From assembly GCF_002831665.1 (NCBI RefSeq), contig NZ_CP025118.1:3348001-3412000 (forward strand): DNA of 64,000 nt, in the 5' to 3' direction. Origin of the DNA: Lacinutrix sp. Bg11-31. GTDB lineage: Bacteria; Bacteroidota; Bacteroidia; Flavobacteriales; Flavobacteriaceae. The number at the start of each line of letters is the position of its first letter. The stretch's first letter is position 1. Made by a program: the position numbers and the translations under genes. Below, piece after piece: positions 1 to 64,000 of this stretch. The notes below the pieces were generated by a model. That model did no database searches, had not been told where the DNA came from, and worked only from the letters and a program-made list of their open reading frames with translations.

Positions 1-292
1 TAGCAGCATCTTTAGCTCCATCTTTTACAGCGTTAGCTCCATCTTTAATAGCTTCTCCAGTTGCATCAACTGCGTTTCCAGCAGCATCAACAGCATCACT
101 TGCAGCATCTCCAACAGCTTCTCCAGCGTTTTCAATTGCATCACCTGTAGCATCTACAGCATCTCCAGTAGCATCTGCAGCATTTTCTACAGCGTCTCCT
201 ACAGAATCAGCTCCTTCTTTAACTTCTCTACAAGAAGTAAACGTTACGCTTAATGCTAATAATAAAGCAGCGCTTAGTAATAATTTTTTCAT
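1..292 (-). CDS. Partial Ala/Asp-rich repeat lipoprotein
   Basis: Starts at ATG 292-290 and runs off the left edge of the window after 97 codons with no stop. The N-terminus (MKKLLLSAALLLALSVTFTSC) is a lipoprotein signal whose lipobox ends in Cys21. The mature part is almost only Gly, Asp, Ala, Val, Asn, Thr and Glu, built from units beginning GDA/GNA/GEA (GDAVENAADAT, GDAVDAT, GDAIENAGEAV). Units are 11 or 7 residues long, as expected of a long amphipathic helix like those in LEA-type proteins. It probably sits on a membrane as a lipid-anchored, mostly helical protein. Its function is unknown. It lies downstream of waaA on the same strand with its own 113-base gap. Confidence 0.8.
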   Translation of the reverse strand, partial: MKKLLLSAALLLALSVTFTSCREVKEGADSVGDAVENAADATGDAVDATGDAIENAGEAVGDAASDAVDAAGNAVDATGEAIKDGANAVKDGAKDAA

Positions 293-358
293 TTGTTTTA
301 GTGTTTAAATTAAATTAGGTTGTGAAATTACTATTTTGAAAATTAATTTTAACATTTT

Positions 359-389
359 CAAATCATATTTTTAACATTTTTTTGACAAA
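359..389 (-). promoter_or_regulatory. Putative promoter of the repeat lipoprotein
   Basis: On the minus strand TTTG (389-386) is followed after 18 bases by TATGATTTG (367-359), close to the Bacteroidota TTTG / TAnnTTTG pattern but with one extra base inside the -7 element. It lies about 70 bases before the lipoprotein start. Confidence 0.35.
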
Positions 390-405
390 ATACACGAACT
401 TCAGT

Positions 406-1641
406 TTAAATACGTAAAAAATCGAGTATTTGGACTACGGCACCTTTATTTTTATTTATATAATTAAAATTATTCTCTCCATATTTGGTTCTTTGCGCTT
501 TGTTTTCAACGAATAAATTTAGCGCAGTAGTAAGTTCTTTTTCATTAGAAATAGAAGCCATACCAACATTGTTAATCATAGTTTGAGCCTCAGGGAATTT
601 TATGTGATTTTTTCCTATTATTATTGGTACTCCAAAAACGGCTGCCTCTAGTGTGTTGTGTAAACCTGTTGTTCCCATTGCTCCACCAACATATGCGATA
701 TCAGCATAATTATAGACTTTAGTTAATAAACCAATAGTATCTAATATTAGAACTTGATAGTTATTAAGTTTTTTTCCTTCTTTCTCAGAAAATAAGACAC
801 AATCCTTAGAGATGCTCCTTTTTAAAGCCTCAATTTGTGTCGTCTTTATATTATGTGGAGCAATAATAAATTTTAGGTGTTTATTTGCTTCAGTGTTAAT
901 ATAATTCACAATTAGTTTTTCATCATCTGGCCAAGAGCTTCCTATTACTACGCATAAATGATCTCCTTTAAATTCTGAAACAAAACCTAAAGTATTGTCT
1001 TGTTTTAATTGGTTTGATACACGATCAAACCTCGTGTCACCAGAAACGGTTATATTATTGTAACCAATTTTTTCTAGTAGTTTTTTGGAAGTTTCATTTT
1101 GAGTAAAAATATGTTCAAAAGCGAATAAAGCTTCTTTGGTGTGTTTGCCATACCATTTAAAAAAGGATTGATTTTCTCTAAACACAGCCGAAATCAATAC
1201 AGCCTTTAATTGTCTTCTTTTTAATTCATTTAGTAGGTTTGGCCATATTTCGTATTTTACAAAAATGGTTAACTCAGGATTCACGATGTCTAAAAAGTGT
1301 TTAGCATTCGTTTTGCTGTCTAACGGAAGATAAACCACAACATCTGCAAAAGGAGTGTTTTTTCTTATCTCGTAACCAGAAGGCGAGAAAAAAGATAAAA
1401 CAATTTTATGCTTTGGGTAATCTTTTCGTAATTCTGTAAAAACTGGCAAGCCTTGCTCATATTCACCTAAAGATGCGCAATGAAACCATAATGTTTTATC
1501 ATCTGTAGCAATAGTTGCCTTTAATTTATTAAATGTTTGCGCGCGACCTTGTACACCAAGTTTTATTTTAGTGTTAAAATTCGCGATAATTTTTAGTAAA
1601 AAATCAGCAATTAAGATTCCAAAAGAGTACAATAAATTCAA
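406..1641 (-). CDS. waaA: 3-deoxy-D-manno-octulosonic acid transferase
   Basis: GT30-family transferase that adds KDO from CMP-KDO to lipid A precursor at the inner face of the cytoplasmic membrane. At 411 residues it has normal family length. It starts with a hydrophobic membrane-contact helix (about residues 1-21). HCASLGE at 54-60 matches the HxxSxGE block whose Glu is the catalytic base. VKYEIWPN around 128-135 matches the family's ExEIWPN block with Lys replacing the first Glu. The C-terminal half has the GT-B donor-site signature GTTGLHNTLEAA. It is transcribed away from the aminotransferase at 1774, so this is a divergent pair of envelope-sugar genes. Family assignment is firm. Whether it adds one or more KDO units cannot be read from sequence. 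Confidence 0.93.
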   Translation of the reverse strand: MNLLYSFGILIADFLLKIIANFNTKIKLGVQGRAQTFNKLKATIATDDKTLWFHCASLGEYEQGLPVFTELRKDYPKHKIVLSFFSPSGYEIRKNTPFADVVVYLPLDSKTNAKHFLDIVNPELTIFVKYEIWPNLLNELKRRQLKAVLISAVFRENQSFFKWYGKHTKEALFAFEHIFTQNETSKKLLEKIGYNNITVSGDTRFDRVSNQLKQDNTLGFVSEFKGDHLCVVIGSSWPDDEKLIVNYINTEANKHLKFIIAPHNIKTTQIEALKRSISKDCVLFSEKEGKKLNNYQVLILDTIGLLTKVYNYADIAYVGGAMGTTGLHNTLEAAVFGVPIIIGKNHIKFPEAQTMINNVGMASISNEKELTTALNLFVENKAQRTKYGENNFNYINKNKGAVVQILDFLRI

Positions 1642-1676
1642 TTTAAAAAATGCTTTGTGCTAAAATACATAATTCA

Positions 1677-1707
1677 TTGTTTAGCATTTACGAATTTTGT
1701 AATTTCG
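1677..1707 (+). promoter_or_regulatory. Putative promoter of the sugar aminotransferase gene
   Basis: TTG at 1677-1679 is followed after 20 bases by TAATTTCG at 1700-1707, which fits the Bacteroidota TTG/TAnnTTTG promoter with one change in the -7 element. It would give a leader of roughly 60 bases before ATG 1774. Confidence 0.4.
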
Positions 1708-1773
1708 TTAACTTAATCAGCAGGTGTAAACATTATTTTGAGAATGTTTATTTCAATCTTAGATACTATTCCA

Positions 1774-2931
1774 ATGAAAAAAATACAAATGGTTGACTTA
1801 AAAGGTCAATACGCCGAAATAAAAAAAGAGGTTAACGACTCTATACAAGAAGTTTTAGAAACTACAGCCTTTGTAAATGGACCTATGGTTCACGAATTTC
1901 AAAAAAACTTAGAAGAATATTTAGGTGTTAAGCATGTAATACCATGTGCAAACGGAACAGATGCATTGCAAATTGCAATGATGGGATTAGGTCTGAAACC
2001 AGGAGACGAGGTTATCACAGCCGATTTTACTTTCGCTGCAACTGTAGAGGTAATTGCACTTTTAAACTTAACACCAGTTTTAGTAGATGTAAATCCAGAC
2101 GATTTTAATATAAATATTGAAGCCGTTAAAAAAGCAATTACGCCAAAAACAAAAGCAATTGTACCAGTACATTTATTTGGACAATGCGCTAATATGGAGG
2201 CATTAATGGCTTTGGCAAAAGAGCATAATTTATACGTAATAGAAGATAACGCTCAAGGTATTGGAGCAAAATATACTAATAGTAAAGGAGAAAAAGCCAT
2301 GTCAGGAACTATTGGTCATGTCGCTTCAACCTCTTTTTTTCCATCAAAAAACTTAGGTTGTTATGGAGATGGTGGCGCAATTTTTACAAATGATGACGAT
2401 CTAGCACACGTAATTAGAGGTATTGTAAACCATGGCATGTACAAACGTTATCATCATGATGTTGTAGGCGTAAACTCTCGTTTAGACTCTATTCAAGCAG
2501 CAGTTTTAAATGCTAAATTAGCACATTTAGACACTTATAATAGTAAACGTAAAGATGCAGCTAGAGCATACAACAAAGCATTTGCAAGACATTCAAAAAT
2601 TATTACACCAAAAACGGTAAATAATTGCGATGGCATTTGCGATACGTGCGATTGCCACGTGTTCCACCAATACACACTAAAAATAATCGATGCAGACAGA
2701 GACGCATTGGCGCAACACTTAAACGACAATCAAATTCCTTGTGGTGTGTACTATCCAATACCATTACATAAGCAAAAAGCGTATGCAGATTCGAGGTATA
2801 ACGAAGCAGATTTTCCAGTAACTAACCAACTAATTAAAGAGGTTATTTCGTTGCCAATGCATACCGAATTAAATCAAGAACAAATAGATTTTATTGCAAA
2901 AACAGTAATAGATTTTATAGATAATAATTAA
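1774..2931 (+). CDS. DegT/DnrJ/EryC1/StrS family sugar aminotransferase
   Basis: PLP-dependent aminotransferase of the nucleotide-sugar type, which converts a keto-sugar nucleotide to an amino sugar for LPS, capsule or exopolysaccharide. I start it at ATG 1774 (385 residues), since family members begin with a short strand such as IQMVDLKGQY; upstream starts at TTG 1738 or ATG 1744 would add a non-conserved tail. The PLP lysine is Lys192 in SFFPSKNLGCYGDGG, and EDNAQ at 157-161 supplies the Asp that contacts the pyridine nitrogen. A Cys-rich stretch GICDTCDCHVFHQY precedes the C-terminal domain and may bind metal or be structural. The closest style is WbpE/ArnB-like enzymes, but the substrate is unknown. 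galE lies downstream. Confidence 0.85.
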   Translation: MKKIQMVDLKGQYAEIKKEVNDSIQEVLETTAFVNGPMVHEFQKNLEEYLGVKHVIPCANGTDALQIAMMGLGLKPGDEVITADFTFAATVEVIALLNLTPVLVDVNPDDFNINIEAVKKAITPKTKAIVPVHLFGQCANMEALMALAKEHNLYVIEDNAQGIGAKYTNSKGEKAMSGTIGHVASTSFFPSKNLGCYGDGGAIFTNDDDLAHVIRGIVNHGMYKRYHHDVVGVNSRLDSIQAAVLNAKLAHLDTYNSKRKDAARAYNKAFARHSKIITPKTVNNCDGICDTCDCHVFHQYTLKIIDADRDALAQHLNDNQIPCGVYYPIPLHKQKAYADSRYNEADFPVTNQLIKEVISLPMHTELNQEQIDFIAKTVIDFIDNN

Positions 2932-2945
2932 TTTATTTTGGGCAA

Positions 2946-3052
2946 GACTTTTGGTTTTTAATAACCAAAAGTCAGGCTGTCCACTATATCTTTTTTGCTG
3001 AAAAAGCAAAAAAGGATGCCGTTTCCATCCTTCTCGCGAGACTAGAAGCGGC
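2946..3052. repeat. Structured intergenic palindromic element
   Basis: Contains a perfect 11-bp stem (2946-2956 with 2963-2973, 6-nt loop), a second stem TTTTTTGCT/AGCAAAAAA (2991-2999 with 3005-3013), GGATG/CATCC (3014-3018 with 3026-3030), the palindrome CTCGCGAG at 3033-3040, and GCCG (3018-3021) able to pair with CGGC (3049-3052). It lies between two genes of the same direction and has no T-tract after the first stem, so it is not a plain terminator. From memory, very similar hairpins recur in flavobacterial intergenic regions. That is recall, not a search result. Confidence 0.6.
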
Positions 3053-3090
3053 AATAAAACTGAATGTTTAAATCTTTTAAAATTTAAAAA

Positions 3091-4104
3091 ATGGCAAAAA
3101 TACTAGTAACAGGAGGATTAGGTTATATTGGTTCGCATACAGTAGTTGCCTTGCAAGAAGCAGGTTTCAAGGTCGTAATTGTAGATAACCTATCGAACGC
3201 TTCAATTAAAGTCTTAGATGGTATTCTAGCTATAACAGGGAAATTACCGGAATTCGAGAATTTCGATTTAAGAGATAAACATAAAACACAACAATTTTTA
3301 AAAAAACACGAAGATATTTCTGGAGTGATTCATTTTGCAGCAAGCAAAGCAGTAGGAGAGAGCGTAGAAAATCCGTTATTATATTACGAGAATAATGTAA
3401 ACACTTTAATCTATTTACTTCAAGAACTAAACAAAAAGGACAATGCTAATTTTATCTTTAGTTCGTCATGTACAGTTTACGGTCAAGCAGATGTAATGCC
3501 AATTACAGAAGAAGCACCAATAAAACAAGCCGAATCCCCATACGGAAACACAAAGCAAATAGGAGAAGCTATTATTAAGGACACTTGTAAAGCGAACAAA
3601 AATGTTAACGCCATTGCTTTACGTTATTTTAATCCTATTGGAGCACATAAATCTTCTAAAATTGGAGAATTACCAATTGGAGTGCCACAAAACTTAGTAC
3701 CATATATTACGCAAACAGGAGCAGGGATACGTGAGCAATTATCTGTTTTTGGAGATGATTACCCAACAACAGATGGAACATGCGTGCGTGATTACATACA
3801 TGTAGTAGATCTAGCTAATGCACATTTAGTAGCACTACAGCGATTACTAGATAAAGAGAATCAGAATAATTTTGAGGTTTTTAATTTAGGAACAGGAACA
3901 GGTAGTTCTGTATTAGAGGTAATTAAATCTTTCGAGCGTGTTTCTAATAAAAACTTAAACTATAAAATTGTAGAACGACGAGAAGGAGATATTGTTTCTG
4001 CTTTTGCAGATACAAAGAAGGCGAACTCTGTTTTAGGTTGGAAAGCAAAATCTACTTTAGACGATGCGATGGATTCTGCATGGAAATGGCAGCAAACACT
4101 GTAA
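3091..4104 (+). CDS. galE: UDP-glucose 4-epimerase
   Basis: Extended short-chain dehydrogenase that interconverts UDP-glucose and UDP-galactose with bound NAD, in the cytoplasm. It has 337 residues, the usual length. The Rossmann signature GGLGYIGSH is at 8-16. The catalytic set is Ser126 (FSSSCTVYG), Tyr151 and Lys155 (YGNTK). The later blocks NPIGAH, TCVRDYIHVVDLA and FNLGTGTGSSV are typical of GalE. It follows the sugar aminotransferase, separated by 159 bases holding the structured element. It supplies galactose units for surface polysaccharide and LPS. Related C4-epimerases acting on GlcNAc or uronic-acid nucleotides cannot be fully excluded, but the motifs fit GalE best. Confidence 0.93.
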   Translation: MAKILVTGGLGYIGSHTVVALQEAGFKVVIVDNLSNASIKVLDGILAITGKLPEFENFDLRDKHKTQQFLKKHEDISGVIHFAASKAVGESVENPLLYYENNVNTLIYLLQELNKKDNANFIFSSSCTVYGQADVMPITEEAPIKQAESPYGNTKQIGEAIIKDTCKANKNVNAIALRYFNPIGAHKSSKIGELPIGVPQNLVPYITQTGAGIREQLSVFGDDYPTTDGTCVRDYIHVVDLANAHLVALQRLLDKENQNNFEVFNLGTGTGSSVLEVIKSFERVSNKNLNYKIVERREGDIVSAFADTKKANSVLGWKAKSTLDDAMDSAWKWQQTL

Positions 4105-4274
4105 TTTCCATTATCATATCCTAAAAATTAGTTACAACTCCTTACGAGTATAATAACGTTATGAGTGTATTTCTGTCGATGTGGTATTAATATATTGATT
4201 AACAAAGGATTAACTCGTTAAATTTGTGATTAGCCTTATATCTTAGTTTCTTTGTTGTTAATGAAATAGATATT

Positions 4275-4466
4275 ATGAAACTGATACAAGTAGAAAGAGT
4301 AACAAAACAAGAAAACAGATTCGCTCCTAAAATGGGACGATTAAACGCTAAGGTAACTTACATTAAAAAGAAGTTTCTAGGGATTTCGGTTAAGACTTTA
4401 CACAAATACAGAGAAACGTATTATGGTGAAGTTAAAGATTGCGAAGATTGCGTTTTAGCAAAATAA
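4275..4466 (+). CDS. Small basic protein of unknown function
   Basis: 63 residues, rich in Lys and Arg, with no signal peptide or membrane segment. It ends in CEDCVLAK, a CxxC pair that could bind metal or form a disulfide. The start ATG 4275 follows a 170-base gap and the gene ends just before a strong hairpin terminator shared with lspA, so it is probably a separate transcription unit. The codon use resembles its neighbours. I do not recognise a family. It could be a small nucleic-acid-binding protein, but that is only a guess from its charge. Confidence 0.6.
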   Translation: MKLIQVERVTKQENRFAPKMGRLNAKVTYIKKKFLGISVKTLHKYRETYYGEVKDCEDCVLAK

Positions 4467-4471
4467 ACTTT

Positions 4472-4519
4472 AAAGCATAAAAAAATCCCGATATAATTAT
4501 CGGGATTTTTTTATGCTTT
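4472..4519. terminator. Bidirectional terminator between the small protein gene and lspA
   Basis: Near-perfect inverted repeat with a core ATCCCGAT/ATCGGGAT and a 6-nt loop (4493-4498), flanked by A-runs on the left and T-runs on the right. It can therefore stop transcription from both sides. The lspA stop codon (4511-4513) lies inside the right arm. Confidence 0.9.
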
Positions 4520-4996
4520 TTTATTTATAAAATTTGCGAGAATAAGTAATCCCATTCCAGTCATTACAGAAACGTCTGCTAGGTTAAAAATACCAGTTCT
4601 AAAGACACCACCTAAGTCTATGTGCCAGAAATCTGTTACTTGACCGTAAAGTATGCGATCGTATAAATTAGCCATTCCTCCACCTATAATAGAACAGAAT
4701 CCTATAAGAGAAAATTTATCTAATGTTTTATCTCTAAAAATATGAAAGAGTACTAATGTTAGTACAACAATTGGTAAAACATTAAGTAATATTATTTTTA
4801 AAACAGGACTGAAATCACTTCCCAAACCTAAAAAGGCTCCTTTGTTTTCTACATTGTGTAAAGTGAAATAGTCGCCAAGAATTTCAGAATTACTTCCTGC
4901 GGCAACATTTGCTCTCACCCAGAATTTTGAAACCTGATCTAAAGTAATATTGAATATAATTATTAAAACAATAAATAACGTTCTGTTTTTTTTCAT
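4511..4996 (-). CDS. lspA: Lipoprotein signal peptidase II
   Basis: Inner-membrane aspartyl protease that cleaves prolipoprotein signals after the Cys has been lipidated. I start at ATG 4996 (161 residues). The frame stays open upstream to 5074, but that would add a charged non-family tail before the first membrane helix. Four membrane segments are visible (about 6-24, 66-88, 97-111, 143-157). The two catalytic aspartates are Asp113 in NLYDR and Asp141 in FNLAD. The conserved DQVSKFW follows the first helix. It is needed for the many lipoproteins seen here. fabD lies upstream on the same strand with about 90 bases between. Confidence 0.93.
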   Translation of the reverse strand: MKKNRTLFIVLIIIFNITLDQVSKFWVRANVAAGSNSEILGDYFTLHNVENKGAFLGLGSDFSPVLKIILLNVLPIVVLTLVLFHIFRDKTLDKFSLIGFCSIIGGGMANLYDRILYGQVTDFWHIDLGGVFRTGIFNLADVSVMTGMGLLILANFINKKA

Positions 4997-5087
4997 GTGT
5001 CTATATCTATTTTTTTCAAAGGTCACATGCTGTTCGCTATTAATCATTCTCTTGAGTGATAAAATTTTTAACATGCTCGTTTCATAA

Positions 5088-5981
5088 TTAAGAAGCGCTT
5101 TCTATTGTAGCAGAAGCTGTTTGAGCTTCTCTATTTATTTTCCTTACTAAGCCTTGTAATACTTTTCCAGGACCAACTTCTGTAAATAAAGTTGCACCAT
5201 CTGCAATCATTTGTTCTACGGTTTGTGTCCAGCGCACAGGAGCTGTTAATTGTGAAATTAAATTAGCTTTAATTTCAGCTTCATTAATAATTGCGCTAGC
5301 TGTTACGTTTTGGTAAATTGGGCAATTAGGTTTACTAAAAGTTGTGCTTTCTATTGCCGCAGCAAGTTCTTCGCGAGCAGGTTCCATCATTGGTGAGTGA
5401 AATGCGCCTCCAACTGGAAGCACTAAAGCGCGTCTTGCTCCAGCTTCTTTTAGAGCTTCACAAGCTCTATTTATTGCATCAACTTCTCCAGAAATAACTA
5501 ATTGTCCTGGACAGTTGTAATTTGCTGCAACAACAATTCCTTTAGTTTCTGCACATATTTTTTCAACTATATTATCTTCTAAACCTAAAACAGCAGCCAT
5601 TGTACTTGGTTGTATTTCGCAAGCCTTTTGCATTGCTAAAGCACGCTGCGAAACTAAACGTAAACCATCTTCAAAAGTTAAGGCTCCATTTGCAACTAAT
5701 GCAGAGAATTCTCCAAGAGAATGTCCTGCAACCATATCTGGCTTAAAGCTTTTACCTAGAGTTTTTGCTAATATTACTGAGTGTAAAAAGATAGCTGGTT
5801 GTGTAACTTTTGTTTCTTTTAAGGCTTCTGCAGTACCTTCAAACATTATATCTGTAATGTTGAAACCTAAAATGCCATTGGCATCTTCGAATAAGTGTTG
5901 AGCTTCTGGTGAGTTTTCGTATAAGTCTAAGCCCATTCCTGAGAATTGAGCACCTTGACCAGGAAATATATATGCTTTCAT
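5088..5981 (-). CDS. fabD: Malonyl CoA-acyl carrier protein transacylase
   Basis: Transfers malonyl from CoA to acyl carrier protein for fatty-acid elongation in the cytoplasm. The start ATG 5981 gives 297 residues beginning MKAYIFPGQGAQ; a longer start at 6002 adds a non-conserved heptapeptide. GQGAQ is at 8-12, the nucleophile Ser88 is in GHSLGE, and His195 is in GGAFHSPMM, completing the Ser-His dyad. Full-length and standalone, so it is the housekeeping enzyme and not a polyketide synthase domain. A possible -7 element TATTTTTG lies on the minus strand at 6007-6000. Confidence 0.95.
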   Translation of the reverse strand: MKAYIFPGQGAQFSGMGLDLYENSPEAQHLFEDANGILGFNITDIMFEGTAEALKETKVTQPAIFLHSVILAKTLGKSFKPDMVAGHSLGEFSALVANGALTFEDGLRLVSQRALAMQKACEIQPSTMAAVLGLEDNIVEKICAETKGIVVAANYNCPGQLVISGEVDAINRACEALKEAGARRALVLPVGGAFHSPMMEPAREELAAAIESTTFSKPNCPIYQNVTASAIINEAEIKANLISQLTAPVRWTQTVEQMIADGATLFTEVGPGKVLQGLVRKINREAQTASATIESAS

Positions 5982-6155
5982 TTGTTTAAATTTGAATGAC
6001 AAAAATAGGAATAAATTCTTTAAAAAGAGGATAGACTGCTTTGCTTTTAGAGCTTAGAAAATAGATGTGATTATTTCTATCGTTTAAAAATATTATTTCA
6101 TTGATGATTCTTGTCTTTATATCTTTTTTTTTAAAGCGAAGCGATTTTATTCTAT

Positions 6156-7712
6156 TTATAACCCAACAACAGCTGCCTCTGCACAACGTTCGCCATCCAT
6201 AGCAGCACTAATAATACCGCCAGCATAGCCACCACCTTCACCACAAGGGAATAAGTTAGATATTTCTGGATGTTCTAAAGTTTCATTTCTTGGTATGTTA
6301 ACAGGAGAAGAAGTTCTAGATTCTACACCTATAACATTCGCTTCTTCGGTATAATAACCATTCATTTTTCTACCAAAAGCTTCAAAACCTTTTCTTAATC
6401 TTCCACCAATTAATTTTGGTAATAGAGAGTGTAGTGGAGCACTGTTTAAACCAGGTTGGTAAGACGTATCATTTAGAGAACTTGATAAATTACCTTGAAC
6501 AAAATCTGTTAAACGTTGTGCAGGTGCAGCTTGAGTTCTTCCACCAGAAGTAAAGGCAATGCGTTCTAAGTTTTTTTGATATTCTAAACCTTTTAAAGCC
6601 CCAAATTTCTCGTACTTAGGAATGTCTTTATCCACATTAATTTCTACTACAATACCAGAATTAGCGTATTTGTTATTACGTCTAGAAGGAGACATGCCAT
6701 TAACAACCACTTCACCATTTGCAGTTGCTGCAGGCACAATAAATCCTCCTGGACACATACAAAAAGAATACACACCACGATCTTTTACTTGTTGCACTAA
6801 ACTGTAAGCTGCTGGTGGTAATAATTCGTGACGATCTCCAGAACAATGGTATTGAATAGAGTCTATAATATGTTGAGGGTGTTCTACACGAACTCCCATA
6901 GCAAAAGACTTTGCTTTTAAAGCAATTTGCTTTTTATCTAATAGATAGAAAATATCTCTAGCGGAATGTCCTGTGGCAAGAATAACACGGTCTGTAACCA
7001 TTTCTGTTCCATTTTGAAGGACTACAGATTCTATCTTACTGTTTTTAATATTAAAATCGGTAACGCGTGTTTCAAAGTGTACTTCTCCACCATAGTTAAT
7101 AATGTTCTCACGAATATTCTGAATGATTTTAGGTAATTTGTTTGTTCCAATATGTGGATGTGCATCTACTAAAATTTCGTCTGCTGCACCATGAAAAACT
7201 AAGTTTTCAAATATTTTTCTAACATCGCCACGTTTTAAACTTCTTGTGTAAAGCTTACCATCACTATAGGTTCCAGCTCCTCCTTCTCCAAAACAGTAGT
7301 TAGAATCTTCATCTACGTGATGATCTTGGTTTATTGCTTTTAAATCACGTCTGCGATCTTGCACATTTTTACCACGTTCTAAAACAATAGGTTTAAAGCC
7401 TAGTTCTATACAACGTAATGCTGCGTACATTCCAGCAGGACCAAAGCCAATAATGTGTATAGGTTTTGCTTTAGAAACATCTTTATAGTGAAACTGATAA
7501 TCTGATTTTTCTGGTAAAGCTTCCTTAATATAAACTGATAATTTATAGTTAAGTATAATCTTTGCTTTTCTAGCATCTATAGATTTACGTAATACTTTTA
7601 TTCCTGTAATATCTTCTCTACGAATACTTAAGTACTGAGCCGATTTAATTAGCAATATATCGCTACGTTCTTCGTCTTTTAAAGTTAAGCGAAGCTGAAT
7701 GTCTTTTACCAT
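6156..7712 (-). CDS. FAD-dependent dehydrogenase of the COG2509 type
   Basis: 518 residues. The N-terminal 80 or so residues form a small domain (RREDITGIKVLRKSIDARK) typical of this family. A Rossmann FAD-binding motif IIGFGPAGMYAA lies around residues 88-99, and GEGGAGTYSDGKL follows near 143-155. A C-terminal glycine-rich motif PCGEGGGYAGGI contacts FAD, as in the HI0933/GidA-like two-dinucleotide-binding fold. The substrate of this widespread family is not established. It is transcribed alone from a -7 element five bases before the start. The stop codon at 6156 is followed by 174 bases before fabD. Confidence 0.85.
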   Translation of the reverse strand: MVKDIQLRLTLKDEERSDILLIKSAQYLSIRREDITGIKVLRKSIDARKAKIILNYKLSVYIKEALPEKSDYQFHYKDVSKAKPIHIIGFGPAGMYAALRCIELGFKPIVLERGKNVQDRRRDLKAINQDHHVDEDSNYCFGEGGAGTYSDGKLYTRSLKRGDVRKIFENLVFHGAADEILVDAHPHIGTNKLPKIIQNIRENIINYGGEVHFETRVTDFNIKNSKIESVVLQNGTEMVTDRVILATGHSARDIFYLLDKKQIALKAKSFAMGVRVEHPQHIIDSIQYHCSGDRHELLPPAAYSLVQQVKDRGVYSFCMCPGGFIVPAATANGEVVVNGMSPSRRNNKYANSGIVVEINVDKDIPKYEKFGALKGLEYQKNLERIAFTSGGRTQAAPAQRLTDFVQGNLSSSLNDTSYQPGLNSAPLHSLLPKLIGGRLRKGFEAFGRKMNGYYTEEANVIGVESRTSSPVNIPRNETLEHPEISNLFPCGEGGGYAGGIISAAMDGERCAEAAVVGL

Positions 7713-7716
7713 GATG

Positions 7717-7724
7717 CAAAATTA
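7717..7724 (-). promoter_or_regulatory. -7 promoter element of the FAD dehydrogenase gene, near-leaderless
   Basis: Minus-strand TAATTTTG (7724-7717) matches TAnnTTTG exactly and ends only five bases before the ATG at 7712. That implies a transcript with almost no leader. No clear -33 TTG is visible. Confidence 0.5.
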
Positions 7725-7783
7725 GGGAAAAATGATGGTTTTTGAGAATTAGGTTCTTATTTCGTTTAATAATATATTGACTA

Positions 7784-9994
7784 CTATCTTATTTTTTTTA
7801 GTTTTTCTTTTGCAATCTGTACTTTTATATGGTTCTCATCAAATTTTTCAACAAAAATATCTAATGCTTTTAAATAATAGTCTTTACCAGTGTCTAATTC
7901 TTTTTCTTTTATGAATACGTCTCCAAAAGCAATGTAAATATCTCCGAAAACATCATGTTTAGAATTAAAGAAATTATGGTTAATATTTATTGCTTTAGAT
8001 AGCATTTCTTTTGCTTGAACAAAATCTTTTTGCTCTATTTTTAAAGCAGCATAATTATAATAAATAACAGCCGTAAAAGGATGGTTTTTAGTAAATATTT
8101 CTTTGTGTAGCTTTAATGTTTTATCGAATAATGAATCTGCTTTTTTGTACTCTTTTTTACTTGTTGATATTAATCCAAGACCATTTAGGGCAACAGCATA
8201 AGGTAAAGTGGATACTAAACCAAATTCTTTATTTATTTGCACTGTCTTTTTATATAGAGAATCCGATCTATTATAGTTGCTTACATAATAGTCAACATAT
8301 GCGGCATTGTTTAGTAAGGTAGTTGAACTAGGTATTGTAAAGTTTATATATTCATTTGCTTTTTTAATTGAGGCATCAGAATGTATTTTTGCGAGCTTAT
8401 ATTTTCCTAATGTGATTTCTAACTGAGCAAGATTAGAAAGAACTTCGGGTAATTTCCAGTTATTTTCGCCAAGTGTATTATTGTATATTTCTATTACTTG
8501 ATGAAACTTTTTTTCAGAGTTATTATATTCACCTATAATATTGTCTAATTGAGCTTCGGTTTTTAAATAATTGGCGAATTTTTCGCTATTCTTTCCAAAA
8601 TTTTCAGTAGTGATTTTTATTCCTTTTTTTAACGTTTCCCTTGCTTTATCGTATTGACCAAGTACTGTTTTTACACGAGATAACATTAAATAACTTCCTG
8701 CAATATTTTGGTTTGAGGGTTCAACAAATTCTTTGTAACATGCTAAGCATTCAGAGAAAATTTCTTCTGCTTTATTAAATCTACTTAGCTTATAATAATA
8801 AATACCTTTATAGTAATTTATATTACATAAATCACTTGTAGAATTATCTACTAAATTATAAGTTTTATCAATATATAATTTAGCTTGTTCTAGGCTATCG
8901 GTTCTAAAGTGGTTTTTTATTAAGTCGCGATAGTTGTTAATTATTTTTTTCTTATTATCAGTGTTAATAGTGTCTCTTTTTAATATTACAATAGCACTTT
9001 TATAAAGTAAATTAGAATATTTATATGCGTTTTGTTCAGCAAGCGACTCTGCATAATTACTATAGAAAACAGCAGCATCACCATCAATGGTGTCTTTAAT
9101 AGATTTGTAGTTGTCTATAGCTTCTACAAATAGAGAATCTGCTAATTCATAATTTTGTAATTCTTTATAACAAATAGCTATAATGTTTTTAGAGTAGGAT
9201 TTTTCTAATTCCCAATACTCAGATTTTTTTTTATAATTATTAAGCGCATTATCTGCTTTAATGTAATAATCCAAAGCTTGTTTATACTCATGATTTTTAA
9301 AGTGATTTTTAGCATTACATCTATAAGCATCATAAAGTCCACTATAAGTTCCACTTATTTTCCAAAGTTCACTGTGATTAGATATTTCTTCCTCTGAAAT
9401 TCCAATCCAAACTTTTCCTGCGTTATTTGCTTCTATTGCATATTGTATAGCTTCGTCGCATTTATTTATATTAATAGCGTTTTTGCTTTTTTCACAATAA
9501 TCAAACATTAATATATTCTTTTGAAGATAATTATATCCATTGTTTAATGCATACAGGATAGTTCTATAGGGTTTAAAATTTATTGAAGTGTATGTGAAAA
9601 AAGTTGAAATGATTAATAATGTGAATGAGCGTAAGAGTATTAATTTAATTTTTTTAGAGCCTGAATTAGAATCCTTATTAAAAAATATATACCCTACTAA
9701 AAAGAGAAATAATAACCCATTCGCAATAGGAAGAAAATCGTAATATTCTTCTTTGTTTATTCGAATTAAAAAAGGTAAATTAAAAAGAGATATAGCAAGT
9801 GCAATTCCTGAGATTATGGATATTTCTTTTTTGTTTTCTTCTAATTTAAAAAACCAATAACCACCAATAAAATAGGAAGCAGATAATAACCATGTTGAAA
9901 GTGAAAACAATGCTCTGTTACCTGTGAAATCTATTAATAGAAGGGAAAATGAAACAGTAAAAATTATTAATATTATTTTTTCGTATAGTTTCAT
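7784..9994 (-). CDS. Membrane-anchored tetratricopeptide-repeat protein
   Basis: 736 residues. The first 150 residues contain about five hydrophobic membrane helices. From about residue 165 to the end there are roughly a dozen degenerate TPR units of 34-42 residues, recognisable by spaced Ala/Tyr/Leu patterns such as NYAESLAEQNAYKYSNLLYK and NGLGLISTSKKEYKKADSLF. The later units resemble the kinesin-light-chain style of 42-residue repeat. It probably assembles a protein complex at the inner membrane. No catalytic, histidine-kinase or DNA-binding module follows, unlike many flavobacterial TPR proteins. It is transcribed alone. Function unknown. Confidence 0.75.
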   Translation of the reverse strand: MKLYEKIILIIFTVSFSLLLIDFTGNRALFSLSTWLLSASYFIGGYWFFKLEENKKEISIISGIALAISLFNLPFLIRINKEEYYDFLPIANGLLFLFLVGYIFFNKDSNSGSKKIKLILLRSFTLLIISTFFTYTSINFKPYRTILYALNNGYNYLQKNILMFDYCEKSKNAININKCDEAIQYAIEANNAGKVWIGISEEEISNHSELWKISGTYSGLYDAYRCNAKNHFKNHEYKQALDYYIKADNALNNYKKKSEYWELEKSYSKNIIAICYKELQNYELADSLFVEAIDNYKSIKDTIDGDAAVFYSNYAESLAEQNAYKYSNLLYKSAIVILKRDTINTDNKKKIINNYRDLIKNHFRTDSLEQAKLYIDKTYNLVDNSTSDLCNINYYKGIYYYKLSRFNKAEEIFSECLACYKEFVEPSNQNIAGSYLMLSRVKTVLGQYDKARETLKKGIKITTENFGKNSEKFANYLKTEAQLDNIIGEYNNSEKKFHQVIEIYNNTLGENNWKLPEVLSNLAQLEITLGKYKLAKIHSDASIKKANEYINFTIPSSTTLLNNAAYVDYYVSNYNRSDSLYKKTVQINKEFGLVSTLPYAVALNGLGLISTSKKEYKKADSLFDKTLKLHKEIFTKNHPFTAVIYYNYAALKIEQKDFVQAKEMLSKAININHNFFNSKHDVFGDIYIAFGDVFIKEKELDTGKDYYLKALDIFVEKFDENHIKVQIAKEKLKKIR

Positions 9995-10053
9995 GGTGGT
10001 GATTTTTCCTTTTAGAAGCTAACTTATTCTTCTATTAACATCTATACTTTAGC

Positions 10054-10947
10054 CTATTTCCTCTCATAAGTCATAAATGAAAAGGAATGATTATGTTGTT
10101 CATCATTATCATGTACCTTACTTGCTGTTTCTTTCCATTGTTCCATATTAATTTCTGGAAAAAAAGTATCTGCATCGAAAGTAGAGTGTACTCTAGTTAG
10201 TTCAATTTTAGAAGCAAAAGGCATTGCTTGTTTGTAAATTTCTCCACCACCAATAATAAAAGGTTGATTATCGCTATTAGCAGCATCTATTGCATCCTCT
10301 ATAGAATTCACAACTAGTACTCCTGCAGGAACTTGATAATTTTTTTGCCTTGAAATTACAACGTGTGTTCTGTTTGGTAATGGTTTTGGAAAGCTTTCAA
10401 AAGTTTTGCGTCCCATAATGATATAATGACCAGAAGTAAGTGCTTTAAAACGTTTAAGGTCGTCGCGTAAATGCCAAATAAGATCGTTGTCTTTTCCTAT
10501 TTCATTGTTTTCTCCAGCAGCAACAATCATTGTTAGGTTTTTGTTAGGCTTAATTGTAGGTATTGTTATGGTTTGCGCCTCAGGTTGAATTAAGGTGCTT
10601 TTTAGTGTTTCAATTTTATCTTGTTGTTTGGCTACTAATTTTTCTATTTGCGCTTTTTCCCAATCTTTTCCCATGAATTTATTGGTAACAAATACAGTAA
10701 AGACATGATATAAAAAGAAGAATAACCAAGCAGAAATAGCAATTACAAACCAATCTAAACCAAGGATTTTAAAACCTTTCCCAATACCTAAAGCGGTATT
10801 GGCAAGAATTAGAAAGACTGCTCCAATTAAAAAGATTACAAAGTGTATGTACAATCCCTTTTTCTGTTTTACACGACGTTGCGCGTTTTCAATTAAAGCA
10901 AGTTGCTCTTGATCTATTTGTGGTTTTTGTTTCTTTTTTCCGAACAT
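10054..10947 (-). CDS. folA: Dihydrofolate reductase with N-terminal 2TM membrane domain
   Basis: 297 residues in two parts. Residues 1-120 match the Bacteroidota 2TM domain: charged start, membrane helices at about 31-53 and 64-87, then a charged helix to about 120. Residues 138-297 are a complete dihydrofolate reductase that reduces dihydrofolate to tetrahydrofolate with NADPH. The active-site acid is Asp163 in LRDDLKRFK, MGRKTFES forms the NADPH phosphate loop, and IIGGGEIY is the late glycine motif. Both helices run in one open frame with the enzyme, so the product should be membrane-tethered with the enzyme in the cytoplasm. thyA, its partner in the dTMP cycle, lies about 1.4 kb away on the same strand. 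Confidence 0.9.
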   Translation of the reverse strand: MFGKKKQKPQIDQEQLALIENAQRRVKQKKGLYIHFVIFLIGAVFLILANTALGIGKGFKILGLDWFVIAISAWLFFFLYHVFTVFVTNKFMGKDWEKAQIEKLVAKQQDKIETLKSTLIQPEAQTITIPTIKPNKNLTMIVAAGENNEIGKDNDLIWHLRDDLKRFKALTSGHYIIMGRKTFESFPKPLPNRTHVVISRQKNYQVPAGVLVVNSIEDAIDAANSDNQPFIIGGGEIYKQAMPFASKIELTRVHSTFDADTFFPEINMEQWKETASKVHDNDEQHNHSFSFMTYERK

Positions 10948-11159
10948 AATTTCTAATAAAGAGGTGAAGTTAAAGTTTTAATGCGAGTTTTTGTTTTTTT
11001 TATTTTAACGCAATCGTTTTCGTTTGATTATCAGTATTTTAAGCTGTTTATTTTGGTTGTCATATTATTGAAAAAGACATATTTTAATTATCTTATTCTA
11101 ACAATGTGATAGTGTAATTTACTAATTTAATAATTCTTTATTAAATGTGTATTAAAGAG

Positions 11160-11190
11160 TTTGTTGGTAAGTTAATGTTATATAGTTTTG
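11160..11190 (+). promoter_or_regulatory. Consensus Bacteroidota promoter of the glycogen-binding protein gene
   Basis: TTTG at 11160-11163, then 19 bases, then TAGTTTTG at 11183-11190. Both elements and the spacing match the Bacteroidota primary sigma factor consensus. It lies 20 bases before ATG 11211. This is the clearest promoter in the window. Confidence 0.75.
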
Positions 11191-11210
11191 AGGTATAAAA
11201 TATTAATAAT

Positions 11211-11507
11211 ATGGCTATTACAAAACAATTCTTAAAATCTAAACCAGTTTGTAAAGTAACTTTTACTGTATCTGCTGAAGAAGCTAATGAAGTTAACGTT
11301 GTAGGAAATTTTAATGAATGGAATACAGAAGCTACTGCATTAAAGAAATTAAAGAACGGAACTTTTAAAGGGACTGTAAATTTAGAAAAAGATAAATCTT
11401 ACGAGTTTAGATATTTAGTAGATGGACAATGGAAAAACGAAGTTGAAGCTGATGCTTTTGCTTGGAGTGAGTTTGCTGCAGATGAGAACTGTGTTATTAA
11501 TCTGTAA
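11211..11507 (+). CDS. Standalone glycogen-binding domain (CBM48/isoamylase early-set) protein
   Basis: 98 residues, all one immunoglobulin-like early-set domain of the CBM48/AMPK-glycogen-binding type. The hallmark VNVVGNFNEWN is near residues 27-37 and YEFRYLVDGQWKNE near 64-77. These blocks carry aromatic residues that stack on alpha-glucan chains. No catalytic domain or signal peptide is attached, so it is a free cytoplasmic sugar-binding module. It may tether other enzymes to storage glucan or act as a small regulator. It has its own consensus promoter, suggesting strong expression. The family assignment is good and the role unknown. Confidence 0.85.
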   Translation: MAITKQFLKSKPVCKVTFTVSAEEANEVNVVGNFNEWNTEATALKKLKNGTFKGTVNLEKDKSYEFRYLVDGQWKNEVEADAFAWSEFAADENCVINL

Positions 11508-11522
11508 TTAAGTTTTATTTAA

Positions 11523-12380
11523 TCATTTTTTTTTCTCCTTTTTATCTCCACCTGCTACAGCAAGTTTAATGGGTAAACTATAAGATACTACAACAGGTTG
11601 CCCTTTATGTATTCCTGGTTTTATCATTTTTGGAAGCAACGCGAGAACGCGTTCTGCCTCTTTTTTGAGTTCAGGATGTGAAGCTCTTGCTTGGATTTCA
11701 ATAGCCTTTCCATTTTTGTCAATTTTAAATGTAGCATGAATTCTAACATAACCTGTTGGTAAATTTAGTTTGGTTGCTAAACCAAGGTTAAATTCAGAGC
11801 CTATATGTGCGCTAATTTTACTACTCATACATCTTCTGAGTTTCGATCTAGAAAGTTTTTCATCACAACCAGGATAAATTGGTACATTCTCTATTATGGC
11901 AAAACTGACTTCATCTGAACGATAACCATATATTGGAATTAATTTATTATTAGTTCTGTCTAGTTTGAAAAATAATCTTTTTTTAATAGTCATCATAATA
12001 GTATTCCCAGAAGAATCAACAGCAGGTTTCACTTTAGGCAACTTTTCATGAATAAGCTCATAAATTTTTAAATCTAAACCATAAATTATACTATTTTTCT
12101 GAGTACGACTTCGAATGGTTTCTCCAAAATCGTCATATCTAATTGAAGTGAATACAGAGATTGTGTCTCTTTTACTTGTAGTAATGAAATCTTCAACGGA
12201 TTTTCTATCAAGTGTATTTACTATAAAATCTTGAAGTTTCATTTCATAACAAAGCTCATTGTTTTCAACATCATCACAACCTTCAAAAATTACAAATGAT
12301 TTTCTGATTTCATAATTATTATCTTGCGAATGAATGGTTAAAGTAAATATTAGAAGGCTTATTAAAAATAGGTTTTTCAT
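11523..12380 (-). CDS. Exported protein with TonB C-terminal-like domain
   Basis: 285 residues with a signal peptide (MKNLFLISLLIFTLTIHSQ). The C-terminal third is a TonB_C-like fold. VPIYPGCDEKLSRSKLRRC resembles the linker seen before TonB_C domains in Bacteroidota, followed by GYVRIHATFKIDKNGKAI and a block ending MIKPGIHKGQPVVVSYSLPI. It lacks the N-terminal membrane anchor and proline-rich spacer of a true energy-transducing TonB, so it is more likely a periplasmic TonB-C-type module than an energiser. It ends with a lysine-rich tail. It lies 9 bases downstream of thyA on the same strand and may be cotranscribed. The exact role is unknown. Confidence 0.7.
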   Translation of the reverse strand: MKNLFLISLLIFTLTIHSQDNNYEIRKSFVIFEGCDDVENNELCYEMKLQDFIVNTLDRKSVEDFITTSKRDTISVFTSIRYDDFGETIRSRTQKNSIIYGLDLKIYELIHEKLPKVKPAVDSSGNTIMMTIKKRLFFKLDRTNNKLIPIYGYRSDEVSFAIIENVPIYPGCDEKLSRSKLRRCMSSKISAHIGSEFNLGLATKLNLPTGYVRIHATFKIDKNGKAIEIQARASHPELKKEAERVLALLPKMIKPGIHKGQPVVVSYSLPIKLAVAGGDKKEKKK

Positions 12381-12389
12381 CGTTTTAAT

Positions 12390-13214
12390 TTAAATAGCCA
12401 CAGCTCCTTTAATATGTGGATGTGGATTGTAATCTTCCAAAGTAAAATCTTCAAATTTAAAATCGAAGATATCTTTAATCTCTGGATTTAGTTTCATTTT
12501 TGGTAATGGTCTGCAATCTCGAGACAATTGTAATTCTAATTGTTCTTTATGGTTATTATAAATATGAGCATCTCCAAATGTGTGTATAAACTCACCAGCT
12601 TCGTATCCACAAACCTGAGCCATCATCATGGTAAACAAAGCGTAAGAAGCAATGTTAAAAGGTACGCCTAAGAAGATATCTGCACTACGTTGGTATAATT
12701 GGCAAGATAATTTCCCATTTGCTACATAAAACTGAAAGAACGCATGGCAAGGCGGTAAAGCCGCTTTTCCATTAGCTACATTCTCATCGAAAGATTTTGA
12801 AGTGTCTGGTAATACTGAAGGATTCCATGCAGAAACCAACATTCTACGACTATTTGGATTGTTTTTTAAAGTCTCTATAACTTCTGTTATTTGATCTACT
12901 TCGTCACTATTCCAATTACGCCATTGATGACCATAAACAGGACCTAAGTCTCCATTTTTATCTGCCCAAGAATTCCATATTTTAACACCGTTTTCGGTTA
13001 AGTAGTCAATATTAGTATCTCCTTTTAAAAACCATAGTAGTTCGTAAATAATAGATTTTAAATGTAATTTTTTTGTGGTAACCATTGGGAAACCTTCACT
13101 TAAATCGAAACGTAATTGGTAACCAAAAACACTTTTTGTTCCTGTTCCTGTTCTATCTCCTTTTTCGTTTCCGTTTTCTAAAACGTGTTTTACTAGCTCG
13201 TGGTATTGTTTCAT
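12390..13214 (-). CDS. thyA: Thymidylate synthase
   Basis: Methylates dUMP to dTMP using methylene-tetrahydrofolate, in the cytoplasm. The start is ATG 13214 (274 residues); a GTG two codons earlier would add only two residues. Arg21 in DRTGTG binds the dUMP phosphate, the nucleophile is Cys156 in [11 protein letters not shown], and [17 protein letters not shown] is the substrate loop. It carries a small insertion (around [16 protein letters not shown]) before the nucleophile compared with the E. coli enzyme. The product dihydrofolate feeds the reductase at 10054. An 18-base hairpin sits directly upstream of the start codon. Confidence 0.96.
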
Positions 13215-13220
13215 GTTCAC

Positions 13221-13238
13221 TTCCCACGAAAGTGGGAA
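13221..13238 (-). promoter_or_regulatory. Hairpin directly upstream of the thyA start codon
   Basis: TTCCCAC-GAAA-GTGGGAA: a perfect 7-bp stem with a 4-nt loop, ending six bases before the thyA ATG on the minus strand. In that orientation it is preceded by an A-run and would fold in the ribosome entry zone. It could modulate translation, or simply be one of the dispersed small palindromes seen elsewhere in the window. Confidence 0.5.
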
Positions 13239-13273
13239 TCTTTTTTAATTAACTATAATATTAATGAATTGAT

Positions 13274-13298
13274 ATTCTTCGCTGTGCTCTGAATGACA
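13274..13298. repeat. Dispersed intergenic repeat remnant
   Basis: An ATTC..GAAT-bounded palindromic stretch followed by TGACA. From memory it resembles the common Bacteroidota intergenic motif in which ATTCTTCGC is followed by a few bases and GAATGACA. Only one copy was noticed here, so the call rests on recall. Confidence 0.35.
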
Positions 13299-13342
13299 AA
13301 ACTATGTTGAATTGAAGCTCTTATTTATATTAAAATTTATCC

Positions 13343-13357
13343 GTGGCGATTCGCCAC
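13343..13357 (-). terminator. Short hairpin at the end of the nucleoside transporter gene
   Basis: GTGGCG/CGCCAC stem (13343-13348 with 13352-13357) and a 3-nt loop overlapping the stop codon of the transporter gene. On the minus strand it is followed by an AT-rich stretch without a clean T-run, so it is a weak terminator candidate. Confidence 0.4.
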
Positions 13358-15090
13358 TAGCCAATTATCATTCCAGCAATAGTAGCCGAAATTAATGAAG
13401 CAATTGTTCCTCCAATTAAGGCTTTCATTCCGAACTTAGACAATTGTTTACGTTGTCCAGGAGCTAAAGAACCAATACCACCAATTTGAATTCCTATTGA
13501 GGCAAAGTTTGCAAAACCGCATAACATATAAGTTGCCATGATTACAGATTTCTCGTAAGTTAGGTGTGTAGCGTTTGCTACATTTTTAAGTTCTGCTAAC
13601 TGTATGTATCCTATAAACTCACTTGCAGCTAATTTAATACCTAAAAGCTGACCCATTAAAGCCATGTCTTCTTTTGCAACACCTATTAACCACATTAATG
13701 GTGCGAAAATGTAACCTAGAATAAATTCTAATGATAAACTATTGTAAGGCGTGTTTGCTGCTATAACTTCGTTCAAGGAAGTAAAATGCCAATCGATATT
13801 TAATGCTTCAATTGCAAAACCATTAAATCCTGCAATTCCTCCTAAAACGCCATTAATCATTGCTATAAAAGCAACAAAAACTAGTAGCATTGCACCAACA
13901 TTTACAGCAAGCCTTAAACCTTCTGTTGTTCCGTTAGCAATGGCTTCAAGTATATTAGAGCCAATTTTTTCTTGAGATACTTTTACATCTGTATTTACTT
14001 CTTCAGTTTGAGGAAATAATATTTTAGAGATAACAATTGCACCAGGTGCAGCCATTACAGATGCTGCTAATAAATGCTTAGCGTAAAAAAGTTGTAATGC
14101 TTCGTCTTCACCTCCTAAAAACCCAATATATGCTGCTAATACAGCTCCAGCTACGGTTGCCATACCACCAATCATGACTAAGAGTATTTCGGACTTATTC
14201 ATTTTTTCTAAATACGCCTTTATTAAAAGTGGTGCTTCAGTTTGCCCTAAAAAGATGTTTCCAGCGACACTCAAGCTTTCTGCTCCAGAAATACCTAATA
14301 CTTTAGTTAGTAATAATCCCATTAGTTTTACTACTTTTTGAATAATCCCTAAATAAAATAATACAGAAGTTAAAGCTGAAAAGAATATAATTGTAGGTAG
14401 TACTTGAAAAGCGAAAATAAACCCAAAAGAAGTAACATCTAACATGCCGCCAAATAAGAACTCACTTCCTGCTTGTGTGTAGCTTAATAGTTCTATAAAA
14501 CCTTTACCTATAAATTCGAATATTGTTTTTACAAAACTAACTTTTAAAACACCTATGGCTATTATTAATTGAAGCACTAAGCCTAAACCAACAGTTTTCC
14601 AATTGATGCCTTTACGGTTACTACTAAATAAGAAGGCAACAAATAAAAGTGTAATCATTCCTAAAACACCACGCCATAGACTTCCAAGAGAAAAACCTTG
14701 ACTAGGTATTATTGAGCCCCTTTCTGGTTTTGTAGCGTCTACAACTGCAACATTCTCTTCTGTAATAGTGGTTGGTGATGTGTAATTATAGACGTTATTC
14801 TTATTCTTAATTACTAAAGTAGAATCTGTGAGTTCTGTTATTTTATAATGTCTAATAGAATTAGAAGTATCATTATGGTAAAATACCAGTAAATTATTTT
14901 GATATATATAGTCTCCTTTTACAGCTTGAATAGAATCTCCAGTAAAAGCAAATTCACCTGCATTAAGTTCTAAGTTTTTAAAATTACTTGTAGGAGATTG
15001 AGATATCCATTTTTTTTCTAAGTCTTGTCCAAAAACGGTAGTTATTCCAAAAAAAATAGCTGCGATAGCTAGTAGTAAATTTTTAATCAT
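13357..15090 (-). CDS. NupC-type concentrative nucleoside transporter with extra exported N-terminal domain
   Basis: 577 residues from ATG 15090. That start leaves four bases after the nuclease gene and gives a clean signal peptide (MIKNLLLAIAAIFFGITTVFGQ). About 110 residues of beta-rich soluble sequence follow, resembling small lipocalin-like Bacteroidota modules. From about residue 140 there is a full concentrative nucleoside transporter with some nine to ten membrane segments. FLGQTEAPLLIKAYL is the family's substrate-binding signature, and the gate domain ends in LAPGQRKQLSKFGMKALIGG. It imports nucleosides with Na+ or H+ across the inner membrane. The soluble domain should face the periplasm. 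Confidence 0.85.
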   Translation of the reverse strand: MIKNLLLAIAAIFFGITTVFGQDLEKKWISQSPTSNFKNLELNAGEFAFTGDSIQAVKGDYIYQNNLLVFYHNDTSNSIRHYKITELTDSTLVIKNKNNVYNYTSPTTITEENVAVVDATKPERGSIIPSQGFSLGSLWRGVLGMITLLFVAFLFSSNRKGINWKTVGLGLVLQLIIAIGVLKVSFVKTIFEFIGKGFIELLSYTQAGSEFLFGGMLDVTSFGFIFAFQVLPTIIFFSALTSVLFYLGIIQKVVKLMGLLLTKVLGISGAESLSVAGNIFLGQTEAPLLIKAYLEKMNKSEILLVMIGGMATVAGAVLAAYIGFLGGEDEALQLFYAKHLLAASVMAAPGAIVISKILFPQTEEVNTDVKVSQEKIGSNILEAIANGTTEGLRLAVNVGAMLLVFVAFIAMINGVLGGIAGFNGFAIEALNIDWHFTSLNEVIAANTPYNSLSLEFILGYIFAPLMWLIGVAKEDMALMGQLLGIKLAASEFIGYIQLAELKNVANATHLTYEKSVIMATYMLCGFANFASIGIQIGGIGSLAPGQRKQLSKFGMKALIGGTIASLISATIAGMIIG

Positions 15091-15094
15091 AAGG

Positions 15095-15703
15095 TTAGCG
15101 TTTAGAAATCTCGTCACGAATTTTTGCTGCAGTTTCGTAGTCTTCATTTTCTACAGCTTCGTCTAGTAAATTATTTAATTCTTCTAAAGAGTGTGAGTTG
15201 TAATCGTCTGTATCAACAAGCTCTAGTTCTTCATTTATAATGTCTTCAATTAAAATACTGTCTTCATCTTCTTCATCTTTATTTGGGTCTACTTTTAAAT
15301 AGATTCCAGCTTTGTCTAAGATGTTTTTGTAAGTAAATATTGGTGCTTTAAAACGTAGCGCTAATGCTATTGCATCGCTAGTTCTTGCATCAATTATTTC
15401 TTCAATTTTATCACGTTCACAAATAAGGCTCGAATAGAAAACACCATCTACTAGTTTGTGGATGATAACTTGTTTTACGACAATATCAAACCTATCGGCA
15501 AAATTTTTAAATAAATCGTGAGTAAGTGGTCGTGGTGGACGAATTTCTTTTTCAAGAGCTATCGCAATAGATTGAGCTTCGAAGGCACCAATTACTATTG
15601 GTAGTTTGCGTTCGCCATCTACCTCATTTAATATTAAAGCGTACGCGCCATTTTGTGTCTGGCTGTACGATATTCCTTTTATCTTTAGTCTAACTAAACT
15701 CAT
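15095..15703 (-). CDS. Bifunctional nuclease (DUF151) with C-terminal UVR motif
   Basis: 202 residues from ATG 15703. Residues 1 to about 140 match the DUF151/BFN bifunctional nuclease family: LVRLKIKGISYSQTQNGAYALIL, then ARTSDAIALALR, a conserved acidic-basic block. The last 35 residues (EELNNLLDEAVENEDYETAAKIRDEI) form a UVR helical motif like those in UvrB/UvrC and Clp-associated proteins, giving a protein-interaction tail. Plant and bacterial members have RNase/DNase activity, but the role in Bacteroidota is not established. It stands four bases upstream of the nucleoside transporter, so nuclease and nucleoside uptake are probably cotranscribed. Confidence 0.85.
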   Translation of the reverse strand: MSLVRLKIKGISYSQTQNGAYALILNEVDGERKLPIVIGAFEAQSIAIALEKEIRPPRPLTHDLFKNFADRFDIVVKQVIIHKLVDGVFYSSLICERDKIEEIIDARTSDAIALALRFKAPIFTYKNILDKAGIYLKVDPNKDEEDEDSILIEDIINEELELVDTDDYNSHSLEELNNLLDEAVENEDYETAAKIRDEISKR

Positions 15704-15716
15704 AAATATTTTAATC

Positions 15717-15763
15717 AAAAAAAAGCGGTTTAAATTGTAAAATAGAATTTAAACCGCTTTTTT
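15717..15763 (-). terminator. Terminator after etfA
   Basis: Long inverted repeat with arms at 15717-15736 and 15746-15763 (core AAGCGGTTTAAATT), a 9-nt loop, A-run on the left and T-run on the right. It lies downstream of etfA on the minus strand and just before the nuclease gene, separating the two units. Confidence 0.85.
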
Positions 15764-15784
15764 ACGAGCACAATTTATAAAAAA

Positions 15785-16747
15785 TTAAGCGTTTGCCGCT
15801 TTAAATGCTTTTAATTTTTCAATAAGTGCAGGTACAACTTCAAAAGCATCACCAACAACACCATAATCTGCAGCCTTAAAGAAAGGTGCTTCTGGATCTG
15901 TATTAATAACAACTTTTACTTTACTTGCGTTAATTCCTGCTAAATGTTGAATGGCTCCTGAAATACCAATTGCAATATATAAATTTGCAGCTACTGGTTT
16001 TCCTGTTTGCCCAACGTGTTCGCTGTGTGGTCTCCATCCTAAATCACTAACAGGTTTAGAACAAGCAGTTGCAGCTCCAAGAACTCCTGCTAATTCTTCT
16101 ATCATTCCCCAGTTTTCTGGACCTTTTAATCCACGACCTGCCGAAACTACTATTTCTGCATCAGCAATGGTTACTGTATCTGTAGCTTTATCTACAGACT
16201 GTACTGTTACTCCAGCTTCTGGAAGTGTAGGAGCGAAGTCTTCAGATGTTGCACTTGCGCTACTTTCAACTAATCCAAAAGAATTGTTAGAAAGGCCTAC
16301 TACTTTTACATCTGTATTAATAGTTGTAATATTAAAGGCTTTGTTTGTAAAAGCCGTACGTTTTACTGTAAAAGGAGAAGTACTTGATGGTGCTTCCATA
16401 ACATTAGAAGCATAACCTGCATCTAATCCTACTGCTAATAGAGGTGCTAAATATTTGCTATCTGCACTTTGGCTAACCACAACTACTTTTGCGCCTTCTT
16501 TTTCTGCTGCTTGTTTTATAACTGCTGCATAAGATTTTGCACTAAATTTTTCTAAAGCAGAATTTGTAACATTCAATATTTTGTCTACTCCGTAGTTTGC
16601 TAATTCACTTGTGTCTGCTGCATTAACTGTTACAGCTGTAACAGTAGTCCCTAATTGAGTAGCAACTGCTTTGGCATAAGAAGCAACCTCTAAGGCTGTT
16701 TTCTTAAATTTTCCATTTTCTGATTCTGTATATACTAAAACTGACAT
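15785..16747 (-). CDS. etfA: Electron transfer flavoprotein subunit alpha
   Basis: 320 residues, full length. With EtfB it forms the soluble FAD-containing carrier that takes electrons from acyl-CoA and other dehydrogenases and passes them to the ETF:quinone oxidoreductase. The C-terminal FAD-binding domain shows SAGRGLKGPENW, RPHSEHVGQTGK, YIAIGISGAIQHLAG and the terminal NTDPEAPFFKAADYGVVGD, all diagnostic. The gene follows etfB by 116 bases, a gap filled by two palindromes that might alter the subunit ratio. A strong terminator follows. Confidence 0.96.
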   Translation of the reverse strand: MSVLVYTESENGKFKKTALEVASYAKAVATQLGTTVTAVTVNAADTSELANYGVDKILNVTNSALEKFSAKSYAAVIKQAAEKEGAKVVVVSQSADSKYLAPLLAVGLDAGYASNVMEAPSSTSPFTVKRTAFTNKAFNITTINTDVKVVGLSNNSFGLVESSASATSEDFAPTLPEAGVTVQSVDKATDTVTIADAEIVVSAGRGLKGPENWGMIEELAGVLGAATACSKPVSDLGWRPHSEHVGQTGKPVAANLYIAIGISGAIQHLAGINASKVKVVINTDPEAPFFKAADYGVVGDAFEVVPALIEKLKAFKAANA

Positions 16748-16774
16748 ATAAATCTATTTTTTTTCCTATCCCAA

Positions 16775-16862
16775 CCCTTTCCAAAGGAAAGGGCTTGAAA
16801 CGTTAATATTATTTTCTTGTTTTCCAACTCAGTTTCCCTCCTTTGGAGAGATTAAGGGAGGA
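16775..16862. repeat. Palindromic repeat pair between etfB and etfA
   Basis: Two structures: CCCTTTCC-AAA-GGAAAGGG (16775-16793), a perfect 8-bp hairpin with a 3-nt loop, and TCCCTCC (16835-16841) pairing with GGGAGGA (16856-16862), enclosing CTCC-TTT-GGAG (16838-16848). They occupy most of the gap inside an expected operon. From memory, CTCCTTTGGAG-type elements are dispersed in flavobacterial genomes. Confidence 0.6.
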
Positions 16863-16863
16863 A

Positions 16864-17610
16864 CTATATAACTTTTGCTTCGTTATGAAGTAAGTTCACT
16901 AACTCATCTAAGTTTCCTGCATCTACTAAAGTAACTGCTCCTTTAGGTGCTGGTTTTTCAAATTTAATTGAAGCTGTTTCTGGTTCAGCATTAGCTGCAT
17001 CAACAACATTTAAAGGTTTTTTACGTGCCATCATAATACCTCTCATATTAGGAATTCGTAAATCACTTTCTTCAACTAAACCTTTTTGTCCACCAATAAC
17101 CAACGGTAAACTTGTTGCAACAGTTTCTTTGCCACCATCAATCTCTCTAGTAGCTGTAGCGTTTGTGCCTTCAACCTCTAGGTTAATACAGTTGGTAACA
17201 AAATTTGCACCTGTTAATTCAGCTAACATTCCTGGAACCATTCCTCCATTATAATCAATAGATTCACGACCAGCAATTACTAAATCGTAACCACCATCTT
17301 TTACCACTTTAGCTAATTCTTTAGCAACTTGAAAACCATCTTTAGCTTCTGTGTTAACTCTAATTGCAGAATCTGCACCAATAGCTAAAGCTTTACGTAA
17401 AGTAGGTTCAGTTTCTGCACCACCAACATTTACAACATCTACACTTGCACCTTGCTTTTCTTTAAACCACATGGCACGTGTTAAACCAAACTCATCGTTA
17501 GGGTTTATTACATATTGAACACCGTTTGTGTCGAATTTTGAATCACCATCAGTAAAATTAATTTTCGATGTAGTGTCAGGAACGTGACTTATACACACTA
17601 ATATTTTCAT
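16864..17610 (-). CDS. etfB: Electron transfer flavoprotein subunit beta
   Basis: 248 residues from ATG 17610; a longer start at 17661 would add 17 non-family residues before MKILVCISHVPDTTSK. Residues IVAGRESIDYNGGMVPGMLAEL and the block ATREIDGGKETVATSLPLVI match the AMP-binding and recognition-loop region of EtfB. It is the first gene of the etfB-etfA pair and partners the alpha subunit in fatty-acid and amino-acid oxidation. The recognition loop following the conserved SDLRIPNMRGIMMARKKP segment is intact. The subunit is cytoplasmic. Confidence 0.95.
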   Translation of the reverse strand: MKILVCISHVPDTTSKINFTDGDSKFDTNGVQYVINPNDEFGLTRAMWFKEKQGASVDVVNVGGAETEPTLRKALAIGADSAIRVNTEAKDGFQVAKELAKVVKDGGYDLVIAGRESIDYNGGMVPGMLAELTGANFVTNCINLEVEGTNATATREIDGGKETVATSLPLVIGGQKGLVEESDLRIPNMRGIMMARKKPLNVVDAANAEPETASIKFEKPAPKGAVTLVDAGNLDELVNLLHNEAKVI

Positions 17611-17782
17611 ATTTATTATAATTAAATTAAGACTATTTTGTTTGTGAAGCCCTCTACTCAATCGTTATCGTTAAATGCTTCAGTTTTTCAGGATACGAAG
17701 ATAATTATTTTATTCTGAAAAAGTACTATGCGTGCATAATAAATTTTAAATAAAAACTGTATTATTAGTTTAGAGTTATCCT

Positions 17783-17790
17783 TATTTTTG
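17783..17790 (+). promoter_or_regulatory. -7 promoter element of pdhB
   Basis: TATTTTTG matches TAnnTTTG exactly and lies 22 bases before ATG 17813. No clear TTG at the -33 distance. The divergent etfB start is about 170 bases to the left. Confidence 0.45.
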
Positions 17791-17812
17791 TTTTTCAATT
17801 TTATAAAGTAAT

Positions 17813-18790
17813 ATGAAAACAATTCAATTTAGAGAAGCTATATGTGAGGCCATGAGTGAAGAAATGCGCAGAGATGAAAGCATTTACTTAATGGGAGAAG
17901 AAGTAGCAGAATATAATGGTGCTTATAAAGCATCTAAAGGTATGTTAGAAGAATTTGGTGCAAAGCGTGTTATAGATACACCAATTGCAGAACTTGGTTT
18001 TGCAGGTATTGCTATTGGTTCTACCATGACAGGAAATAGACCAATTGTAGAATACATGACCTTTAACTTCTCTTTAGTTGGTATAGATCAAATTATAAAT
18101 AATGCTGCTAAAATTAGACAAATGTCTGGTGGACAGCTTAAGTGCCCAATTGTTTTTAGAGGTCCAACTGGATCTGCTGGGCAATTAGGAGCAACGCATT
18201 CTCAGGCTTTCGAGAGCTGGTTCGCTAACACTCCAGGTTTAAAAGTTGTTGTGCCATCTAACCCTTACGATGCAAAAGGGCTTTTAAAATCTGCAATTCG
18301 TGATGACGATCCAGTTATTTTTATGGAGAGTGAACAAATGTATGGTGATAAAGGCGAAGTGCCAGAAGGAGAATATACAATACCATTAGGTGTTGCCGAA
18401 ATAAAAAGAGAAGGTACAGATGTAACTATAGTGTCTTTTGGTAAAATTATAAAAGAAGCATATAAAGCTGCAGACGAGTTAGCAAAAGATGGTATTTCTT
18501 GTGAAATTATAGATTTGCGTACAGTAAGACCTTTAGATAAAGAAGCAATTTTAAAATCTGTAAAGAAAACTAATCGTTTAGTTGTTTTAGAAGAAGCTTG
18601 GCCTTTTGGTAACGTTTCTACAGAGATTACATATATTGTTCAGTCTGAAGCTTTCGATTATTTAGATGCTCCAGTGGTAAAAATTAATACAGCAGATACG
18701 CCTGCACCATATTCTCCAGTATTATTAGCAGAATGGTTACCAGATTATACAGAGGTAATTAAAGCTGTTAAAAAGGTGATGTACAAATAG
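17813..18790 (+). CDS. pdhB: Pyruvate dehydrogenase E1 component subunit beta
   Basis: 325 residues, full length. With the alpha subunit it decarboxylates pyruvate via thiamine diphosphate, feeding acetyl-CoA to the TCA cycle. IDTPIAELGFAGIAIGSTM carries the Glu that activates thiamine diphosphate. RGPTGSAGQLGATHSQAFESW, MESEQMYGDKGEVPEGEY and FGKIIKEA are standard E1-beta blocks, and the C-terminal LLAEWLPDYTEVIKAVKKV is typical. The alpha subunit and E2/E3 are not in the window, so the complex is split across the chromosome. Branched-chain E1-beta is similar, but the motifs favour the pyruvate form. Confidence 0.93.
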   Translation: MKTIQFREAICEAMSEEMRRDESIYLMGEEVAEYNGAYKASKGMLEEFGAKRVIDTPIAELGFAGIAIGSTMTGNRPIVEYMTFNFSLVGIDQIINNAAKIRQMSGGQLKCPIVFRGPTGSAGQLGATHSQAFESWFANTPGLKVVVPSNPYDAKGLLKSAIRDDDPVIFMESEQMYGDKGEVPEGEYTIPLGVAEIKREGTDVTIVSFGKIIKEAYKAADELAKDGISCEIIDLRTVRPLDKEAILKSVKKTNRLVVLEEAWPFGNVSTEITYIVQSEAFDYLDAPVVKINTADTPAPYSPVLLAEWLPDYTEVIKAVKKVMYK

Positions 18791-18813
18791 AAAAAATAAA
18801 AATAGTTTTATAT

Positions 18814-18851
18814 CAAACTTCATTAGCACAATTGTTGATGAAGTTTGTTTG
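18814..18851 (+). terminator. Terminator-like hairpin after pdhB
   Basis: CAAACTTCAT (18814-18823) pairs perfectly with ATGAAGTTTG (18838-18847) around a 14-nt loop, followed by a short T-rich tail. It lies 24 bases past the pdhB stop. Confidence 0.6.
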
Positions 18852-18955
18852 TTTATATTCTGTTCTTGTAAAACATTCATATCTATAATTCGTTATTAAA
18901 GATATGTTTATATAAATGTTGCATACGTCCATTAAAAAACAATAAAAATTGACAC

Positions 18956-21457
18956 ATGAAAATGAAATATTTATTCTTGTTATTATGCTTCGGAAGTCTT
19001 TCTGCTTTAGCGCAAACTAAGGTTAGTGGTCATGTTTACGACGATACTAATTTACCAGTTCCTTATGTTAATATTTATTTTGAAGGTACAAGTATTGGTA
19101 CAATTACAGATGAGAATGGTACCTATTACATAGAAGATGATGAAACGCACGAGACTATTGTGTATTCTTTTATAGGTTTTCAAACGCAAACAGTAAAACT
19201 AACAGAAAAGGTTAATTATAAGTTTGATATTACTTTGCAAGAAGATGCAGCAACACTACAAGAAGTTGTGCTTGTGTCTGGAAAGCAACCTAAAAAAAAT
19301 AATCCTGCAATAGATATTTTACGTAAAATTTGGGCTAATAAAAGAAGTAATGGTTTAAAGCAATACAAACAGTATCAATACGATAAATACGAAAAAGTAG
19401 AATTCGATTTAAATACAATAGATAGTGCTACTATTAAAAGTAAATTATTTCGAGGCATGGAGTTTGTTTTCGAGCAAGTAGATACTTCTAAAGTAACTGG
19501 TAAAACGTATTTACCAATGTTTATTAATGAGTCTTCGGCTGAGGTTTATGGAGACAATATTATTAAAGAAAAACGCGAGATTTTAAAAGGGAATAAAAAC
19601 TCTGGTTTTAGTAATAACCAGATTATAATAGACTTTGTAGACGATTTGTATAGCGAATACGATGTTTACGATAACTATTTAAAGTTCTTCGATAAGAGTT
19701 TTACAAGTCCCATTTCTAGAACAGGAATCCAGACGTATAACTATGTTTTAGCCGATAGTTCTTTTATAGATAACAAATGGTGCTACAATATTATTTATTA
19801 TCCAAGACGTAAAAACGAATTGACCTTTAAAGGAGATTTTTGGGTTGCTGATACTACATTTGCAATAAAGAATATTAATCTACAAGCCTCTAAAAGCGCA
19901 AATATTAACTGGGTAAAAGAGATTTATATTGAACAAGAATTCGATGTTTTAAACGATTCTACTTTCTTAATTAAGCGTGATTATTTTATGTCTGATTTTG
20001 CTTTTAATAAAAAGGAAAAATCTCAAGGTATATATGGTAAGCGTACAACTTTGTATAACAACTATAAGTTTAACGAGAAGAAAGACCCTAAGTTCTATAA
20101 AGAGAAAATATACAGTTTTGATGAAGATTTATACAATCAAGATGAAGCATTTTGGGATAAAAACAGAATGGAAACTTTAAGTAAAGATGAAAAAGGAGTT
20201 TACATAATGCTAGACTCTTTAAAACAAACTAAAAAATTTAAACGACTCTATAATTTAGGAAGTATTCTAGCTTCAGGCTATATAGAGTTCGATGAATTGA
20301 ATCTCGATTATGGACCTATTTTTTCAACCTTTGGATATAATGATGTTGAAGGTGTTAGATTGCGTGGAGGAGGAAGAACTTATTTTGGGCAAAACGATTT
20401 GTGGCGTTTAGAAGGATTTCTAGCTTATGGTTTTAAAGACGATAAATTTAAATATGGTATTTCTGGAAAATGGCTAGTGGATAAAAAAAGCCGATTGATT
20501 CTTTCTGGAGGAAATAGAAGAGATGTAGAGCAAATAGGAGCTAGTTTAACGAGTTCTACCGATGTTTTAGGTAGAAGTTTAGCATCTTCATCTGTTGTTG
20601 GCACTGGAACTAACGATAAGTTAACCAATGTTAATTTAACAACAGTTGCAATAGAAGCAGAGCCACTTAGAAATTTTGTAACACGCTTAAGCGGAACTTA
20701 TAAAACATTAGAATCTGCTTCATCAACTTTTAGTTTAGATTACTATACTGATGCTTCGCAAACAGAAACAAAATCGGAAATTAAACAATATGAGTCTGCT
20801 TTATCTTTGTCTTATTTTCCAAAACGACAAATGACAGGTTTTGGAGTGGAACGAAGAAATAAGAATGATGATTTTGCAAGACTTTTTGCGCAAGTTACAG
20901 TTGGAGATCCAAGTTTGTTTAATAGCGATTTCGAATATCAGAAACTGCAATTTTCGTATTATCAACCATGGGCTTTAGGAGGATTTGGTCGTTTAACAAC
21001 AAGTGTAGAGGTTGGTAAAACGTATGGAGATATTCCTTTGGGTTTAATGAGTGTTGTGCCTGGAAATCAGAGTTATTTCTCTATCTATAATACATTCTCT
21101 AATTTAGATTATTACGAGTTTGTAACAGATGAGTACGCAACACTTCATGTAGAACATAATTTTAACGGACGCTTATTTTCAAGAATTCCTTTTCTTAAAA
21201 AATACAACCTTAGAGCAATAGTTGGTTTTAGAGGTGTAATGGGTAATGTGTCTCAAAAAAATAGAGATATTAATGCTTCTGGTTTAACGTATGTTGCACC
21301 AAATAAGGAAGCGTATTACGAATACAGTGTTGGTGTTGGAAATATTTTTAAAGTCTTTAGAATAGACTTTAACTTTAGAGGAAACTACTTAGATCCAGTA
21401 CTTAATCCTGAGGCAAGAAAATTTGGTATTACAGGTAGTTTTGGTTTTTATTTCTAA
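18956..21457 (+). CDS. DUF5686 outer-membrane protein with carboxypeptidase-regulatory-like domain
   Basis: 833 residues. A signal peptide ends near residue 20 (ALAQ). Residues 22-95 form a CarboxypepD_reg-like beta-sandwich (VSGHVYDDTNLPVPYVNIYF, then DENGTYYI). The DUF5686 region starts at about 105 with the conserved NPAIDILRKIWANK, and the last 350 residues are alternating beta strands ending in aromatic Phe, as in an outer-membrane barrel. Function unknown, but the family is widespread in Bacteroidota. It ends one base from the convergent TonB-receptor gene, with no terminator between. Confidence 0.8.
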   Translation: MKMKYLFLLLCFGSLSALAQTKVSGHVYDDTNLPVPYVNIYFEGTSIGTITDENGTYYIEDDETHETIVYSFIGFQTQTVKLTEKVNYKFDITLQEDAATLQEVVLVSGKQPKKNNPAIDILRKIWANKRSNGLKQYKQYQYDKYEKVEFDLNTIDSATIKSKLFRGMEFVFEQVDTSKVTGKTYLPMFINESSAEVYGDNIIKEKREILKGNKNSGFSNNQIIIDFVDDLYSEYDVYDNYLKFFDKSFTSPISRTGIQTYNYVLADSSFIDNKWCYNIIYYPRRKNELTFKGDFWVADTTFAIKNINLQASKSANINWVKEIYIEQEFDVLNDSTFLIKRDYFMSDFAFNKKEKSQGIYGKRTTLYNNYKFNEKKDPKFYKEKIYSFDEDLYNQDEAFWDKNRMETLSKDEKGVYIMLDSLKQTKKFKRLYNLGSILASGYIEFDELNLDYGPIFSTFGYNDVEGVRLRGGGRTYFGQNDLWRLEGFLAYGFKDDKFKYGISGKWLVDKKSRLILSGGNRRDVEQIGASLTSSTDVLGRSLASSSVVGTGTNDKLTNVNLTTVAIEAEPLRNFVTRLSGTYKTLESASSTFSLDYYTDASQTETKSEIKQYESALSLSYFPKRQMTGFGVERRNKNDDFARLFAQVTVGDPSLFNSDFEYQKLQFSYYQPWALGGFGRLTTSVEVGKTYGDIPLGLMSVVPGNQSYFSIYNTFSNLDYYEFVTDEYATLHVEHNFNGRLFSRIPFLKKYNLRAIVGFRGVMGNVSQKNRDINASGLTYVAPNKEAYYEYSVGVGNIFKVFRIDFNFRGNYLDPVLNPEARKFGITGSFGFYF

Positions 21458-21458
21458 C

Positions 21459-23996
21459 TTAAAATCTAATTCTGAAACTAGCGTTTGGAGTAATTTTTAA
21501 AGACTTATTATCTATTTGAATTGTCTTTTCTGAATCGTTTGGGTCTACATCAAAATAACGATTAATAGTGTTGTCTTGATTGGTTACATTTCTTACGCCT
21601 ATATTAAATGTTCCTTTTGTATTGTTAGAAAACTTAAACGAGTAACTAACAGAAGTGTCTAAGCGCATAAAATCTTCAAGGTTTTCATTGTTAGGTAAAT
21701 CGTAGTTTACAAATGTTTGGCTACCATTTTGTACCGTTTCATTACCTTTAAGAGGTTTTGTGTAAGGTTGTCCAGAACGCCATAAAGCACCAACAGATAT
21801 TTTTAAATTTTCTAAAAAACTGTAATTAAAGGCTAAAGTAGCAGAGTGTCTTATATCTATATTATTAGGAAACTTTGAAGGTGTAAAGCTCTCAAATTCG
21901 TAATCATTTATACTGTAAGTATAACTTAGCCAAGTACTAAATTTATTGGTTGTTTTATTAATTAGAAACTCAACACCTTTTGCAGTGTAATTTCCGGTTG
22001 CATTTAGGTATTGAAAATTGTTGTAAAACCCTTGATTTCCAGCCGTAATATCTGAAACTAACTTATAAAAACTAGTCGTTTCAATATTTAAATTGTTTTG
22101 TTTAAATTCGAGTCCAAAAGAAGCTTGCTTACTCGTGGTTATTGGAATGTCTTTTTCGTTTGCTAAGATCCAACGTCTATTTTCTACACCTAGAAAATTG
22201 TCTTGAAAATCTATTTTTTGAGTGGCAGATTGGTTTTTAAATTCTCCTTCAATTTTAATCGCTAGTTGTTTAAATAGTTTTTGCTTAAAATTTATTCGTG
22301 GCTCTAAAAGTTGTTTGTTAAATTTTTGAAAATACGTTGCTCTAACTCCTCCTCTTAAGTAGGTGTTGCCTTTGTTGTACTCCACTTCGGCATATACAGC
22401 ATGGTTTAGTAAAACATCTTTTTTCTCACGATCGAAGGCGGGAAGAGAAACGCTTGTACTATTTAAAATACCAGTTTCGTTAAATTGATAACCAGCTAAA
22501 ATAGTTAAGTTAGAATTTAAATTGTAAAAACTGTTTAGTTTTATTCCTGTTTCTAAAACTTCGTTACCTTGTAATAATAATTGATTTGTTTCTACTCTAA
22601 AATCTGAAGCATTTACACTATACTTAGAATAGTAGGCCAATAGTTTTGTGCTAAATTTAGAATTCCAATTGGCTTTCCATTGTCCGCCAAAACCTAAGTT
22701 TTCTTGCGATAAGTTAGTTGTCTTTGTGGTAGTGTCTTCATTAGAACTCGTATTGGTTTCAGAATAATCTAAATTGTTATTAATGTAAATTACATTAGTT
22801 CTAAAGGTGTGTTTATCGTTTAAATCGAATAACAATTTTGCAGAGTAATCGTAAAAAGAAAAATCTGAAGAGGAACTAATATCATTAGACAGCGTATTGT
22901 TTACATCGCTATCCTGAAAGCTTCGGCTAAAATAATTATTATACGTTGGTGTAGATAATACATCTGTAAACGAGCGTCTTCCAGAAACATGAAGCTCTAG
23001 TTTTTTAGTAATTGGAATTTCTAAATAGGCATCACCACTTATAAGGTTAATTCCTATTCCTCCAGAAAAAGAGTTGTTTAACTCATTTTTTGTAGACATG
23101 TTAATTGTACTAGAAACACCATCGCTATATTGACTGCTTGTTCCATTTTTACTTACAATTACTTTATTGGTTAAATTAGGATTGTAAGCCGAAATTAAAC
23201 CAAAAAAATGTCCAGAATGATACATTTTTATATCATCCCAAAGCATTAAATTTTCATCGTTAGAACCACCTCTAACGTTAATGTTCGCTATACTTTCGTC
23301 TATGCTTTCTACTCCAGGAAGCGCTTGTATAGATTGTAGTATGTCTGGTTCTATTAAACCAGGAAGAATTCCAAATTGTTCTGTGTTTAATACAGTGCTT
23401 CCATCTAAGCGTTTTTGTAAACCTGTAGTTAAAAATTTAGTAATGTAAACTTGATTTAGCTGAAAATTACTTTCTAAGAGCTCAACCTTAGTACAATTAC
23501 TCTCGTTTGAAAACAGTTGATTAGCAATGAATTCTTGATTTTCGTAACCTAGAAAAGAGATTGTTATAATTGCATTTATAGGGACCTCATTTAATTTAAA
23601 TTCTCCAGTAGCATTTGTAGTTGTTCCTCTTTGTGTATTATTTATTATAATTGAAGCTCCAATTAAAGGTGAGTTGTTTTCGCTATAAACAAAACCACAA
23701 ATTGTAATAAGCTTTTCTATAACTGAAACGGTAATGTATCGTTTGTCTAGCGCTTTAAAGTTTAAAAGTGTGTTGTTGTTTAGGTAGGTTAAAGTCTGTT
23801 CTATATTTAAATCGCTATTGGGTGTTTTAATTTTTATATTAGAAACATCTTCTGAAGCGTATGAAAACTTAACATCGAATTTAGTTTCTGTAGCTTTTAA
23901 AAATTCAGCAAGTGGTATTTTTTCTGTTATAACTTGACTAAAACATAGATTGAAAATAAGAATAAATAGACAAAATAAATAATTTTTATTTTTCAT
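21459..23996 (-). CDS. TonB-dependent receptor with N-terminal signalling (STN) domain
   Basis: 845 residues. Signal peptide 1-20, then an STN secretin/TonB signalling domain (about 22-90) containing KFDVKFSYASEDVSNIKI. A CarboxypepD_reg-like domain (about 93-170) includes ICGFVYSENNSPLIGASIII. The plug follows (about 190-320) with LPGLIEPDILQSIQALPGVESI and NVRGGSNDENLMLWDDI, and a 22-strand-type barrel ends in Phe. It imports an unknown ligand and passes its presence to the FecR anti-sigma factor encoded upstream. The start overlaps the FecR gene by 11 bases, so translation is coupled. No SusD-like partner is present, arguing against a glycan-uptake locus. Confidence 0.92.
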   Translation of the reverse strand: MKNKNYLFCLFILIFNLCFSQVITEKIPLAEFLKATETKFDVKFSYASEDVSNIKIKTPNSDLNIEQTLTYLNNNTLLNFKALDKRYITVSVIEKLITICGFVYSENNSPLIGASIIINNTQRGTTTNATGEFKLNEVPINAIITISFLGYENQEFIANQLFSNESNCTKVELLESNFQLNQVYITKFLTTGLQKRLDGSTVLNTEQFGILPGLIEPDILQSIQALPGVESIDESIANINVRGGSNDENLMLWDDIKMYHSGHFFGLISAYNPNLTNKVIVSKNGTSSQYSDGVSSTINMSTKNELNNSFSGGIGINLISGDAYLEIPITKKLELHVSGRRSFTDVLSTPTYNNYFSRSFQDSDVNNTLSNDISSSSDFSFYDYSAKLLFDLNDKHTFRTNVIYINNNLDYSETNTSSNEDTTTKTTNLSQENLGFGGQWKANWNSKFSTKLLAYYSKYSVNASDFRVETNQLLLQGNEVLETGIKLNSFYNLNSNLTILAGYQFNETGILNSTSVSLPAFDREKKDVLLNHAVYAEVEYNKGNTYLRGGVRATYFQKFNKQLLEPRINFKQKLFKQLAIKIEGEFKNQSATQKIDFQDNFLGVENRRWILANEKDIPITTSKQASFGLEFKQNNLNIETTSFYKLVSDITAGNQGFYNNFQYLNATGNYTAKGVEFLINKTTNKFSTWLSYTYSINDYEFESFTPSKFPNNIDIRHSATLAFNYSFLENLKISVGALWRSGQPYTKPLKGNETVQNGSQTFVNYDLPNNENLEDFMRLDTSVSYSFKFSNNTKGTFNIGVRNVTNQDNTINRYFDVDPNDSEKTIQIDNKSLKITPNASFRIRF

Positions 23997-24891
23997 ATTT
24001 ATAGAACGTAATTATGCTTCCTTCGGTTTTATAGCTAAGTTTTAAAGGAATTGTAACAGCTTGTAAGGCAATGTCTTTGTTATTGTAAGTAAACGTTCCT
24101 GTAAATAGTTTTTTAGTGTCAATACCTTTAGATATTATTTTAATATCGTAATGATTTTCTAATTCTTCGATAACATGCTTTAATGGTACTTTAACAAAAG
24201 AAGATTCTTGTTGCAGCCAAGAAGGATTAAGGCTATTAATATCCTCTACTAATTGCTCCTTTCCATTGATAACTCTAAAAGCTTTTCCTTTAGATAGTTT
24301 AATAGTTTTGTTATTATAAGTTACAGCAACTAAGCCTTCGTAACATTGTACTTCAAAATAGTTGTTGCGTTCTTTTACATTAAACTGTGTGCCTAAAACT
24401 TGTATTTTTCCAGCATCTGTATTTACAGTAAATGTTTCACCTTTATTTACTTTAAAATAGGCTTCTCCATCAAGATCTAAATTTCTATTGGTTTTCCATT
24501 CCTTTTTATTATAACTTAATGTAGATACTGCGTTTAGTATTACTTTCGAATTGTCTGGAAGTATAATGGTTTCTGTTTGCGCAATATTTGTATTAAAGGA
24601 GGTTTCATTATTAAAAAACGAAAAATAAGTAACGCATAGCATAATTGCTAAAAGAGCTGCGTATTTGTATAATCGCTTAAAATTAATAGGTATAACTTTA
24701 GTTTTACTTGAGTTTTTAGAACGAAAAGCTGCTAATGCTTCTTCGGCATTAACTTTTGGTGCTTCCATTTGGGAGCTGTAATGTGCAATTTTATCAATGA
24801 CAGTAAAACCTTCAGATTGTTTTAAATCTTTAATTTCATCACTGGAAAGCTCATTATCTAACCATTTTAGTATGTTTTCTTCGTCTTTCAT
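23986..24891 (-). CDS. FecR-family anti-sigma factor
   Basis: 301 residues. The cytoplasmic N-terminus (1-70) should hold the ECF sigma factor. A single membrane helix spans about 75-93. The periplasmic FecR domain (about 100-200) includes TIILPDNSKVILNAVSTLSY and GEAYFKVNKGETFTVNTDAG. A DUF4974 domain (about 225-299) includes VKVPLKHVIEELENHYDI and TFTYNNKDI. It relays signal from the STN domain of the neighbouring receptor to the sigma factor. It lies 51 bases after the sigma gene and overlaps the receptor gene, so the three form one operon. Confidence 0.93.
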   Translation of the reverse strand: MKDEENILKWLDNELSSDEIKDLKQSEGFTVIDKIAHYSSQMEAPKVNAEEALAAFRSKNSSKTKVIPINFKRLYKYAALLAIMLCVTYFSFFNNETSFNTNIAQTETIILPDNSKVILNAVSTLSYNKKEWKTNRNLDLDGEAYFKVNKGETFTVNTDAGKIQVLGTQFNVKERNNYFEVQCYEGLVAVTYNNKTIKLSKGKAFRVINGKEQLVEDINSLNPSWLQQESSFVKVPLKHVIEELENHYDIKIISKGIDTKKLFTGTFTYNNKDIALQAVTIPLKLSYKTEGSIITFYKYEK

Positions 24892-24942
24892 TTATTAATA
24901 CTTCAATCTTAAGACAATTAATAAAGTCTTTACCCTACTTAA

Positions 24943-25455
24943 TTATATGTTTTCAATTCTTTCTCTTAATACGCTTAGTGCAATAGACATTCGCTTTTCT
25001 ACTGCTTTTTGAGTAATACCTAGCATTTCTGCGATTTCTCTATACTTTTTTCCCTCAACTCTATTTAATAAAAAGACTTCTCTCTGCTTGTCTGTTAGTA
25101 AAGAAATAGCATTTTGTAGCTTTTTTTTAAACTCTTCTTCTTCTAAAATATATTCGGGACTTTCGTTATTTAAATCTATATAAGGAGCTGTTTTTGCATA
25201 TTCTATAACCACTTTTTCGTGCTTAACTATATTCAAAAATAGATTATTTACTGTAGTAAATAGGTATGTTTTAGCTTTGTTAAAATCGATACTAGAGCAG
25301 TTTTCCCATATTTTAGAAAACGCATCTTGAACCAAATCTAGTGCATTATCTTTGTCTCCACATTTATAATAGGCGAAATTACTAGCATGTTGTATGTGCT
25401 CTAAGTAAAAGTTATTAAAAGAAGCTTCTTCACAAAGCTTTTTATTATTGTTCAT
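24943..25455 (-). CDS. ECF RNA polymerase sigma factor (FecI type)
   Basis: 170 residues. Sigma region 2 spans about residues 15-80 (DLVQDAFSKIWEN) and region 4 about 110-165 (LTDKQREVFLLNRVEGKKYREIAEMLGITQKAVEKRMS), an intact helix-turn-helix. It should direct RNA polymerase to the receptor genes and perhaps the divergent lipoprotein genes. First gene of the sigma-FecR-receptor operon. A possible -7 element (TACTTTTG on the minus strand) lies at 25509-25502. Confidence 0.93.
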   Translation of the reverse strand: MNNNKKLCEEASFNNFYLEHIQHASNFAYYKCGDKDNALDLVQDAFSKIWENCSSIDFNKAKTYLFTTVNNLFLNIVKHEKVVIEYAKTAPYIDLNNESPEYILEEEEFKKKLQNAISLLTDKQREVFLLNRVEGKKYREIAEMLGITQKAVEKRMSIALSVLRERIENI

Positions 25456-25501
25456 TAGTTGGGATAATAGGAAAGCAAGTTAGTTTAATAAAAAGGATTA
25501 A

Positions 25502-25509
25502 CAAAAGTA
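25502..25509 (-). promoter_or_regulatory. Putative -7 element of the sigma-FecR-receptor operon
   Basis: Minus-strand TACTTTTG (25509-25502) matches TAnnTTTG. It lies 46 bases before the sigma start codon at 25455. No convincing -33 TTG. Confidence 0.4.
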
Positions 25510-25542
25510 GGGTAAAACATTTTTGTATTGTCTTAAGTGTGT

Positions 25543-25653
25543 ATGAAATCAATAAAAATTTTAGAAATAATAGAAGTTGTTTTAAAAATCGTTTTAATTT
25601 CTTCTTTAGGATGTGCTCTAATTATTATTATTAATTCATTATTTTTTGATTAA
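25543..25653 (+). CDS. Possible 36-residue single-span membrane peptide
   Basis: ATG 25543 to TAA 25651-25653 encodes MKSIKILEIIEVVLKIVL, then ISSLGCALIIIINSLFFD: a short charged start and one hydrophobic helix. It lies in the divergent region between the sigma gene and the repeat lipoprotein, reading toward the latter. Small hydrophobic reading frames arise easily by chance in AT-rich DNA, so this is only a candidate. If real it could sit in the inner membrane beside the FecR system. Confidence 0.3.
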   Translation: MKSIKILEIIEVVLKIVLISSLGCALIIIINSLFFD

Positions 25654-25744
25654 AAGTTGAGTAGATTAAAAAGAAGCCAACTTAATTAATATATTGGGCG
25701 AAAACTCGCCAACAAAAAGAAAATAATTTTAAAACTTTTAAATT

Positions 25745-26797
25745 ATGAAAAATTTAGAATTAATAACAACATTGCTGCTAACTGTTTTATTAAGTTTTAC
25801 GTCTTGTCAAGATGAGATTGATAAGGAAACTGGTGAGCATCCAAATACAAATACAGCAAGTTCGCAAACCGCAACAAATTTAAAGCGTGCATCTATGTAT
25901 GATGGAACTTTTGACGATTTCCTTGATGGAACATCATGTTCGTCGTTATTATTGCCAGTTACAGCCACTGTAAACGGTACACAGGTTGCTATTGCGAGTG
26001 AAGTAGATTACCAACAAGTTATAGACATATTAGGAGTGTTAAATACAGATATTGATACAGTAGTTTTACAATTTCCTGTTACTGTAGCCTTAAATAATTA
26101 TACTCAAGTTGTTATTACAAATCAAACAGAATACAATGCAATTATAGATGCTTGTAATCAAGCAGAAGCTGCTGGAGAAGCTGCTATTTCTTGTGTAATT
26201 ATAGATTTTCCAATAACATTATTAACGTTTAATTTAAGCTTAGATCAAACTGGAAGTGTAGTAATAGAAAGTGAAGAGCAGTTGTTTAATTATATTAATA
26301 GTCTTAATGAAGATGAGTTGTTTTCTGTTAATTATCCAATTACTATAACTGGTGCAGGTGAAACTACCATAGTAATCTCAAACGATGCAGAATTTGAAAC
26401 TAGTGTTCAAGATTGTGTAGATGAAGAGGAGGCTATAGAAGATACGGAAAATGCCGTAGATACTTTAGAACAAATTCTAGTCGATGGATTATTTCAAATA
26501 GATTCTTTTGTTAATTCTGGAGTTGAAACCGCAAATTTATATACTGAGTTTACTATAGATTTTGCAAGTAATTTAACTGTAGTCGCAGAAAACACCATTA
26601 ACCCATTAATTCAAGATGTTCAAGGTAATTACGAAGTAACATCGCAAACCGAAGTGTTTTTAAACTTAAATTTCACTAGTAATGCTAGTTTTATTCTGCT
26701 AAATCAAAATTGGGAAGTTACAAGTTTTAATAGTACAACAATTTCAATGCAAAGTACTACTGATGCTTCTATAACTCTTGTGTTAGGGCAAATTTAA
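25745..26797 (+). CDS. Lipoprotein with four internal repeats, unknown function
   Basis: 350 residues. The lipoprotein signal ends in LSFTSC (Cys21). Residues 65-224 contain four related units at about 65-95, 105-137, 150-184 and 193-224. Each has a strand like FPVTV, a turn, a strand like TQVVITNQ, then a short helix such as TEYNAIIDAC; most units end or begin with Cys (65, 137, 150, 224). A Glu/Asp-rich linker (about 225-245) leads to a different C-terminal beta-rich domain. I do not recognise a named family. It is divergent from the sigma/FecR/receptor operon and precedes a metalloprotease lipoprotein. A surface-exposed binding protein is plausible. Confidence 0.75.
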   Translation: MKNLELITTLLLTVLLSFTSCQDEIDKETGEHPNTNTASSQTATNLKRASMYDGTFDDFLDGTSCSSLLLPVTATVNGTQVAIASEVDYQQVIDILGVLNTDIDTVVLQFPVTVALNNYTQVVITNQTEYNAIIDACNQAEAAGEAAISCVIIDFPITLLTFNLSLDQTGSVVIESEEQLFNYINSLNEDELFSVNYPITITGAGETTIVISNDAEFETSVQDCVDEEEAIEDTENAVDTLEQILVDGLFQIDSFVNSGVETANLYTEFTIDFASNLTVVAENTINPLIQDVQGNYEVTSQTEVFLNLNFTSNASFILLNQNWEVTSFNSTTISMQSTTDASITLVLGQI

Positions 26798-26852
26798 CAA
26801 CTTGTTTAAGTTGATTAGCGGTAGTATAACAATTTTTTTTATTTTAATATTT

Positions 26853-26885
26853 AAACTGTCATTGTTTTTAAATGGCAGTTTTTTT
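26853..26885 (+). terminator. Terminator after the repeat lipoprotein
   Basis: AAACTGTCATT (26853-26863) pairs with AATGGCAGTTT (26871-26881) with one G-T pair and a 7-nt loop, followed by five Ts. It covers the region of an upstream in-frame start for the next gene, which argues for the later start at 26902. Confidence 0.8.
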
Positions 26886-26901
26886 AAACACAATTTTAAG
26901 C

Positions 26902-27693
26902 ATGAAAAGAGTCTTTTTTTTATTATTTATAACAGCGCAAATACTAGTTGTGTCGTGTACAACGGAGAGTGATAATAGTAGTAGCAGTACCACAGGAAAT
27001 AATAATACAGAAGATCCAACATCTCACTTGCAAGCAACAGGAGCTTCATCTAACGATTTGCTTTCAAGTACTACTTTTAATAGTATGGTTGTAGAGTTAG
27101 TTTATGTTGATGGTTTCGAGCCATCGCAATCTAGTGTGGATAATTTTGTGTCTTTTCTTGAATCGAGAACCTTTAAGCCCAATGGTATTAGTGTAGAAAA
27201 AAGAGCAATAACATCTCCAGGAAATGCGCCATATACAAATGCAGAAATTAGAAGTATAGAGGATATTAATAGAACAAAATTTAATACAGAAAATGAAATC
27301 GCTGTTTGGGCCTTTTTTGCAGATGGGTCATCGGCTAGCAATTCTGGAAATGCTGTGGTGCTGGGAACAGCGTATAGAAACACCTCGTTTGTTATTTATC
27401 AAGAAACAATTCAAGATTTAAGTAATAGTACCTTCGAGCCTAATAGAACGGTGTTAGAAACAACAGTAATAACTCATGAGTTTGGTCATATTCTAGGCTT
27501 AACTAATTTAGGAGCAGCTTTACAATCTGCGCATGAAGATGCAGAGCATGAGAAACATTGTAATGTCGATAGTTGTTTAATGTATTGGGCTTCAGAAACG
27601 GGTTCTGGGCTAGATAATTTGGTAGGACAAAGTCAAGCACCACAATTGGATGCGCAATGTATTGCAGACTTACAAGCTAATGGAGGGAAATAA
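26902..27693 (+). CDS. Metzincin-like zinc metalloprotease lipoprotein
   Basis: 263 residues from ATG 26902, giving a lipoprotein signal ending ILVVSC. A Ser/Thr/Asn-rich linker follows, then an alpha/beta region (VVELVYVDGFEPSQSSVDNF). The zinc motif is HEFGHILGL with a conserved Gly, as in metzincins. The usual third ligand position (HExxHxxGxxH/D) has Asn (LTNLG), and a CLMYW segment may be the Met-turn. A His/Glu-rich stretch (SAHEDAEHEKHCNVDSC) between them could supply the third ligand. It is likely an outer-membrane or surface peptidase. It lies between the repeat lipoprotein and a small barrel protein, 28 bases from the latter. Confidence 0.75.
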   Translation: MKRVFFLLFITAQILVVSCTTESDNSSSSTTGNNNTEDPTSHLQATGASSNDLLSSTTFNSMVVELVYVDGFEPSQSSVDNFVSFLESRTFKPNGISVEKRAITSPGNAPYTNAEIRSIEDINRTKFNTENEIAVWAFFADGSSASNSGNAVVLGTAYRNTSFVIYQETIQDLSNSTFEPNRTVLETTVITHEFGHILGLTNLGAALQSAHEDAEHEKHCNVDSCLMYWASETGSGLDNLVGQSQAPQLDAQCIADLQANGGK

Positions 27694-27721
27694 AAATTAA
27701 AAGAATGAGTAAACAATAAAA

Positions 27722-28327
27722 ATGAATATAAAAATGAAGAAACAAATAATTGTATTAGCAGTGTTACTAATAGCATCAATAGGTATTAATGCACAAGAAA
27801 GCACATCTGAAACGGATTCTAGCTTTGGTATTAAAGGTGGTTATAATTTAGCTTCGGTTAAATTTGATAGCGATTCGGAAACTGGCCAAAGACATGGATT
27901 TAATGTTGGGTTTTATGGAGAGTCTTTTATAAATGAAGCAATAGCGTTACAAATTGAGCTACAATATTCGCAACAAGGTTACGAGATAATTAATGAGAAC
28001 TCAACCTTTACTCAAAAAGTGAATTATATAAATATGCCTTTATCATTTAATATTTATCCTACTCAAAATTTCTTTTTCGAAGTTGGAGCACAAGTAGGTT
28101 TGGCTATTTCTCATAAAGAGGAGTTTGATAGCAGTTTTAATTTATTTGATGCTTCTCAAGAGCTTGATCCTAATAAGTTTGATTATGGAGCAAATGTTGG
28201 AGCTGGTTTTAAAACAGATTCTGGAGTTAGACTATCTGCACGATATCATTTTGGTTTAGGAGATATTTACGACGAAGATAAACCTAGAAATAGAGTATTG
28301 CAAATTAGCTTAGGTTTCGATTTGTAA
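27722..28327 (+). CDS. Small outer-membrane beta-barrel (porin-family) protein
   Basis: 201 residues with a signal peptide (KKQIIVLAVLLIASIGINAQ). The rest shows alternating strands starting FGIKGGYNLASVKFD, with INMPLSFNIYPTQNFFFEVGAQVGLAI and a final aromatic strand ending LGFDL, as in the OmpA/PF13568 eight-strand barrel group. ATG 27722 and ATG 27734 are both possible; the second begins the more typical MKK. Probably cotranscribed with the metalloprotease lipoprotein. A strong bidirectional terminator follows. Function unknown. Confidence 0.85.
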   Translation: MNIKMKKQIIVLAVLLIASIGINAQESTSETDSSFGIKGGYNLASVKFDSDSETGQRHGFNVGFYGESFINEAIALQIELQYSQQGYEIINENSTFTQKVNYINMPLSFNIYPTQNFFFEVGAQVGLAISHKEEFDSSFNLFDASQELDPNKFDYGANVGAGFKTDSGVRLSARYHFGLGDIYDEDKPRNRVLQISLGFDL

Positions 28328-28334
28328 TAAGCAT

Positions 28335-28366
28335 AAAAAAAGGCTTCCGTTTGGAAGCCTTTTTTT
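28335..28366. terminator. Bidirectional terminator between convergent genes
   Basis: AGGCTTCC-GTTT-GGAAGCCT hairpin flanked by seven As and a T-run. It serves both the barrel gene on the left and the DUF6029 gene on the right. Confidence 0.95.
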
Positions 28367-28381
28367 ATATAATTTTAATCC

Positions 28382-30181
28382 TTAAAAAGAGGTGTTTAAG
28401 TTTAGTGTTAAACCTGTATTCTCTGGTACAAATCTACAAACACCACCAACACAAAGTAATCCGCCACGCTGTCTTCCGTAGTTTAAAGCAACTCTAGTCG
28501 CTCCTTTTGTAAAACTACCTCCAACATTATAGTAATGTGCTTTTGTTTCGGTGCTAAATTCGTTGTCATTCCCATAGTCGTATATGTCAGTAACATAAAA
28601 AGATAGTGCATTACTAGCCACATATTCAATAGTTCCTCCAACCCAATTTTTTCTGTCTTTTTTAGTCCATAAATGCTGCCCTTCTAATCTAACAGATTTT
28701 CCACGACCAAGTTTGTGTGTAACATCTACAATAGCAATTTGAGATTTTATATCTCCTTGCGTGCCCAAAGGTCCTCCTAAAGTAACACCTTTATCAATGA
28801 TAGTGTTAATGTAAGTAAAAATAGAAGACCAGTTTTTGTTTAATTTTTTTCTAATCTCAAAATTAATATCTCTATTTAAGCGGTTACCAAATTTAAAAAA
28901 CTCAGCGTTATAGGTGGATTCAGACTGGTTAAATTCATCATCTAGTAAGGCCCAATACGCAAAATTCATAGTAAATTTTGTCCCGTATTTACCACCTAAC
29001 TTAGAACCTTTTTTAAAGTTGTAAAAGATATCTAAAGAGTTTCCTATTTCTCCAGATTGGCCTGCAAAATCTTTTATAATTAAACCAGGTTGAGCATTGT
29101 AGATGTATATGTTTGCAAGAGAGTAATCTTGTTGTTTTGTTAATGTAGGTAAGTAATTTAAATTTTGCATGTTAAATTTAAACTCTTCAGAAATAATGTT
29201 TTTAGCATTGCGTTCTGCCGTAGAAATCATGTTTTCCATACGTCTAAAGGTATTACTTATACCTAATCCTCTTTTGCTAAAACCAGCGGTGAATAGAAGT
29301 GCATTACCGTCAAAATATTTACCTTCCTGTACGTTTCCTTGCCCTAATTGCCCTTCTGGAATAAAATATACATCTTCTCCTTTTAATGCATATTCTGTTT
29401 TAAAGTAAAAATTTCCAAAATCAACATCTACTCTTGCTGAGTAAGAATTTATCATTTCTGGAAAATCTGTTGTGTCAAATTCATATTCTGGATCAGATTC
29501 ATTAACAGGAGGCGTAAAGTCTTCTTTTTTACCAACGTAACTTAGTCCTAAGCTTAATCGGTTTAATCCTTTAATTTCAAAAGCTTTTGTGAAATCAAAA
29601 TTGGTATCGAAACCAAAAATATCACTTTCAGATACATCAAAAGCAACACGTTGTTGTCCATATAATGCAGTAACGTCTAAATAGTCTGTTGGTGTGTATT
29701 TAATACGTCCACCTCTTAATGCAGTATTTAACCCAAGTTGTCTTTCTTCAAAAGCACGAAGTAATAATCCGCTACCAAATTGTTCGTAAAAATAACCAGC
29801 AGTAATATCTAATTTTTTATTTCTAAAATTTGCATAATACGTTGCTATTCTAGTATCGTTATATTCTGGGTAATAGTTAATAAGTGGTAGAGGTTCGTAG
29901 CTTTCTGCCTGAAGGCCAACGGTAAAGTTTTCTAAAAAGCTGTAGTCTAATCGTAAATAACTATTAATCCTAACGTGTTCGTTTCTTAAGTCAAATGTAG
30001 GATTAGGATCTTCAAAATCACCTAAAACAGCATCGTTAGTGTACCATTGTCCATTGGTTTCTAAACTACCCGAAAGATTATCTAGAAATTGTTTAAATAT
30101 GGTATTGTCTTTTGTGTCTGTTTCTTGTGCAAAACTAAGCATAGGTAGTATTAGCACAATTAAAACTGCGATTTTTTTCAT
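28382..30181 (-). CDS. DUF6029-type outer-membrane beta-barrel protein
   Basis: 599 residues. Signal peptide about 1-19 (LPMLSFAQ). Nearly the whole length is amphipathic beta strands, for example YLRLDYSFLENFTVGLQAES and KLDITAGYFYEQFGSGLLLR, and it ends in an aromatic strand (LTLNLNTSF). There is no plug domain, so it is not a TonB receptor. It resembles the DUF6029 family of Bacteroidota, function unknown. It follows a TlpA thioredoxin by 25 bases on the same strand and is probably cotranscribed, so it may depend on periplasmic thiol handling. A CVGGVC pair lies near the C-terminus. Confidence 0.75.
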   Translation of the reverse strand: MKKIAVLIVLILPMLSFAQETDTKDNTIFKQFLDNLSGSLETNGQWYTNDAVLGDFEDPNPTFDLRNEHVRINSYLRLDYSFLENFTVGLQAESYEPLPLINYYPEYNDTRIATYYANFRNKKLDITAGYFYEQFGSGLLLRAFEERQLGLNTALRGGRIKYTPTDYLDVTALYGQQRVAFDVSESDIFGFDTNFDFTKAFEIKGLNRLSLGLSYVGKKEDFTPPVNESDPEYEFDTTDFPEMINSYSARVDVDFGNFYFKTEYALKGEDVYFIPEGQLGQGNVQEGKYFDGNALLFTAGFSKRGLGISNTFRRMENMISTAERNAKNIISEEFKFNMQNLNYLPTLTKQQDYSLANIYIYNAQPGLIIKDFAGQSGEIGNSLDIFYNFKKGSKLGGKYGTKFTMNFAYWALLDDEFNQSESTYNAEFFKFGNRLNRDINFEIRKKLNKNWSSIFTYINTIIDKGVTLGGPLGTQGDIKSQIAIVDVTHKLGRGKSVRLEGQHLWTKKDRKNWVGGTIEYVASNALSFYVTDIYDYGNDNEFSTETKAHYYNVGGSFTKGATRVALNYGRQRGGLLCVGGVCRFVPENTGLTLNLNTSF

Positions 30182-30206
30182 AATATAAATTGGTTGGTAG
30201 TTAGGT

Positions 30207-30686
30207 TTAAGAATGTTTTTTTATTTCTTCAAAAAGGATGTCTTCGGCTCCTGGAGTGTAGCCAGAATGTCTATAAACAATTTTCCCGTTTTTAATAATT
30301 AACGTAAGAGGTACAGTTGCAGCTCCTAGCTCTCTTTTTAGATCGTTGTTAGTATCTAATAGAATATCGAAATCCCAAGCTTTTCCGTTAACTAAAGGTT
30401 TAACACGACTTACTGTTCTAGAATCGTCTACAGAAACAGCGTACAATTTAACGTCTGTTTCGTCTTGCCAATCTGTATAGACATCGTTAATGGCGTCTAA
30501 TTCGTTTTTACATGGCACACACCAAGTTGCCCATAACGAAACAACAATTAAACTATTGTCTTTGCTAATTTCTTGTAAAGTGGTAGTCGTACCATCTAAA
30601 GTTTTAATCTCTGCTGTAGGTAAATTTTCTTGAGCCGAAAGATTTAAGCTCATTGCAAATACTAGTAAGTAAAAAAAATGTTTCAT
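30207..30686 (-). CDS. TlpA-like periplasmic thioredoxin
   Basis: 159 residues with a signal peptide (about 1-18, ending LSAQ). The redox pair is Cys56-Cys59 in WATWCVPCK. The cis-proline segment is ATVPLTLIIKNGKIV. It fits the TlpA/ResA group of exported thiol-disulfide reductases used for cytochrome maturation or repair of specific envelope proteins. It starts 139 bases from the divergent Omp28-like lipoprotein, which itself contains a CxxC thioredoxin-like core, and is 25 bases upstream of the barrel gene. This suggests one envelope redox module. Confidence 0.9.
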   Translation of the reverse strand: MKHFFYLLVFAMSLNLSAQENLPTAEIKTLDGTTTTLQEISKDNSLIVVSLWATWCVPCKNELDAINDVYTDWQDETDVKLYAVSVDDSRTVSRVKPLVNGKAWDFDILLDTNNDLKRELGAATVPLTLIIKNGKIVYRHSGYTPGAEDILFEEIKKHS

Positions 30687-30825
30687 TGTAGAATTGTTAA
30701 TTATTTGATAAAATTAGTGTTTTTTTTATTGAATGTTTCAGTAAATAAGTTATAAATTGCGAACTTCAATTAAAAAGTCATAATTGGTTGGCTCTTTATC
30801 ATTTAATAACAAAAAATATACCAAA

Positions 30826-32127
30826 ATGAAAATTAAAAGTATTTTAAAAGAATTAGTAGTATTGACCTTTGTGGTCTTTGCATTTGCATGTAGTTCGGAT
30901 GACGGAAATGGTGGTGATGGCGATGGTGGAACTGCTGCTGTTGCAACTGGAATTACAGTTAGTGGAAATGTATCAAGTGCTTTTGTTGGTGAAGCGGTAA
31001 CGTTTGGTGTGGTTGACAACTTAGGAGTAGATGTAACATCTAGTTCTGCGCTTACACTTGCTGGAGTTGTAATAGCAAACCCTTATACATTTGGTGTAGC
31101 AGGAAGTTATGACGTAACGGCTACCAATGGTACTTTTACAAGTTCGACTACAATTACTGTTAACGATCTTCCTGTACCTACTGCAATAACACTTACTACA
31201 GATGAAGATGCTTTTTGGTTTGATGAAGGTAGTGCTACCTTTACAGTAATGGACGATTTAGGTAATAATGTAACTGGAGTTGTTACTTACGCAGCTGAGT
31301 CAGGAGCGTTAACTAATCCTGCGACTTTTACAAGTGCAGGCGAATATAATGCAGTAGCTACTTTTACATTACCAGATAATAGTACAATAACTTCAAATAC
31401 AGTTAAATTAATAGCTGCTGAATCTACTCATACAACTAAAGTAATGGTAGAAGATTATACAGGTACTTGGTGTGGTTACTGCCCAAGATTAGCTACTGCT
31501 TTAGATGATACAGTTGCCCAAAATGCAAATGTAATTCCTGTTGCAATACATGATGATAATGAAATGTTATTTCCTTATGCAAATCAAATGGAGAGTACTT
31601 TTGGTGTGAATGGTTTCCCTACAGGAAAAGTTAATAGAACAATTACATGGAATGAATCTACTAGCCAGCCTATTAGCTATTTAAGTAATAGACAGAATAT
31701 GGGATTAGCAATAAACTCTTCTATTAATGGTAATACAATTACTGCTGAAGTAAAAGTGCATTATGATTTAAAAGTTGGTTCAGCTAACAGAATTGTAATT
31801 TACTTATTAGAGAACGGTTTAGTTTATAACCAAGTAAATTATTACAATGGAGATTCTTCTAGTCCTTGGTATCAAGCTGGTAATCCAATTGTAGGTTTTG
31901 TTCATAATCATACAGCACGTGAAGTTTTTACAGATGTGTTTGGTGATGTTATTCCTGCTGCAGATACAGATACAGGGAGTACTTTTACAGGTAATTACAC
32001 ATTAACGGTTCCAGGAAGTGTTCAGAACACTAATAAATTAGAATTAGTTGCTTTTGTTGTTGGACCAGATAATAAAGTATTAAATGTTCAAAAGGCTGAT
32101 TTAGGAGAAAATAAAGATTTCGACTAA
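30826..32127 (+). CDS. Omp28-like lipoprotein with Ig-like domains and CxxC thioredoxin-like core
   Basis: 433 residues from ATG 30826; a frame start at 30784 would precede the signal. The lipobox ends FAFACSS (Cys22), followed by a Gly/Asp-rich tether. Two Ig-like beta-sandwich domains occupy about 40-113 and 118-196. The Omp28-related domain begins near 204: KVMVEDYTGTWCGYCPR with Cys216/Cys219, then GVNGFPTGKVNR, the cis-Pro loop of a thioredoxin fold. The C-terminal region is beta-rich. Presumably at the cell surface or inner leaflet of the outer membrane. Divergent from the TlpA gene. The redox role is inferred. Confidence 0.85.
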   Translation: MKIKSILKELVVLTFVVFAFACSSDDGNGGDGDGGTAAVATGITVSGNVSSAFVGEAVTFGVVDNLGVDVTSSSALTLAGVVIANPYTFGVAGSYDVTATNGTFTSSTTITVNDLPVPTAITLTTDEDAFWFDEGSATFTVMDDLGNNVTGVVTYAAESGALTNPATFTSAGEYNAVATFTLPDNSTITSNTVKLIAAESTHTTKVMVEDYTGTWCGYCPRLATALDDTVAQNANVIPVAIHDDNEMLFPYANQMESTFGVNGFPTGKVNRTITWNESTSQPISYLSNRQNMGLAINSSINGNTITAEVKVHYDLKVGSANRIVIYLLENGLVYNQVNYYNGDSSSPWYQAGNPIVGFVHNHTAREVFTDVFGDVIPAADTDTGSTFTGNYTLTVPGSVQNTNKLELVAFVVGPDNKVLNVQKADLGENKDFD

Positions 32128-32152
32128 TAGCTTTTTTAAAATATTATTTATT

Positions 32153-32184
32153 AAAAACGCGAACCAATTGGTTCGCGTTTTTTT
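32153..32184. terminator. Bidirectional terminator between convergent genes
   Basis: ACGCGAACC-AATT-GGTTCGCGT perfect hairpin with A-run before and T-run after. It separates the Omp28-like gene from the convergent T9SS hydrolase gene. Confidence 0.95.
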
Positions 32185-32210
32185 GTTGTTTATAATTTGT
32201 TTTAAACGTG

Positions 32211-34670
32211 TTATTGTTTAATCAATTTGGTTTTAAATATATAGTTGTCTTTTGCTTCTACAGTCAATATATAAATGCCAGAAGCTATTTGTAATGCAAT
32301 TGAAGTTTCGTTATTAATAGTTTGTTGTGAGTTGTAAACCTTTTTACCAGTAAGATCTACTATCGTAATTATTGCATTATCAATTGTATTAGAGCTTAAA
32401 ATAGTTACTACATTATTAAAAGGATTGTTTTTTACTTTAATAACATCAGTTTCAAAAGTACTAACACTAAGTGTATTGCCTTCTATAATTTCACTTAAAG
32501 CGAAGGCAACGTTTTGTTGAGTTAACGTTACATGTGGCTCGTTATTATCTGGCATATACCAGTTTACAAATGGTGTTTGTGAGTTGGTGGCTGTTGTGTT
32601 ATCCCAAGGTGTATCTCCTGTTCCTAAATTAATATTTTGAAACCAATCTATATTTGAATTTGTGTTTAAAGCCATTCCGCTTACAGCTGGAATAAAGTTA
32701 AAGTAGTTTGTAGTTAAAGCTGCAAAAAAAGCATCTATAGTATCGTCTGTTCCAGCCATTCCTGCAGCTAAAGCGCCTAAATCGAATAAACCACCAGGAG
32801 CTGCATCGATACCATTAGAATAAGAGAATGCTTTAGTATCTGGTTCTGCGTGAATATCGCAAAAACAGAGAGTAGGTGCATCAATCCATATGTCGTCTAT
32901 TTTTATTGTCTGTCCAGCATATGGAGTAAACCAAGTATCAAAATAAGCATCTGTCCATGTAGCGACTCCAGGTAAATAAGCAGCAATAACTTTGTCTCCT
33001 GGTACTAAATCGTTTAAGTTTTTATCTTGATAAGGATTTCCAATTCCGCTACCATTAATAAAAGAAACATTTCTTGTTGTTTCTGGAAAACCAGACATCG
33101 TTAAACTATTAATATCATTAAAGAACGTTGCAGAATATGGGTGAGCTACTGGTAATAAAATATTAGTATTAAACGCTGCAATTTCTCCATTAGCTAAATG
33201 AGGCTCAAAATGATCTGTAAGCATTTGCCTCGCTGCTGCAGATTTTAACATGCCATCTACAATAGGTCTCACAGCTTCAAGACTAAAATCGCCAGCCCAA
33301 GTATCTAATCCATAACCTAAATAGTTAAATAAGTGCTGAAAACCAATAGGAACATTTGCTCCTAAATGTGGAGAATCGAAAGATAGCCACAAACGTGTTT
33401 CGTGAGGAAGATTATTGGTTTCCATGTAATTTAAGGCATAGCGAGTAATAAGTCCTCCCATACTTGGACCAATAATAACATTCTCTTGGTTGCCTATTTT
33501 TTGTGTGTTAATTAGGTTTATTATTTCGACAACATTAAATGCGTTACGCTCAATAAAATCTGCTCCACCATCTACTAAAATACTGCCAGGATAATCTAAA
33601 GTATCTATTACAGTATCTCCATTAACATCTGTAGAATTTGTTAAAGATTGTAGTGTACCATTAGAAAGCACAAAGTAAGTAGGGAAATTAATTAATATAA
33701 CATCGAAATCGTCGTTGTTTCTTACTTCGTCTGCAAGATTTTGAGTTGTGCCATTATTGTCAAAATTTAATAAACCATATAATCCTGCGATGTTTCTAGT
33801 ATCGCTTGGATCGAAACCATCGATTATAAAAATAGGTTTATCTAAGGTGTTATCTGCTCCTAAAAAGACTTCGTATTCAGCTAAACCAGCATGTGTTGTT
33901 GCTCCAGGATAAGTAGATAGATTAGCAACTATAGAAGATGTAATATCAGATGGTGTCATTTTATTACTAGAAGCTGTATCTTTTCTAGTGGCTTCAATTG
34001 TAATACTTGAATATCTTGTTATAGTTTCCCCATTAGATAGTTTAATAATAAAAGTAATATCCTTTTTGCCTTCATTTATATAATTAGCGTTTACTGGAAT
34101 GTCAAAATGCAAAGTAGTTAGTCCATTGCCATTATTAAAATCGGCTTGAATAGATATAATTTCAGTGTTTGTGTTATTCACATAAAAGTCATTATTTAAT
34201 ATAAAAGTAGTTTCTAATCCTCTTTTTGTTGAAGCTAAAGGCGAAATGAGTGTTGAAGTGTTATAGTTAAAAATATAATTATTATTTAGTCTACTTACTT
34301 TTTTATTATCTACAGAAACATCTTTATTGTTGAGGTTGTCTTTGTTTAATGTTTCGTATTCAACATGCATAAGTCCTATGCTAATAGTTTTAGAGTAATT
34401 TATTGGCTGATTAAAGCGTTGTAGATTTTTAAAGTTATCGAACAATCCATTAGCATCATTATTTGCAAACTCTTTATACTGTTGTAAAAAACCATGCATT
34501 GAATACGTGTCGCTATTTTTTGCAATAGAAGACAACGGACTTACATTTTTAACAAAAAGATTGGTCTTTAAATCAGATTGATTAAAATTAGAAAAATCCA
34601 ACGGTCGGAATTGTTGCGAATAACCAAAAGACGAGAGTAGAAGAATAGCAATAAAGTAAATATGTTTCAT
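32211..34670 (-). CDS. Exported alpha/beta hydrolase with type IX secretion tail
   Basis: 819 residues. Signal peptide about 1-18 (LLSSFGYSQ). A beta-rich N-terminal region covers 20-230. An alpha/beta-hydrolase domain follows with IFIIDGFDPSD and VIIGPSMGGLITRYALNYM; the Ser near residue 405 lies in a G-x-S-x-G elbow, as in PGAP1-type or lipase-like enzymes. The last 75 residues form a T9SS type A sorting domain: IITIVDLTGKKVYN, then GIYILTVEA, then KTKLIKQ. The enzyme should be secreted and attached at the cell surface, acting on lipid or ester substrates. The substrate is unknown. Confidence 0.85.
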   Translation of the reverse strand: MKHIYFIAILLLSSFGYSQQFRPLDFSNFNQSDLKTNLFVKNVSPLSSIAKNSDTYSMHGFLQQYKEFANNDANGLFDNFKNLQRFNQPINYSKTISIGLMHVEYETLNKDNLNNKDVSVDNKKVSRLNNNYIFNYNTSTLISPLASTKRGLETTFILNNDFYVNNTNTEIISIQADFNNGNGLTTLHFDIPVNANYINEGKKDITFIIKLSNGETITRYSSITIEATRKDTASSNKMTPSDITSSIVANLSTYPGATTHAGLAEYEVFLGADNTLDKPIFIIDGFDPSDTRNIAGLYGLLNFDNNGTTQNLADEVRNNDDFDVILINFPTYFVLSNGTLQSLTNSTDVNGDTVIDTLDYPGSILVDGGADFIERNAFNVVEIINLINTQKIGNQENVIIGPSMGGLITRYALNYMETNNLPHETRLWLSFDSPHLGANVPIGFQHLFNYLGYGLDTWAGDFSLEAVRPIVDGMLKSAAARQMLTDHFEPHLANGEIAAFNTNILLPVAHPYSATFFNDINSLTMSGFPETTRNVSFINGSGIGNPYQDKNLNDLVPGDKVIAAYLPGVATWTDAYFDTWFTPYAGQTIKIDDIWIDAPTLCFCDIHAEPDTKAFSYSNGIDAAPGGLFDLGALAAGMAGTDDTIDAFFAALTTNYFNFIPAVSGMALNTNSNIDWFQNINLGTGDTPWDNTTATNSQTPFVNWYMPDNNEPHVTLTQQNVAFALSEIIEGNTLSVSTFETDVIKVKNNPFNNVVTILSSNTIDNAIITIVDLTGKKVYNSQQTINNETSIALQIASGIYILTVEAKDNYIFKTKLIKQ

Positions 34671-34715
34671 GAAGTTTTAAAATTTGTAATACTACAAGGT
34701 ACAGGATTTAAAACC

Positions 34716-34747
34716 AAAAAACCCAAAACATTTCGCTTTGGGTTTTT
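34716..34747 (-). terminator. Terminator after pruA
   Basis: AAAAACCCAAA pairs with TTTGGGTTTTT around a short loop, giving an A-flanked and T-flanked hairpin downstream of pruA on the minus strand. Confidence 0.85.
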
Positions 34748-34768
34748 AATATTTATAAACAGAAATTA

Positions 34769-36397
34769 TTATTCTCCTAAGAAAGGATATCTGTAATCTG
34801 TTGGTGTTACAAATGTTTCTTTAATCATTCTTGGTGATACCCAACGTTGTAAGTTTAATATACTTCCAGCCTTGTCGTTAGTTCCAGAACCTCTAGCGCC
34901 TCCAAAAGGTTGTTGGCCTACAACAGCACCAGTTGGTTTATCGTTAATATAGAAGTTACCTGCGCAGTTTTGTAATGCTTTTGTAGCTTCAACAACTGCG
35001 TATCTGTCTTTTGCTAAAATAGCTCCAGTTAAAGCGTAGTCACTAGTTTCGTCTACTATTTTTAATGTTTTAGAATAGTCTTCGTCCTCAAAAACATAAA
35101 TAGTCATTACTGGTCCAAATAATTCTTCACACATTGTTGTGTATTTTGGGTCGTTTGTTACAATAACAGTAGGCTCAATAAAGTAACCTTTACTTTTATC
35201 ATGACCACCACCAACTATAATTTCAGCATTTTTATCGGCTTTCGCTTGGTCAATGTATTTTGCTAATTTATCAAAAGATCCTTCGTGAATTACTGCAGTA
35301 ACAAAGTTTTCCATATCTGCAGGAGAACCCATTTTAAAAGATTTTACATCTCTTACTAATTGTTCTTTAACATCTTTCCAGATGCTTTTAGAAACGTAAG
35401 CACGAGAAGCAGCACTACATTTTTGTCCTTGAAACTCAAAAGAACCACGTGCAATAGCTGTTGCTACTTGTGCAGGATTGGCTGTTTTGTGGGCAACAAT
35501 AAAATCTTTACCACCAGTTTCTCCAACAATTTTTGGGTATGTTTTGTAGTTATGGATATTGTTTCCAATTTGTTTCCAAAGTTCTTTAAATATATAAGTA
35601 GAACCTGTAAAGTGCAATCCAGAAAAATCTGGACTTGCTAATACAGTTTCAGTAATCATTACTGGATCTCCAAAAACAACATTTATTACTCCAGGAGGTA
35701 CACCAGCTTCATCAAAAACATCCATAATTACTTTTGCAGAATAGATTTGAGAATCACTAGGTTTCCAAACCACAACATTTCCCATCATTGCCATACAAGC
35801 AGGTAGGTTTCCAGCAATAGCAGTAAAGTTAAATGGAGTTACAGCGTAAACAAAACCTTCAAGAGGTCTGTATTCAACACGGTTCCAAGCTCCACTTGTA
35901 CTTTCTGGTTGTTCATGGTACATGTCTGTCATGAACTGTACGTTGAAACGTAAAAAATCAATAAGCTCACAAGAAGCATCAATTTCTGCTTGGTGTATTG
36001 TTTTAGATTGTGCCATCATCGTGGCAGCATTAATTCTAGCTCTGTATGGTCCTGCAATTAATTCGGCAGCTTTTAAAAATATTCCAGCTCTATGTTCCCA
36101 AGGCATTTCTGCCCAGTTTGTTCTTGCTTCTAAAGCTGTAGAAATAGCTTCGTCAACGTGAGATTTTTCTGCTAAATGGTAGTGTCCAACAACATGTTTG
36201 TGATCGTGTGGAGGAGACATTGGCTTAGTGTTTCCAGTCTTTACATCCTTTCCATTAATATACATTGGCACATCTAAAGTACTGTTGTACATTTCTTTGT
36301 AAGCTTTAGAAATAGCTTCACGATACTCACAACCAGGAGCATAAGCTCTTACAGGTTCGTTTACTGCGATTGGTACGTTAAAAAATCCTTTTCCCAT
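34769..36397 (-). CDS. pruA: L-glutamate gamma-semialdehyde dehydrogenase
   Basis: 542 residues, the usual length of the single-function enzyme. It oxidises glutamate semialdehyde (from proline via pyrroline-5-carboxylate) to glutamate with NAD+. The catalytic Cys is Cys327 in GQKCSAASRAY and the general base Glu293 is in VGETGGKDF. VTPFNFTAIAGNLPA and the C-terminal GQQPFGGARGSGTNDKAG are diagnostic of the PruA group. It is a lone transcription unit; proline dehydrogenase is not in the window, so it is not the fused PutA type seen in Proteobacteria. Confidence 0.96.
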   Translation of the reverse strand: MGKGFFNVPIAVNEPVRAYAPGCEYREAISKAYKEMYNSTLDVPMYINGKDVKTGNTKPMSPPHDHKHVVGHYHLAEKSHVDEAISTALEARTNWAEMPWEHRAGIFLKAAELIAGPYRARINAATMMAQSKTIHQAEIDASCELIDFLRFNVQFMTDMYHEQPESTSGAWNRVEYRPLEGFVYAVTPFNFTAIAGNLPACMAMMGNVVVWKPSDSQIYSAKVIMDVFDEAGVPPGVINVVFGDPVMITETVLASPDFSGLHFTGSTYIFKELWKQIGNNIHNYKTYPKIVGETGGKDFIVAHKTANPAQVATAIARGSFEFQGQKCSAASRAYVSKSIWKDVKEQLVRDVKSFKMGSPADMENFVTAVIHEGSFDKLAKYIDQAKADKNAEIIVGGGHDKSKGYFIEPTVIVTNDPKYTTMCEELFGPVMTIYVFEDEDYSKTLKIVDETSDYALTGAILAKDRYAVVEATKALQNCAGNFYINDKPTGAVVGQQPFGGARGSGTNDKAGSILNLQRWVSPRMIKETFVTPTDYRYPFLGE

Positions 36398-36431
36398 TTT
36401 ATATTAAGTTTTAGTTGTCAAATTTAAAGGG

Positions 36432-36439
36432 CAAAGTTA
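36432..36439 (-). promoter_or_regulatory. -7 promoter element of pruA
   Basis: Minus-strand TAACTTTG (36439-36432) matches TAnnTTTG, 34 bases before the pruA start. No TTG at the -33 distance is visible. Confidence 0.5.
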
Positions 36440-36529
36440 CAAAATTTTTAAGTATTTCTTTCTGAAGGAAATGCCAAAGAAATCTTATTTTTTTGTAAGT
36501 TGCCATTCCATTTTTGGACTATTAACGTT

Positions 36530-37255
36530 ATGTGTACAGTAAGTATTTTTTACAAAGGAAATAATGATTTTGTGTTAACCTCGAATAGAGACGAAGCACC
36601 AAATAGAAATGCGCAGTCTCCAGAATTTTATACTATTAATAATACTCAATTATTAATGCCTAAGGATGAGCAATCTGGAGGAAGTTGGATTGGAGCAAGT
36701 AATAAAAACAGGATAGTATGTTTGTTAAATGGTGGTTTTAAACTTCATAAAAGAAAACCAAAATACAGACAAAGTAGAGGTGTTGTAGTTACAGATTTGT
36801 TAACTGCCACTAACATTAATACAACTATAGCGTCTTATAATTTTAACGATATAGAGCCATTTACAATAGTAATTGCCGACTGGAATACAGATTTAAAATT
36901 CTATGAATTGGTTTGGGATTCTGAGCAAAAACATTTTCAACAGTTACCATTAGAAACTAAAATATGGTCGTCTTCTACTCTATATACTGAAGATAAAAAA
37001 CAAGCAAGACGGGATTGGTTTGAAGCTTTTAAATCTGAAAATGAATTGTCTTCAAGTTCACTTTTAGAGTTTCATAAAACGGCAGGTAAAGATAATACAG
37101 ACTTTGGTGTTGTTATGGATCGTGGTTTTGTAAAAACAACAAGTATTACTCAAATTGAAAAAATAGATACGGCTTTAGAAATGCAATTTTATAATTTGAA
37201 TACTTCAGAAAAAACGAATAAAAAGTTTAATCTTGTTGAGACAGTAAATGAATAA
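36530..37255 (+). CDS. NRDE/TANGO2-family protein
   Basis: 241 residues from ATG 36530, chosen because the family begins Met-Cys (MCTVSIFY) and Cys2 would become the N-terminal nucleophile of an Ntn-hydrolase-like fold. SNRDE follows near residues 22-26 and GGSWIGAS and GFKLHKRKPKYRQSRG are further family blocks. Human TANGO2 belongs to the same family and is linked to lipid and heme handling, but the bacterial function is not established. It overlaps the next gene by eight bases, so the two are translationally coupled. Confidence 0.85.
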   Translation: MCTVSIFYKGNNDFVLTSNRDEAPNRNAQSPEFYTINNTQLLMPKDEQSGGSWIGASNKNRIVCLLNGGFKLHKRKPKYRQSRGVVVTDLLTATNINTTIASYNFNDIEPFTIVIADWNTDLKFYELVWDSEQKHFQQLPLETKIWSSSTLYTEDKKQARRDWFEAFKSENELSSSSLLEFHKTAGKDNTDFGVVMDRGFVKTTSITQIEKIDTALEMQFYNLNTSEKTNKKFNLVETVNE

Positions 37256-38252
37256 TCAAGAAGAAAACACAGGGATAATAATAACACTTGCCTATCCAGA
37301 CACCATTGTTTCTCATGCCGAAGAATGGTACTCTCCTTATTTAAGATTTGTAGGAGTAGGAAGCAAAACAAGTGTGCGTGCAGGACATGCTGCATTGGTT
37401 TTAATAAATAAGGAGACAGGTGTTTTAGAATATCACGATTTTGGTCGTTATATAACATCAGAACCTAATGGACGTGTTCGTGGAGTTCATACAGATAACG
37501 AATTGCATATTCCGCTTGAAGCTGAGATAAAAGCAGATGACATTTTAAATCTAGACGCTATTTTAAAATTCTTTGCTACAAACCCTAAACTAACACATGG
37601 AGACGGAAGGTTGGTGGCTTCAGTTTGTAATACTATAAATTACAAAAAAGCAAGAGCTCATATTACTAACATGCAAGAGCAAGAGTTTATTTACTATGCA
37701 GCTTTTAAAAAAGAGGCTTGTAATTGTGCGCGTTTTGTAACAGATAGTTTAATTGCATCACTAACAAATTTAAAAACTAAAAAAGCTTTAGAGAACTCGA
37801 AATGGTTTACGCCAAGTACAGTTGGTAATGTTTTACTTGCTAATAGTGGTGATTATCCTTTTGAAGTTTCAGATCAAGGTGAGATTGTAGAGTATAAAGG
37901 TTCTCAAAAAAGTGAAAATCTAAAATGTTTTTTAGATAGGTTAAAAAATTACAAACCTAATAAAGTTGGAACGCTTATTCCTAAAGAAGTTGAAGGTCTC
38001 CATGATAAAGCACAGTGGCTTTCTGGGATTGCAGCTGGTGCCTGGTATGAAGTTTATAAAATGGAAATGCTAAACGAATATCGTTACAAACGTATTTCTC
38101 CTCATGGTAATATAGATTGCGATGCTATATATATTGCTGAAGATTCAAGTTTTAATTATGAAGATGAATATAAAATTATCCATTATTCAAACTGTCATTT
38201 CTTTCATTTAGAACAGAATAAAAAAGTATTTAGGTTTAATAGGAAGTATTAA
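37248..38252 (+). CDS. Conserved protein with possible papain-like fold
   Basis: 334 residues, no signal peptide. Two spaced motifs resemble permuted papain-like (LRAT/NlpC-type) enzymes: an early His in RAGHAALVLINKETGVLEYHDFGRY (broken here by several residues from the classic order), and EACNCARFVTDSL, recalling the NCEHFV nucleophile block. The C-terminal half has RISPHGNIDCDAIY. I associate it with the DUF6695 group of Flavobacteriaceae from memory. It is coupled to the NRDE protein by overlapping ends. The catalytic role is only inferred. Confidence 0.65.
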   Translation: MNNQEENTGIIITLAYPDTIVSHAEEWYSPYLRFVGVGSKTSVRAGHAALVLINKETGVLEYHDFGRYITSEPNGRVRGVHTDNELHIPLEAEIKADDILNLDAILKFFATNPKLTHGDGRLVASVCNTINYKKARAHITNMQEQEFIYYAAFKKEACNCARFVTDSLIASLTNLKTKKALENSKWFTPSTVGNVLLANSGDYPFEVSDQGEIVEYKGSQKSENLKCFLDRLKNYKPNKVGTLIPKEVEGLHDKAQWLSGIAAGAWYEVYKMEMLNEYRYKRISPHGNIDCDAIYIAEDSSFNYEDEYKIIHYSNCHFFHLEQNKKVFRFNRKY

Positions 38253-38274
38253 AGTTATTTTTAATAGTAAATCT

Positions 38275-38320
38275 TGTCAATTCGAGTGCTTCGACTTTGG
38301 AGAAGTGTATTGAGAATAGC
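38275..38320. repeat. Dispersed intergenic repeat
   Basis: Begins TGTCAATTCGAGTG, then a TTCGACTTTGGAGAAG centre, then TATTGAGAATAGC. From memory it is a degenerate copy of a repeat common in Bacteroidota intergenic DNA (GTCA-TTCGAG ... CTCGA-type ends). It lies downstream of the papain-like gene, where no terminator hairpin is otherwise evident. Confidence 0.4.
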
Positions 38321-38371
38321 TTTTAATAAGTTTATTAATGCTGGTGTTTTTTCTAGTATCTAGATAGAAAA

Positions 38372-38581
38372 TTAGTTTCTGTTATTTCTAATCAAGATTA
38401 AGACATTAGAAACTATAAAAACTAATGCAACCACAATTAAGCCAATACCAGAAATTAATTGTTTGCTACAAATAAACGAATTATCCCAATTCTTATATCC
38501 ACCAATCATTCCTACTCCAAAGTATATCATTAAAATACAAATTGGGTATATGATTATTCTAAGTAGAACGTTTTTAATCAA
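38372..38581 (-). CDS. Small two-helix membrane protein
   Basis: 69 residues with two hydrophobic helices (about 5-27 and 42-63) and a short loop containing a Cys. It starts four bases after the apaG stop, so it is probably cotranscribed. No recognised family. Its placement next to a real gene and two clear spans make it more likely real than chance. Confidence 0.55.
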   Translation of the reverse strand: MIKNVLLRIIIYPICILMIYFGVGMIGGYKNWDNSFICSKQLISGIGLIVVALVFIVSNVLILIRNNRN

Positions 38582-38585
38582 AAGA

Positions 38586-38972
38586 TTAGTTTATAGCAAA
38601 AGGAGCGCTCAATTTAAAAGTAGGAATAGCGACATCAAACTTTTTAGTAGTAGTAAAATTCACCATTGTGTAATGACCATGCATAGCTCCAAAAGGAGAG
38701 GTTAATAAGCATCCAGAAGAATAGATATGAGATTCTCCAGGTTTTAGAACTGGTTTTTTTCCAATAACACCTTCTCCAGAAACAGTTTCAGCATTATTTA
38801 GCGCATCAAGTATTACCCAATGTCTTGCATTGAGTTGCACAGAGTCTTTACTCTGGTTTTCTATAGAAACCTTATATCCAAAAGCGTAGTGTATTTTATA
38901 ATTCTTATAAAATGTGCCTTCAAAATTGGTCTCTACCGAAATTTTTATGCCTTTTGTTACTTGTTGAACCAT
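38586..38972 (-). CDS. apaG: ApaG domain protein
   Basis: 128 residues, almost exactly one ApaG domain (fibronectin-like beta-sandwich). Conserved blocks YKVSIENQSKDSVQLNARHWVILD, VIGKKPVLKPGESHIYSSG and SPFGAMHGHYTMVNF are all present. In Proteobacteria ApaG is tied to Co2+/Mg2+ sensitivity and dinucleotide metabolism, but its biochemistry is not settled. A small two-span membrane protein follows at once. Cytoplasmic, no signal peptide. Confidence 0.92.
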   Translation of the reverse strand: MVQQVTKGIKISVETNFEGTFYKNYKIHYAFGYKVSIENQSKDSVQLNARHWVILDALNNAETVSGEGVIGKKPVLKPGESHIYSSGCLLTSPFGAMHGHYTMVNFTTTKKFDVAIPTFKLSAPFAIN

Positions 38973-39076
38973 TAGTTTTATTGAATACTTCTGCTAAAAT
39001 ACTAAATTTTATAATTTAATATGCAAGTTGGTAGTGTGTTATAATTTAAATTATTGCTTTGTAAGGGAGTAAATTG

Positions 39077-39757
39077 TTATTCTAACTCTAGTTTGTCAAT
39101 TCGGTTTCCTATGGTGAAATTTATCATTTCTGCTTCTAGTTTGTTAAAATCTTGTTGTTTTACCTTTTTAATTATTTCTCCATTTTTCATTAAATAAATC
39201 TCATTACATGTATTTGCTAGAGTTGAAAAGATATGAGATGAAATAATAATTGTTTTATTTAATTGTTTTAACTCTTTTATAATTTCGGTTATAATTAAAT
39301 TACTTTGGATATCTACTCCGTTAAAAGGTTCGTCTAAAATAAATATTTCATTTTTTTGAATCAAAATAGCAGTGATTGCTAATTTTTTTTTCATTCCTGT
39401 AGAATATGTCGATGCATATTGATTTAACGGAAGGTCGAAAATATTTTTACTTTCAATATTTAATAATTCTATACCTCTAGCATTTGCTAGTAATTGTATG
39501 TATTCTTTTCCAGTAATTTTAGGAAAAAAGAAAGGCTCTGTAAGCAAGAGACCTAAGCAATCTTTTATTTTGTTAAAGTCTGATGCTATTTTTCCTTCAA
39601 ATTTTTCTAGACCAGCAATACACCTAAATAGCGTTGTTTTTCCGGCTCCATTTTCGCCAACAATTCCGTATACCTTGCCTTTTTCAAAATCTAGATTAAT
39701 AGTATTGAGAACCTTTTTTTTGCCATAAAATTTAGATAGTTCTTTAATTTTTATCAT
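39077..39757 (-). CDS. ABC transporter ATP-binding protein
   Basis: 226 residues, one ATPase domain. Walker A is GENGAGKTT (about 34-42), the signature YSTGMKKKLA replaces the usual LSGGQ, and Walker B is IFILDEPFNGVD followed by the H-loop IIISSHIF. STGM-type signatures are typical of exporters of the CcmA/bacitracin type. It overlaps the membrane subunit gene by four bases (ATGA), so it is made with it. Substrate unknown. Confidence 0.92.
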   Translation of the reverse strand: MIKIKELSKFYGKKKVLNTINLDFEKGKVYGIVGENGAGKTTLFRCIAGLEKFEGKIASDFNKIKDCLGLLLTEPFFFPKITGKEYIQLLANARGIELLNIESKNIFDLPLNQYASTYSTGMKKKLAITAILIQKNEIFILDEPFNGVDIQSNLIITEIIKELKQLNKTIIISSHIFSTLANTCNEIYLMKNGEIIKKVKQQDFNKLEAEMINFTIGNRIDKLELE

Positions 39758-40677
39758 TCTAGTAAGTGGTTTAGTCGTTTAATAGACTTTGAGTAAAAGT
39801 AAGGTATTGTTATAACCAATGCAGGTGGAAATATAAAGCAAAAAGCTATAATAATACCTTCTGGTAAATTAATCTCATTTGGGATATTTGAGTATTTTGC
39901 AAAAATTATTGTTGCAAGAAAAGAGTAGCATAGAAGCGATAGAATAATAATAATATCAATTTCTTTGTTAAAACTAAAACATAGAGTTAGTACTATTGGG
40001 ACATTTAAAAAGGTGAAATAAATAAAACAAGTTTTTAATTTTTCTAATAAAAAGGCTTTAGGCGTTAAATTATAGTTCCATATAAAATAGTCGTTCTCTA
40101 ATTTTGAATAATAACTTAAACAAACAAAGCTAATTAATAGCATAGAGAATAAACCAAGGTTAAAATTGCCAACAGATATTGCTTTATATGTTAAAAAATA
40201 TGCAATTGGAAAAATGTAAAATGTTTTTCTAAAACCTACAGTAAATTCAAAAGGCTTTTTTTTAAATGGAGTGGGTATCGTTAAATTAAGTTTTGAATTA
40301 AAATTAACGAATGCTAATAAAGCAGCCAATACAGTTAACAATAAAGCATGAAATATTAGTTGCTTGAAAGTTAGGTAAGCTAAGAAAGGGAGTGCTAAAA
40401 TTAAATTTTCAATAATTCTTAACTTTAAATAATTGGTCTTATTGAGAATAGATTTAATAAAATCGTTTCTTCGTTTTTCGCTTAATTTCGCTATAAAAAC
40501 TAGTGAAATTAATATGTAGATAATTTTAGAAAATTCAGTTTTAGAGAAAAGAAAATTAGAAAGAAGTACGAAAAACACAGGAAAAAGCAGGTATGCAATA
40601 AAAAGAGGTAATCCAAAATCGATTAATCTTCTATTCAGGATTCTTAATTGAAGTTTAAAGTAGTTTTTTAGCTGCAA
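39754..40677 (-). CDS. ABC transporter membrane subunit
   Basis: 307 residues with about eight to nine predicted membrane helices and many Lys/Phe residues at their ends. No recognised permease signature, but the four-base overlap with the ATPase gene identifies it as the partner. It starts 23 bases after the T9SS plug gene. The pair may export a small molecule, drug or protein-linked lipid. The C-terminus ends SIKRLNHLLE on the cytoplasmic side. Confidence 0.8.
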   Translation of the reverse strand: MQLKNYFKLQLRILNRRLIDFGLPLFIAYLLFPVFFVLLSNFLFSKTEFSKIIYILISLVFIAKLSEKRRNDFIKSILNKTNYLKLRIIENLILALPFLAYLTFKQLIFHALLLTVLAALLAFVNFNSKLNLTIPTPFKKKPFEFTVGFRKTFYIFPIAYFLTYKAISVGNFNLGLFSMLLISFVCLSYYSKLENDYFIWNYNLTPKAFLLEKLKTCFIYFTFLNVPIVLTLCFSFNKEIDIIIILSLLCYSFLATIIFAKYSNIPNEINLPEGIIIAFCFIFPPALVITIPYFYSKSIKRLNHLLE

Positions 40678-40700
40678 TTTTAATGGTTGTTAGTCCGTTT

Positions 40701-41951
40701 TTAATTTGTGATATTTACAGAATTCCCTTCTCCTAAGCCAATAATTCTATCGTACCTGGCGCCTAGATCTCTATAGTACACTAATACTTTATAGCTGTTT
40801 TCGGTTTGGTGAAAATTACCACTAATAGCGTTTTCATCAATGCTCCCGTCTTTGTTTTTTATAACATACTTGTAGCTATAAAAACCTTGTTTTAAAAGCA
40901 ACTTACCTTCGTAAGTGCTATTTTCCTCATAATATGTTAGTTGGGTGCTTTTGTCTACTGCGTAGTTATTAAAGTTGCCGTAAACATGTATTGTTTGTCC
41001 CTTTTGTAGTTTGTTTAACTCTAATGTAAAATGAACCTGAGCATAATCTGCACCAGTAGTTGGGTCATCTGTGTCTAAAGCTGTAATTAGAAAATTTCCA
41101 TTAATATCTGGGTTGTAAGTATAGGCTCTGTTTGCTCTCAATACATTTTTGTATAAATAACTGTTATAGAGATCTTTTAACTCTATAAACTGAACACCTG
41201 TATTTGCACCTCTCAAATCTTTATTTTCAAAATAAAGGTATTCGTTCCCTGCATAAAAACTGGTTCCTTTTACATATCTATATTGCAATTCGTTGCCTAA
41301 AATGTATTGCGGTTTAATATTTTTAATAGCAGTTCTTAAGTTGTTATTCTGAATAATTACTGTTTTTACAGTTTCTAATGGATTGTTAAATCGTATAGAT
41401 GAAGAACTAATAGCGATATCAACAGTGTGTTTGTCTTTTATTTCGCTAACATCTCTAGAACGTTTAATCGCTACACCAACTGAAGCAATATCTTCGTAAA
41501 CCATAAACTTTCTAGTAAACTCTATATCGTCATCTTCATTATAAATAGTAATAAGATAATTTCCAGATTTTGTTATGCCACGTGTTTGCTCGTTAGGGAT
41601 TGTTAGTGTAAAATGAGAATATACTTGGTAAGTGTTAAATGAATTGTTCCATATTCTAATACGTTGCTCATTGAAACCGTCTAAATATTCAGATTGTACT
41701 AAAACCGAAGGTGTCCAATCGTAATTGTATTGTTTTATCTCATAGTAGTAATCGTCTTCGTTTCCGTTTAAAACATCAAATTCTAAAATTAGTTGTTCGC
41801 CTAACTTTAAAATAGGTAGCTGGCTTTCTGGTGTGTCTCCTCTAAAAGCGATGGTTTTTATCTCTTCGGTAGGATTTATTTCTTCAACTTGACCAAATGC
41901 AGAAGTAGATACTAATAAAAATAATAAAAACTGTTTAACGTTAAATGCCAT
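40701..41951 (-). CDS. Type IX secretion system plug protein
   Basis: 416 residues. Signal peptide 1-20 (STSAFGQ). It matches the DUF5103 plug family: IKTIAFRGDTPESQLPILKLGEQLILEFD, Ig-like beta-sandwich repeats, YNYDWTPSVLVQSEYLDGFN, and a C-terminal domain with QGFYSYKYVIKNKDGSIDENAISGNFHQTE. In Flavobacterium the plug seals the periplasmic side of the SprA channel until cargo is engaged. The gene starts near a 180-base gap before nqrA and is upstream of the ABC transporter pair. The T9SS cargo at 32211 shows the system is used here. Confidence 0.88.
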   Translation of the reverse strand: MAFNVKQFLLFLLVSTSAFGQVEEINPTEEIKTIAFRGDTPESQLPILKLGEQLILEFDVLNGNEDDYYYEIKQYNYDWTPSVLVQSEYLDGFNEQRIRIWNNSFNTYQVYSHFTLTIPNEQTRGITKSGNYLITIYNEDDDIEFTRKFMVYEDIASVGVAIKRSRDVSEIKDKHTVDIAISSSSIRFNNPLETVKTVIIQNNNLRTAIKNIKPQYILGNELQYRYVKGTSFYAGNEYLYFENKDLRGANTGVQFIELKDLYNSYLYKNVLRANRAYTYNPDINGNFLITALDTDDPTTGADYAQVHFTLELNKLQKGQTIHVYGNFNNYAVDKSTQLTYYEENSTYEGKLLLKQGFYSYKYVIKNKDGSIDENAISGNFHQTENSYKVLVYYRDLGARYDRIIGLGEGNSVNITN

Positions 41952-42038
41952 TTAATAGGGTTTTCTTAGTGTAAAGATAAACAAAATCTATGCCTGTTTT
42001 TCCGCGTTAGCTTATCTAACCAAAAATCTCATAAAATA

Positions 42039-42072
42039 TTGTGAAATCTTTGATTATTAATTCGTATTTTTG
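42039..42072 (+). promoter_or_regulatory. Putative promoter of the nqr operon
   Basis: TTG at 42039-42041, then 23 bases, then TATTTTTG at 42065-42072, an exact TAnnTTTG with slightly long spacing. Transcription would begin near the start of the hairpin at 42077, giving a leader of about 55 bases before ATG 42134. Confidence 0.55.
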
Positions 42073-42076
42073 CACC

Positions 42077-42098
42077 GATTTTTGACCATCCAAAAATC
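42077..42098 (+). promoter_or_regulatory. Hairpin in the nqr leader
   Basis: GATTTTTG (42077-42084) pairs perfectly with CAAAAATC (42091-42098) around the loop ACCATC. It begins at about the predicted transcription start, so it may protect the transcript 5' end or serve as an operator. Confidence 0.4.
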
Positions 42099-42133
42099 AG
42101 TTAGCTAAACTATTAACAAATAGATTTATACAT

Positions 42134-43489
42134 ATGTCAAACGACATTAAGATTAAAAAAGGTCTAGATATAAAACTTAAAGGAGCTGCAGAAAAGGCAA
42201 CAGAAAACGCCATAATAAGCAACACCTGTACAGTTAGACCAGAAGACTTTCACAGTGTAATTCCAAAATTATCGGTTAAAGTTGGTGAAAAAGTAAAGGC
42301 TGGACAAGCTTTGTTTTTCAATAAAACCAACGAAAACGTAAAATTTGCTTCACCAGTTTCTGGAGAGGTTACTGAAATTGCTCGTGGTGAAAAACGTAAA
42401 ATTCTTTCTATAACAATTCAAGCAGATAAAGAGCAATCTTTCGAAGATTTTGGAGCTTTAAATGTAGATTCGGCAAAAACTGAAGATATAAAAGCGAAAT
42501 TATTAGCTTCAGGTTGTTGGGCATTTGTAAAGCAACGTCCTTACGATGTTATTGCAAATCCAGAAGTTGCTCCAAAAGCAATTTTTGTTTCGGCTTATGC
42601 TAGCGCGCCTTTAGCGGCAGATTTAGACTATACTTTAGCTGGTAAAGAGGCAGAGTTGCAAGCAGCAGTTTCAGCTTTAGCTAAATTAACAGAAGGTAAA
42701 GTACATGTTGGAGTTGGTAAAAACGGTAATTCGCCATTGGCAGGATTATCTAATGTTAGCATCCACAATGTGTCTGGACCGCATCCATCAGGAAATGTTG
42801 GAACACTTATAAATAAAATAGACCCAGTTAATAAAGGAGAAACAGTTTGGACTGTTGCTGCTCAAGACTTGGTAATTATTGGTGAATTATTATTAACTGG
42901 TAAGTTTAATGCAGAGCGTGTAGTTGCTTTAGCAGGATCATCGGTTAAAAAGCCACGTTATTTTAGAACTAAAATAGGAAGCGAAATCGCAACTATGGTT
43001 TACGATAATGGTGTAGATAAAGACGGAAACGACAGAATTATTTCTGGAAACGTTTTATCTGGAAAACAAGTAAAACCAGATGGTGCTCTAGATTATTACA
43101 GTAATGTAGTATCTGTAATCCCAGAAGGTGATGATTACGAATTTTTTGGATGGAATAAACCAATCTTTAATAAAGTATCAACGTCTAGAGCACTTACTTT
43201 TTCTTGGTTAACACCTAAAAAAGAATTTGCTTTAAATACCAATACAAACGGAGAACATAGGAATTTTGTAACAACAGGGACTTACGAAGCAGTTTTTCCT
43301 TTAGATATTTTTCCAATGCAGATTTTGAAATCGTGTATGTATCAAGATTTAGATGAAATGGAAGCTTTAGGAATGTACGAAGTTGCACCAGAAGATTTCG
43401 CCTTAACAGAATTTGTTTGTGTATCTAAACAACCACACCAAGATATTATTAGAAAAGGTCTTGATTTAATGCTTAAAGAGATAGGATAA
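42134..43489 (+). CDS. nqrA: Na+-translocating NADH:quinone reductase subunit A
   Basis: 451 residues. Peripheral cytoplasmic subunit of the NADH-driven sodium pump, here full length. The N-terminus KIKKGLDIKLKGAAE and the block SGPHPSGNVGTLINKIDPVNKGE are typical, as is LEFVCVSKQPHQDIIRKGLDLML-style ending (EFVCVSKQPHQD). It is the first gene of a six-gene operon and overlaps the nqrB start by one base (the A of the stop TAA and start ATG). Together with NqrB-F it links NADH oxidation to Na+ export for respiration. Confidence 0.96.
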   Translation: MSNDIKIKKGLDIKLKGAAEKATENAIISNTCTVRPEDFHSVIPKLSVKVGEKVKAGQALFFNKTNENVKFASPVSGEVTEIARGEKRKILSITIQADKEQSFEDFGALNVDSAKTEDIKAKLLASGCWAFVKQRPYDVIANPEVAPKAIFVSAYASAPLAADLDYTLAGKEAELQAAVSALAKLTEGKVHVGVGKNGNSPLAGLSNVSIHNVSGPHPSGNVGTLINKIDPVNKGETVWTVAAQDLVIIGELLLTGKFNAERVVALAGSSVKKPRYFRTKIGSEIATMVYDNGVDKDGNDRIISGNVLSGKQVKPDGALDYYSNVVSVIPEGDDYEFFGWNKPIFNKVSTSRALTFSWLTPKKEFALNTNTNGEHRNFVTTGTYEAVFPLDIFPMQILKSCMYQDLDEMEALGMYEVAPEDFALTEFVCVSKQPHQDIIRKGLDLMLKEIG

Positions 43490-44730
43490 TGGGTTTAAAA
43501 AGCAATTTACATAACTTAAAAGAAAAGTATAAAGGAACAAAAATGGCTCCTGCATTTAATGCAATCCATACTTTTTTATACTTGCCAAATGAGACGACGC
43601 ATAACGGAACTCACATTAAGGCAGCCGACGATTTAAAACGTACCATGAATATTGTTATTATGGCAATGGTACCATGTTTAATCTTTGGAATGTTTAACGC
43701 AGGTTATCAGCACTATTCAGCAATAGATGCATTAGCAGGTGTTGCAAGAGAAGCTTCTTTATTTGGGAACTTTCTAACTTGGGATAACTTTGTTATTGGA
43801 GCATGGCAAGTATTGCCACTAGTAATTGTTTCTTATGGTGTTGGTTTATTAGTAGAATTTATTTTCGCAGTAATAAAAGGACACGAAGTAGAAGAAGGTT
43901 ACTTAGTAACAGGAATGTTAGTGCCATTAATTGTACCAATCGATATTCCATTATGGATGTTATCTGTTGCAGTTATTTTTGGTGTAGTAATAGGAAAAGA
44001 AGTGTTTGGTGGAACAGGAATGAATATTCTTAATCCAGCATTAACAATACGTGCCTTTTTATTCTTTGCATATCCAACTTGGATGTCTGGAGATAAAGTT
44101 TGGGTACATGGAGCAGACCCTAGAGTTCAAGACCTTGCAGCAGGAGCAACACCAGATGCATTGTCTGGAGAGACTATTTTAGGAGGTTTAGCACAAAATA
44201 ATTCTAGCATGTTAGATTCAGCTGGAGATATATGGAATGCCTTTTACGGTTTTATTCCTGGTTCAGTTGGAGAAACATCAACATTATTAATAATATTAGG
44301 AGGTTTGTTTTTAGTATTTACTAAAGTAGGAAGCTGGAGAATAATGTTATCATCTGTTGCAGGTGCCATTGTTATGGGATTAATATTTAATGGTATTGCT
44401 TCTGCAGAATGGATTTCAGAATCAAGTAAGTTTTACGGCTTAATGAGTACAGATTTTTGGATGCATTTACTTATTGGAGGTTTTGCCTTTGGTACAGTAT
44501 ATATGGCAACAGATCCTGTAACAGCATCACAAACAAACAAAGGAAAAATTATATATGGATTCTTAATAGGTATACTATCAATTATGATTCGTGTATTCAA
44601 TCCAGCCTATCCAGAAGGTGTAATGCTAGCCATTTTATTAATGAATGTCTTTGCACCAACTATCGATCATTACGTAGTACAAGGAAATGTAAAACGTAGA
44701 ATGAAACGTTTAAAAGTTAAAACAGCATAA
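43489..44730 (+). CDS. nqrB: Na+-translocating NADH:quinone reductase subunit B
   Basis: 413 residues with about ten membrane helices. It binds riboflavin and carries covalently attached FMN. The flavinylation motif is DALSGET at 223-229, with Thr229 as the likely FMN-bearing residue; the usual Ala before Thr is Glu. NPALTIRAFLFFAYP and ATDPVTASQTNKGK are family blocks. Start overlaps nqrA and it ends two bases before nqrC. ApbE at 49898 would attach the FMN. Confidence 0.96.
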   Translation: MGLKSNLHNLKEKYKGTKMAPAFNAIHTFLYLPNETTHNGTHIKAADDLKRTMNIVIMAMVPCLIFGMFNAGYQHYSAIDALAGVAREASLFGNFLTWDNFVIGAWQVLPLVIVSYGVGLLVEFIFAVIKGHEVEEGYLVTGMLVPLIVPIDIPLWMLSVAVIFGVVIGKEVFGGTGMNILNPALTIRAFLFFAYPTWMSGDKVWVHGADPRVQDLAAGATPDALSGETILGGLAQNNSSMLDSAGDIWNAFYGFIPGSVGETSTLLIILGGLFLVFTKVGSWRIMLSSVAGAIVMGLIFNGIASAEWISESSKFYGLMSTDFWMHLLIGGFAFGTVYMATDPVTASQTNKGKIIYGFLIGILSIMIRVFNPAYPEGVMLAILLMNVFAPTIDHYVVQGNVKRRMKRLKVKTA

Positions 44731-44732
44731 TT

Positions 44733-45530
44733 ATGGCAGTTAACACAGATAAAAACTCATATACTATACTCTTTGCTATTGCAATGGTAGTAGTTGTTGG
44801 ATCAGTATTAGCCTTTACAGCATCGTCTTTAAAGCCTGCGATTACGAAAAACAAAGAAATCGAAAGGCAGCAGAATATTCTCTATGCTATGGGAATTAAT
44901 GGTAACGAAGGTACTGGAGATATTACTTTTGTAGAGAAAGCTAAAGTAGCAGATGCTTTTAAAACTAATGTTTCAGAGCAAATAGTTCTAGAAGTAAAAG
45001 GCGGAAAGGTTTTAAAAGAAATGACTCGTGATGAGTTCATGAAATCTAAAGACCAAGGCGCAGGAAAAGAACCTTATTTAATAGATATTAAAAAGGAACA
45101 AACTAAAGCGAAAAACGGTGAGTCAAGATTTTTGCCTTTATTTAAAGGAACCCAAGATGGTAAAACAGTTTATGTTACTGCTGTTAGAGGAAAAGGGCTT
45201 TGGGATGCAATTTGGGGCTATGTTACTTTAGATAAAGACATGGTTGTTCAAGGCGCGTTTTTCGATCATGCTGGTGAAACTCCTGGTTTAGGAGCAAACA
45301 TTAAGCAACGTTACTTTATGGATGATTTCCAAGGTGAAAAATTATTAAATGATGCTGGTGTTTTTAAAGGAATCAAAGTAGCTAAAGGAAACAACGATCC
45401 AGTTAACAAGATAAAAGATGATAACGAAGTTGATGCTCTAGCAGGAGCAACAATTACAGGAGATGGTGTATCTGCAATGATAAAGAAAGATTTAAAATTG
45501 TATTTACCTTACTTTAAAAACTTAAAATAA
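44733..45530 (+). CDS. nqrC: Na+-translocating NADH:quinone reductase subunit C
   Basis: 265 residues. One N-terminal membrane helix (about 9-30) and a periplasmic FMN-binding domain. The FMN acceptor is Thr240 in DALAGATITGDG, a Dxx-A-GAT variant of the (S/T)GAT motif. GLWDAIWGYVTLDKD and HAGETPGLGANI are standard FMN_bind blocks. The gene sits two bases after nqrB. ApbE, encoded 3.5 kb downstream, is its modifying enzyme. Confidence 0.96.
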   Translation: MAVNTDKNSYTILFAIAMVVVVGSVLAFTASSLKPAITKNKEIERQQNILYAMGINGNEGTGDITFVEKAKVADAFKTNVSEQIVLEVKGGKVLKEMTRDEFMKSKDQGAGKEPYLIDIKKEQTKAKNGESRFLPLFKGTQDGKTVYVTAVRGKGLWDAIWGYVTLDKDMVVQGAFFDHAGETPGLGANIKQRYFMDDFQGEKLLNDAGVFKGIKVAKGNNDPVNKIKDDNEVDALAGATITGDGVSAMIKKDLKLYLPYFKNLK

Positions 45531-45531
45531 T

Positions 45532-46176
45532 ATGGGACTACTTTCAAAAAAAGACGCAAAGTTAATCACAGATCCATTAGCAGATAATAACCCAATTACT
45601 ATTCAAGTATTAGGTATTTGTTCTGCTTTAGCAATTACTGCAGAGCTTAAAGCTTCTTTAGTAATGGGAATTGCTGTATTGTTTGTATTAGGAGTTGGTA
45701 ATGTTGTAATCTCTTTAATGAGAAACATAATACCTTCAAAAATTAGAATTATTGTACAGCTAATTGTTGTTGCAGCTTTAGTAATTATTGTAGATCAAGT
45801 ACTTAAAGCTTTTGCTTACGACTTAAGTAAAACACTTTCGGTATTTATTGGCTTAATTATTACCAACTGTATTATTATGGGACGTTTTGAAGCTTTTGCT
45901 TTAGCAAACAAACCATGGCAATCGTTTTTAGATGGTATTGGTAATGCTTTAGGATATGCAGTTATTTTAGTAATTGTAGGTTTCTTTAGAGAGCTTTTAG
46001 GTTCTGGTACACTTTTCGGAATTCCTGTTTTAGGAGATCCTATCGAAATGACTGGAGTTTATGCTTTAGGTTACGAAAACAATGGTTTTATGTTAATGCC
46101 TCCAATGGCTTTAATAATTGTAGGATTAATAATCTGGGTACAACGTAGTAGAAATAAAGATTTAATCGAGGATTAA
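45532..46176 (+). CDS. nqrD: Na+-translocating NADH:quinone reductase subunit D
   Basis: 214 residues with six membrane helices. Homologue of RnfE/NqrD that with NqrE forms the membrane core carrying a [2Fe-2S] or Fe site. NPITIQVLGICSALA near the start carries the conserved Cys, and GLIITNCIIMGRFEAFA has the second. It starts one base after the nqrC stop. A 72-base gap with a 7-bp periodic repeat separates it from nqrE. Confidence 0.96.
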   Translation: MGLLSKKDAKLITDPLADNNPITIQVLGICSALAITAELKASLVMGIAVLFVLGVGNVVISLMRNIIPSKIRIIVQLIVVAALVIIVDQVLKAFAYDLSKTLSVFIGLIITNCIIMGRFEAFALANKPWQSFLDGIGNALGYAVILVIVGFFRELLGSGTLFGIPVLGDPIEMTGVYALGYENNGFMLMPPMALIIVGLIIWVQRSRNKDLIED

Positions 46177-46189
46177 GAAATAAAGTAAA

Positions 46190-46217
46190 CAGTTTTCAGT
46201 CATCAGTTGGCAGTCGC
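46190..46217. repeat. CAGTNNN x4, seven-base periodic repeat inside the nqr operon
   Basis: CAGTTTT CAGTCAT CAGTTGG CAGTCGC: four units of exactly seven bases, each starting CAGT, in the only long gap (72 bases) of an otherwise tightly packed operon. From memory, similar CAGT-rich short repeats occur elsewhere in Bacteroidota intergenic DNA. There is no hairpin potential. Confidence 0.6.
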
Positions 46218-46248
46218 TTACTCAAGACGAAACTAAAAGAATATAAAA

Positions 46249-46983
46249 ATGATAGAACATTTAGAATTATTTTTCAAGTCAATTTTTGTTGACAATATGG
46301 TGTTTGCGGTTTTCTTGGGTATGTGTTCATACTTAGCCGTTTCTAAAAAAGTTGCAACAGCAGTTGGACTTGGAGCAGCCGTAATATTTGTATTAGCGAT
46401 CACTGTACCATTAAACTGGTTGTTAGATCAATATTTATTACAACCAGGAGCATTAGCTTGGTTAGATGGGAGTTCAAACGGAGAAGGTTTCTCTGGTATG
46501 GATTTAGGTTTCCTTTCTTTCATTATGTTTATTGCAACCATTGCAACAATGGTACAATTAGTAGAGATAGTGGTAGAGAAATTCTCACCATCATTATATA
46601 ATTCACTTGGTATTTTCTTACCATTAATTGCAGTAAACTGTGCCATTTTAGGTGGTTCATTATTTATGCAGTCTCGTGAAATTGAAACGTTTGGTTTAGC
46701 AGTAAATTATGGAGTGTCTTCTGGAATTGGTTGGTTTTTAGCAATTTTAGCAATTGCAGCTATTCGAGAAAAAATTAGATATTCTAATGTGCCTGCACCT
46801 TTAAGAGGATTAGGAATTACATTTATCATTACAGGTTTAATGGGAATTGGATTTTTAAGTTTTGGTGGTATGTTAACAGGTGGAGACGAAGAAGAAGCTT
46901 CTCCAGAGCCAACAGCACAAATAGAAAAAACACAAACTGAAGACGCTAAGGTATTAGCCGAAAACACTAAAATAGCAGAATAG
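46249..46983 (+). CDS. nqrE: Na+-translocating NADH:quinone reductase subunit E
   Basis: 244 residues with six membrane helices and a longer acidic C-terminal tail ([21 protein letters not shown]) than the 200-residue family norm. [14 protein letters not shown] carries the first conserved Cys and [13 protein letters not shown] the second, which pair with those of NqrD. It follows a 72-base gap after nqrD and ends one base before nqrF. The acidic tail is the only oddity and could be a flavobacterial extension. Confidence 0.95.
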
Positions 46984-46984
46984 T

Positions 46985-48298
46985 ATGATTTTAGCAGCAG
47001 GAACAGGAGCAACAGTAATAACAACAGTAGTAGCGTTTTTAATTATTGCGTTAGTACTAATAAGTTTATTATTATTTGTAAAGCAAAAACTATCACCATC
47101 AGGTCCAGTAAAGATCTTAATTAATGGTGAACGTGAAATAGAAGTAGCATCTGGAGATACATTATTATCTACTTTAGGTGGTAATAAAATTTTCTTACCA
47201 TCGGCTTGTGGTGGTGGTGGAACATGTATTCAATGTGAATGTCACGTACTATCTGGAGGTGGCGAAGCATTACCTACAGAAACACCTCACTTTTCTAGAA
47301 AAGAATTAGCTCATGGCGCACGTTTATCTTGTCAGGTAAAAGTGAAACAAGACATGGAAATTACAATTCCTGAAGAAGTTTTCGGAATTAAAAAATGGGA
47401 AGCAACTGTAGTTTCAAACTATAATGTGGCCACTTTTATTAAAGAATTTGTAGTTGAAATCCCTGAAGATATGGGATATAAAGCTGGTGGGTATATTCAA
47501 ATTGAAATCCCAGAATGTGAAATAAATTACTCAGAAATGGATGTTACTGCTCACCCAGAAGATCATCCAGGTGAACCAAATAAATTTGAAGCAGATTGGG
47601 ACAAGTTTGGTTTAAGGCCATTAGTTATGAAAAATAAAGAATTGGTTGAACGTGCTTATTCTATGGCTTCTTATCCTGCAGAAGGTAGAAAAATCATGCT
47701 TAATGTACGTGTAGCAACACCTCCTTTCGATCGCGCAAAAGGCGGATGGATGGACGTTAATCCAGGTGTAGCTTCTTCATATATTTTTAACCAAAAAGTA
47801 GGAGATAAAGTAACAATTTCTGGACCTTACGGTGAATTCTTTATTAATGAGTCTGAAGCTGAAATGCTTTATGTAGGTGGTGGAGCAGGTATGGCACCAA
47901 TGCGTTCTCATTTATATGAATTGTTTAGAACATTAAAAACAGGAAGAAAAGTAACATATTGGTATGGTGGACGTTCTAAAGCAGAATTATTCTACATCCA
48001 TTACTTTAGAGCATTAGAGAAAGATTTTCAAAATTTTAAATTCTTTATCGCATTATCAGATCCTACTGAAGCAGATAACTGGCAACTTAAACAGAGTGTT
48101 GAAGATCCTAATGGCGATGGATTTACTGGGTTTATTCACCAAGTAGTAATCGATCAATATTTATCTAAGCATGAAACTCCAGAAGATATAGAACTATATT
48201 TCTGTGGACCACCATTAATGAATCAAGCGGTTCAGAAAATGGGTGAGGATTTTGGTCTTGACGATGAAAATATCCGTTTTGATGATTTTGGAGGTTAA
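46985..48298 (+). CDS. nqrF: Na+-translocating NADH:quinone reductase subunit F
   Basis: 437 residues. N-terminal membrane helix (about 11-31), then a ferredoxin domain with Cys75, Cys81, Cys84 and Cys116 ligating a [2Fe-2S] cluster ([20 protein letters not shown]). An FAD/NADH reductase domain follows with [11 protein letters not shown] and the NADH block [18 protein letters not shown] and [12 protein letters not shown]. It is the NADH-oxidising entry point of the pump and last gene of the operon. A terminator lies 50 bases downstream. Confidence 0.97.
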
Positions 48299-48347
48299 AA
48301 TTTATTTTAAAATCTAAATCTCATTACCGAGAAACTATAATAAAATT

Positions 48348-48377
48348 AAAAACCCAATACGAAAGTGTTGGGTTTTT
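48348..48377 (+). terminator. Terminator of the nqr operon
   Basis: ACCCAATAC-GAAA-GTGTTGGGT hairpin (one G-T pair, GNRA-like loop) followed by a T-run and preceded by an A-run. It overlaps an upstream in-frame start for the DUF4846 gene, arguing for the later start at 48392. Confidence 0.9.
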
Positions 48378-48391
48378 ACGTTGGTAATATT

Positions 48392-49264
48392 ATGAAGAAA
48401 ATACTACTTATTCTTATATTACTAATTGCAGTTGTTTCTTTAGTGTTTCAATTTACACCCGTAAAAGAAACTGTGAATTATGTTTCTAAGTCTGTTGTTT
48501 CTAAAACAAGTCTAATTTCAAAAGATAGTTTAACTATAAGTTCTAGAGTTAAAATACCTAAAGGTTACAAGCGTGTAAAATATCCAAAAGGGTCATTTCA
48601 GGAATATTTACGTAACTATAGTTTAAAGCCATTTGGCAATAAGATTATTAATTATGATAATAGCGAGTATTACTGGCAACAAGGCCATATTGGGATATTA
48701 GATATTCTAGTACCTAAAAACGGATTACAGCAATGTGCTGATGCTTTAATTAGAATAAGAAGCGAATACCTTTGGGATACTAATAGAAAGAGTGAGATAG
48801 GCTTTAATTTCACCTCAGGACATTATTGTTCTTGGAAGAAATATGCCGAAGGTTATAGACCAAATATTAAAGGCAATAAAGTAACGTTTAGCAAAACAGC
48901 TTCAGCGAATGCTTCAAAAGAGAACTTCTATAAATACCTTAACCTTATTTATATGTATTCAGGTACTTTATCCTTGTCTCAAGAGTTAAAAGCAATCACT
49001 TCTGTTAAAGACTTAGAAATTGGAGATATGCTTATAAAAGGCGGAAGTCCAGGTCATATTGTTATGCTTGGAGATGCAGTTGTAAACGAAAAAAGAGAAA
49101 AGCTATTTCTATTATTTCAAGGTAATACTCCTGCCCAAAGTGTTCATTTAGTAAAAAATTTAGAAGACAGTGAAATTTCACCTTGGTACAATTTAAAAAT
49201 GAATGCTTTAATTCCAGTATCTAACTACACGTTTTACTATTCTAAATTTGCTAGGTTTAAATAA
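48392..49264 (+). CDS. DUF4846 family protein
   Basis: 290 residues from ATG 48392, giving a signal or anchor helix (KKILLILILLIAVVSLVF). The remainder matches the DUF4846 group: VPKNGLQQCADALIRIRSEYLW, GFNFTSGHYCSWKKYAEGYRP and DLEIGDMLIKGGSPGHIVMLGDAVVN. Conserved His and Asp residues in the last block hint at an enzyme, but no activity is established. It is exported or anchored to the membrane and follows the nqr terminator, so it is probably a separate unit. Confidence 0.8.
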   Translation: MKKILLILILLIAVVSLVFQFTPVKETVNYVSKSVVSKTSLISKDSLTISSRVKIPKGYKRVKYPKGSFQEYLRNYSLKPFGNKIINYDNSEYYWQQGHIGILDILVPKNGLQQCADALIRIRSEYLWDTNRKSEIGFNFTSGHYCSWKKYAEGYRPNIKGNKVTFSKTASANASKENFYKYLNLIYMYSGTLSLSQELKAITSVKDLEIGDMLIKGGSPGHIVMLGDAVVNEKREKLFLLFQGNTPAQSVHLVKNLEDSEISPWYNLKMNALIPVSNYTFYYSKFARFK

Positions 49265-49272
49265 CTTCTTCA

Positions 49273-49293
49273 ATTTCGTACTTGATACGGAAT
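49273..49293. repeat. Palindromic repeat ATTTCGTA-N5-TACGGAAT
   Basis: An 8-bp inverted repeat with one mismatch and a 5-nt loop, just after the DUF4846 stop. From memory this ATTCCGTA..TACGGAAT element is common in flavobacterial intergenic DNA. Confidence 0.5.
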
Positions 49294-49344
49294 CCACTTT
49301 CTATTAATAATGCTTTATTGTACTTTTGTTCTTTAATTAATTAG

Positions 49345-49388
49345 ATTCCACTTATGTGGGAAATAAAAAAAGTTTACCGCTTTCGCGG
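49345..49388. repeat. Two further small hairpins before the conserved small protein
   Basis: TTCCAC (49346-49351) pairs with GTGGGAA (49356-49362) with a one-base bulge, and CCGC-TTTC-GCGG is at 49377-49388. The first resembles the hairpin upstream of thyA (13221-13238). They fill the leader of the gene at 49397. Confidence 0.45.
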
Positions 49389-49396
49389 AAAGTACC

Positions 49397-49774
49397 ATGA
49401 GTAAACCTTTAACACCACAAGAACTTCACAACCTTGCTATGAACCATGTTGGTAAAGACCTCGAAAAACGAGGTTTCGAGTTTATTGCAATAAATAGTAA
49501 ACTTAAAAAGCACCCTCAATTTGTTTGTATGGATACTAATAAAAAACATTTTTTCGTAATTGTTAAAGCAGTACTATTACCAGATAATGCTAATAATTAC
49601 GATGTGGTTTGGATGGAGTCTTTTAAAGAACATGCTCGCGAACATGATGCTAAAGTATTATACGCAGGAGTTGGTTTAGGTAACCCAAATGGAGAATCGT
49701 TGCCAATTTTTTTAGACGAAGAATATTTAATCGAATACAATGGCATTCAAGTTTTAGAGACTAATTTTAATTAA
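49397..49774 (+). CDS. Conserved small protein of the nqr-apbE neighbourhood
   Basis: 125 residues, soluble. MSKPLTPQELHNLAMNHVGKDLEKRGFEF is helical, then mixed strands (HFFVIVKAVLL, VLYAGVGLG, YLIEYNGIQVLE). From memory it is often labelled NqrF-like in flavobacterial annotations, but it has none of the Cys, FAD or NADH motifs of NqrF, so that label is wrong. The strand-helix order near FEFIAINS...HFFVIVKA recalls restriction-endonuclease-like folds, without the acidic residues needed for catalysis. Function unknown. Confidence 0.7.
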   Translation: MSKPLTPQELHNLAMNHVGKDLEKRGFEFIAINSKLKKHPQFVCMDTNKKHFFVIVKAVLLPDNANNYDVVWMESFKEHAREHDAKVLYAGVGLGNPNGESLPIFLDEEYLIEYNGIQVLETNFN

Positions 49775-49785
49775 GAATAAAATCA

Positions 49786-49884
49786 AGATTGCATCGTCAT
49801 TGCGAGACGCTTTTTGCGACGCAGCAATCTTTTAAATAACACAAAAATCATGAGATCGCCACGTCCTTTGTTCTCGCAACGACG
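49786..49884. repeat. Palindromic CGTCATTGCGAG-type repeat element upstream of apbE
   Basis: CGTCATTGCGAG (49795-49806) and CTCGCAACGACG (49873-49884) form a 12-base inverted repeat with one mismatch. Inside, AGATTGC (49786-49792) pairs with GCAATCT (49824-49830). From memory this matches the CGTCATTGCGAG..AGCAATCT element widespread in Bacteroidota and other bacteria. It overlaps an in-frame extension of the apbE gene. Confidence 0.7.
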
Positions 49885-49897
49885 TACTCTTTTTTAT

Positions 49898-50878
49898 ATG
49901 AAGAAAACTATAATTCTACTATTCTTTATCATTTCACTTGTTTCATGTAAGCAAGAGTTTAAAAACATTAAAGTTTCAGGACCTGTTTTTGGAACATTTT
50001 ATGATGTTACTTTTGCTTCACAAAACAATGAAAACCACCAGAAGCAGTTTGATAGTCTCTTTTTTATCATCAATAAATCGATGTCTAATTATCAGGTGAA
50101 TTCGGATATTTCAAAGTTAAACAGAAATGAAACTGTAGGTATCGATGCTCACTTTATTAAAGTATTTAAAGCATCAAAGAAACTATATAGAGAAACAGAA
50201 GGTGTTTTCGACCCTACCATTGGTAAGTTTGTTAATGCTTGGGATTTTGGATCTGAGAAACCTAAAGCAAAACTAGATAGCTTAAAAATTGATAGTTTAA
50301 AACAATATGTTGGTTTTAATAAAGTAGGATTAGTAGATAGTACCATAAAAAAAACAAGTGGTGCTTTTATCGATTTTAATGCTATTGCTAAAGGTTACGC
50401 AGTAGATGTTATTGGAGAATTTTTAGAATCTAAAGCTATCAAAAATTACATGGTTAATATTGGTGGTGAATTAAGAACAAAAGGCATAAACATCGATAAG
50501 TTAAGTCCTTGGACTGTTGGTATTGAAAACCCTAATTTCGATGATACTCAAAGTACAAATACCATTTTAGAGCTTAAAGACAAAGCAATGGCAACATCAG
50601 GAACGTATAGAAAATTTAAAGTAGACGAAAATGGTAATCGTTATGCTCATATTATCAATACTAAAACGGGTTACCCAAGTAAAACAAATATATTGAGCGT
50701 TTCGGTAATTGCAGATACGTGTATGTTTGCAGATGGCTATGCAACAGCTTTACAAGCCATGGGAATTGAAGATGCTAAAACTTTTTTAGTTAAACATCCA
50801 GAATTGAAAGCGTATATTATATACGAAAATGGTGAGCAGGAATTTGAAGTTTTAGATGTTAATGGGTTTAAAGAATAA
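49898..50878 (+). CDS. apbE: FAD:protein FMN transferase
   Basis: 326 residues from ATG 49898. An earlier in-frame start (49814) would encode 28 residues read straight from the palindromic repeat, so it is rejected. A lipoprotein signal ends VSC. Conserved blocks MSNYQVNSDISKLNR, DPTIGKFVNAWDFG, DFNAIAKGYAVDVIG, YMVNIGGELRTKG and MATSGTYRKF match ApbE. The enzyme attaches FMN from FAD to Thr in NqrB and NqrC, so its place near nqr makes sense. Located at the periplasmic side of the inner membrane. Confidence 0.95.
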   Translation: MKKTIILLFFIISLVSCKQEFKNIKVSGPVFGTFYDVTFASQNNENHQKQFDSLFFIINKSMSNYQVNSDISKLNRNETVGIDAHFIKVFKASKKLYRETEGVFDPTIGKFVNAWDFGSEKPKAKLDSLKIDSLKQYVGFNKVGLVDSTIKKTSGAFIDFNAIAKGYAVDVIGEFLESKAIKNYMVNIGGELRTKGINIDKLSPWTVGIENPNFDDTQSTNTILELKDKAMATSGTYRKFKVDENGNRYAHIINTKTGYPSKTNILSVSVIADTCMFADGYATALQAMGIEDAKTFLVKHPELKAYIIYENGEQEFEVLDVNGFKE

Positions 50879-50895
50879 TTAAATTAGAAAATAAA

Positions 50896-51705
50896 TTGAA
50901 CAACAAAACTAAATACTCAATACTTACCGCAATAGTAATAATAGCAACATTATTAGCTAAAGAATATTTAATTAATGAAGAGCAAGAAAAAGTTGTAGCA
51001 GGAGGAACTATAGTAAAAGAAGACACCAACGAATACTTCTTGCCAACAAGCACAACAGGACAAATAGTGCATCATGATGGTTATAGTTTAAGTTACAGCG
51101 AACCACACGAACAAGCAGAGTGGGTTGCTTACGAACTTAAAAAGTCTCATTTAAGTAGTACCAATTTTAAACGACCTTACTTTGAAATTGATAATGCTGT
51201 AAAAACAACAGCTGCACATTGGCGAAACTATAAAAAATCTGGTTACGATCGTGGACATTTATGTCCAGCAGGAGATAGGAAATATAGCCAAGAAGCACAC
51301 GACGAAACGTTTTTAACATCGAATATTTCACCACAAAAACACGATTTTAATGCAGGTGTTTGGAATCGTTTAGAGCAAAAAACGCGCTATTGGGCAAGTA
51401 AATACGATGGTGTTTTTGTAGTTTCTGGTGGTGTTTTAAAAGGTGATATGAAAACCATAGGAGGCGAAAAAGTCTCTGTCCCAAATCGATTTTATAAAGT
51501 AATTATCGATAATAATTCTGGAGACACCAAAATGCTTGCTTTTTTAATGGATCACGAAGCGTCTAGCGAACCTTTATATAAATTTGTAGTATCTGTAGAT
51601 GAAGTAGAAGAGCTAACAGGAATCGATTTCTTTTCAGAATTAGAAGACCAAAAGGAAAATAGATTAGAGGCTTCTAGTAGTTATAAGAATTGGAGTTTTA
51701 ATTAA
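50896..51705 (+). CDS. DNA/RNA non-specific endonuclease (NUC1 family) with membrane anchor
   Basis: 269 residues from TTG 50896; no ATG occurs between the upstream in-frame stop and this codon, and only TTG includes the anchor helix (YSILTAIVIIATLLAKEYL). The nuclease core shows YDRGHLCPAGDRKY with His121 as general base in DRGH, and NISPQKHDFNAGVWNRLE with the Mg2+-binding Asn. It degrades DNA and RNA nonspecifically and, given the anchor, should act outside the cytoplasm, perhaps to feed on extracellular nucleic acid. It starts 17 bases after apbE and may be cotranscribed. Confidence 0.9.
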   Translation: MNNKTKYSILTAIVIIATLLAKEYLINEEQEKVVAGGTIVKEDTNEYFLPTSTTGQIVHHDGYSLSYSEPHEQAEWVAYELKKSHLSSTNFKRPYFEIDNAVKTTAAHWRNYKKSGYDRGHLCPAGDRKYSQEAHDETFLTSNISPQKHDFNAGVWNRLEQKTRYWASKYDGVFVVSGGVLKGDMKTIGGEKVSVPNRFYKVIIDNNSGDTKMLAFLMDHEASSEPLYKFVVSVDEVEELTGIDFFSELEDQKENRLEASSSYKNWSFN

Positions 51706-51752
51706 TAAAATATCTTTCATTCCTTGAAAAAGTGAATCTCATCAAATAAATA

Positions 51753-52604
51753 TTAGAATCCTAACTTCTTTCTAAAACCTTTCCAGCGCTCTCGTCTAAC
51801 AAACTCACCTTGCTCTTTGCTAACAAAAGGCTCAAAGTTATTTTTTCTAGCTTTTAAATATCCTGAAACAAAACTATTAAAAGTGCCAAAATCACTTCTT
51901 TTAAATGCGTTGTAAACACCTAAAATAAAAGTGAGTACAAATCCATATCGCATTTTATACATGGCTTCACCTTGCAATAGTTTAGCTTGTTTAGTATAAT
52001 TTGCTCCAGTTGGTTTTAAGTGTTTTACTTTTAAATCATCATCAAGTAAAATGTCCCATTTGTAAAACTTAGCTAATATTTCATCAATAGTATCCCATCC
52101 TATGTCTTTTTTTAACATTCCAATATCTAAAAAGCATTTTTTAGTATAAGCTTTTAAAGCGCCTCGAATATGGTCTTTACCAGTAATTTTTTCTCTAATC
52201 CAAATGTTTTTTTGCTCTATATAGCAATAACCAGCAGCCATGCCAATCATTTTATTAGATTGAAAATGTTTTACTAATGTTTCGAGATAATTTTCAGGAA
52301 AAATTAAATCTGCATCAAACTTGCAAACAATATCATAGTTATCATCTAAAGTGTCAAAACCTTTATAGAAAGCATTAATAATTTTTGATCCAGGTAAATG
52401 TGAATTTGAAGATTCAATATTTACTATTGAAATATAATGGTGTTGTTTTATAAATTTTGTTACAATAGCTTGAGTGTCGTCAGTAGAATTATCATTTACC
52501 ACCACAACAGACTTTGGTTGTAAAGTTTGTGAGACTAGTGATTCTAGAGTTTTAGCGATAAAATCTGCTTCGTTATGAGCTGGTATGACGATATAGAAAT
52601 TCAA
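51753..52604 (-). CDS. Glycosyltransferase family 2 (copy 1)
   Basis: 283 residues, GT-A fold. VIPAHNEADFIAKTLESL and VVVNDNSTDDT bind the nucleotide, and FDADLIFP holds the DxD metal motif. It ends with a charged C-terminal region (FVRRERWKGFRKKLGF) typical of this flavobacterial subgroup. It is exactly as long as the neighbouring GT2 gene and similar throughout, so the two are tandem duplicates. It has no membrane segment, so it acts on a lipid-linked acceptor at the cytoplasmic face. Acceptor unknown. Confidence 0.88.
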   Translation of the reverse strand: MNFYIVIPAHNEADFIAKTLESLVSQTLQPKSVVVVNDNSTDDTQAIVTKFIKQHHYISIVNIESSNSHLPGSKIINAFYKGFDTLDDNYDIVCKFDADLIFPENYLETLVKHFQSNKMIGMAAGYCYIEQKNIWIREKITGKDHIRGALKAYTKKCFLDIGMLKKDIGWDTIDEILAKFYKWDILLDDDLKVKHLKPTGANYTKQAKLLQGEAMYKMRYGFVLTFILGVYNAFKRSDFGTFNSFVSGYLKARKNNFEPFVSKEQGEFVRRERWKGFRKKLGF

Positions 52605-52626
52605 ATAATAAATTTAAAAAATGAAT

Positions 52627-53478
52627 TTAACCAAAAATAGCTTGTTTAATACCTTTCCAACGTAGTTTTCTAATGAATTTACCTTCAGCCTCCGAAACTA
52701 TAAATTCTTTTTCATTACGTTTTGCTTTAAAATAGCCTTTTAAATCATTGACTAATATTGAAAAATCACGATTGTTTATGCTCTTTTTTAAAGTAGCAAT
52801 TAAGCTAATTAAAACGCCATATCTCATCTTATAAAAAGCTTCGCCTTGAAGCAAAGCACTCTTTTTTGAGTATGAGTTTCCTGTAGGTTTTAAGTGTTTA
52901 ACTTGTAAAGCTTGGTCTGTTTTCACAGTCCACCCATAATATTGTGCTAATAAAATATCGACAGTATCCCAGCCAATACTTTTCTTTAAGCCACTAATGT
53001 CTTGAAAGCATTCCTTTCTATAGGCTTTAAAAGGACCACGAACATGGTTTTTAGATGCTACAGTTTCGTAAATCCATTCTCCATTTTTTTCTATGTAAGC
53101 CAAACCTCCAGCAATACCAGTTTTTTTGTTAGATTGAAAAAGGGCAACAATAGATTCTAAATAATTTTTAGGAAGCATAATATCTGCATCAAATTTGCAG
53201 ATTATATCATAGTTGTCATCTAGTGTTTCAAAACCTTTGTAAAAGGCATTAATTACTTTACTTCCAGGAATATGTTCTATTGAAGATTTAATTGAAACAC
53301 TTTGTAACCAATTGTTTTCTGCTGAAAATTTATCGATTATAATTTGAGTATTATCTGTGGAATTATCATTTACAACCACTACTTTCTTTGGTAAAAGCGT
53401 TTGGTTAGCTAGAGATTCTAGCATTAATGCAATGCAATCTTCTTCGTTATGAGCAGGAATGATAATGTAAATGTTCAT
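52627..53478 (-). CDS. Glycosyltransferase family 2 (copy 2)
   Basis: 283 residues, tandem paralogue of the gene at 51753, separated by 22 bases. It shares IIPAHNE, VVVNDNSTDNT and FDADIMLP, and the closing IRKLRWKGIKQ. The copies have diverged enough that they probably add different sugars or act on different acceptors. The DxD motif is intact in both. It follows a methyltransferase and KASIII gene on the same strand, suggesting a glycolipid or surface-polymer pathway. Confidence 0.88.
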   Translation of the reverse strand: MNIYIIIPAHNEEDCIALMLESLANQTLLPKKVVVVNDNSTDNTQIIIDKFSAENNWLQSVSIKSSIEHIPGSKVINAFYKGFETLDDNYDIICKFDADIMLPKNYLESIVALFQSNKKTGIAGGLAYIEKNGEWIYETVASKNHVRGPFKAYRKECFQDISGLKKSIGWDTVDILLAQYYGWTVKTDQALQVKHLKPTGNSYSKKSALLQGEAFYKMRYGVLISLIATLKKSINNRDFSILVNDLKGYFKAKRNEKEFIVSEAEGKFIRKLRWKGIKQAIFG

Positions 53479-53544
53479 GAAAACAAATTACAGTAATATA
53501 ATATCAAATACCAAAGGCTTTCAAGTAAGTTTTGGATTTGTAAT

Positions 53545-54081
53545 TTATGAATTAGGGTTTTTTATGCGTTCGGCATAAACTATATAGTAACGATTAGTAA
53601 ACCACCTTAAAATTGGACGAATACCAATTTTTTTAGTTGGGTTAGTCCATTGTTGACGATCAATTATTTTCCAACCTGCTTTTTCTAAAAGCCAATCAAA
53701 CTGCCAGTCTTCAAACTCATGGTAATGTCTATCCCATTTATCTGTTTTGCTTCTGTAAGCCGAAGAAAACCATAAACGCATAGGAATACTGGCGACTAAT
53801 TTATCTGCTTTAATAGTTTTTAAAACGGTGTAAGGTGATAGTAAATGTTCAAAAATCTCAAAAGCTGTTACAACAGTAGCATTAGAACTTTCAATAGTTG
53901 AGGTGTCTTCATCAATATCTTCTCCAGAAGTATTTTTAATCTTAAATCCACCACTCTTCATGACTTCTGTAAAAGGATTTGAAACACCTAAATCTAGAAT
54001 ATTTTCTTCTTTAGAAATGTGTTTTTCTAAAAACTGATATGTGAGTTTATATCTTTTATGTGGAAATTTACCTTCGTACAA
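53545..54081 (-). CDS. SAM-dependent methyltransferase
   Basis: 178 residues, short class I methyltransferase. Motif I is ILDLGVSNPFTEV (DLG then V in place of the usual Gly-x-Gly), motif IV-like TAFEIFEHLLSP, and the later block DRHYHEFEDWQFDWLLEKAGWKIID. EIFEHL-type sequence is common in enzymes that modify sugars or lipids. It lies 11 bases after the KASIII gene and 66 bases before the glycosyltransferases, all on one strand. Probable methylation of a glycolipid or sugar intermediate. Substrate unknown. Confidence 0.75.
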   Translation of the reverse strand: MYEGKFPHKRYKLTYQFLEKHISKEENILDLGVSNPFTEVMKSGGFKIKNTSGEDIDEDTSTIESSNATVVTAFEIFEHLLSPYTVLKTIKADKLVASIPMRLWFSSAYRSKTDKWDRHYHEFEDWQFDWLLEKAGWKIIDRQQWTNPTKKIGIRPILRWFTNRYYIVYAERIKNPNS

Positions 54082-54092
54082 GAAATGTTATT

Positions 54093-55151
54093 TTAATGTT
54101 TGTAAACAATACAGTTAATATTCATACCAGCACCAACACTTGCAAAGATAATAACATCACCTTTATTAATTTCTTGATTCTCAAGTTTGCCTTTTAAAAT
54201 CATATCATATAATGTAGGAACCGTTGCTACACTAGAGTTACCAAGTTTAGTAATAGACATTGGCATAATACCTTTAGGCATTTTCATGTCGTGAAGCTTG
54301 TAAAAACGTTTTACAATAGCTTCGTCCATTTTTTCATTTGCTTGATGAATTAATATTTTTTTAATATCATTTATTCCATAACCACTTTTATCTAAACAAG
54401 CTTTTAAAGCTAGAGGTACATTAGTTAAGGCAAATTCATAAATTTTTCTGCCGTACATTTTAATGTATCGTCGTTGGCTTGTATTTTCTGGATTATTAGT
54501 TTCTCCAAAATAAATAAAATGAGCTTCGTCTAGTGCGAAAGTAGCAGATTCGTGGGCTATAATTCCAGATTCTTCATTGGTTTCTTCTACAATTACTGCT
54601 CCAGCTCCATCACTATAGATCATAGAGTCTCTATCGTGCTTATCTATAACACGAGATAGTGTTTCAGTTCCAATAACTAAGCAGCGTTTAGCAATTCCTG
54701 CTTTTATAAATGCATTAGCTTGAATAACGCCTTCAATCCAACCTGGACACCCAAAAAGTAAATCGTAACCTACACATTTTGGATTTTTAATTTGAAGTAA
54801 ATGTTTTACACGAGAGGCTAAACTAGGTACAGTATCACTTTGTTCAGCATCTGGTTTTACATCTCCATAATTATGAGCTACAATAATATAATCTAATGTT
54901 TCTTTGTCAATTTTAGCATCAGCAATCGCTTTTTCGGCAGCATAAAACGCAATGTCAGAATTCAATAATTCAGGCTTTATGTAACGCCTTTCTTGAATTC
55001 CTGTTATTGCTTTAAACTTGTCGACAATAATTTCATTAGTGCTATTTATTTTAGAACCATCTGCATTTAAAAATTCATGATTATAAAAATCTTCATTTTT
55101 CTCAACAGTGCTCGGAATGTAACTTCCAGTTCCAGTAATTTTAATATTCAT
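54093..55151 (-). CDS. 3-oxoacyl-[acyl-carrier-protein] synthase III family enzyme
   Basis: 352 residues, thiolase-fold KASIII. Catalytic triad Cys135 (LLFGCPGW), His269 (ILIHQAN) and Asn305 (LGNSSVA) all present. Longer than E. coli FabH (317) and carries a distinctive 30-residue N-terminal insertion (DFYNHEFLNADGSKINSTN). It condenses an acyl starter with malonyl-ACP or a related unit. Because fabD and other core FAS genes are elsewhere, and this one heads a run with a methyltransferase and two glycosyltransferases, a specialised lipid or polyketide-like product is plausible. Confidence 0.85.
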   Translation of the reverse strand: MNIKITGTGSYIPSTVEKNEDFYNHEFLNADGSKINSTNEIIVDKFKAITGIQERRYIKPELLNSDIAFYAAEKAIADAKIDKETLDYIIVAHNYGDVKPDAEQSDTVPSLASRVKHLLQIKNPKCVGYDLLFGCPGWIEGVIQANAFIKAGIAKRCLVIGTETLSRVIDKHDRDSMIYSDGAGAVIVEETNEESGIIAHESATFALDEAHFIYFGETNNPENTSQRRYIKMYGRKIYEFALTNVPLALKACLDKSGYGINDIKKILIHQANEKMDEAIVKRFYKLHDMKMPKGIMPMSITKLGNSSVATVPTLYDMILKGKLENQEINKGDVIIFASVGAGMNINCIVYKH

Positions 55152-55248
55152 ATAAAAAGGGAATTGCCTTTAGTTAGTTTACTAAGATAAGCATCAAAAA
55201 TTAAAGACAATTTTTTAGTTATTTGTTTTTACGACGTTCAAGCCTGCA

Positions 55249-58098
55249 TTATGCCTCCATATAGGCTTCTATAGGTGCACAAGTACAGATTAAATTTCTA
55301 TCTCCATAGGCATCGTCAACACGTCTTACACTTGGCCAGAACTTTGTGTCATGTACGTATTCTAAAGGAAAAGCAGCTTTTTCTCTAGAGTAAGGTAAAA
55401 GCCATTCGTCACTTGTAACCATAGCCATTGTGTGCGGTGCGTTTTTTAACGGATTATTATCGTCATCCTTCGATGCTTCCGAAATTTCTTTTCTAATAGA
55501 AATCATAGCATCACAAAAACGATCCATTTCTGCTTTACTTTCACTTTCTGTTGGCTCAATCATCATGGTTCCTGCAACCGGAAAAGATACTGTTGGCGCA
55601 TGAAAACCATAATCCATTAAACGCTTAGCAATATCGACTACTTCAATACCATTAGCTTTAAACGGACGACAATCTATAATCATCTCGTGTGCTGCACGAC
55701 CACGTTCACCAGAGTACAATGTCTCAAAAGCACCTTGTAAACGTTGCTTAATGTAGTTAGCATTTAATATGGCGACTTCTGTCGATTTTTTTAAGCCTTT
55801 AACACCAAGCATTTTAATGTAACCATAAGAAATTAAACATGCTAATGCAGAACCATAAGGTGCAGCGGAAATAGCTGTTATTGCATTTTCTCCTCCAGTT
55901 TTTATAATTGGATTTCCAGGTAAAAAAGGAACCAATTGTTTTGCAACACAAATAGGGCCTACACCAGGACCTCCACCTCCATGAGGTATAGCAAAGGTTT
56001 TGTGTAAGTTTAAGTGACAAACATCTGCACCAATGTTTCCAGGATTTGTTAATCCTACTTGTGCATTCATATTAGCACCATCCATGTAAACTTGCCCACC
56101 GTTATCGTGTACAATTTGTGTAATTTCTTTAATAGCAGATTCGTAAACACCATGAGTAGATGGGTACGTTACCATTAAGGCTGCTAAATTATCTTTGTGT
56201 AATTCTGCTTTCTGGCGTAAATCGTCTACATCAATATTACCTTCTGCTGTTGCTTTTGTAACAACAACCTTCATTCCAGCCATTACAGCACTTGCAGGAT
56301 TTGTACCGTGTGCAGAAGATGGAATTAAACAAATATTTCTATGATGATCTTCGCGAGATTCGTGATAAGCTTTAATGACCATTAATCCAGCATATTCACC
56401 TTGAGCACCAGAGTTTGGTTGTAAAGAAGTACCAGAAAAACCAGTGATTTCTGTTAATTGTTCTTCTAATTCTTTTAATACTGTTAAGTAACCTTTGGCT
56501 TGTTCTATAGGAACAAAAGGATGTATGCTTCCCCAATTAGGATTACTTAATGGCAACATTTCTGCTGCTGCATTTAATTTCATCGTACAAGAACCTAAAG
56601 AAATCATTGAGTGGTTTAATGATAAATCTTTACGTTCTAAAGTTTTTATATAACGCATTAATTCTGTTTCAGAATGGTGCGTATTGAAAACGTCTAACGT
56701 TAAAAATTCTGTTTTACGCTGAAGAGTTTCTTGAATGTTGTTTACTTCTGAAATGCTATCGATAGTAAAAGTTTCTTTTCCTAAAGCTTCAGCAAAAATT
56801 GAAATGATCTCATTTAGATCTACAAGTCTTGTTGTTTCATTTACAGAAATAGTAACAGTGTCTTCATTTGGATAGTAGAAGTTTACGTTACTTTTTTCTG
56901 CCAAATCTTTTACAATTGAAGCATTTGTTTTTATTTGAATGGTATCAAAAAATGATGTGTTTGTTTGTTCTAAACCTAATTTTACTAAAGCATTTGCTAA
57001 AGTAGAAGCTGTGTTATGTACTTGATTAGCAATAAAAGTTAAACCTTTTGGACCATGATAAACAGCGTACATTCCAGCCATAACAGCCAGTAATACTTGT
57101 GCTGTACAAATGTTAGAGGTTGCTCTATCTCTTTTTATATGTTGCTCACGTGTTTGCAATGCCATACGTAAAGCACGATTTCCATTCTTGTCTTTAGAAA
57201 CACCAATAATACGACCTGGAATATCTCTTTTGTAAGTGTCTTTAGTTGCAAAATAAGCAGCATGTGGTCCTCCATAACCTAAAGGGATACCAAAACGTTG
57301 TGTTGTGCCAACAACAACATCTGCACCAAATTTACCTGGCGCTTCTAATTTTACTAAACTTAAAATATCTGCAGCAACAGCAACTTTAATATCTGCTGCT
57401 TTTGCTTTTTCTATAAATGTTTTAATGTCGCTAACTTGTCCGTTTTTTCCTGGATACTGTAAAATAGCTCCAAAAAACTCAGAAGAAAAATCAAATTCAT
57501 TTTCATTACCAATAACTAATTCTATACCAATTGGAGTAGATCTTGTTTGTAAAAGTGATAATGTTTGAGGTAAAATAGTTTCAGAAACAAAAAACTTATT
57601 TACACCTGCTTTTTTTTGTGCACGTTCGCGAACTGCAAACAATAAACTCATTGCTTCTGCTGCAGCTGTACTTTCGTCTAAAAGCGAAGCATTAGCTAAT
57701 TCCATTCCGGTAAGATCTGTAATCATCGTTTGGAAGTTTAGCAAGGCTTCTAATCTACCTTGAGCAATTTCTGCTTGGTAAGGTGTGTATGCAGTATACC
57801 AACCCGGATTTTCTAAAATGTTACGTTGTATAACAGCAGGTAGAATTGTTGGATGGTAACCTAAACCTATATAAGTTTTATAAATACTATTTAATTTTGA
57901 AAGCTCGTTAATGTGCGAAGAATATTCGAATTCGCTCATGGCAACATCCAAATTTAAGTCACCTTTTAAACGAATGTCATCTGGAACAGTTTCGTAAATA
58001 AGTTGCTCCATACTGTCCACACCAATGGCATCGAGCATTAGTTTTTGATCGTTTTCTCTTGGGCCAATATGGCGAAGTGCGAAAGTATTTGTATTCAT
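55249..58098 (-). CDS. gcvP: Glycine dehydrogenase (aminomethyl-transferring), P protein
   Basis: 949 residues, the fused P-protein type. It decarboxylates glycine using PLP and passes the aminomethyl group to the H protein lipoamide. The PLP lysine lies near residue 699 in HLNLHKTF, followed by IPHGGGGPGVGPICV. N-terminal RHIGPRENDQKLML and HPTILPAVIQRNILENPGWYTAYTPYQAEIAQGRLEALLNFQ-type signature (given only in part) are diagnostic. Partner genes gcvT and gcvH are not in the window. Confidence 0.96.
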   Translation of the reverse strand: MNTNTFALRHIGPRENDQKLMLDAIGVDSMEQLIYETVPDDIRLKGDLNLDVAMSEFEYSSHINELSKLNSIYKTYIGLGYHPTILPAVIQRNILENPGWYTAYTPYQAEIAQGRLEALLNFQTMITDLTGMELANASLLDESTAAAEAMSLLFAVRERAQKKAGVNKFFVSETILPQTLSLLQTRSTPIGIELVIGNENEFDFSSEFFGAILQYPGKNGQVSDIKTFIEKAKAADIKVAVAADILSLVKLEAPGKFGADVVVGTTQRFGIPLGYGGPHAAYFATKDTYKRDIPGRIIGVSKDKNGNRALRMALQTREQHIKRDRATSNICTAQVLLAVMAGMYAVYHGPKGLTFIANQVHNTASTLANALVKLGLEQTNTSFFDTIQIKTNASIVKDLAEKSNVNFYYPNEDTVTISVNETTRLVDLNEIISIFAEALGKETFTIDSISEVNNIQETLQRKTEFLTLDVFNTHHSETELMRYIKTLERKDLSLNHSMISLGSCTMKLNAAAEMLPLSNPNWGSIHPFVPIEQAKGYLTVLKELEEQLTEITGFSGTSLQPNSGAQGEYAGLMVIKAYHESREDHHRNICLIPSSAHGTNPASAVMAGMKVVVTKATAEGNIDVDDLRQKAELHKDNLAALMVTYPSTHGVYESAIKEITQIVHDNGGQVYMDGANMNAQVGLTNPGNIGADVCHLNLHKTFAIPHGGGGPGVGPICVAKQLVPFLPGNPIIKTGGENAITAISAAPYGSALACLISYGYIKMLGVKGLKKSTEVAILNANYIKQRLQGAFETLYSGERGRAAHEMIIDCRPFKANGIEVVDIAKRLMDYGFHAPTVSFPVAGTMMIEPTESESKAEMDRFCDAMISIRKEISEASKDDDNNPLKNAPHTMAMVTSDEWLLPYSREKAAFPLEYVHDTKFWPSVRRVDDAYGDRNLICTCAPIEAYMEA

Positions 58099-58124
58099 AG
58101 TAGTTGTGTGTAAATTTTGAGCTG

Positions 58125-58132
58125 CAAAAATA
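58125..58132 (-). promoter_or_regulatory. -7 promoter element of gcvP
   Basis: Minus-strand TATTTTTG (58132-58125) matches TAnnTTTG, 26 bases before the gcvP start. No clear -33 TTG. Confidence 0.45.
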
Positions 58133-58219
58133 ATAAAAATTTAAGGTGTTGTTTCTTAAAAAAAACTAAAGTTTTTAACCATTTAACGGCTTTATTAACA
58201 GATACTATTTTTTATAATT

Positions 58220-58227
58220 TAACTTTG
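58220..58227 (+). promoter_or_regulatory. -7 promoter element, near-leaderless
   Basis: TAACTTTG ends four bases before ATG 58232, so the transcript would begin at or beside the start codon. This matches the short-leader pattern seen also at 7717 and 63960. Confidence 0.5.
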
Positions 58228-58231
58228 TATC

Positions 58232-59062
58232 ATGCGATTGATTAAACAGCTTTTCGATTTTTACTTGAATAGTAGTATTCACGTGGCTTTAGCCGTCTAT
58301 GCTTTGGGCTGGATTACATTGATTGAATTTGATGTTTCTTATGATGAAAACATCCTTTATTTTATCTTTTTCGCAACCATTACAGGTTATAATTTTGTAA
58401 AGTATTTTGGGATAGCGAAGTTTCATCACAGAAGTTTAACTGATGCTTTAAAAATGATTCAAGTTTTTTCATTTGTCTGTTTTATTTTATTGTGCTATTT
58501 CGCAATGCAATTGCAATTAAAAACATCGATTTCTATTGGTGTTTTTGGGTTAATTACCTTTTTATATGCTATTCCTTTTCTACCAAAAAAGTTCTATTTA
58601 AATAATCAGCAAAACCTTCGTGATGTTAGTGGGCTAAAAGTCTATGTTATTTCATTAGTTTGGACAGGTGTTGTTGTGTTTTTACCATTAATTAATAATG
58701 ATTTTGGTATAAATGCAGATGTTTACATAACCGCATTTCAAAGATTTGTTTTTGTATTTGTTTTAATGTTGCCTTTCGAGATTAGAGATTTAGAATTCGA
58801 TAACTTAAAGCTGGCAACTATACCACAGAAAATAGGAGTGAAGTACACAAAAATAATGGGTATTTTTTTATTGCTTCTTTTATTTGTTGCTGAATTTTTT
58901 AAAGATGAATTAAGCTCTGAGAGCTTAACTAAAACTTTAATTATTGTTTTAATAACACTGTGTTTTGTAGTTTTTGCAAACAAAAAAAGGAACCGTTATT
59001 ACAGTTCCTTTTGGGTTGAAAGTATTCCAATTATATGGTTACTAATTATTTTGTTTTGCTAG
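58232..59062 (+). CDS. UbiA-like integral membrane protein with degenerate first motif
   Basis: 276 residues with about eight membrane helices, spaced as in the UbiA prenyltransferase superfamily. The second aspartate-rich motif is recognisable (FEIRDLEFDNLKLATIPQKIGVK, compare IRDIExD then LP in MenA/UbiA). The first motif, usually NDxxDxxxD, is degenerate (GYNFVKYF), so it may not bind prenyl diphosphate in the normal way or may have another function. It overlaps the convergent anti-sigma gene by 21 bases. No isoprenoid genes are nearby. Confidence 0.65.
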   Translation: MRLIKQLFDFYLNSSIHVALAVYALGWITLIEFDVSYDENILYFIFFATITGYNFVKYFGIAKFHHRSLTDALKMIQVFSFVCFILLCYFAMQLQLKTSISIGVFGLITFLYAIPFLPKKFYLNNQQNLRDVSGLKVYVISLVWTGVVVFLPLINNDFGINADVYITAFQRFVFVFVLMLPFEIRDLEFDNLKLATIPQKIGVKYTKIMGIFLLLLLFVAEFFKDELSSESLTKTLIIVLITLCFVVFANKKRNRYYSSFWVESIPIIWLLIILFC

Positions 59063-59296
59063 TTCTTTTTTGAAAGCCGACTGTAGTTTCGATTTCTCTG
59101 TAGCATCTAATTTTACAGGTTTATTTGTTACTAATTTAGTTAGTTTTGCATTTTTGCTAGAGTATTTTCGACAAGCTGCACAAAAAGCTAAATGGAAATT
59201 TAGTTTAATTTTTTCCCAAAGAGTAGCTTCTTTATATTGTGCTTTATCACATGTGTGATTTGCTTCTTCACAACTTAAATATATTTTATTACTCAT
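59042..59296 (-). CDS. Zinc-binding anti-sigma factor
   Basis: 84 residues. The motif HLAFCAACRKY is an H-x3-C-x2-C zinc site of the ZAS anti-sigma group, with an additional Cys-rich start (CEEANHTCDKAQ). No membrane segment, so it is a cytoplasmic sensor type, as in RsrA or ChrR N-terminal domains, which respond to redox or zinc. It starts one base after the sigma gene stop, a tight pair. Its end overlaps the convergent UbiA-like gene by 21 bases. Redox sensing is inferred from family. Confidence 0.8.
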   Translation of the reverse strand: MSNKIYLSCEEANHTCDKAQYKEATLWEKIKLNFHLAFCAACRKYSSKNAKLTKLVTNKPVKLDATEKSKLQSAFKKELAKQNN

Positions 59297-59297
59297 C

Positions 59298-59870
59298 TTA
59301 AAACCAATTTTTTTCTAAGCAACCAGCCATAGCAGTTCGTGCTCTGTGAATGATTACCCAAAGATTAGACGCAGTAATATTTAATTCATTACAAATAGCT
59401 TCTGTATCGTAATTTAAAATAGTCTTCATTTCGAAAACTTGTGCTTGTTTTGCTGGTAATTTATCCAAGCAATTATTTATTGCAACACCTAATTCTGTGT
59501 TTTCAATAGTGTCTTCGGCTGTTTTGTCGAAAGGATCTGCTACGCGTTCTTCTAGCCAATCGCCTTCGGTTTCTGTATCACTATTATAACTCATTCTTAC
59601 TTCGGCTTTACCTTTGTTAGAATTTGTTTTACGATAGTGATCTATAATTTTTCTTTTTAATATTGAAATAAGCCAAGTACGTTCACTTGCTTCACCTTTA
59701 AAGTTTTTCATAGACTTTAAACCTGCTAAAAATGTTTCGGAAACCAAATCTTGAGCCATATCTCTATCGTTAACACGAGAAATGGTATAGTTAAAAAGGT
59801 AGTCTGAATACAAATTAATCCATTGATTTGGATCTATTTTGTGATCTGGCATAGCTGGCAATTTTTTCAA
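59298..59870 (-). CDS. ECF RNA polymerase sigma factor
   Basis: 190 residues. Sigma region 2 spans about 16-85 (DLVSETFLAGLKSMKNF, then ERTWLISILKRKIIDHYRK) and region 4 about 130-185 (LPAKQAQVFEMKTILNYDTEAICNELNIT). The linker has an unusual acidic insertion (YNSDTETEGDWLEERVADP). Paired with the zinc anti-sigma one base downstream. It is the penultimate gene of the leftward run that starts at 63396. The start could be Met1 or Met7. Its targets are unknown. Confidence 0.9.
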   Translation of the reverse strand: MKKLPAMPDHKIDPNQWINLYSDYLFNYTISRVNDRDMAQDLVSETFLAGLKSMKNFKGEASERTWLISILKRKIIDHYRKTNSNKGKAEVRMSYNSDTETEGDWLEERVADPFDKTAEDTIENTELGVAINNCLDKLPAKQAQVFEMKTILNYDTEAICNELNITASNLWVIIHRARTAMAGCLEKNWF

Positions 59871-59897
59871 AAGTAAAGAAAAAGAATTGTTTTATTG

Positions 59898-60293
59898 CTA
59901 TTTTAAATATATCAAGAAAAACACAATGCTTAAATAAAACCATAATATTGAAAATATAATATGCATTGCGGTTTCAAATAATTTGCCTTTCCAGAGTTTG
60001 GGAGAATAAACAAAGAATTGAAAAAATAATCTTATGCTCCAAAATAGACCAAGACCAAGTGCTATTTTATTACCAAAAGGTGTGGTTAATAATTCTTGTG
60101 AGCAGGTTAGGCATAACAAGCCCATTAAGAAAACGGTAAGTGCAATAAAAAAGGTGTGAGTAGTCATCATTTGCTTATTTATTAAGCTTAAATGTTTTAA
60201 CTCTAAATGCCATTTAAAATACTTTGGAAACGGAATATGTATTACAGATAGTGTAATTAAAAGAACGCCTATTATTTTTAAATGAATGTCCAT
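59898..60293 (-). CDS. Small four-helix membrane protein
   Basis: 131 residues with four hydrophobic helices (about 5-22, 43-65, 72-93, 104-128). HPFPKYFKW-like opening (IPFPKYFKWHLELKHL) and SPKLWKGKLFETAMHIIFS between helices. No family I can name with confidence. It lies 27 bases before the sigma gene and 17 bases after the methyltransferase, so it belongs to the operon. Possibly a membrane partner of the redox sensor or of lipid modification. Confidence 0.7.
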   Translation of the reverse strand: MDIHLKIIGVLLITLSVIHIPFPKYFKWHLELKHLSLINKQMMTTHTFFIALTVFLMGLLCLTCSQELLTTPFGNKIALGLGLFWSIRLFFQFFVYSPKLWKGKLFETAMHIIFSILWFYLSIVFFLIYLK

Positions 60294-60310
60294 ACTTGCT
60301 ATTTTTTAAA

Positions 60311-61060
60311 TTAAGGCTTGTTAATAATTATAGACATAAAAGGTGTAAATTTTATGTTTTTAAATGAAGAAAAACCAGCTTTATTATAAACGGTTTTCCA
60401 TGTCTTTTTTGAGAAGAAGTGAGTAAAGCCAATAGAAAAGGCTAAAAAATTTGGGAAATCTCTTAAATGTTCTACCATAATTATTTTCCCTGTTGGTTTA
60501 CAAATACGATGGCATTCTTTTAAAAACAGAACTTTCTCAGTATTGTTTCTTATTTCATGTGCAGTCGATAATAAAAACACAATATCTGTAGCGTTGTCTT
60601 CTATAGGAATATGTTTAGTGGAGATTTGCTTTGTATTAGGGTAGGTTAAACTTACTTTTCTTGCTCTTACAATTGCTGGTTCTGTGTGCTTTTTCTGATT
60701 GTAAAAATCGAAGACTTGCAAGTTTGCTTCTGGAAATTTATTTTTTATTATAAAGCTTGTTTCGTCGAAACCAGCATTAATATTAACAATGTTTTTAGTG
60801 TGAGTATCTATATTGCAGTTTTTTAGCCAATTTAAATTGTAGTATCCAGAGTAATCATATACGTAAGCAGATATAATTAATGGCATTATAAGTCCGTAAA
60901 TAAATAATGAGATAACACTATAAAGTATGATGTTTGAACACCCAATATAGAGGAGGCTTAAAATTATAAGTGCTAATATGCTTAATCCAATAACATAGAA
61001 ATGTCTGTTAAAGCTTAAAATATTTATAACGCCTTGAAATTTTTTTCTTTCTATTTCCAT
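60311..61060 (-). CDS. Membrane-anchored methyltransferase-like protein
   Basis: 249 residues from ATG 61060 (a start at 61084 is also possible). Two membrane helices at the N-terminus (about 25-75 from the longer start), then a Rossmann domain. Motif I is NIVNINAGFDETSF, lacking the usual GxGxG, while later motifs are good (LQVFDFYNQ, TDIVFLLSTAHEIRN, LKECHRICKPTGKIIMVEHL). The weak SAM loop raises the question whether it is active. The start overlaps the DUF2071 gene by 10 bases. Probably acts on a membrane lipid if active. Confidence 0.7.
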   Translation of the reverse strand: MEIERKKFQGVINILSFNRHFYVIGLSILALIILSLLYIGCSNIILYSVISLFIYGLIMPLIISAYVYDYSGYYNLNWLKNCNIDTHTKNIVNINAGFDETSFIIKNKFPEANLQVFDFYNQKKHTEPAIVRARKVSLTYPNTKQISTKHIPIEDNATDIVFLLSTAHEIRNNTEKVLFLKECHRICKPTGKIIMVEHLRDFPNFLAFSIGFTHFFSKKTWKTVYNKAGFSSFKNIKFTPFMSIIINKP

Positions 61061-61788
61061 AATTCTATTTCTCCTTTTTTCCATTGGTATGGAATGTTTT
61101 CTATTACAAAAGCATTTGCTAAAACATGGTTTTTAAGATTTAAAGTGTTTAAGAAACCTATAGAGTAATCTTCAATTTTAATTGACTTAGGCGTCCAGTT
61201 TTGTCTTACACCTTGAATTATTAAAACTTCTTTAGTCTCTTCATTATAAGTAAAAGTAAAAGGAAGTGGGCCAGCAAAGCGTCTTGCTTCTTTCCAATTC
61301 TCGAAAGGAGAATTTAATGGCAGTTTAGCCTCTTTTTCTAAGTTGTTTAGTGATATATTAAAGTTTGAATGCTTAGAGGATATTTCAGTTTTATCTTTTG
61401 TTGTTTTTAGATTTACATCTGTAGTTGTATAATTATAGTGAGTAAAAACATTACCAATAAATGCCATTTTCTTTTTATCTGTTTCAGATTTTATTATATA
61501 TAAACCACGTAAGTTCTTGCCTTTTTTGTTGGTGTAACGTACAAATATGCGGTAACCAATTAAAAAGAAATCGTTTCCCATAAATTTAGGGAAGCCTTTA
61601 GGTCTTAAACCTGTTGTTTGTACCATTGCAACTGCAACAAAAGCCCATTTGTCTTTAAAAGTATCTAGAGCTAAACACTCTGGAATTAGGTCTTGTAATT
61701 GCTCTTTTGGTACTGCAAAAGTTAAAACTGTAGAGCTTTTAAAAAAAGCCTGTACAGCAAAAGGATGATTTTTAAGCTTTGGTAGCAT
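61051..61788 (-). CDS. DUF2071 family protein
   Basis: 245 residues. It matches the YqjF/DUF2071 family, which shares a fold with acetoacetate decarboxylase: NHPFAVQAFFKSSTVLTFAVPKEQLQDLIP, DKWAFVAVAMVQTTGLRPKGFPKFMGNDFFLIGYRIFVR (given in part), and a C-terminal half with FENWKEARRFAGPLPFTFTY. Activity is not established for the family. No signal peptide. It overlaps the DoxX-like gene by 17 bases and the methyltransferase by 10, which indicates coordinated translation. Confidence 0.85.
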   Translation of the reverse strand: MLPKLKNHPFAVQAFFKSSTVLTFAVPKEQLQDLIPECLALDTFKDKWAFVAVAMVQTTGLRPKGFPKFMGNDFFLIGYRIFVRYTNKKGKNLRGLYIIKSETDKKKMAFIGNVFTHYNYTTTDVNLKTTKDKTEISSKHSNFNISLNNLEKEAKLPLNSPFENWKEARRFAGPLPFTFTYNEETKEVLIIQGVRQNWTPKSIKIEDYSIGFLNTLNLKNHVLANAFVIENIPYQWKKGEIELWK

Positions 61789-62173
61789 GGTTGTTATTTT
61801 CTTTTTTATTAAAATGAAAGCTATTTAGGTATACTATTGCAGCAAACAATAAAGCAAAAACAATATTGAATTTATGCCACAATAGTAATTCTGGAACTAG
61901 AGTAAACTCAATAATATTCATGATTAATACTATAGCAATTTGTATTATAGCATTCCATTTTTGCTTGTATTGTGTTAATACCCAAATAGCCATACAAACC
62001 TCTGATAATCCAATAGTAATAGTTAATATTCTTGAATGTTCAGTATTTAGAATGTGTGCTATAATAGCTTCGTGTCTTGGTACTTTATTTAGTATTTTAC
62101 AATACAATCCATTTATAAGCCAAACAGAAGCTAGGATAATGGTAATCATTTTATGTAGTGTTGAACGCTTCAT
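61772..62173 (-). CDS. DoxX-like small membrane protein
   Basis: 133 residues with four hydrophobic helices. The opening HKMITIILASVWLINGLYCKILNKVPRHE and ILTITIGLSEVCMAIWVL match the DoxX-like (PF13781) group. Such proteins often occur with redox or detoxification genes. It starts 7 bases after the methyltransferase at 62181 and overlaps the DUF2071 gene by 17 bases. A DoxX-like plus DUF2071 pair is a recurrent gene neighbourhood from memory. Its role is unknown. Confidence 0.8.
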   Translation of the reverse strand: MKRSTLHKMITIILASVWLINGLYCKILNKVPRHEAIIAHILNTEHSRILTITIGLSEVCMAIWVLTQYKQKWNAIIQIAIVLIMNIIEFTLVPELLLWHKFNIVFALLFAAIVYLNSFHFNKKENNNHATKA

Positions 62174-62180
62174 TATTTGT

Positions 62181-63056
62181 CTATTTTGTGCAACTTATAA
62201 TATAATATCCAAAACTCTTCATGTGTAATCCAGATAATAATGCATAAAATGAACCTTTAAGATTATGTAAACTTTCTCTTTTTATAGAATTCAAAGCAAC
62301 TATTTTTTTTAAAATAAATCCAACGATTGCAAAAGGGACATGTAATACAGAAGGTGCAACCCTAAAAGAAATATCTTCTATTGTTATGTTTTTAAAACCT
62401 GAGCGCTCTAAATCTTTTTTTACATTATTTATTGACCCTAAATTTGTTAAGCTCCAATGGTCGCAAAGTCTACGATGCGAATAGTTTGCACCATAACATA
62501 ATTCGCTTTCTTCTTTTTTAAGAAATGCATCTGCTATTACAAAACGTCCTCCAGGTTTTAAAACACGATAAGCCTCTTGCAAAGATTCCTTTTTGTGCCC
62601 AGAATGACACAAACTCTCTATTGCTAAAGCAGAATCGAAAGTATTTGTTTGAAACGATGTGTTATTATAATTCTCATTTATAATAGTACCTTTTTTTTCT
62701 TTTAATAACGCATTGCCTTTTTTAACTTGAAAACTAGAAAGTGTGACTCCAAATGTAGTTAAGTTCTTGTGTTTTTTTAGAGCATAACGTATAGTGCCAC
62801 CAACACCACAACCCAAGTCTATTAAGTTAGATTTATCTTTAGGGATGTTTAAACGGTTTAATACTTGGTTATTCATCTCGTTAAGCATGGTGTTTCTTGC
62901 AAACGGATTGTTTTTAAAAGGAACATAATAACCAAAATGCATGTTTAAGTCTTTACTCCAAAACTCATAATCATTGGTTGCACTATCATAGAAATCTATC
63001 ATTTCTATTTTTGTTTGCTCTATTTTTTCTAAGTGATTTAGTGTTATTGCTTTCAT
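62181..63056 (-). CDS. SAM-dependent methyltransferase, sterol/tocopherol-type
   Basis: 291 residues, class I. Motif I is IDLGCGVGGTIRYAL. FYDSATNDYEFWSKDLNMHFGYY before it and AIESLCHSGHK later resemble C-24 sterol and gamma-tocopherol methyltransferases, and EAYRVLKPGGRFVIAD is a strong motif. A C-terminal hydrophobic segment (VPFAIVGFILKKIVAL) could bind membrane. It therefore likely methylates a lipid or quinone-like substrate. First recognised enzyme of the leftward operon, 25 bases after the small membrane gene and 7 bases before the DoxX-like gene. Confidence 0.85.
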   Translation of the reverse strand: MKAITLNHLEKIEQTKIEMIDFYDSATNDYEFWSKDLNMHFGYYVPFKNNPFARNTMLNEMNNQVLNRLNIPKDKSNLIDLGCGVGGTIRYALKKHKNLTTFGVTLSSFQVKKGNALLKEKKGTIINENYNNTSFQTNTFDSALAIESLCHSGHKKESLQEAYRVLKPGGRFVIADAFLKKEESELCYGANYSHRRLCDHWSLTNLGSINNVKKDLERSGFKNITIEDISFRVAPSVLHVPFAIVGFILKKIVALNSIKRESLHNLKGSFYALLSGLHMKSFGYYIISCTK

Positions 63057-63081
63057 GTTGAAAAACTTTAAAATTTTAATA

Positions 63082-63396
63082 TTATTCCGTAGTTATTATG
63101 TTTTGTTGAGGTTCTAGTTTTTGTGTATGAATAATATAAGTTAGAAAACATACTAAAAAAGCAGGTAGTAAAAAGAACCAATCGAAACCACCATTCCATA
63201 TTAAAAAGAAGAAAATTACTAATCCAAAATAAATGTAGATGAGCTTGTTTTTTGGAAATAATAGTATAAATATTATACCAGATAATACCTGTAATCCTCC
63301 TGTAATTGCTATTCCGTAAGGACCAAGTAGTACAAATAGTAAAGCAATAAAGTTTATGATTTTTGTGATTTTTGTGATTTTAAATGATAGTTTCAT
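63082..63396 (-). CDS. Small membrane protein, first gene of the GbsR-linked operon
   Basis: 104 residues with three hydrophobic helices (about 11-27, 30-48, 54-84). ATG 63396 lies 17 bases after a perfect operator-like palindrome, so it heads the leftward run of eight genes. It has no recognised family. The position right behind the operator fits a regulated membrane protein. A lysine/aromatic C-terminus (QKLEPQQNIITTE) faces the cytoplasm or periplasm. Confidence 0.7.
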   Translation of the reverse strand: MKLSFKITKITKIINFIALLFVLLGPYGIAITGGLQVLSGIIFILLFPKNKLIYIYFGLVIFFFLIWNGGFDWFFLLPAFLVCFLTYIIHTQKLEPQQNIITTE

Positions 63397-63412
63397 GATT
63401 TCTAATTATTTT

Positions 63413-63438
63413 AAACTTTCAGAAAAAATTGAAAGTTT
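63413..63438. promoter_or_regulatory. Operator-like palindrome before the eight-gene operon
   Basis: AAACTTTCA (63413-63421), an 8-base spacer, then TGAAAGTTT (63430-63438): a perfect 9-bp inverted repeat. Its left half and flanking bases (TTTTAAACTTTCAG) are shared with the site at 63979. It sits between the gbsR stop and the start of the operon, in the natural place for the promoter of 63396. Confidence 0.75.
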
Positions 63439-63451
63439 TATTTAAATTTTT

Positions 63452-63955
63452 TTATTTGAATAATTTTAGAACAGACTTAGTAATCCAGTTTTGTTTTTGG
63501 TCTACTAATTTGTTAATCATTAAATCCATAGTTTCTGTTAATTCGTGTAAAGCTTTAGTTTGTTTAATTAGTTCTTGTGTTTTTTTAGAGCCATCATCTT
63601 TAATAGATGAGACTTCACTAAGAACTTTAATTACTGGTTTAATTTCGCGTCTACTTCTTTCTTTTGCAATAACTCTTGCTAGTTCTTGCACATCTTTTTC
63701 GGTAGTAAAAAATTCTTTACGTTCTCCAGGAACCAAAGTTTTGGTTACAATTCCCCAATCCATTAACTGTCGTAAATTCATAGATGTATTACCACGAGAA
63801 ATCTTAAGGTCTTCCATGATTTCTTCCATGGATAATGACTCTGTTGAGATAAAAAGCAAAGATTGAATTTGAGCCATAGCCTTGTTTATTCCCCAAAGAG
63901 AGCCTAAACTTCCCCAAGTACTTATAAATTTGTTTTTTGCTTCTTGATATTCCAT
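63452..63955 (-). CDS. GbsR/MarR-type transcriptional regulator
   Basis: 167 residues. A winged helix-turn-helix spans about 15-90: WGSLGSLWGINKAMAQIQSLLF and EEIMEDLKISRGNTSMNLRQLMDWGIV match the GbsR branch of the MarR superfamily, then a dimerising helix tail. In Bacillus GbsR senses choline. Here no choline genes are near. It is followed by the eight-gene operon with the same orientation and palindrome, so it most likely controls that operon and itself. The ligand is unknown. Confidence 0.88.
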   Translation of the reverse strand: MEYQEAKNKFISTWGSLGSLWGINKAMAQIQSLLFISTESLSMEEIMEDLKISRGNTSMNLRQLMDWGIVTKTLVPGERKEFFTTEKDVQELARVIAKERSRREIKPVIKVLSEVSSIKDDGSKKTQELIKQTKALHELTETMDLMINKLVDQKQNWITKSVLKLFK

Positions 63956-63959
63956 ACAG

Positions 63960-63967
63960 CAAATATA
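63960..63967 (-). promoter_or_regulatory. -7 promoter element of the gbsR-like gene
   Basis: Minus-strand TATATTTG (63967-63960) matches TAnnTTTG and ends five bases before ATG 63955. Its -33 region falls in the palindrome at 63979-64000, so a bound regulator would cover the promoter. Confidence 0.5.
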
Positions 63968-63978
63968 TTAAAATTTTT

Positions 63979-64000
63979 AAACTTTCAGTAATTATTGAAA
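63979..64000. promoter_or_regulatory. Operator-like palindrome before the gbsR-like gene, cut by window end
   Basis: AAACTTTCA (63979-63987), 8-base spacer, TGAAA (63996-64000), with the final bases outside the window. Arms, spacing and left flank equal those of the site at 63413. This suggests autoregulation. Confidence 0.7.

Follow-up and report, generated by a model that had tools for sequence, protein, structure and literature searches.

The last part of the 64,000-nucleotide stretch of Lacinutrix sp. Bg11-31 DNA analysed here (the window) encodes a GbsR-type regulator followed by eight closely spaced genes on the same strand, which raises the question of which of these genes form one regulated unit. 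An earlier note described the eight genes as one operon closed by a dedicated ECF sigma/anti-sigma pair, a lipid or quinone module with two layers of control. All nine of its open reading frames were recovered with the same coordinates and strand, and profile searches agreed with its family calls (GbsR/CudC-like MarR regulator, MT1, DoxX_3, DUF2071, MT2, ECF sigma factor and anti-sigma factor). The reading that we consider likely is that the locus comprises a GbsR-type autorepressor with a regulon of about one locus and interchangeable cargo under its control.

The regulator gene, gbsR (63452..63955, minus strand, identified as an open reading frame and by profile searches), encodes 167 amino acids with a MarR-type winged helix (HTH_5, 1.2e-6, above its cut-off; MarR_2, 1.4e-5 and 25.6 bits, slightly under the 27-bit cut-off) and resembles Mj223 (1ku9) over nearly its full length (E 1.6e-23, profile positions 3-150). 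It scored 50.3 bits against the CudC model NF047500, whose cut-off for choline-sensing orthologues is 218. GbsR of B. subtilis is described as having an aromatic cage near the linker with six phenylalanines (PMC6207618); residues 80-105 of the window protein, counted without an aligned B. subtilis sequence, include only two (82 and 83). The -7 promoter box of gbsR, TATATTTG (63960..63967, minus strand), begins exactly 12 nt on the 5' side of the ATG. Among the loci with enough flanking sequence (69, 77, 78, 133, 139 or 140 in the various palindrome and promoter counts), TAnnTTTG occurs on the 5' side of gbsR in 128 of 139, with 8.5 expected, and stands at position -12 in 111 of 139; the gbsR mRNA is predicted to be leaderless.

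A conserved palindrome, AACTTTCA-N8-TGAAAGTT, is present in one copy on either side of gbsR. The upstream copy, OpU (63982..64000, minus strand), is an exact 20-mer at 63982-64001 with its last base beyond the window, and the 24-bp downstream copy, OpD (63414..63437, minus strand), lies in the gap that separates gbsR from the cargo. The earlier note's description includes neither palindrome. The 3.67-Mb genome has three sites that match CTTTCA-N8-TGAAAG exactly, and these palindromes are two of them. In 137 of 140 loci the strict core lies no more than 90 bp upstream of the GbsR match, and in 137 of 140 it lies no more than 134 bp past the end of the match; in a smaller set of 78 loci examined over 70 bp, 77 have it upstream of gbsR and 73 have it downstream, with 0.0016 expected by chance per 70-bp segment. 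The exact 12-letter core accompanies 17 of 18 loci that have both the sigma gene of the window type (Sig) and GbsR, versus none of 42 Sig loci without GbsR. Under the search criterion applied, neither the sequence just before Sig nor the surroundings of lone cargo cassettes contained a palindrome. The palindromes track GbsR, not Sig or the cargo. In 80 of the 83 GbsR-bearing genomes intended for a genome-wide scan (G027, G130 and G188 were dropped), the 16-letter form with at most one mismatch occurs zero to three times per genome, a backward-pattern control likewise giving zero to two sites, and among the sites listed only seven are elsewhere than at the GbsR locus. The predicted GbsR regulon is essentially one locus.

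From this arrangement a GbsR-type dimer may be expected to bind both palindromes. OpU, which spans roughly positions -46 to -28 relative to the predicted transcription start, would cover the gbsR promoter's -33 region, so that gbsR would be autoregulated. Because OpD has no adjoining sigma-A box (TAnnTTTG in 1 of 133 OpD regions, with 7.3 expected), transcripts of the cargo would most likely start at the gbsR promoter and read through, with GbsR at OpD acting as a roadblock to polymerase, as is reported of B. subtilis GbsR; a ligand would free both sites. The absence of a sigma-A box could also mean that OpD has its own promoter for an alternative sigma factor and that the cargo is transcribed apart from gbsR, and a conserved AT-rich stretch with TTTAAA preceding OpD could be part of such a promoter. 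This is unlikely in our judgement: loci that lack the neighbouring ECF gene have OpD too, and no second strongly conserved box was found between OpD and the cargo ATG.

A precedent for such a roadblock is B. subtilis GbsR itself, described as a choline-sensing, MarR-type repressor of gbsAB and opuB with a roadblock mechanism (PMC7396694). In the terms of that description, the two proteins belong to the same broad group, with Mj223 as the best solved relative here and the template for GbsR models, and both have an A/T-rich inverted-repeat operator, a candidate one here, at a place where it would block elongation rather than initiation. They differ in the spacing of the conserved half-sites (8 bp at the present loci versus 4 in the B. 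subtilis operator), in the two palindromes that here surround the regulator gene itself, in the predicted regulon of about one locus, and in the cargo, since the 140 loci, scored only against families already seen, gave no recognised gene for betaine or choline. A survey of gene neighbourhoods reported no consistent picture for Bacteroidetes and archaeal GbsR groups (PMC6207618), and its Bacteroidetes group, as described there, probably includes the present proteins. In the loci compared here, by contrast, the regulator keeps its promoter and its twin palindromes throughout and the cargo varies within recurring families, which suggests why that survey saw no pattern. A literature search on GbsR/MarR loci of flavobacteria turned up no description that we recognised as this locus, which offers a candidate operator, promoter and target for a poorly understood group of regulators.

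The conserved unit consists of gbsR between its palindromes and co-directional cargo that differs among species. In the window the cargo (all on the minus strand) begins with a small membrane protein, TMsm (63082..63396), of one superfamily with TMb and TMe, and a Methyltransf_11/CMAS-like methyltransferase, MT1 (62181..63056). A cassette of four genes follows, which is also found alone elsewhere: a DoxX_3-like membrane protein (61772..62173) and DUF2071 (61051..61788), both assigned by family match, the UbiE-like methyltransferase MT2 with a hydrophobic N-terminal part (60311..61084), and the four-helix protein TM4 (59898..60293). The intergenic gaps in the earlier note agree overall, with corrections at two starts: that of MT2 is ambiguous (ATG at 61084 or 61060), and that of the sigma gene is moved as described below. 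TM4 gave a confident four-helix model (pLDDT 92.3) and is probably embedded in the membrane; structural comparison of the fold yielded no informative match, and DUF2071 had no solved relative at E 0.1. Derivation of the small membrane proteins from DoxX was considered and rejected, as no hhalign pair with DoxX exceeded 30% probability. From the family names, the cargo may remodel membrane lipids; of the earlier note's reading, a lipid or membrane theme is plausible on the same basis.

Scored against the families already seen, the cargo of the 140 loci is drawn from about ten families in 89 arrangements, or 77 once similar small membrane proteins are merged and flanking genes ignored; some loci are truncated by the end of a contig and so have shortened strings. 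No recognised cargo gene lies on the opposite strand in any of the 140. Nearest neighbours share an identical string in 14 of 91 pairs (12 of 89 after merging). This variation probably represents gain, loss and replacement behind OpD; alternatively, it may represent plain degeneration, in which an ancestral large operon with many cargo families was lost piecemeal without replacement or exchange. Vertical signal is clear for MT1 and SDR (29 and 24 changes against 38.6 when shuffled, on a tree of 120 of 121 loci), whose distances correlate with those of GcvP (0.55 and 0.54 overall, 0.62 and 0.64 among close pairs), it extends to TMc, and SRPBCC is clade-bound (3 changes versus 24.0); plain gain and loss therefore account for part of the variation. 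One locus, L043, retains an MT1 remnant in what is probably a deletion scar. Against degeneration as the whole explanation, closely related species have different cargo in the same interval (wholly in L042/L040 and L104/L106, partly in L240/L228), gene order varies, with MT1 first or last, and a single tree holding lone and GbsR-linked cassettes needs at least four label changes, the starred branches forcing only one. Loss without exchange is distinctly improbable.

In six pairs of loci, DNA homology ends at the first cargo start and returns at the next shared gene or at the sigma promoter. The simplest route of cargo exchange would be homologous recombination from the gbsR/OpD side to one of these downstream points. 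L042/L040 and L104/L106, with homologous flanks around different content, correspond to replacement flexible genomic islands, described as having conserved flanks and differing content in close relatives, with homologous recombination as the proposed route (PMC4033161). Compared with the islands of that description, the present loci are peculiar in that one regulator precedes just one operon, the edge of the cargo is formed by a conserved palindrome, and the cargo is small, with recurring families. They would constitute a natural experiment in which a regulator retains control while its target genes are swapped. About ten poorly characterised families (among them DUF2071, DoxX_3, SDR/DUF1731, DCC, small membrane proteins, MT1 and MT2) would come under one signal, so that their role would be testable through one ligand.

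The same architecture occurs in further Bacteroidota families, without the sigma pair of the window. Among the best 30 loci of matches in 94 genomes across the phylum, some of them already among the 140, the core is absent upstream in four and downstream in six. It is conceivable, at somewhat less than an even chance, that the phylum as a whole has a plug-in operon of this kind: a leaderless autorepressor and two near-identical palindromes, with the regulon being whatever cargo currently lies behind the second and the cargo being swapped via the regulator gene. Regulation would be kept by position, and an incoming gene would therefore be under the same control at once. SDR copies outside the cargo slot were rejected as a functional lead. 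A distant paralogue is present in all 50 genomes searched, and four genomes have a closer match, at 54-56% in three and at 41% in one; of these four matches three are further GbsR loci in other families and the fourth lies between an M3 peptidase gene and Sig, without GbsR or palindromes.

The sigma/anti-sigma pair at the end of the gene series looks like a conserved but independently controlled neighbour with a predicted sigma-A promoter of its own. The ECF sigma gene (Sigma70_r2 and r4; 59298..59855, minus strand) most likely starts at ATG 59855, because alignments with relatives from other genera mostly begin at residue 6 or 7 and because the TTG at 59870-59868, where the earlier note began the gene, is the end of a conserved -7 promoter box, TACTTTTG (59868..59875, minus strand), at which the GbsR unit ends. 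With this start, 42 bp separate the sigma gene from the gene before it, and the promoter box lies inside them. The zinc-type anti-sigma factor (59042..59296, minus strand; profile search and motif) has HLAFCAAC at residues 35-42, a match to HxxxCxxC, which we take to be the zinc-anti-sigma motif and which occurs in 127 of 175 matches in relatives, some of them partial. The pair has both parts of such systems, a TIGR02943-like sigma factor and a ZAS-type anti-sigma factor, although neither reaches its NCBIfam cut-off (138.6 bits against 162.2, and 43.9 against 50). It is not specific to the GbsR unit.

A single eight-gene operon with GbsR repression as its first layer and amplification by its own ECF sigma factor as its second would fit the short gaps, across which read-through into Sig may occur, and the co-directional order of GbsR, cargo and downstream Sig in 121 of 140 loci; L341, in another family, also has an ECF gene, of a different kind, about 3.1 kb upstream of gbsR. 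We regard this as very unlikely. A TAnnTTTG box of its own precedes Sig in 65 of 69 GbsR-bearing loci (3.7 expected) and in 22 of 25 close loci without GbsR, whichever gene lies before it; in 15 Sig loci this is an M3 peptidase gene. Of 60 Sig loci, 42 have no GbsR in the vicinity (33 of 51 within the same family, the other nine being outside it; 60 of 64 matches were used, with the window's own locus kept separate and G086, G091 and G095 left out). Conversely, same-strand Sig downstream of GbsR is missing from 12 of 133 family loci with enough sequence, two of which (L144 and L296) have the Sig block nearby in inverted orientation, and Sig of the window type is absent from all three GbsR loci of other families read at 14 kb. 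Of the 88 genomes that the GbsR search matched, 60 were added to the set, and others were already part of it or were left out. The proposed set of genes is not kept together among relatives; the repressor layer is indicated by the twin palindromes, and a sigma layer belonging to the module is not supported.

A role in light or photo-oxidative stress, like the ChrR regulon of proteobacteria, is brought to mind by the CMAS-like methyltransferase and the nearby zinc-type anti-sigma factor, and blue light is reported to raise expression of a putative CFA synthase in V. cholerae (PMC5241685). It is highly doubtful here, since the anti-sigma factor is outside the unit and the cargo inspected, scored mainly against families already seen, includes no photolyase or cryptochrome. 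Anti-phage defence gained no support, as a PADLOC comparison of 10 proteins produced no convincing match and gave only shared-domain matches (Csa3/CARF-type regulators and PDC-M05A to GbsR, mad2 to MT1). On the far side of the sigma pair, a 276-aa membrane protein without a Pfam match (58232..59062, plus strand) is convergently transcribed and forms the conserved right flank.

All nine open reading frames that the earlier note had described on the minus strand, a GbsR-type regulator followed by eight genes ending in an ECF sigma factor and a zinc-type anti-sigma factor, are present, and the names given to them agree with Pfam and NCBIfam assignments. The sigma factor, which had been started at TTG 59870, is better started at ATG 59855, because alignments of relatives outside the genus begin mostly at residue 6 or 7 and because a TACTTTTG box ends in that TTG. 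The genome is a single contig of 3.67 Mb; judged by GbsR, its closest named relatives belong to Lacinutrix, and this GbsR scores far below the choline-regulator model. A convergent 276-residue membrane protein (58232-59062) without a Pfam or NCBIfam match follows, and it adjoins the sigma/anti-sigma pair in most examined Flavobacteriaceae loci.

The real conserved unit is gbsR with two palindromes, rather than an eight-gene operon with its own sigma pair. The palindrome AACTTTCA-N8-TGAAAGTT lies in the spacer between gbsR and whichever gene comes next (63414-63437), and a second copy lies upstream of gbsR (63982-64001). Of 78 loci, 77 have the strict core TTTCA-N8-TGAAA no more than 70 bp upstream of gbsR and 73 have it downstream (0.0016 expected per interval searched); among 140 deduplicated loci it occurs upstream (90 bp) in 137 and downstream in 137, the downstream copy never more than 134 bp from the end of the GbsR match. 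The genome contains three exact copies of CTTTCA-N8-TGAAAG, two of them at the gbsR locus; allowing one mismatch gives 16 sites, against 22 with the pattern written backward, which makes weak matches uninformative. The third exact copy (L175, genome position 597225), upstream of the far end of a peptidase-like reading frame, is probably there by chance. In 80 genomes possessing GbsR, the 16-letter form with at most one mismatch is found 0-3 times per genome (in 75 of the 80) and the backward-pattern control 0-2 times; seven sites among the matches listed fall outside the GbsR locus. The exact 12-letter core is found in 17 of 18 sigma loci with GbsR and in none of 42 without it. A looser 10-letter core is found at about background frequency in those 42 loci (seven copies in 602 kb) and, one copy each, in two of 18 loci with a lone DoxX-DUF2071-MT2-TM4 cassette (MT2, a methyltransferase; TM4, a four-helix protein).

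The sigma pair is a neighbour of this unit. Sigma was detected in 63 of the 99 relatives searched, and the usual order in the fetched Flavobacteriaceae loci is PurE, M3 peptidase, a variable interval, sigma, anti-sigma, the convergent membrane protein and GcvP. GbsR is present in 18 of 60 sigma loci and absent from 42, including 33 of the 51 from the same family, and the M3 peptidase is directly upstream of sigma in 15 loci. TAnnTTTG, described as the consensus of the flavobacterial sigma-A -7 element (PMC6847099, PMC9723704), occurs within 70 bp upstream of sigma, mostly at 21-35 bp, in 65 of 69 loci with GbsR (3.7 expected from shuffles), 24 of 34 without it (1.6 expected from shuffles), and 22 of 25 close loci without it (1.1 expected). 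Sigma lies downstream of GbsR on the same strand in 121 of 140 loci; it does not in 12, two of which have the sigma block inverted nearby, and in seven the sequence stops within 4 kb.

Individual loci vary further. The sigma/anti-sigma/GcvP block is inverted relative to GbsR in L144 and L296, and in L091 (genome G002, same genus) the sigma match spans only residues 139-188, so that gene looks truncated. L043, from a genome of the same genus with no GbsR at this place, has a C-terminal remnant of the methyltransferase MT1 between M3 peptidase and sigma (9859-9969 as oriented) that looks like a deletion scar. L340 (genome G394) has an SDR gene of the cargo type in that position and neither GbsR nor palindromes, as if the regulator and palindromes were lost and cargo kept. 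In L119, L124, L130, L246, L261, L269, L272 and L074 (Cellulophaga and other genomes), a gene named rhodanese-like from its sequence lies on the opposite strand between cargo and sigma.

The genes behind the downstream palindrome are a variable cargo: the 140 loci display 89 arrangements, 83 without flanking genes and 77 with small membrane proteins merged, scored against previously seen families so that other cargo is undercounted. No recognised cargo gene of these loci is on the opposite strand. The families comprise the small membrane proteins TMsm, TMb and TMe (one superfamily by hhalign), TMc (which occurs in pairs) and TMd; MT1; an SDR (Epimerase plus DUF1731), which we take to be of TIGR01777 type; a second DUF2071; a fatty acid desaturase; a DCC1-like oxidoreductase; proteins without a Pfam match that are presumably SRPBCC-like; and the DoxX-DUF2071-MT2-TM4 cassette. 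Further examples are a PEMT-like protein just under its cut-off and a second desaturase. The desaturases, CMAS-like and PEMT-like methyltransferases and many small membrane proteins suggest a membrane-lipid theme, and lipid remodelling is tentatively put forward as a role of the cargo.

Turnover of the cargo differs among families. On a FastTree phylogeny of sigma, GcvP and the convergent protein from 120 loci, 77 raw arrangements require 93 changes. Observed (shuffled) changes were 28 (33.2) for TMd, 19 (18.5) for TMb, 27 (28.7) for TMe, 14 (17.9) for DoxX, but 29 (38.6) for MT1, 24 (38.6) for SDR, 24 (30.5) for TMc and 3 (24.0) for SRPBCC. Distances correlate with those of GcvP at 0.68-0.77 for neighbouring genes, 0.63 for GbsR, 0.55 for MT1, 0.54 for SDR, 0.64 for TMc, 0.18 for TMd and 0.32 for TM4; together these values indicate that certain cargo families are inherited and others flicker. 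Nearest neighbours share an identical raw arrangement in 14 of 91 pairs and an identical merged one in 12 of 89 (7 of 48 among pairs above 90% identity). In six pairs compared, DNA homology spans gbsR and the downstream palindrome, breaks off close to where the first cargo gene starts (+548 to +597, counted from the start of gbsR), and is regained either at the next gene in common or close to the sigma promoter. The entire cargo differs between L042 and L040, with flanks 93.9 and 90.8% identical, and between L104 and L106, with flanks 93.4 and 91.6% identical.

Of 139 loci, 128 have TAnnTTTG within the 60 bp that precede gbsR (8.5 expected), and in 111 the box starts precisely 12 nt ahead of the ATG. 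Because the F. johnsoniae -7 box is described at -12 to -5 (PMC6847099), gbsR is predicted to have a leaderless mRNA, a class given as 5.5% of the mapped mRNA set of F. psychrophilum (PMC9723704). In 110 of these 111 loci the upstream palindrome begins between -45 and -47, covering the -33 region. Around the downstream palindrome TAnnTTTG is depleted (1 of 133 loci, 7.3 expected), and the 45 bp after it have none in 133 loci (2.0 expected). The main alternative for cargo expression is a promoter of another type at this palindrome; given the depletion, transcription of the cargo by read-through, with a roadblock at the palindrome, is preferred. A roadblock mechanism has been reported for GbsR of B. 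subtilis (PMC7396694).

Extra palindrome cores exist within the cargo of L046, L119, L123, L154, L230, L252, L258 and L260; those in the first four are directly upstream of an inner cargo gene, which suggests that operator-gene units can be stacked. Further cores at the MT2 position in L058, L060 and L108 may be due to chance.

The DoxX-DUF2071-MT2-TM4 cassette, which the window's locus carries, was also found alone at 18 other places, where no GbsR or sigma was recognised in flanks of up to 8 kb (TM4 unrecognised in L159; two contigs short). A tree of 39 cassettes requires at least four changes between lone and GbsR-linked states, of which well-supported branches force only one. Across the phylum 10 of 296 genomes have TM4, and the nine others all contain DUF2071-MT2-TM4 in order; this trio is conserved across Bacteroidota (L301-L309).

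The GbsR profile matched 94 of 296 Bacteroidota genomes. The 30 best loci were examined; the upstream core is present in 26 of them and the downstream core in 24, and the cargo of many includes DCC, SDR, TMc, YqjF-type DUF2071 or SRPBCC. In two other families of the order, three loci read at 14 kb show the palindrome-GbsR-palindrome-cargo arrangement and lack both the window's type of sigma and the M3 peptidase. In one of the three, L341, a different ECF sigma gene, without a match to the window's sigma, is located some 3.1 kb upstream of gbsR; this unrelated gene and a 369-residue reading frame without a Pfam match occupy 11981-13620.
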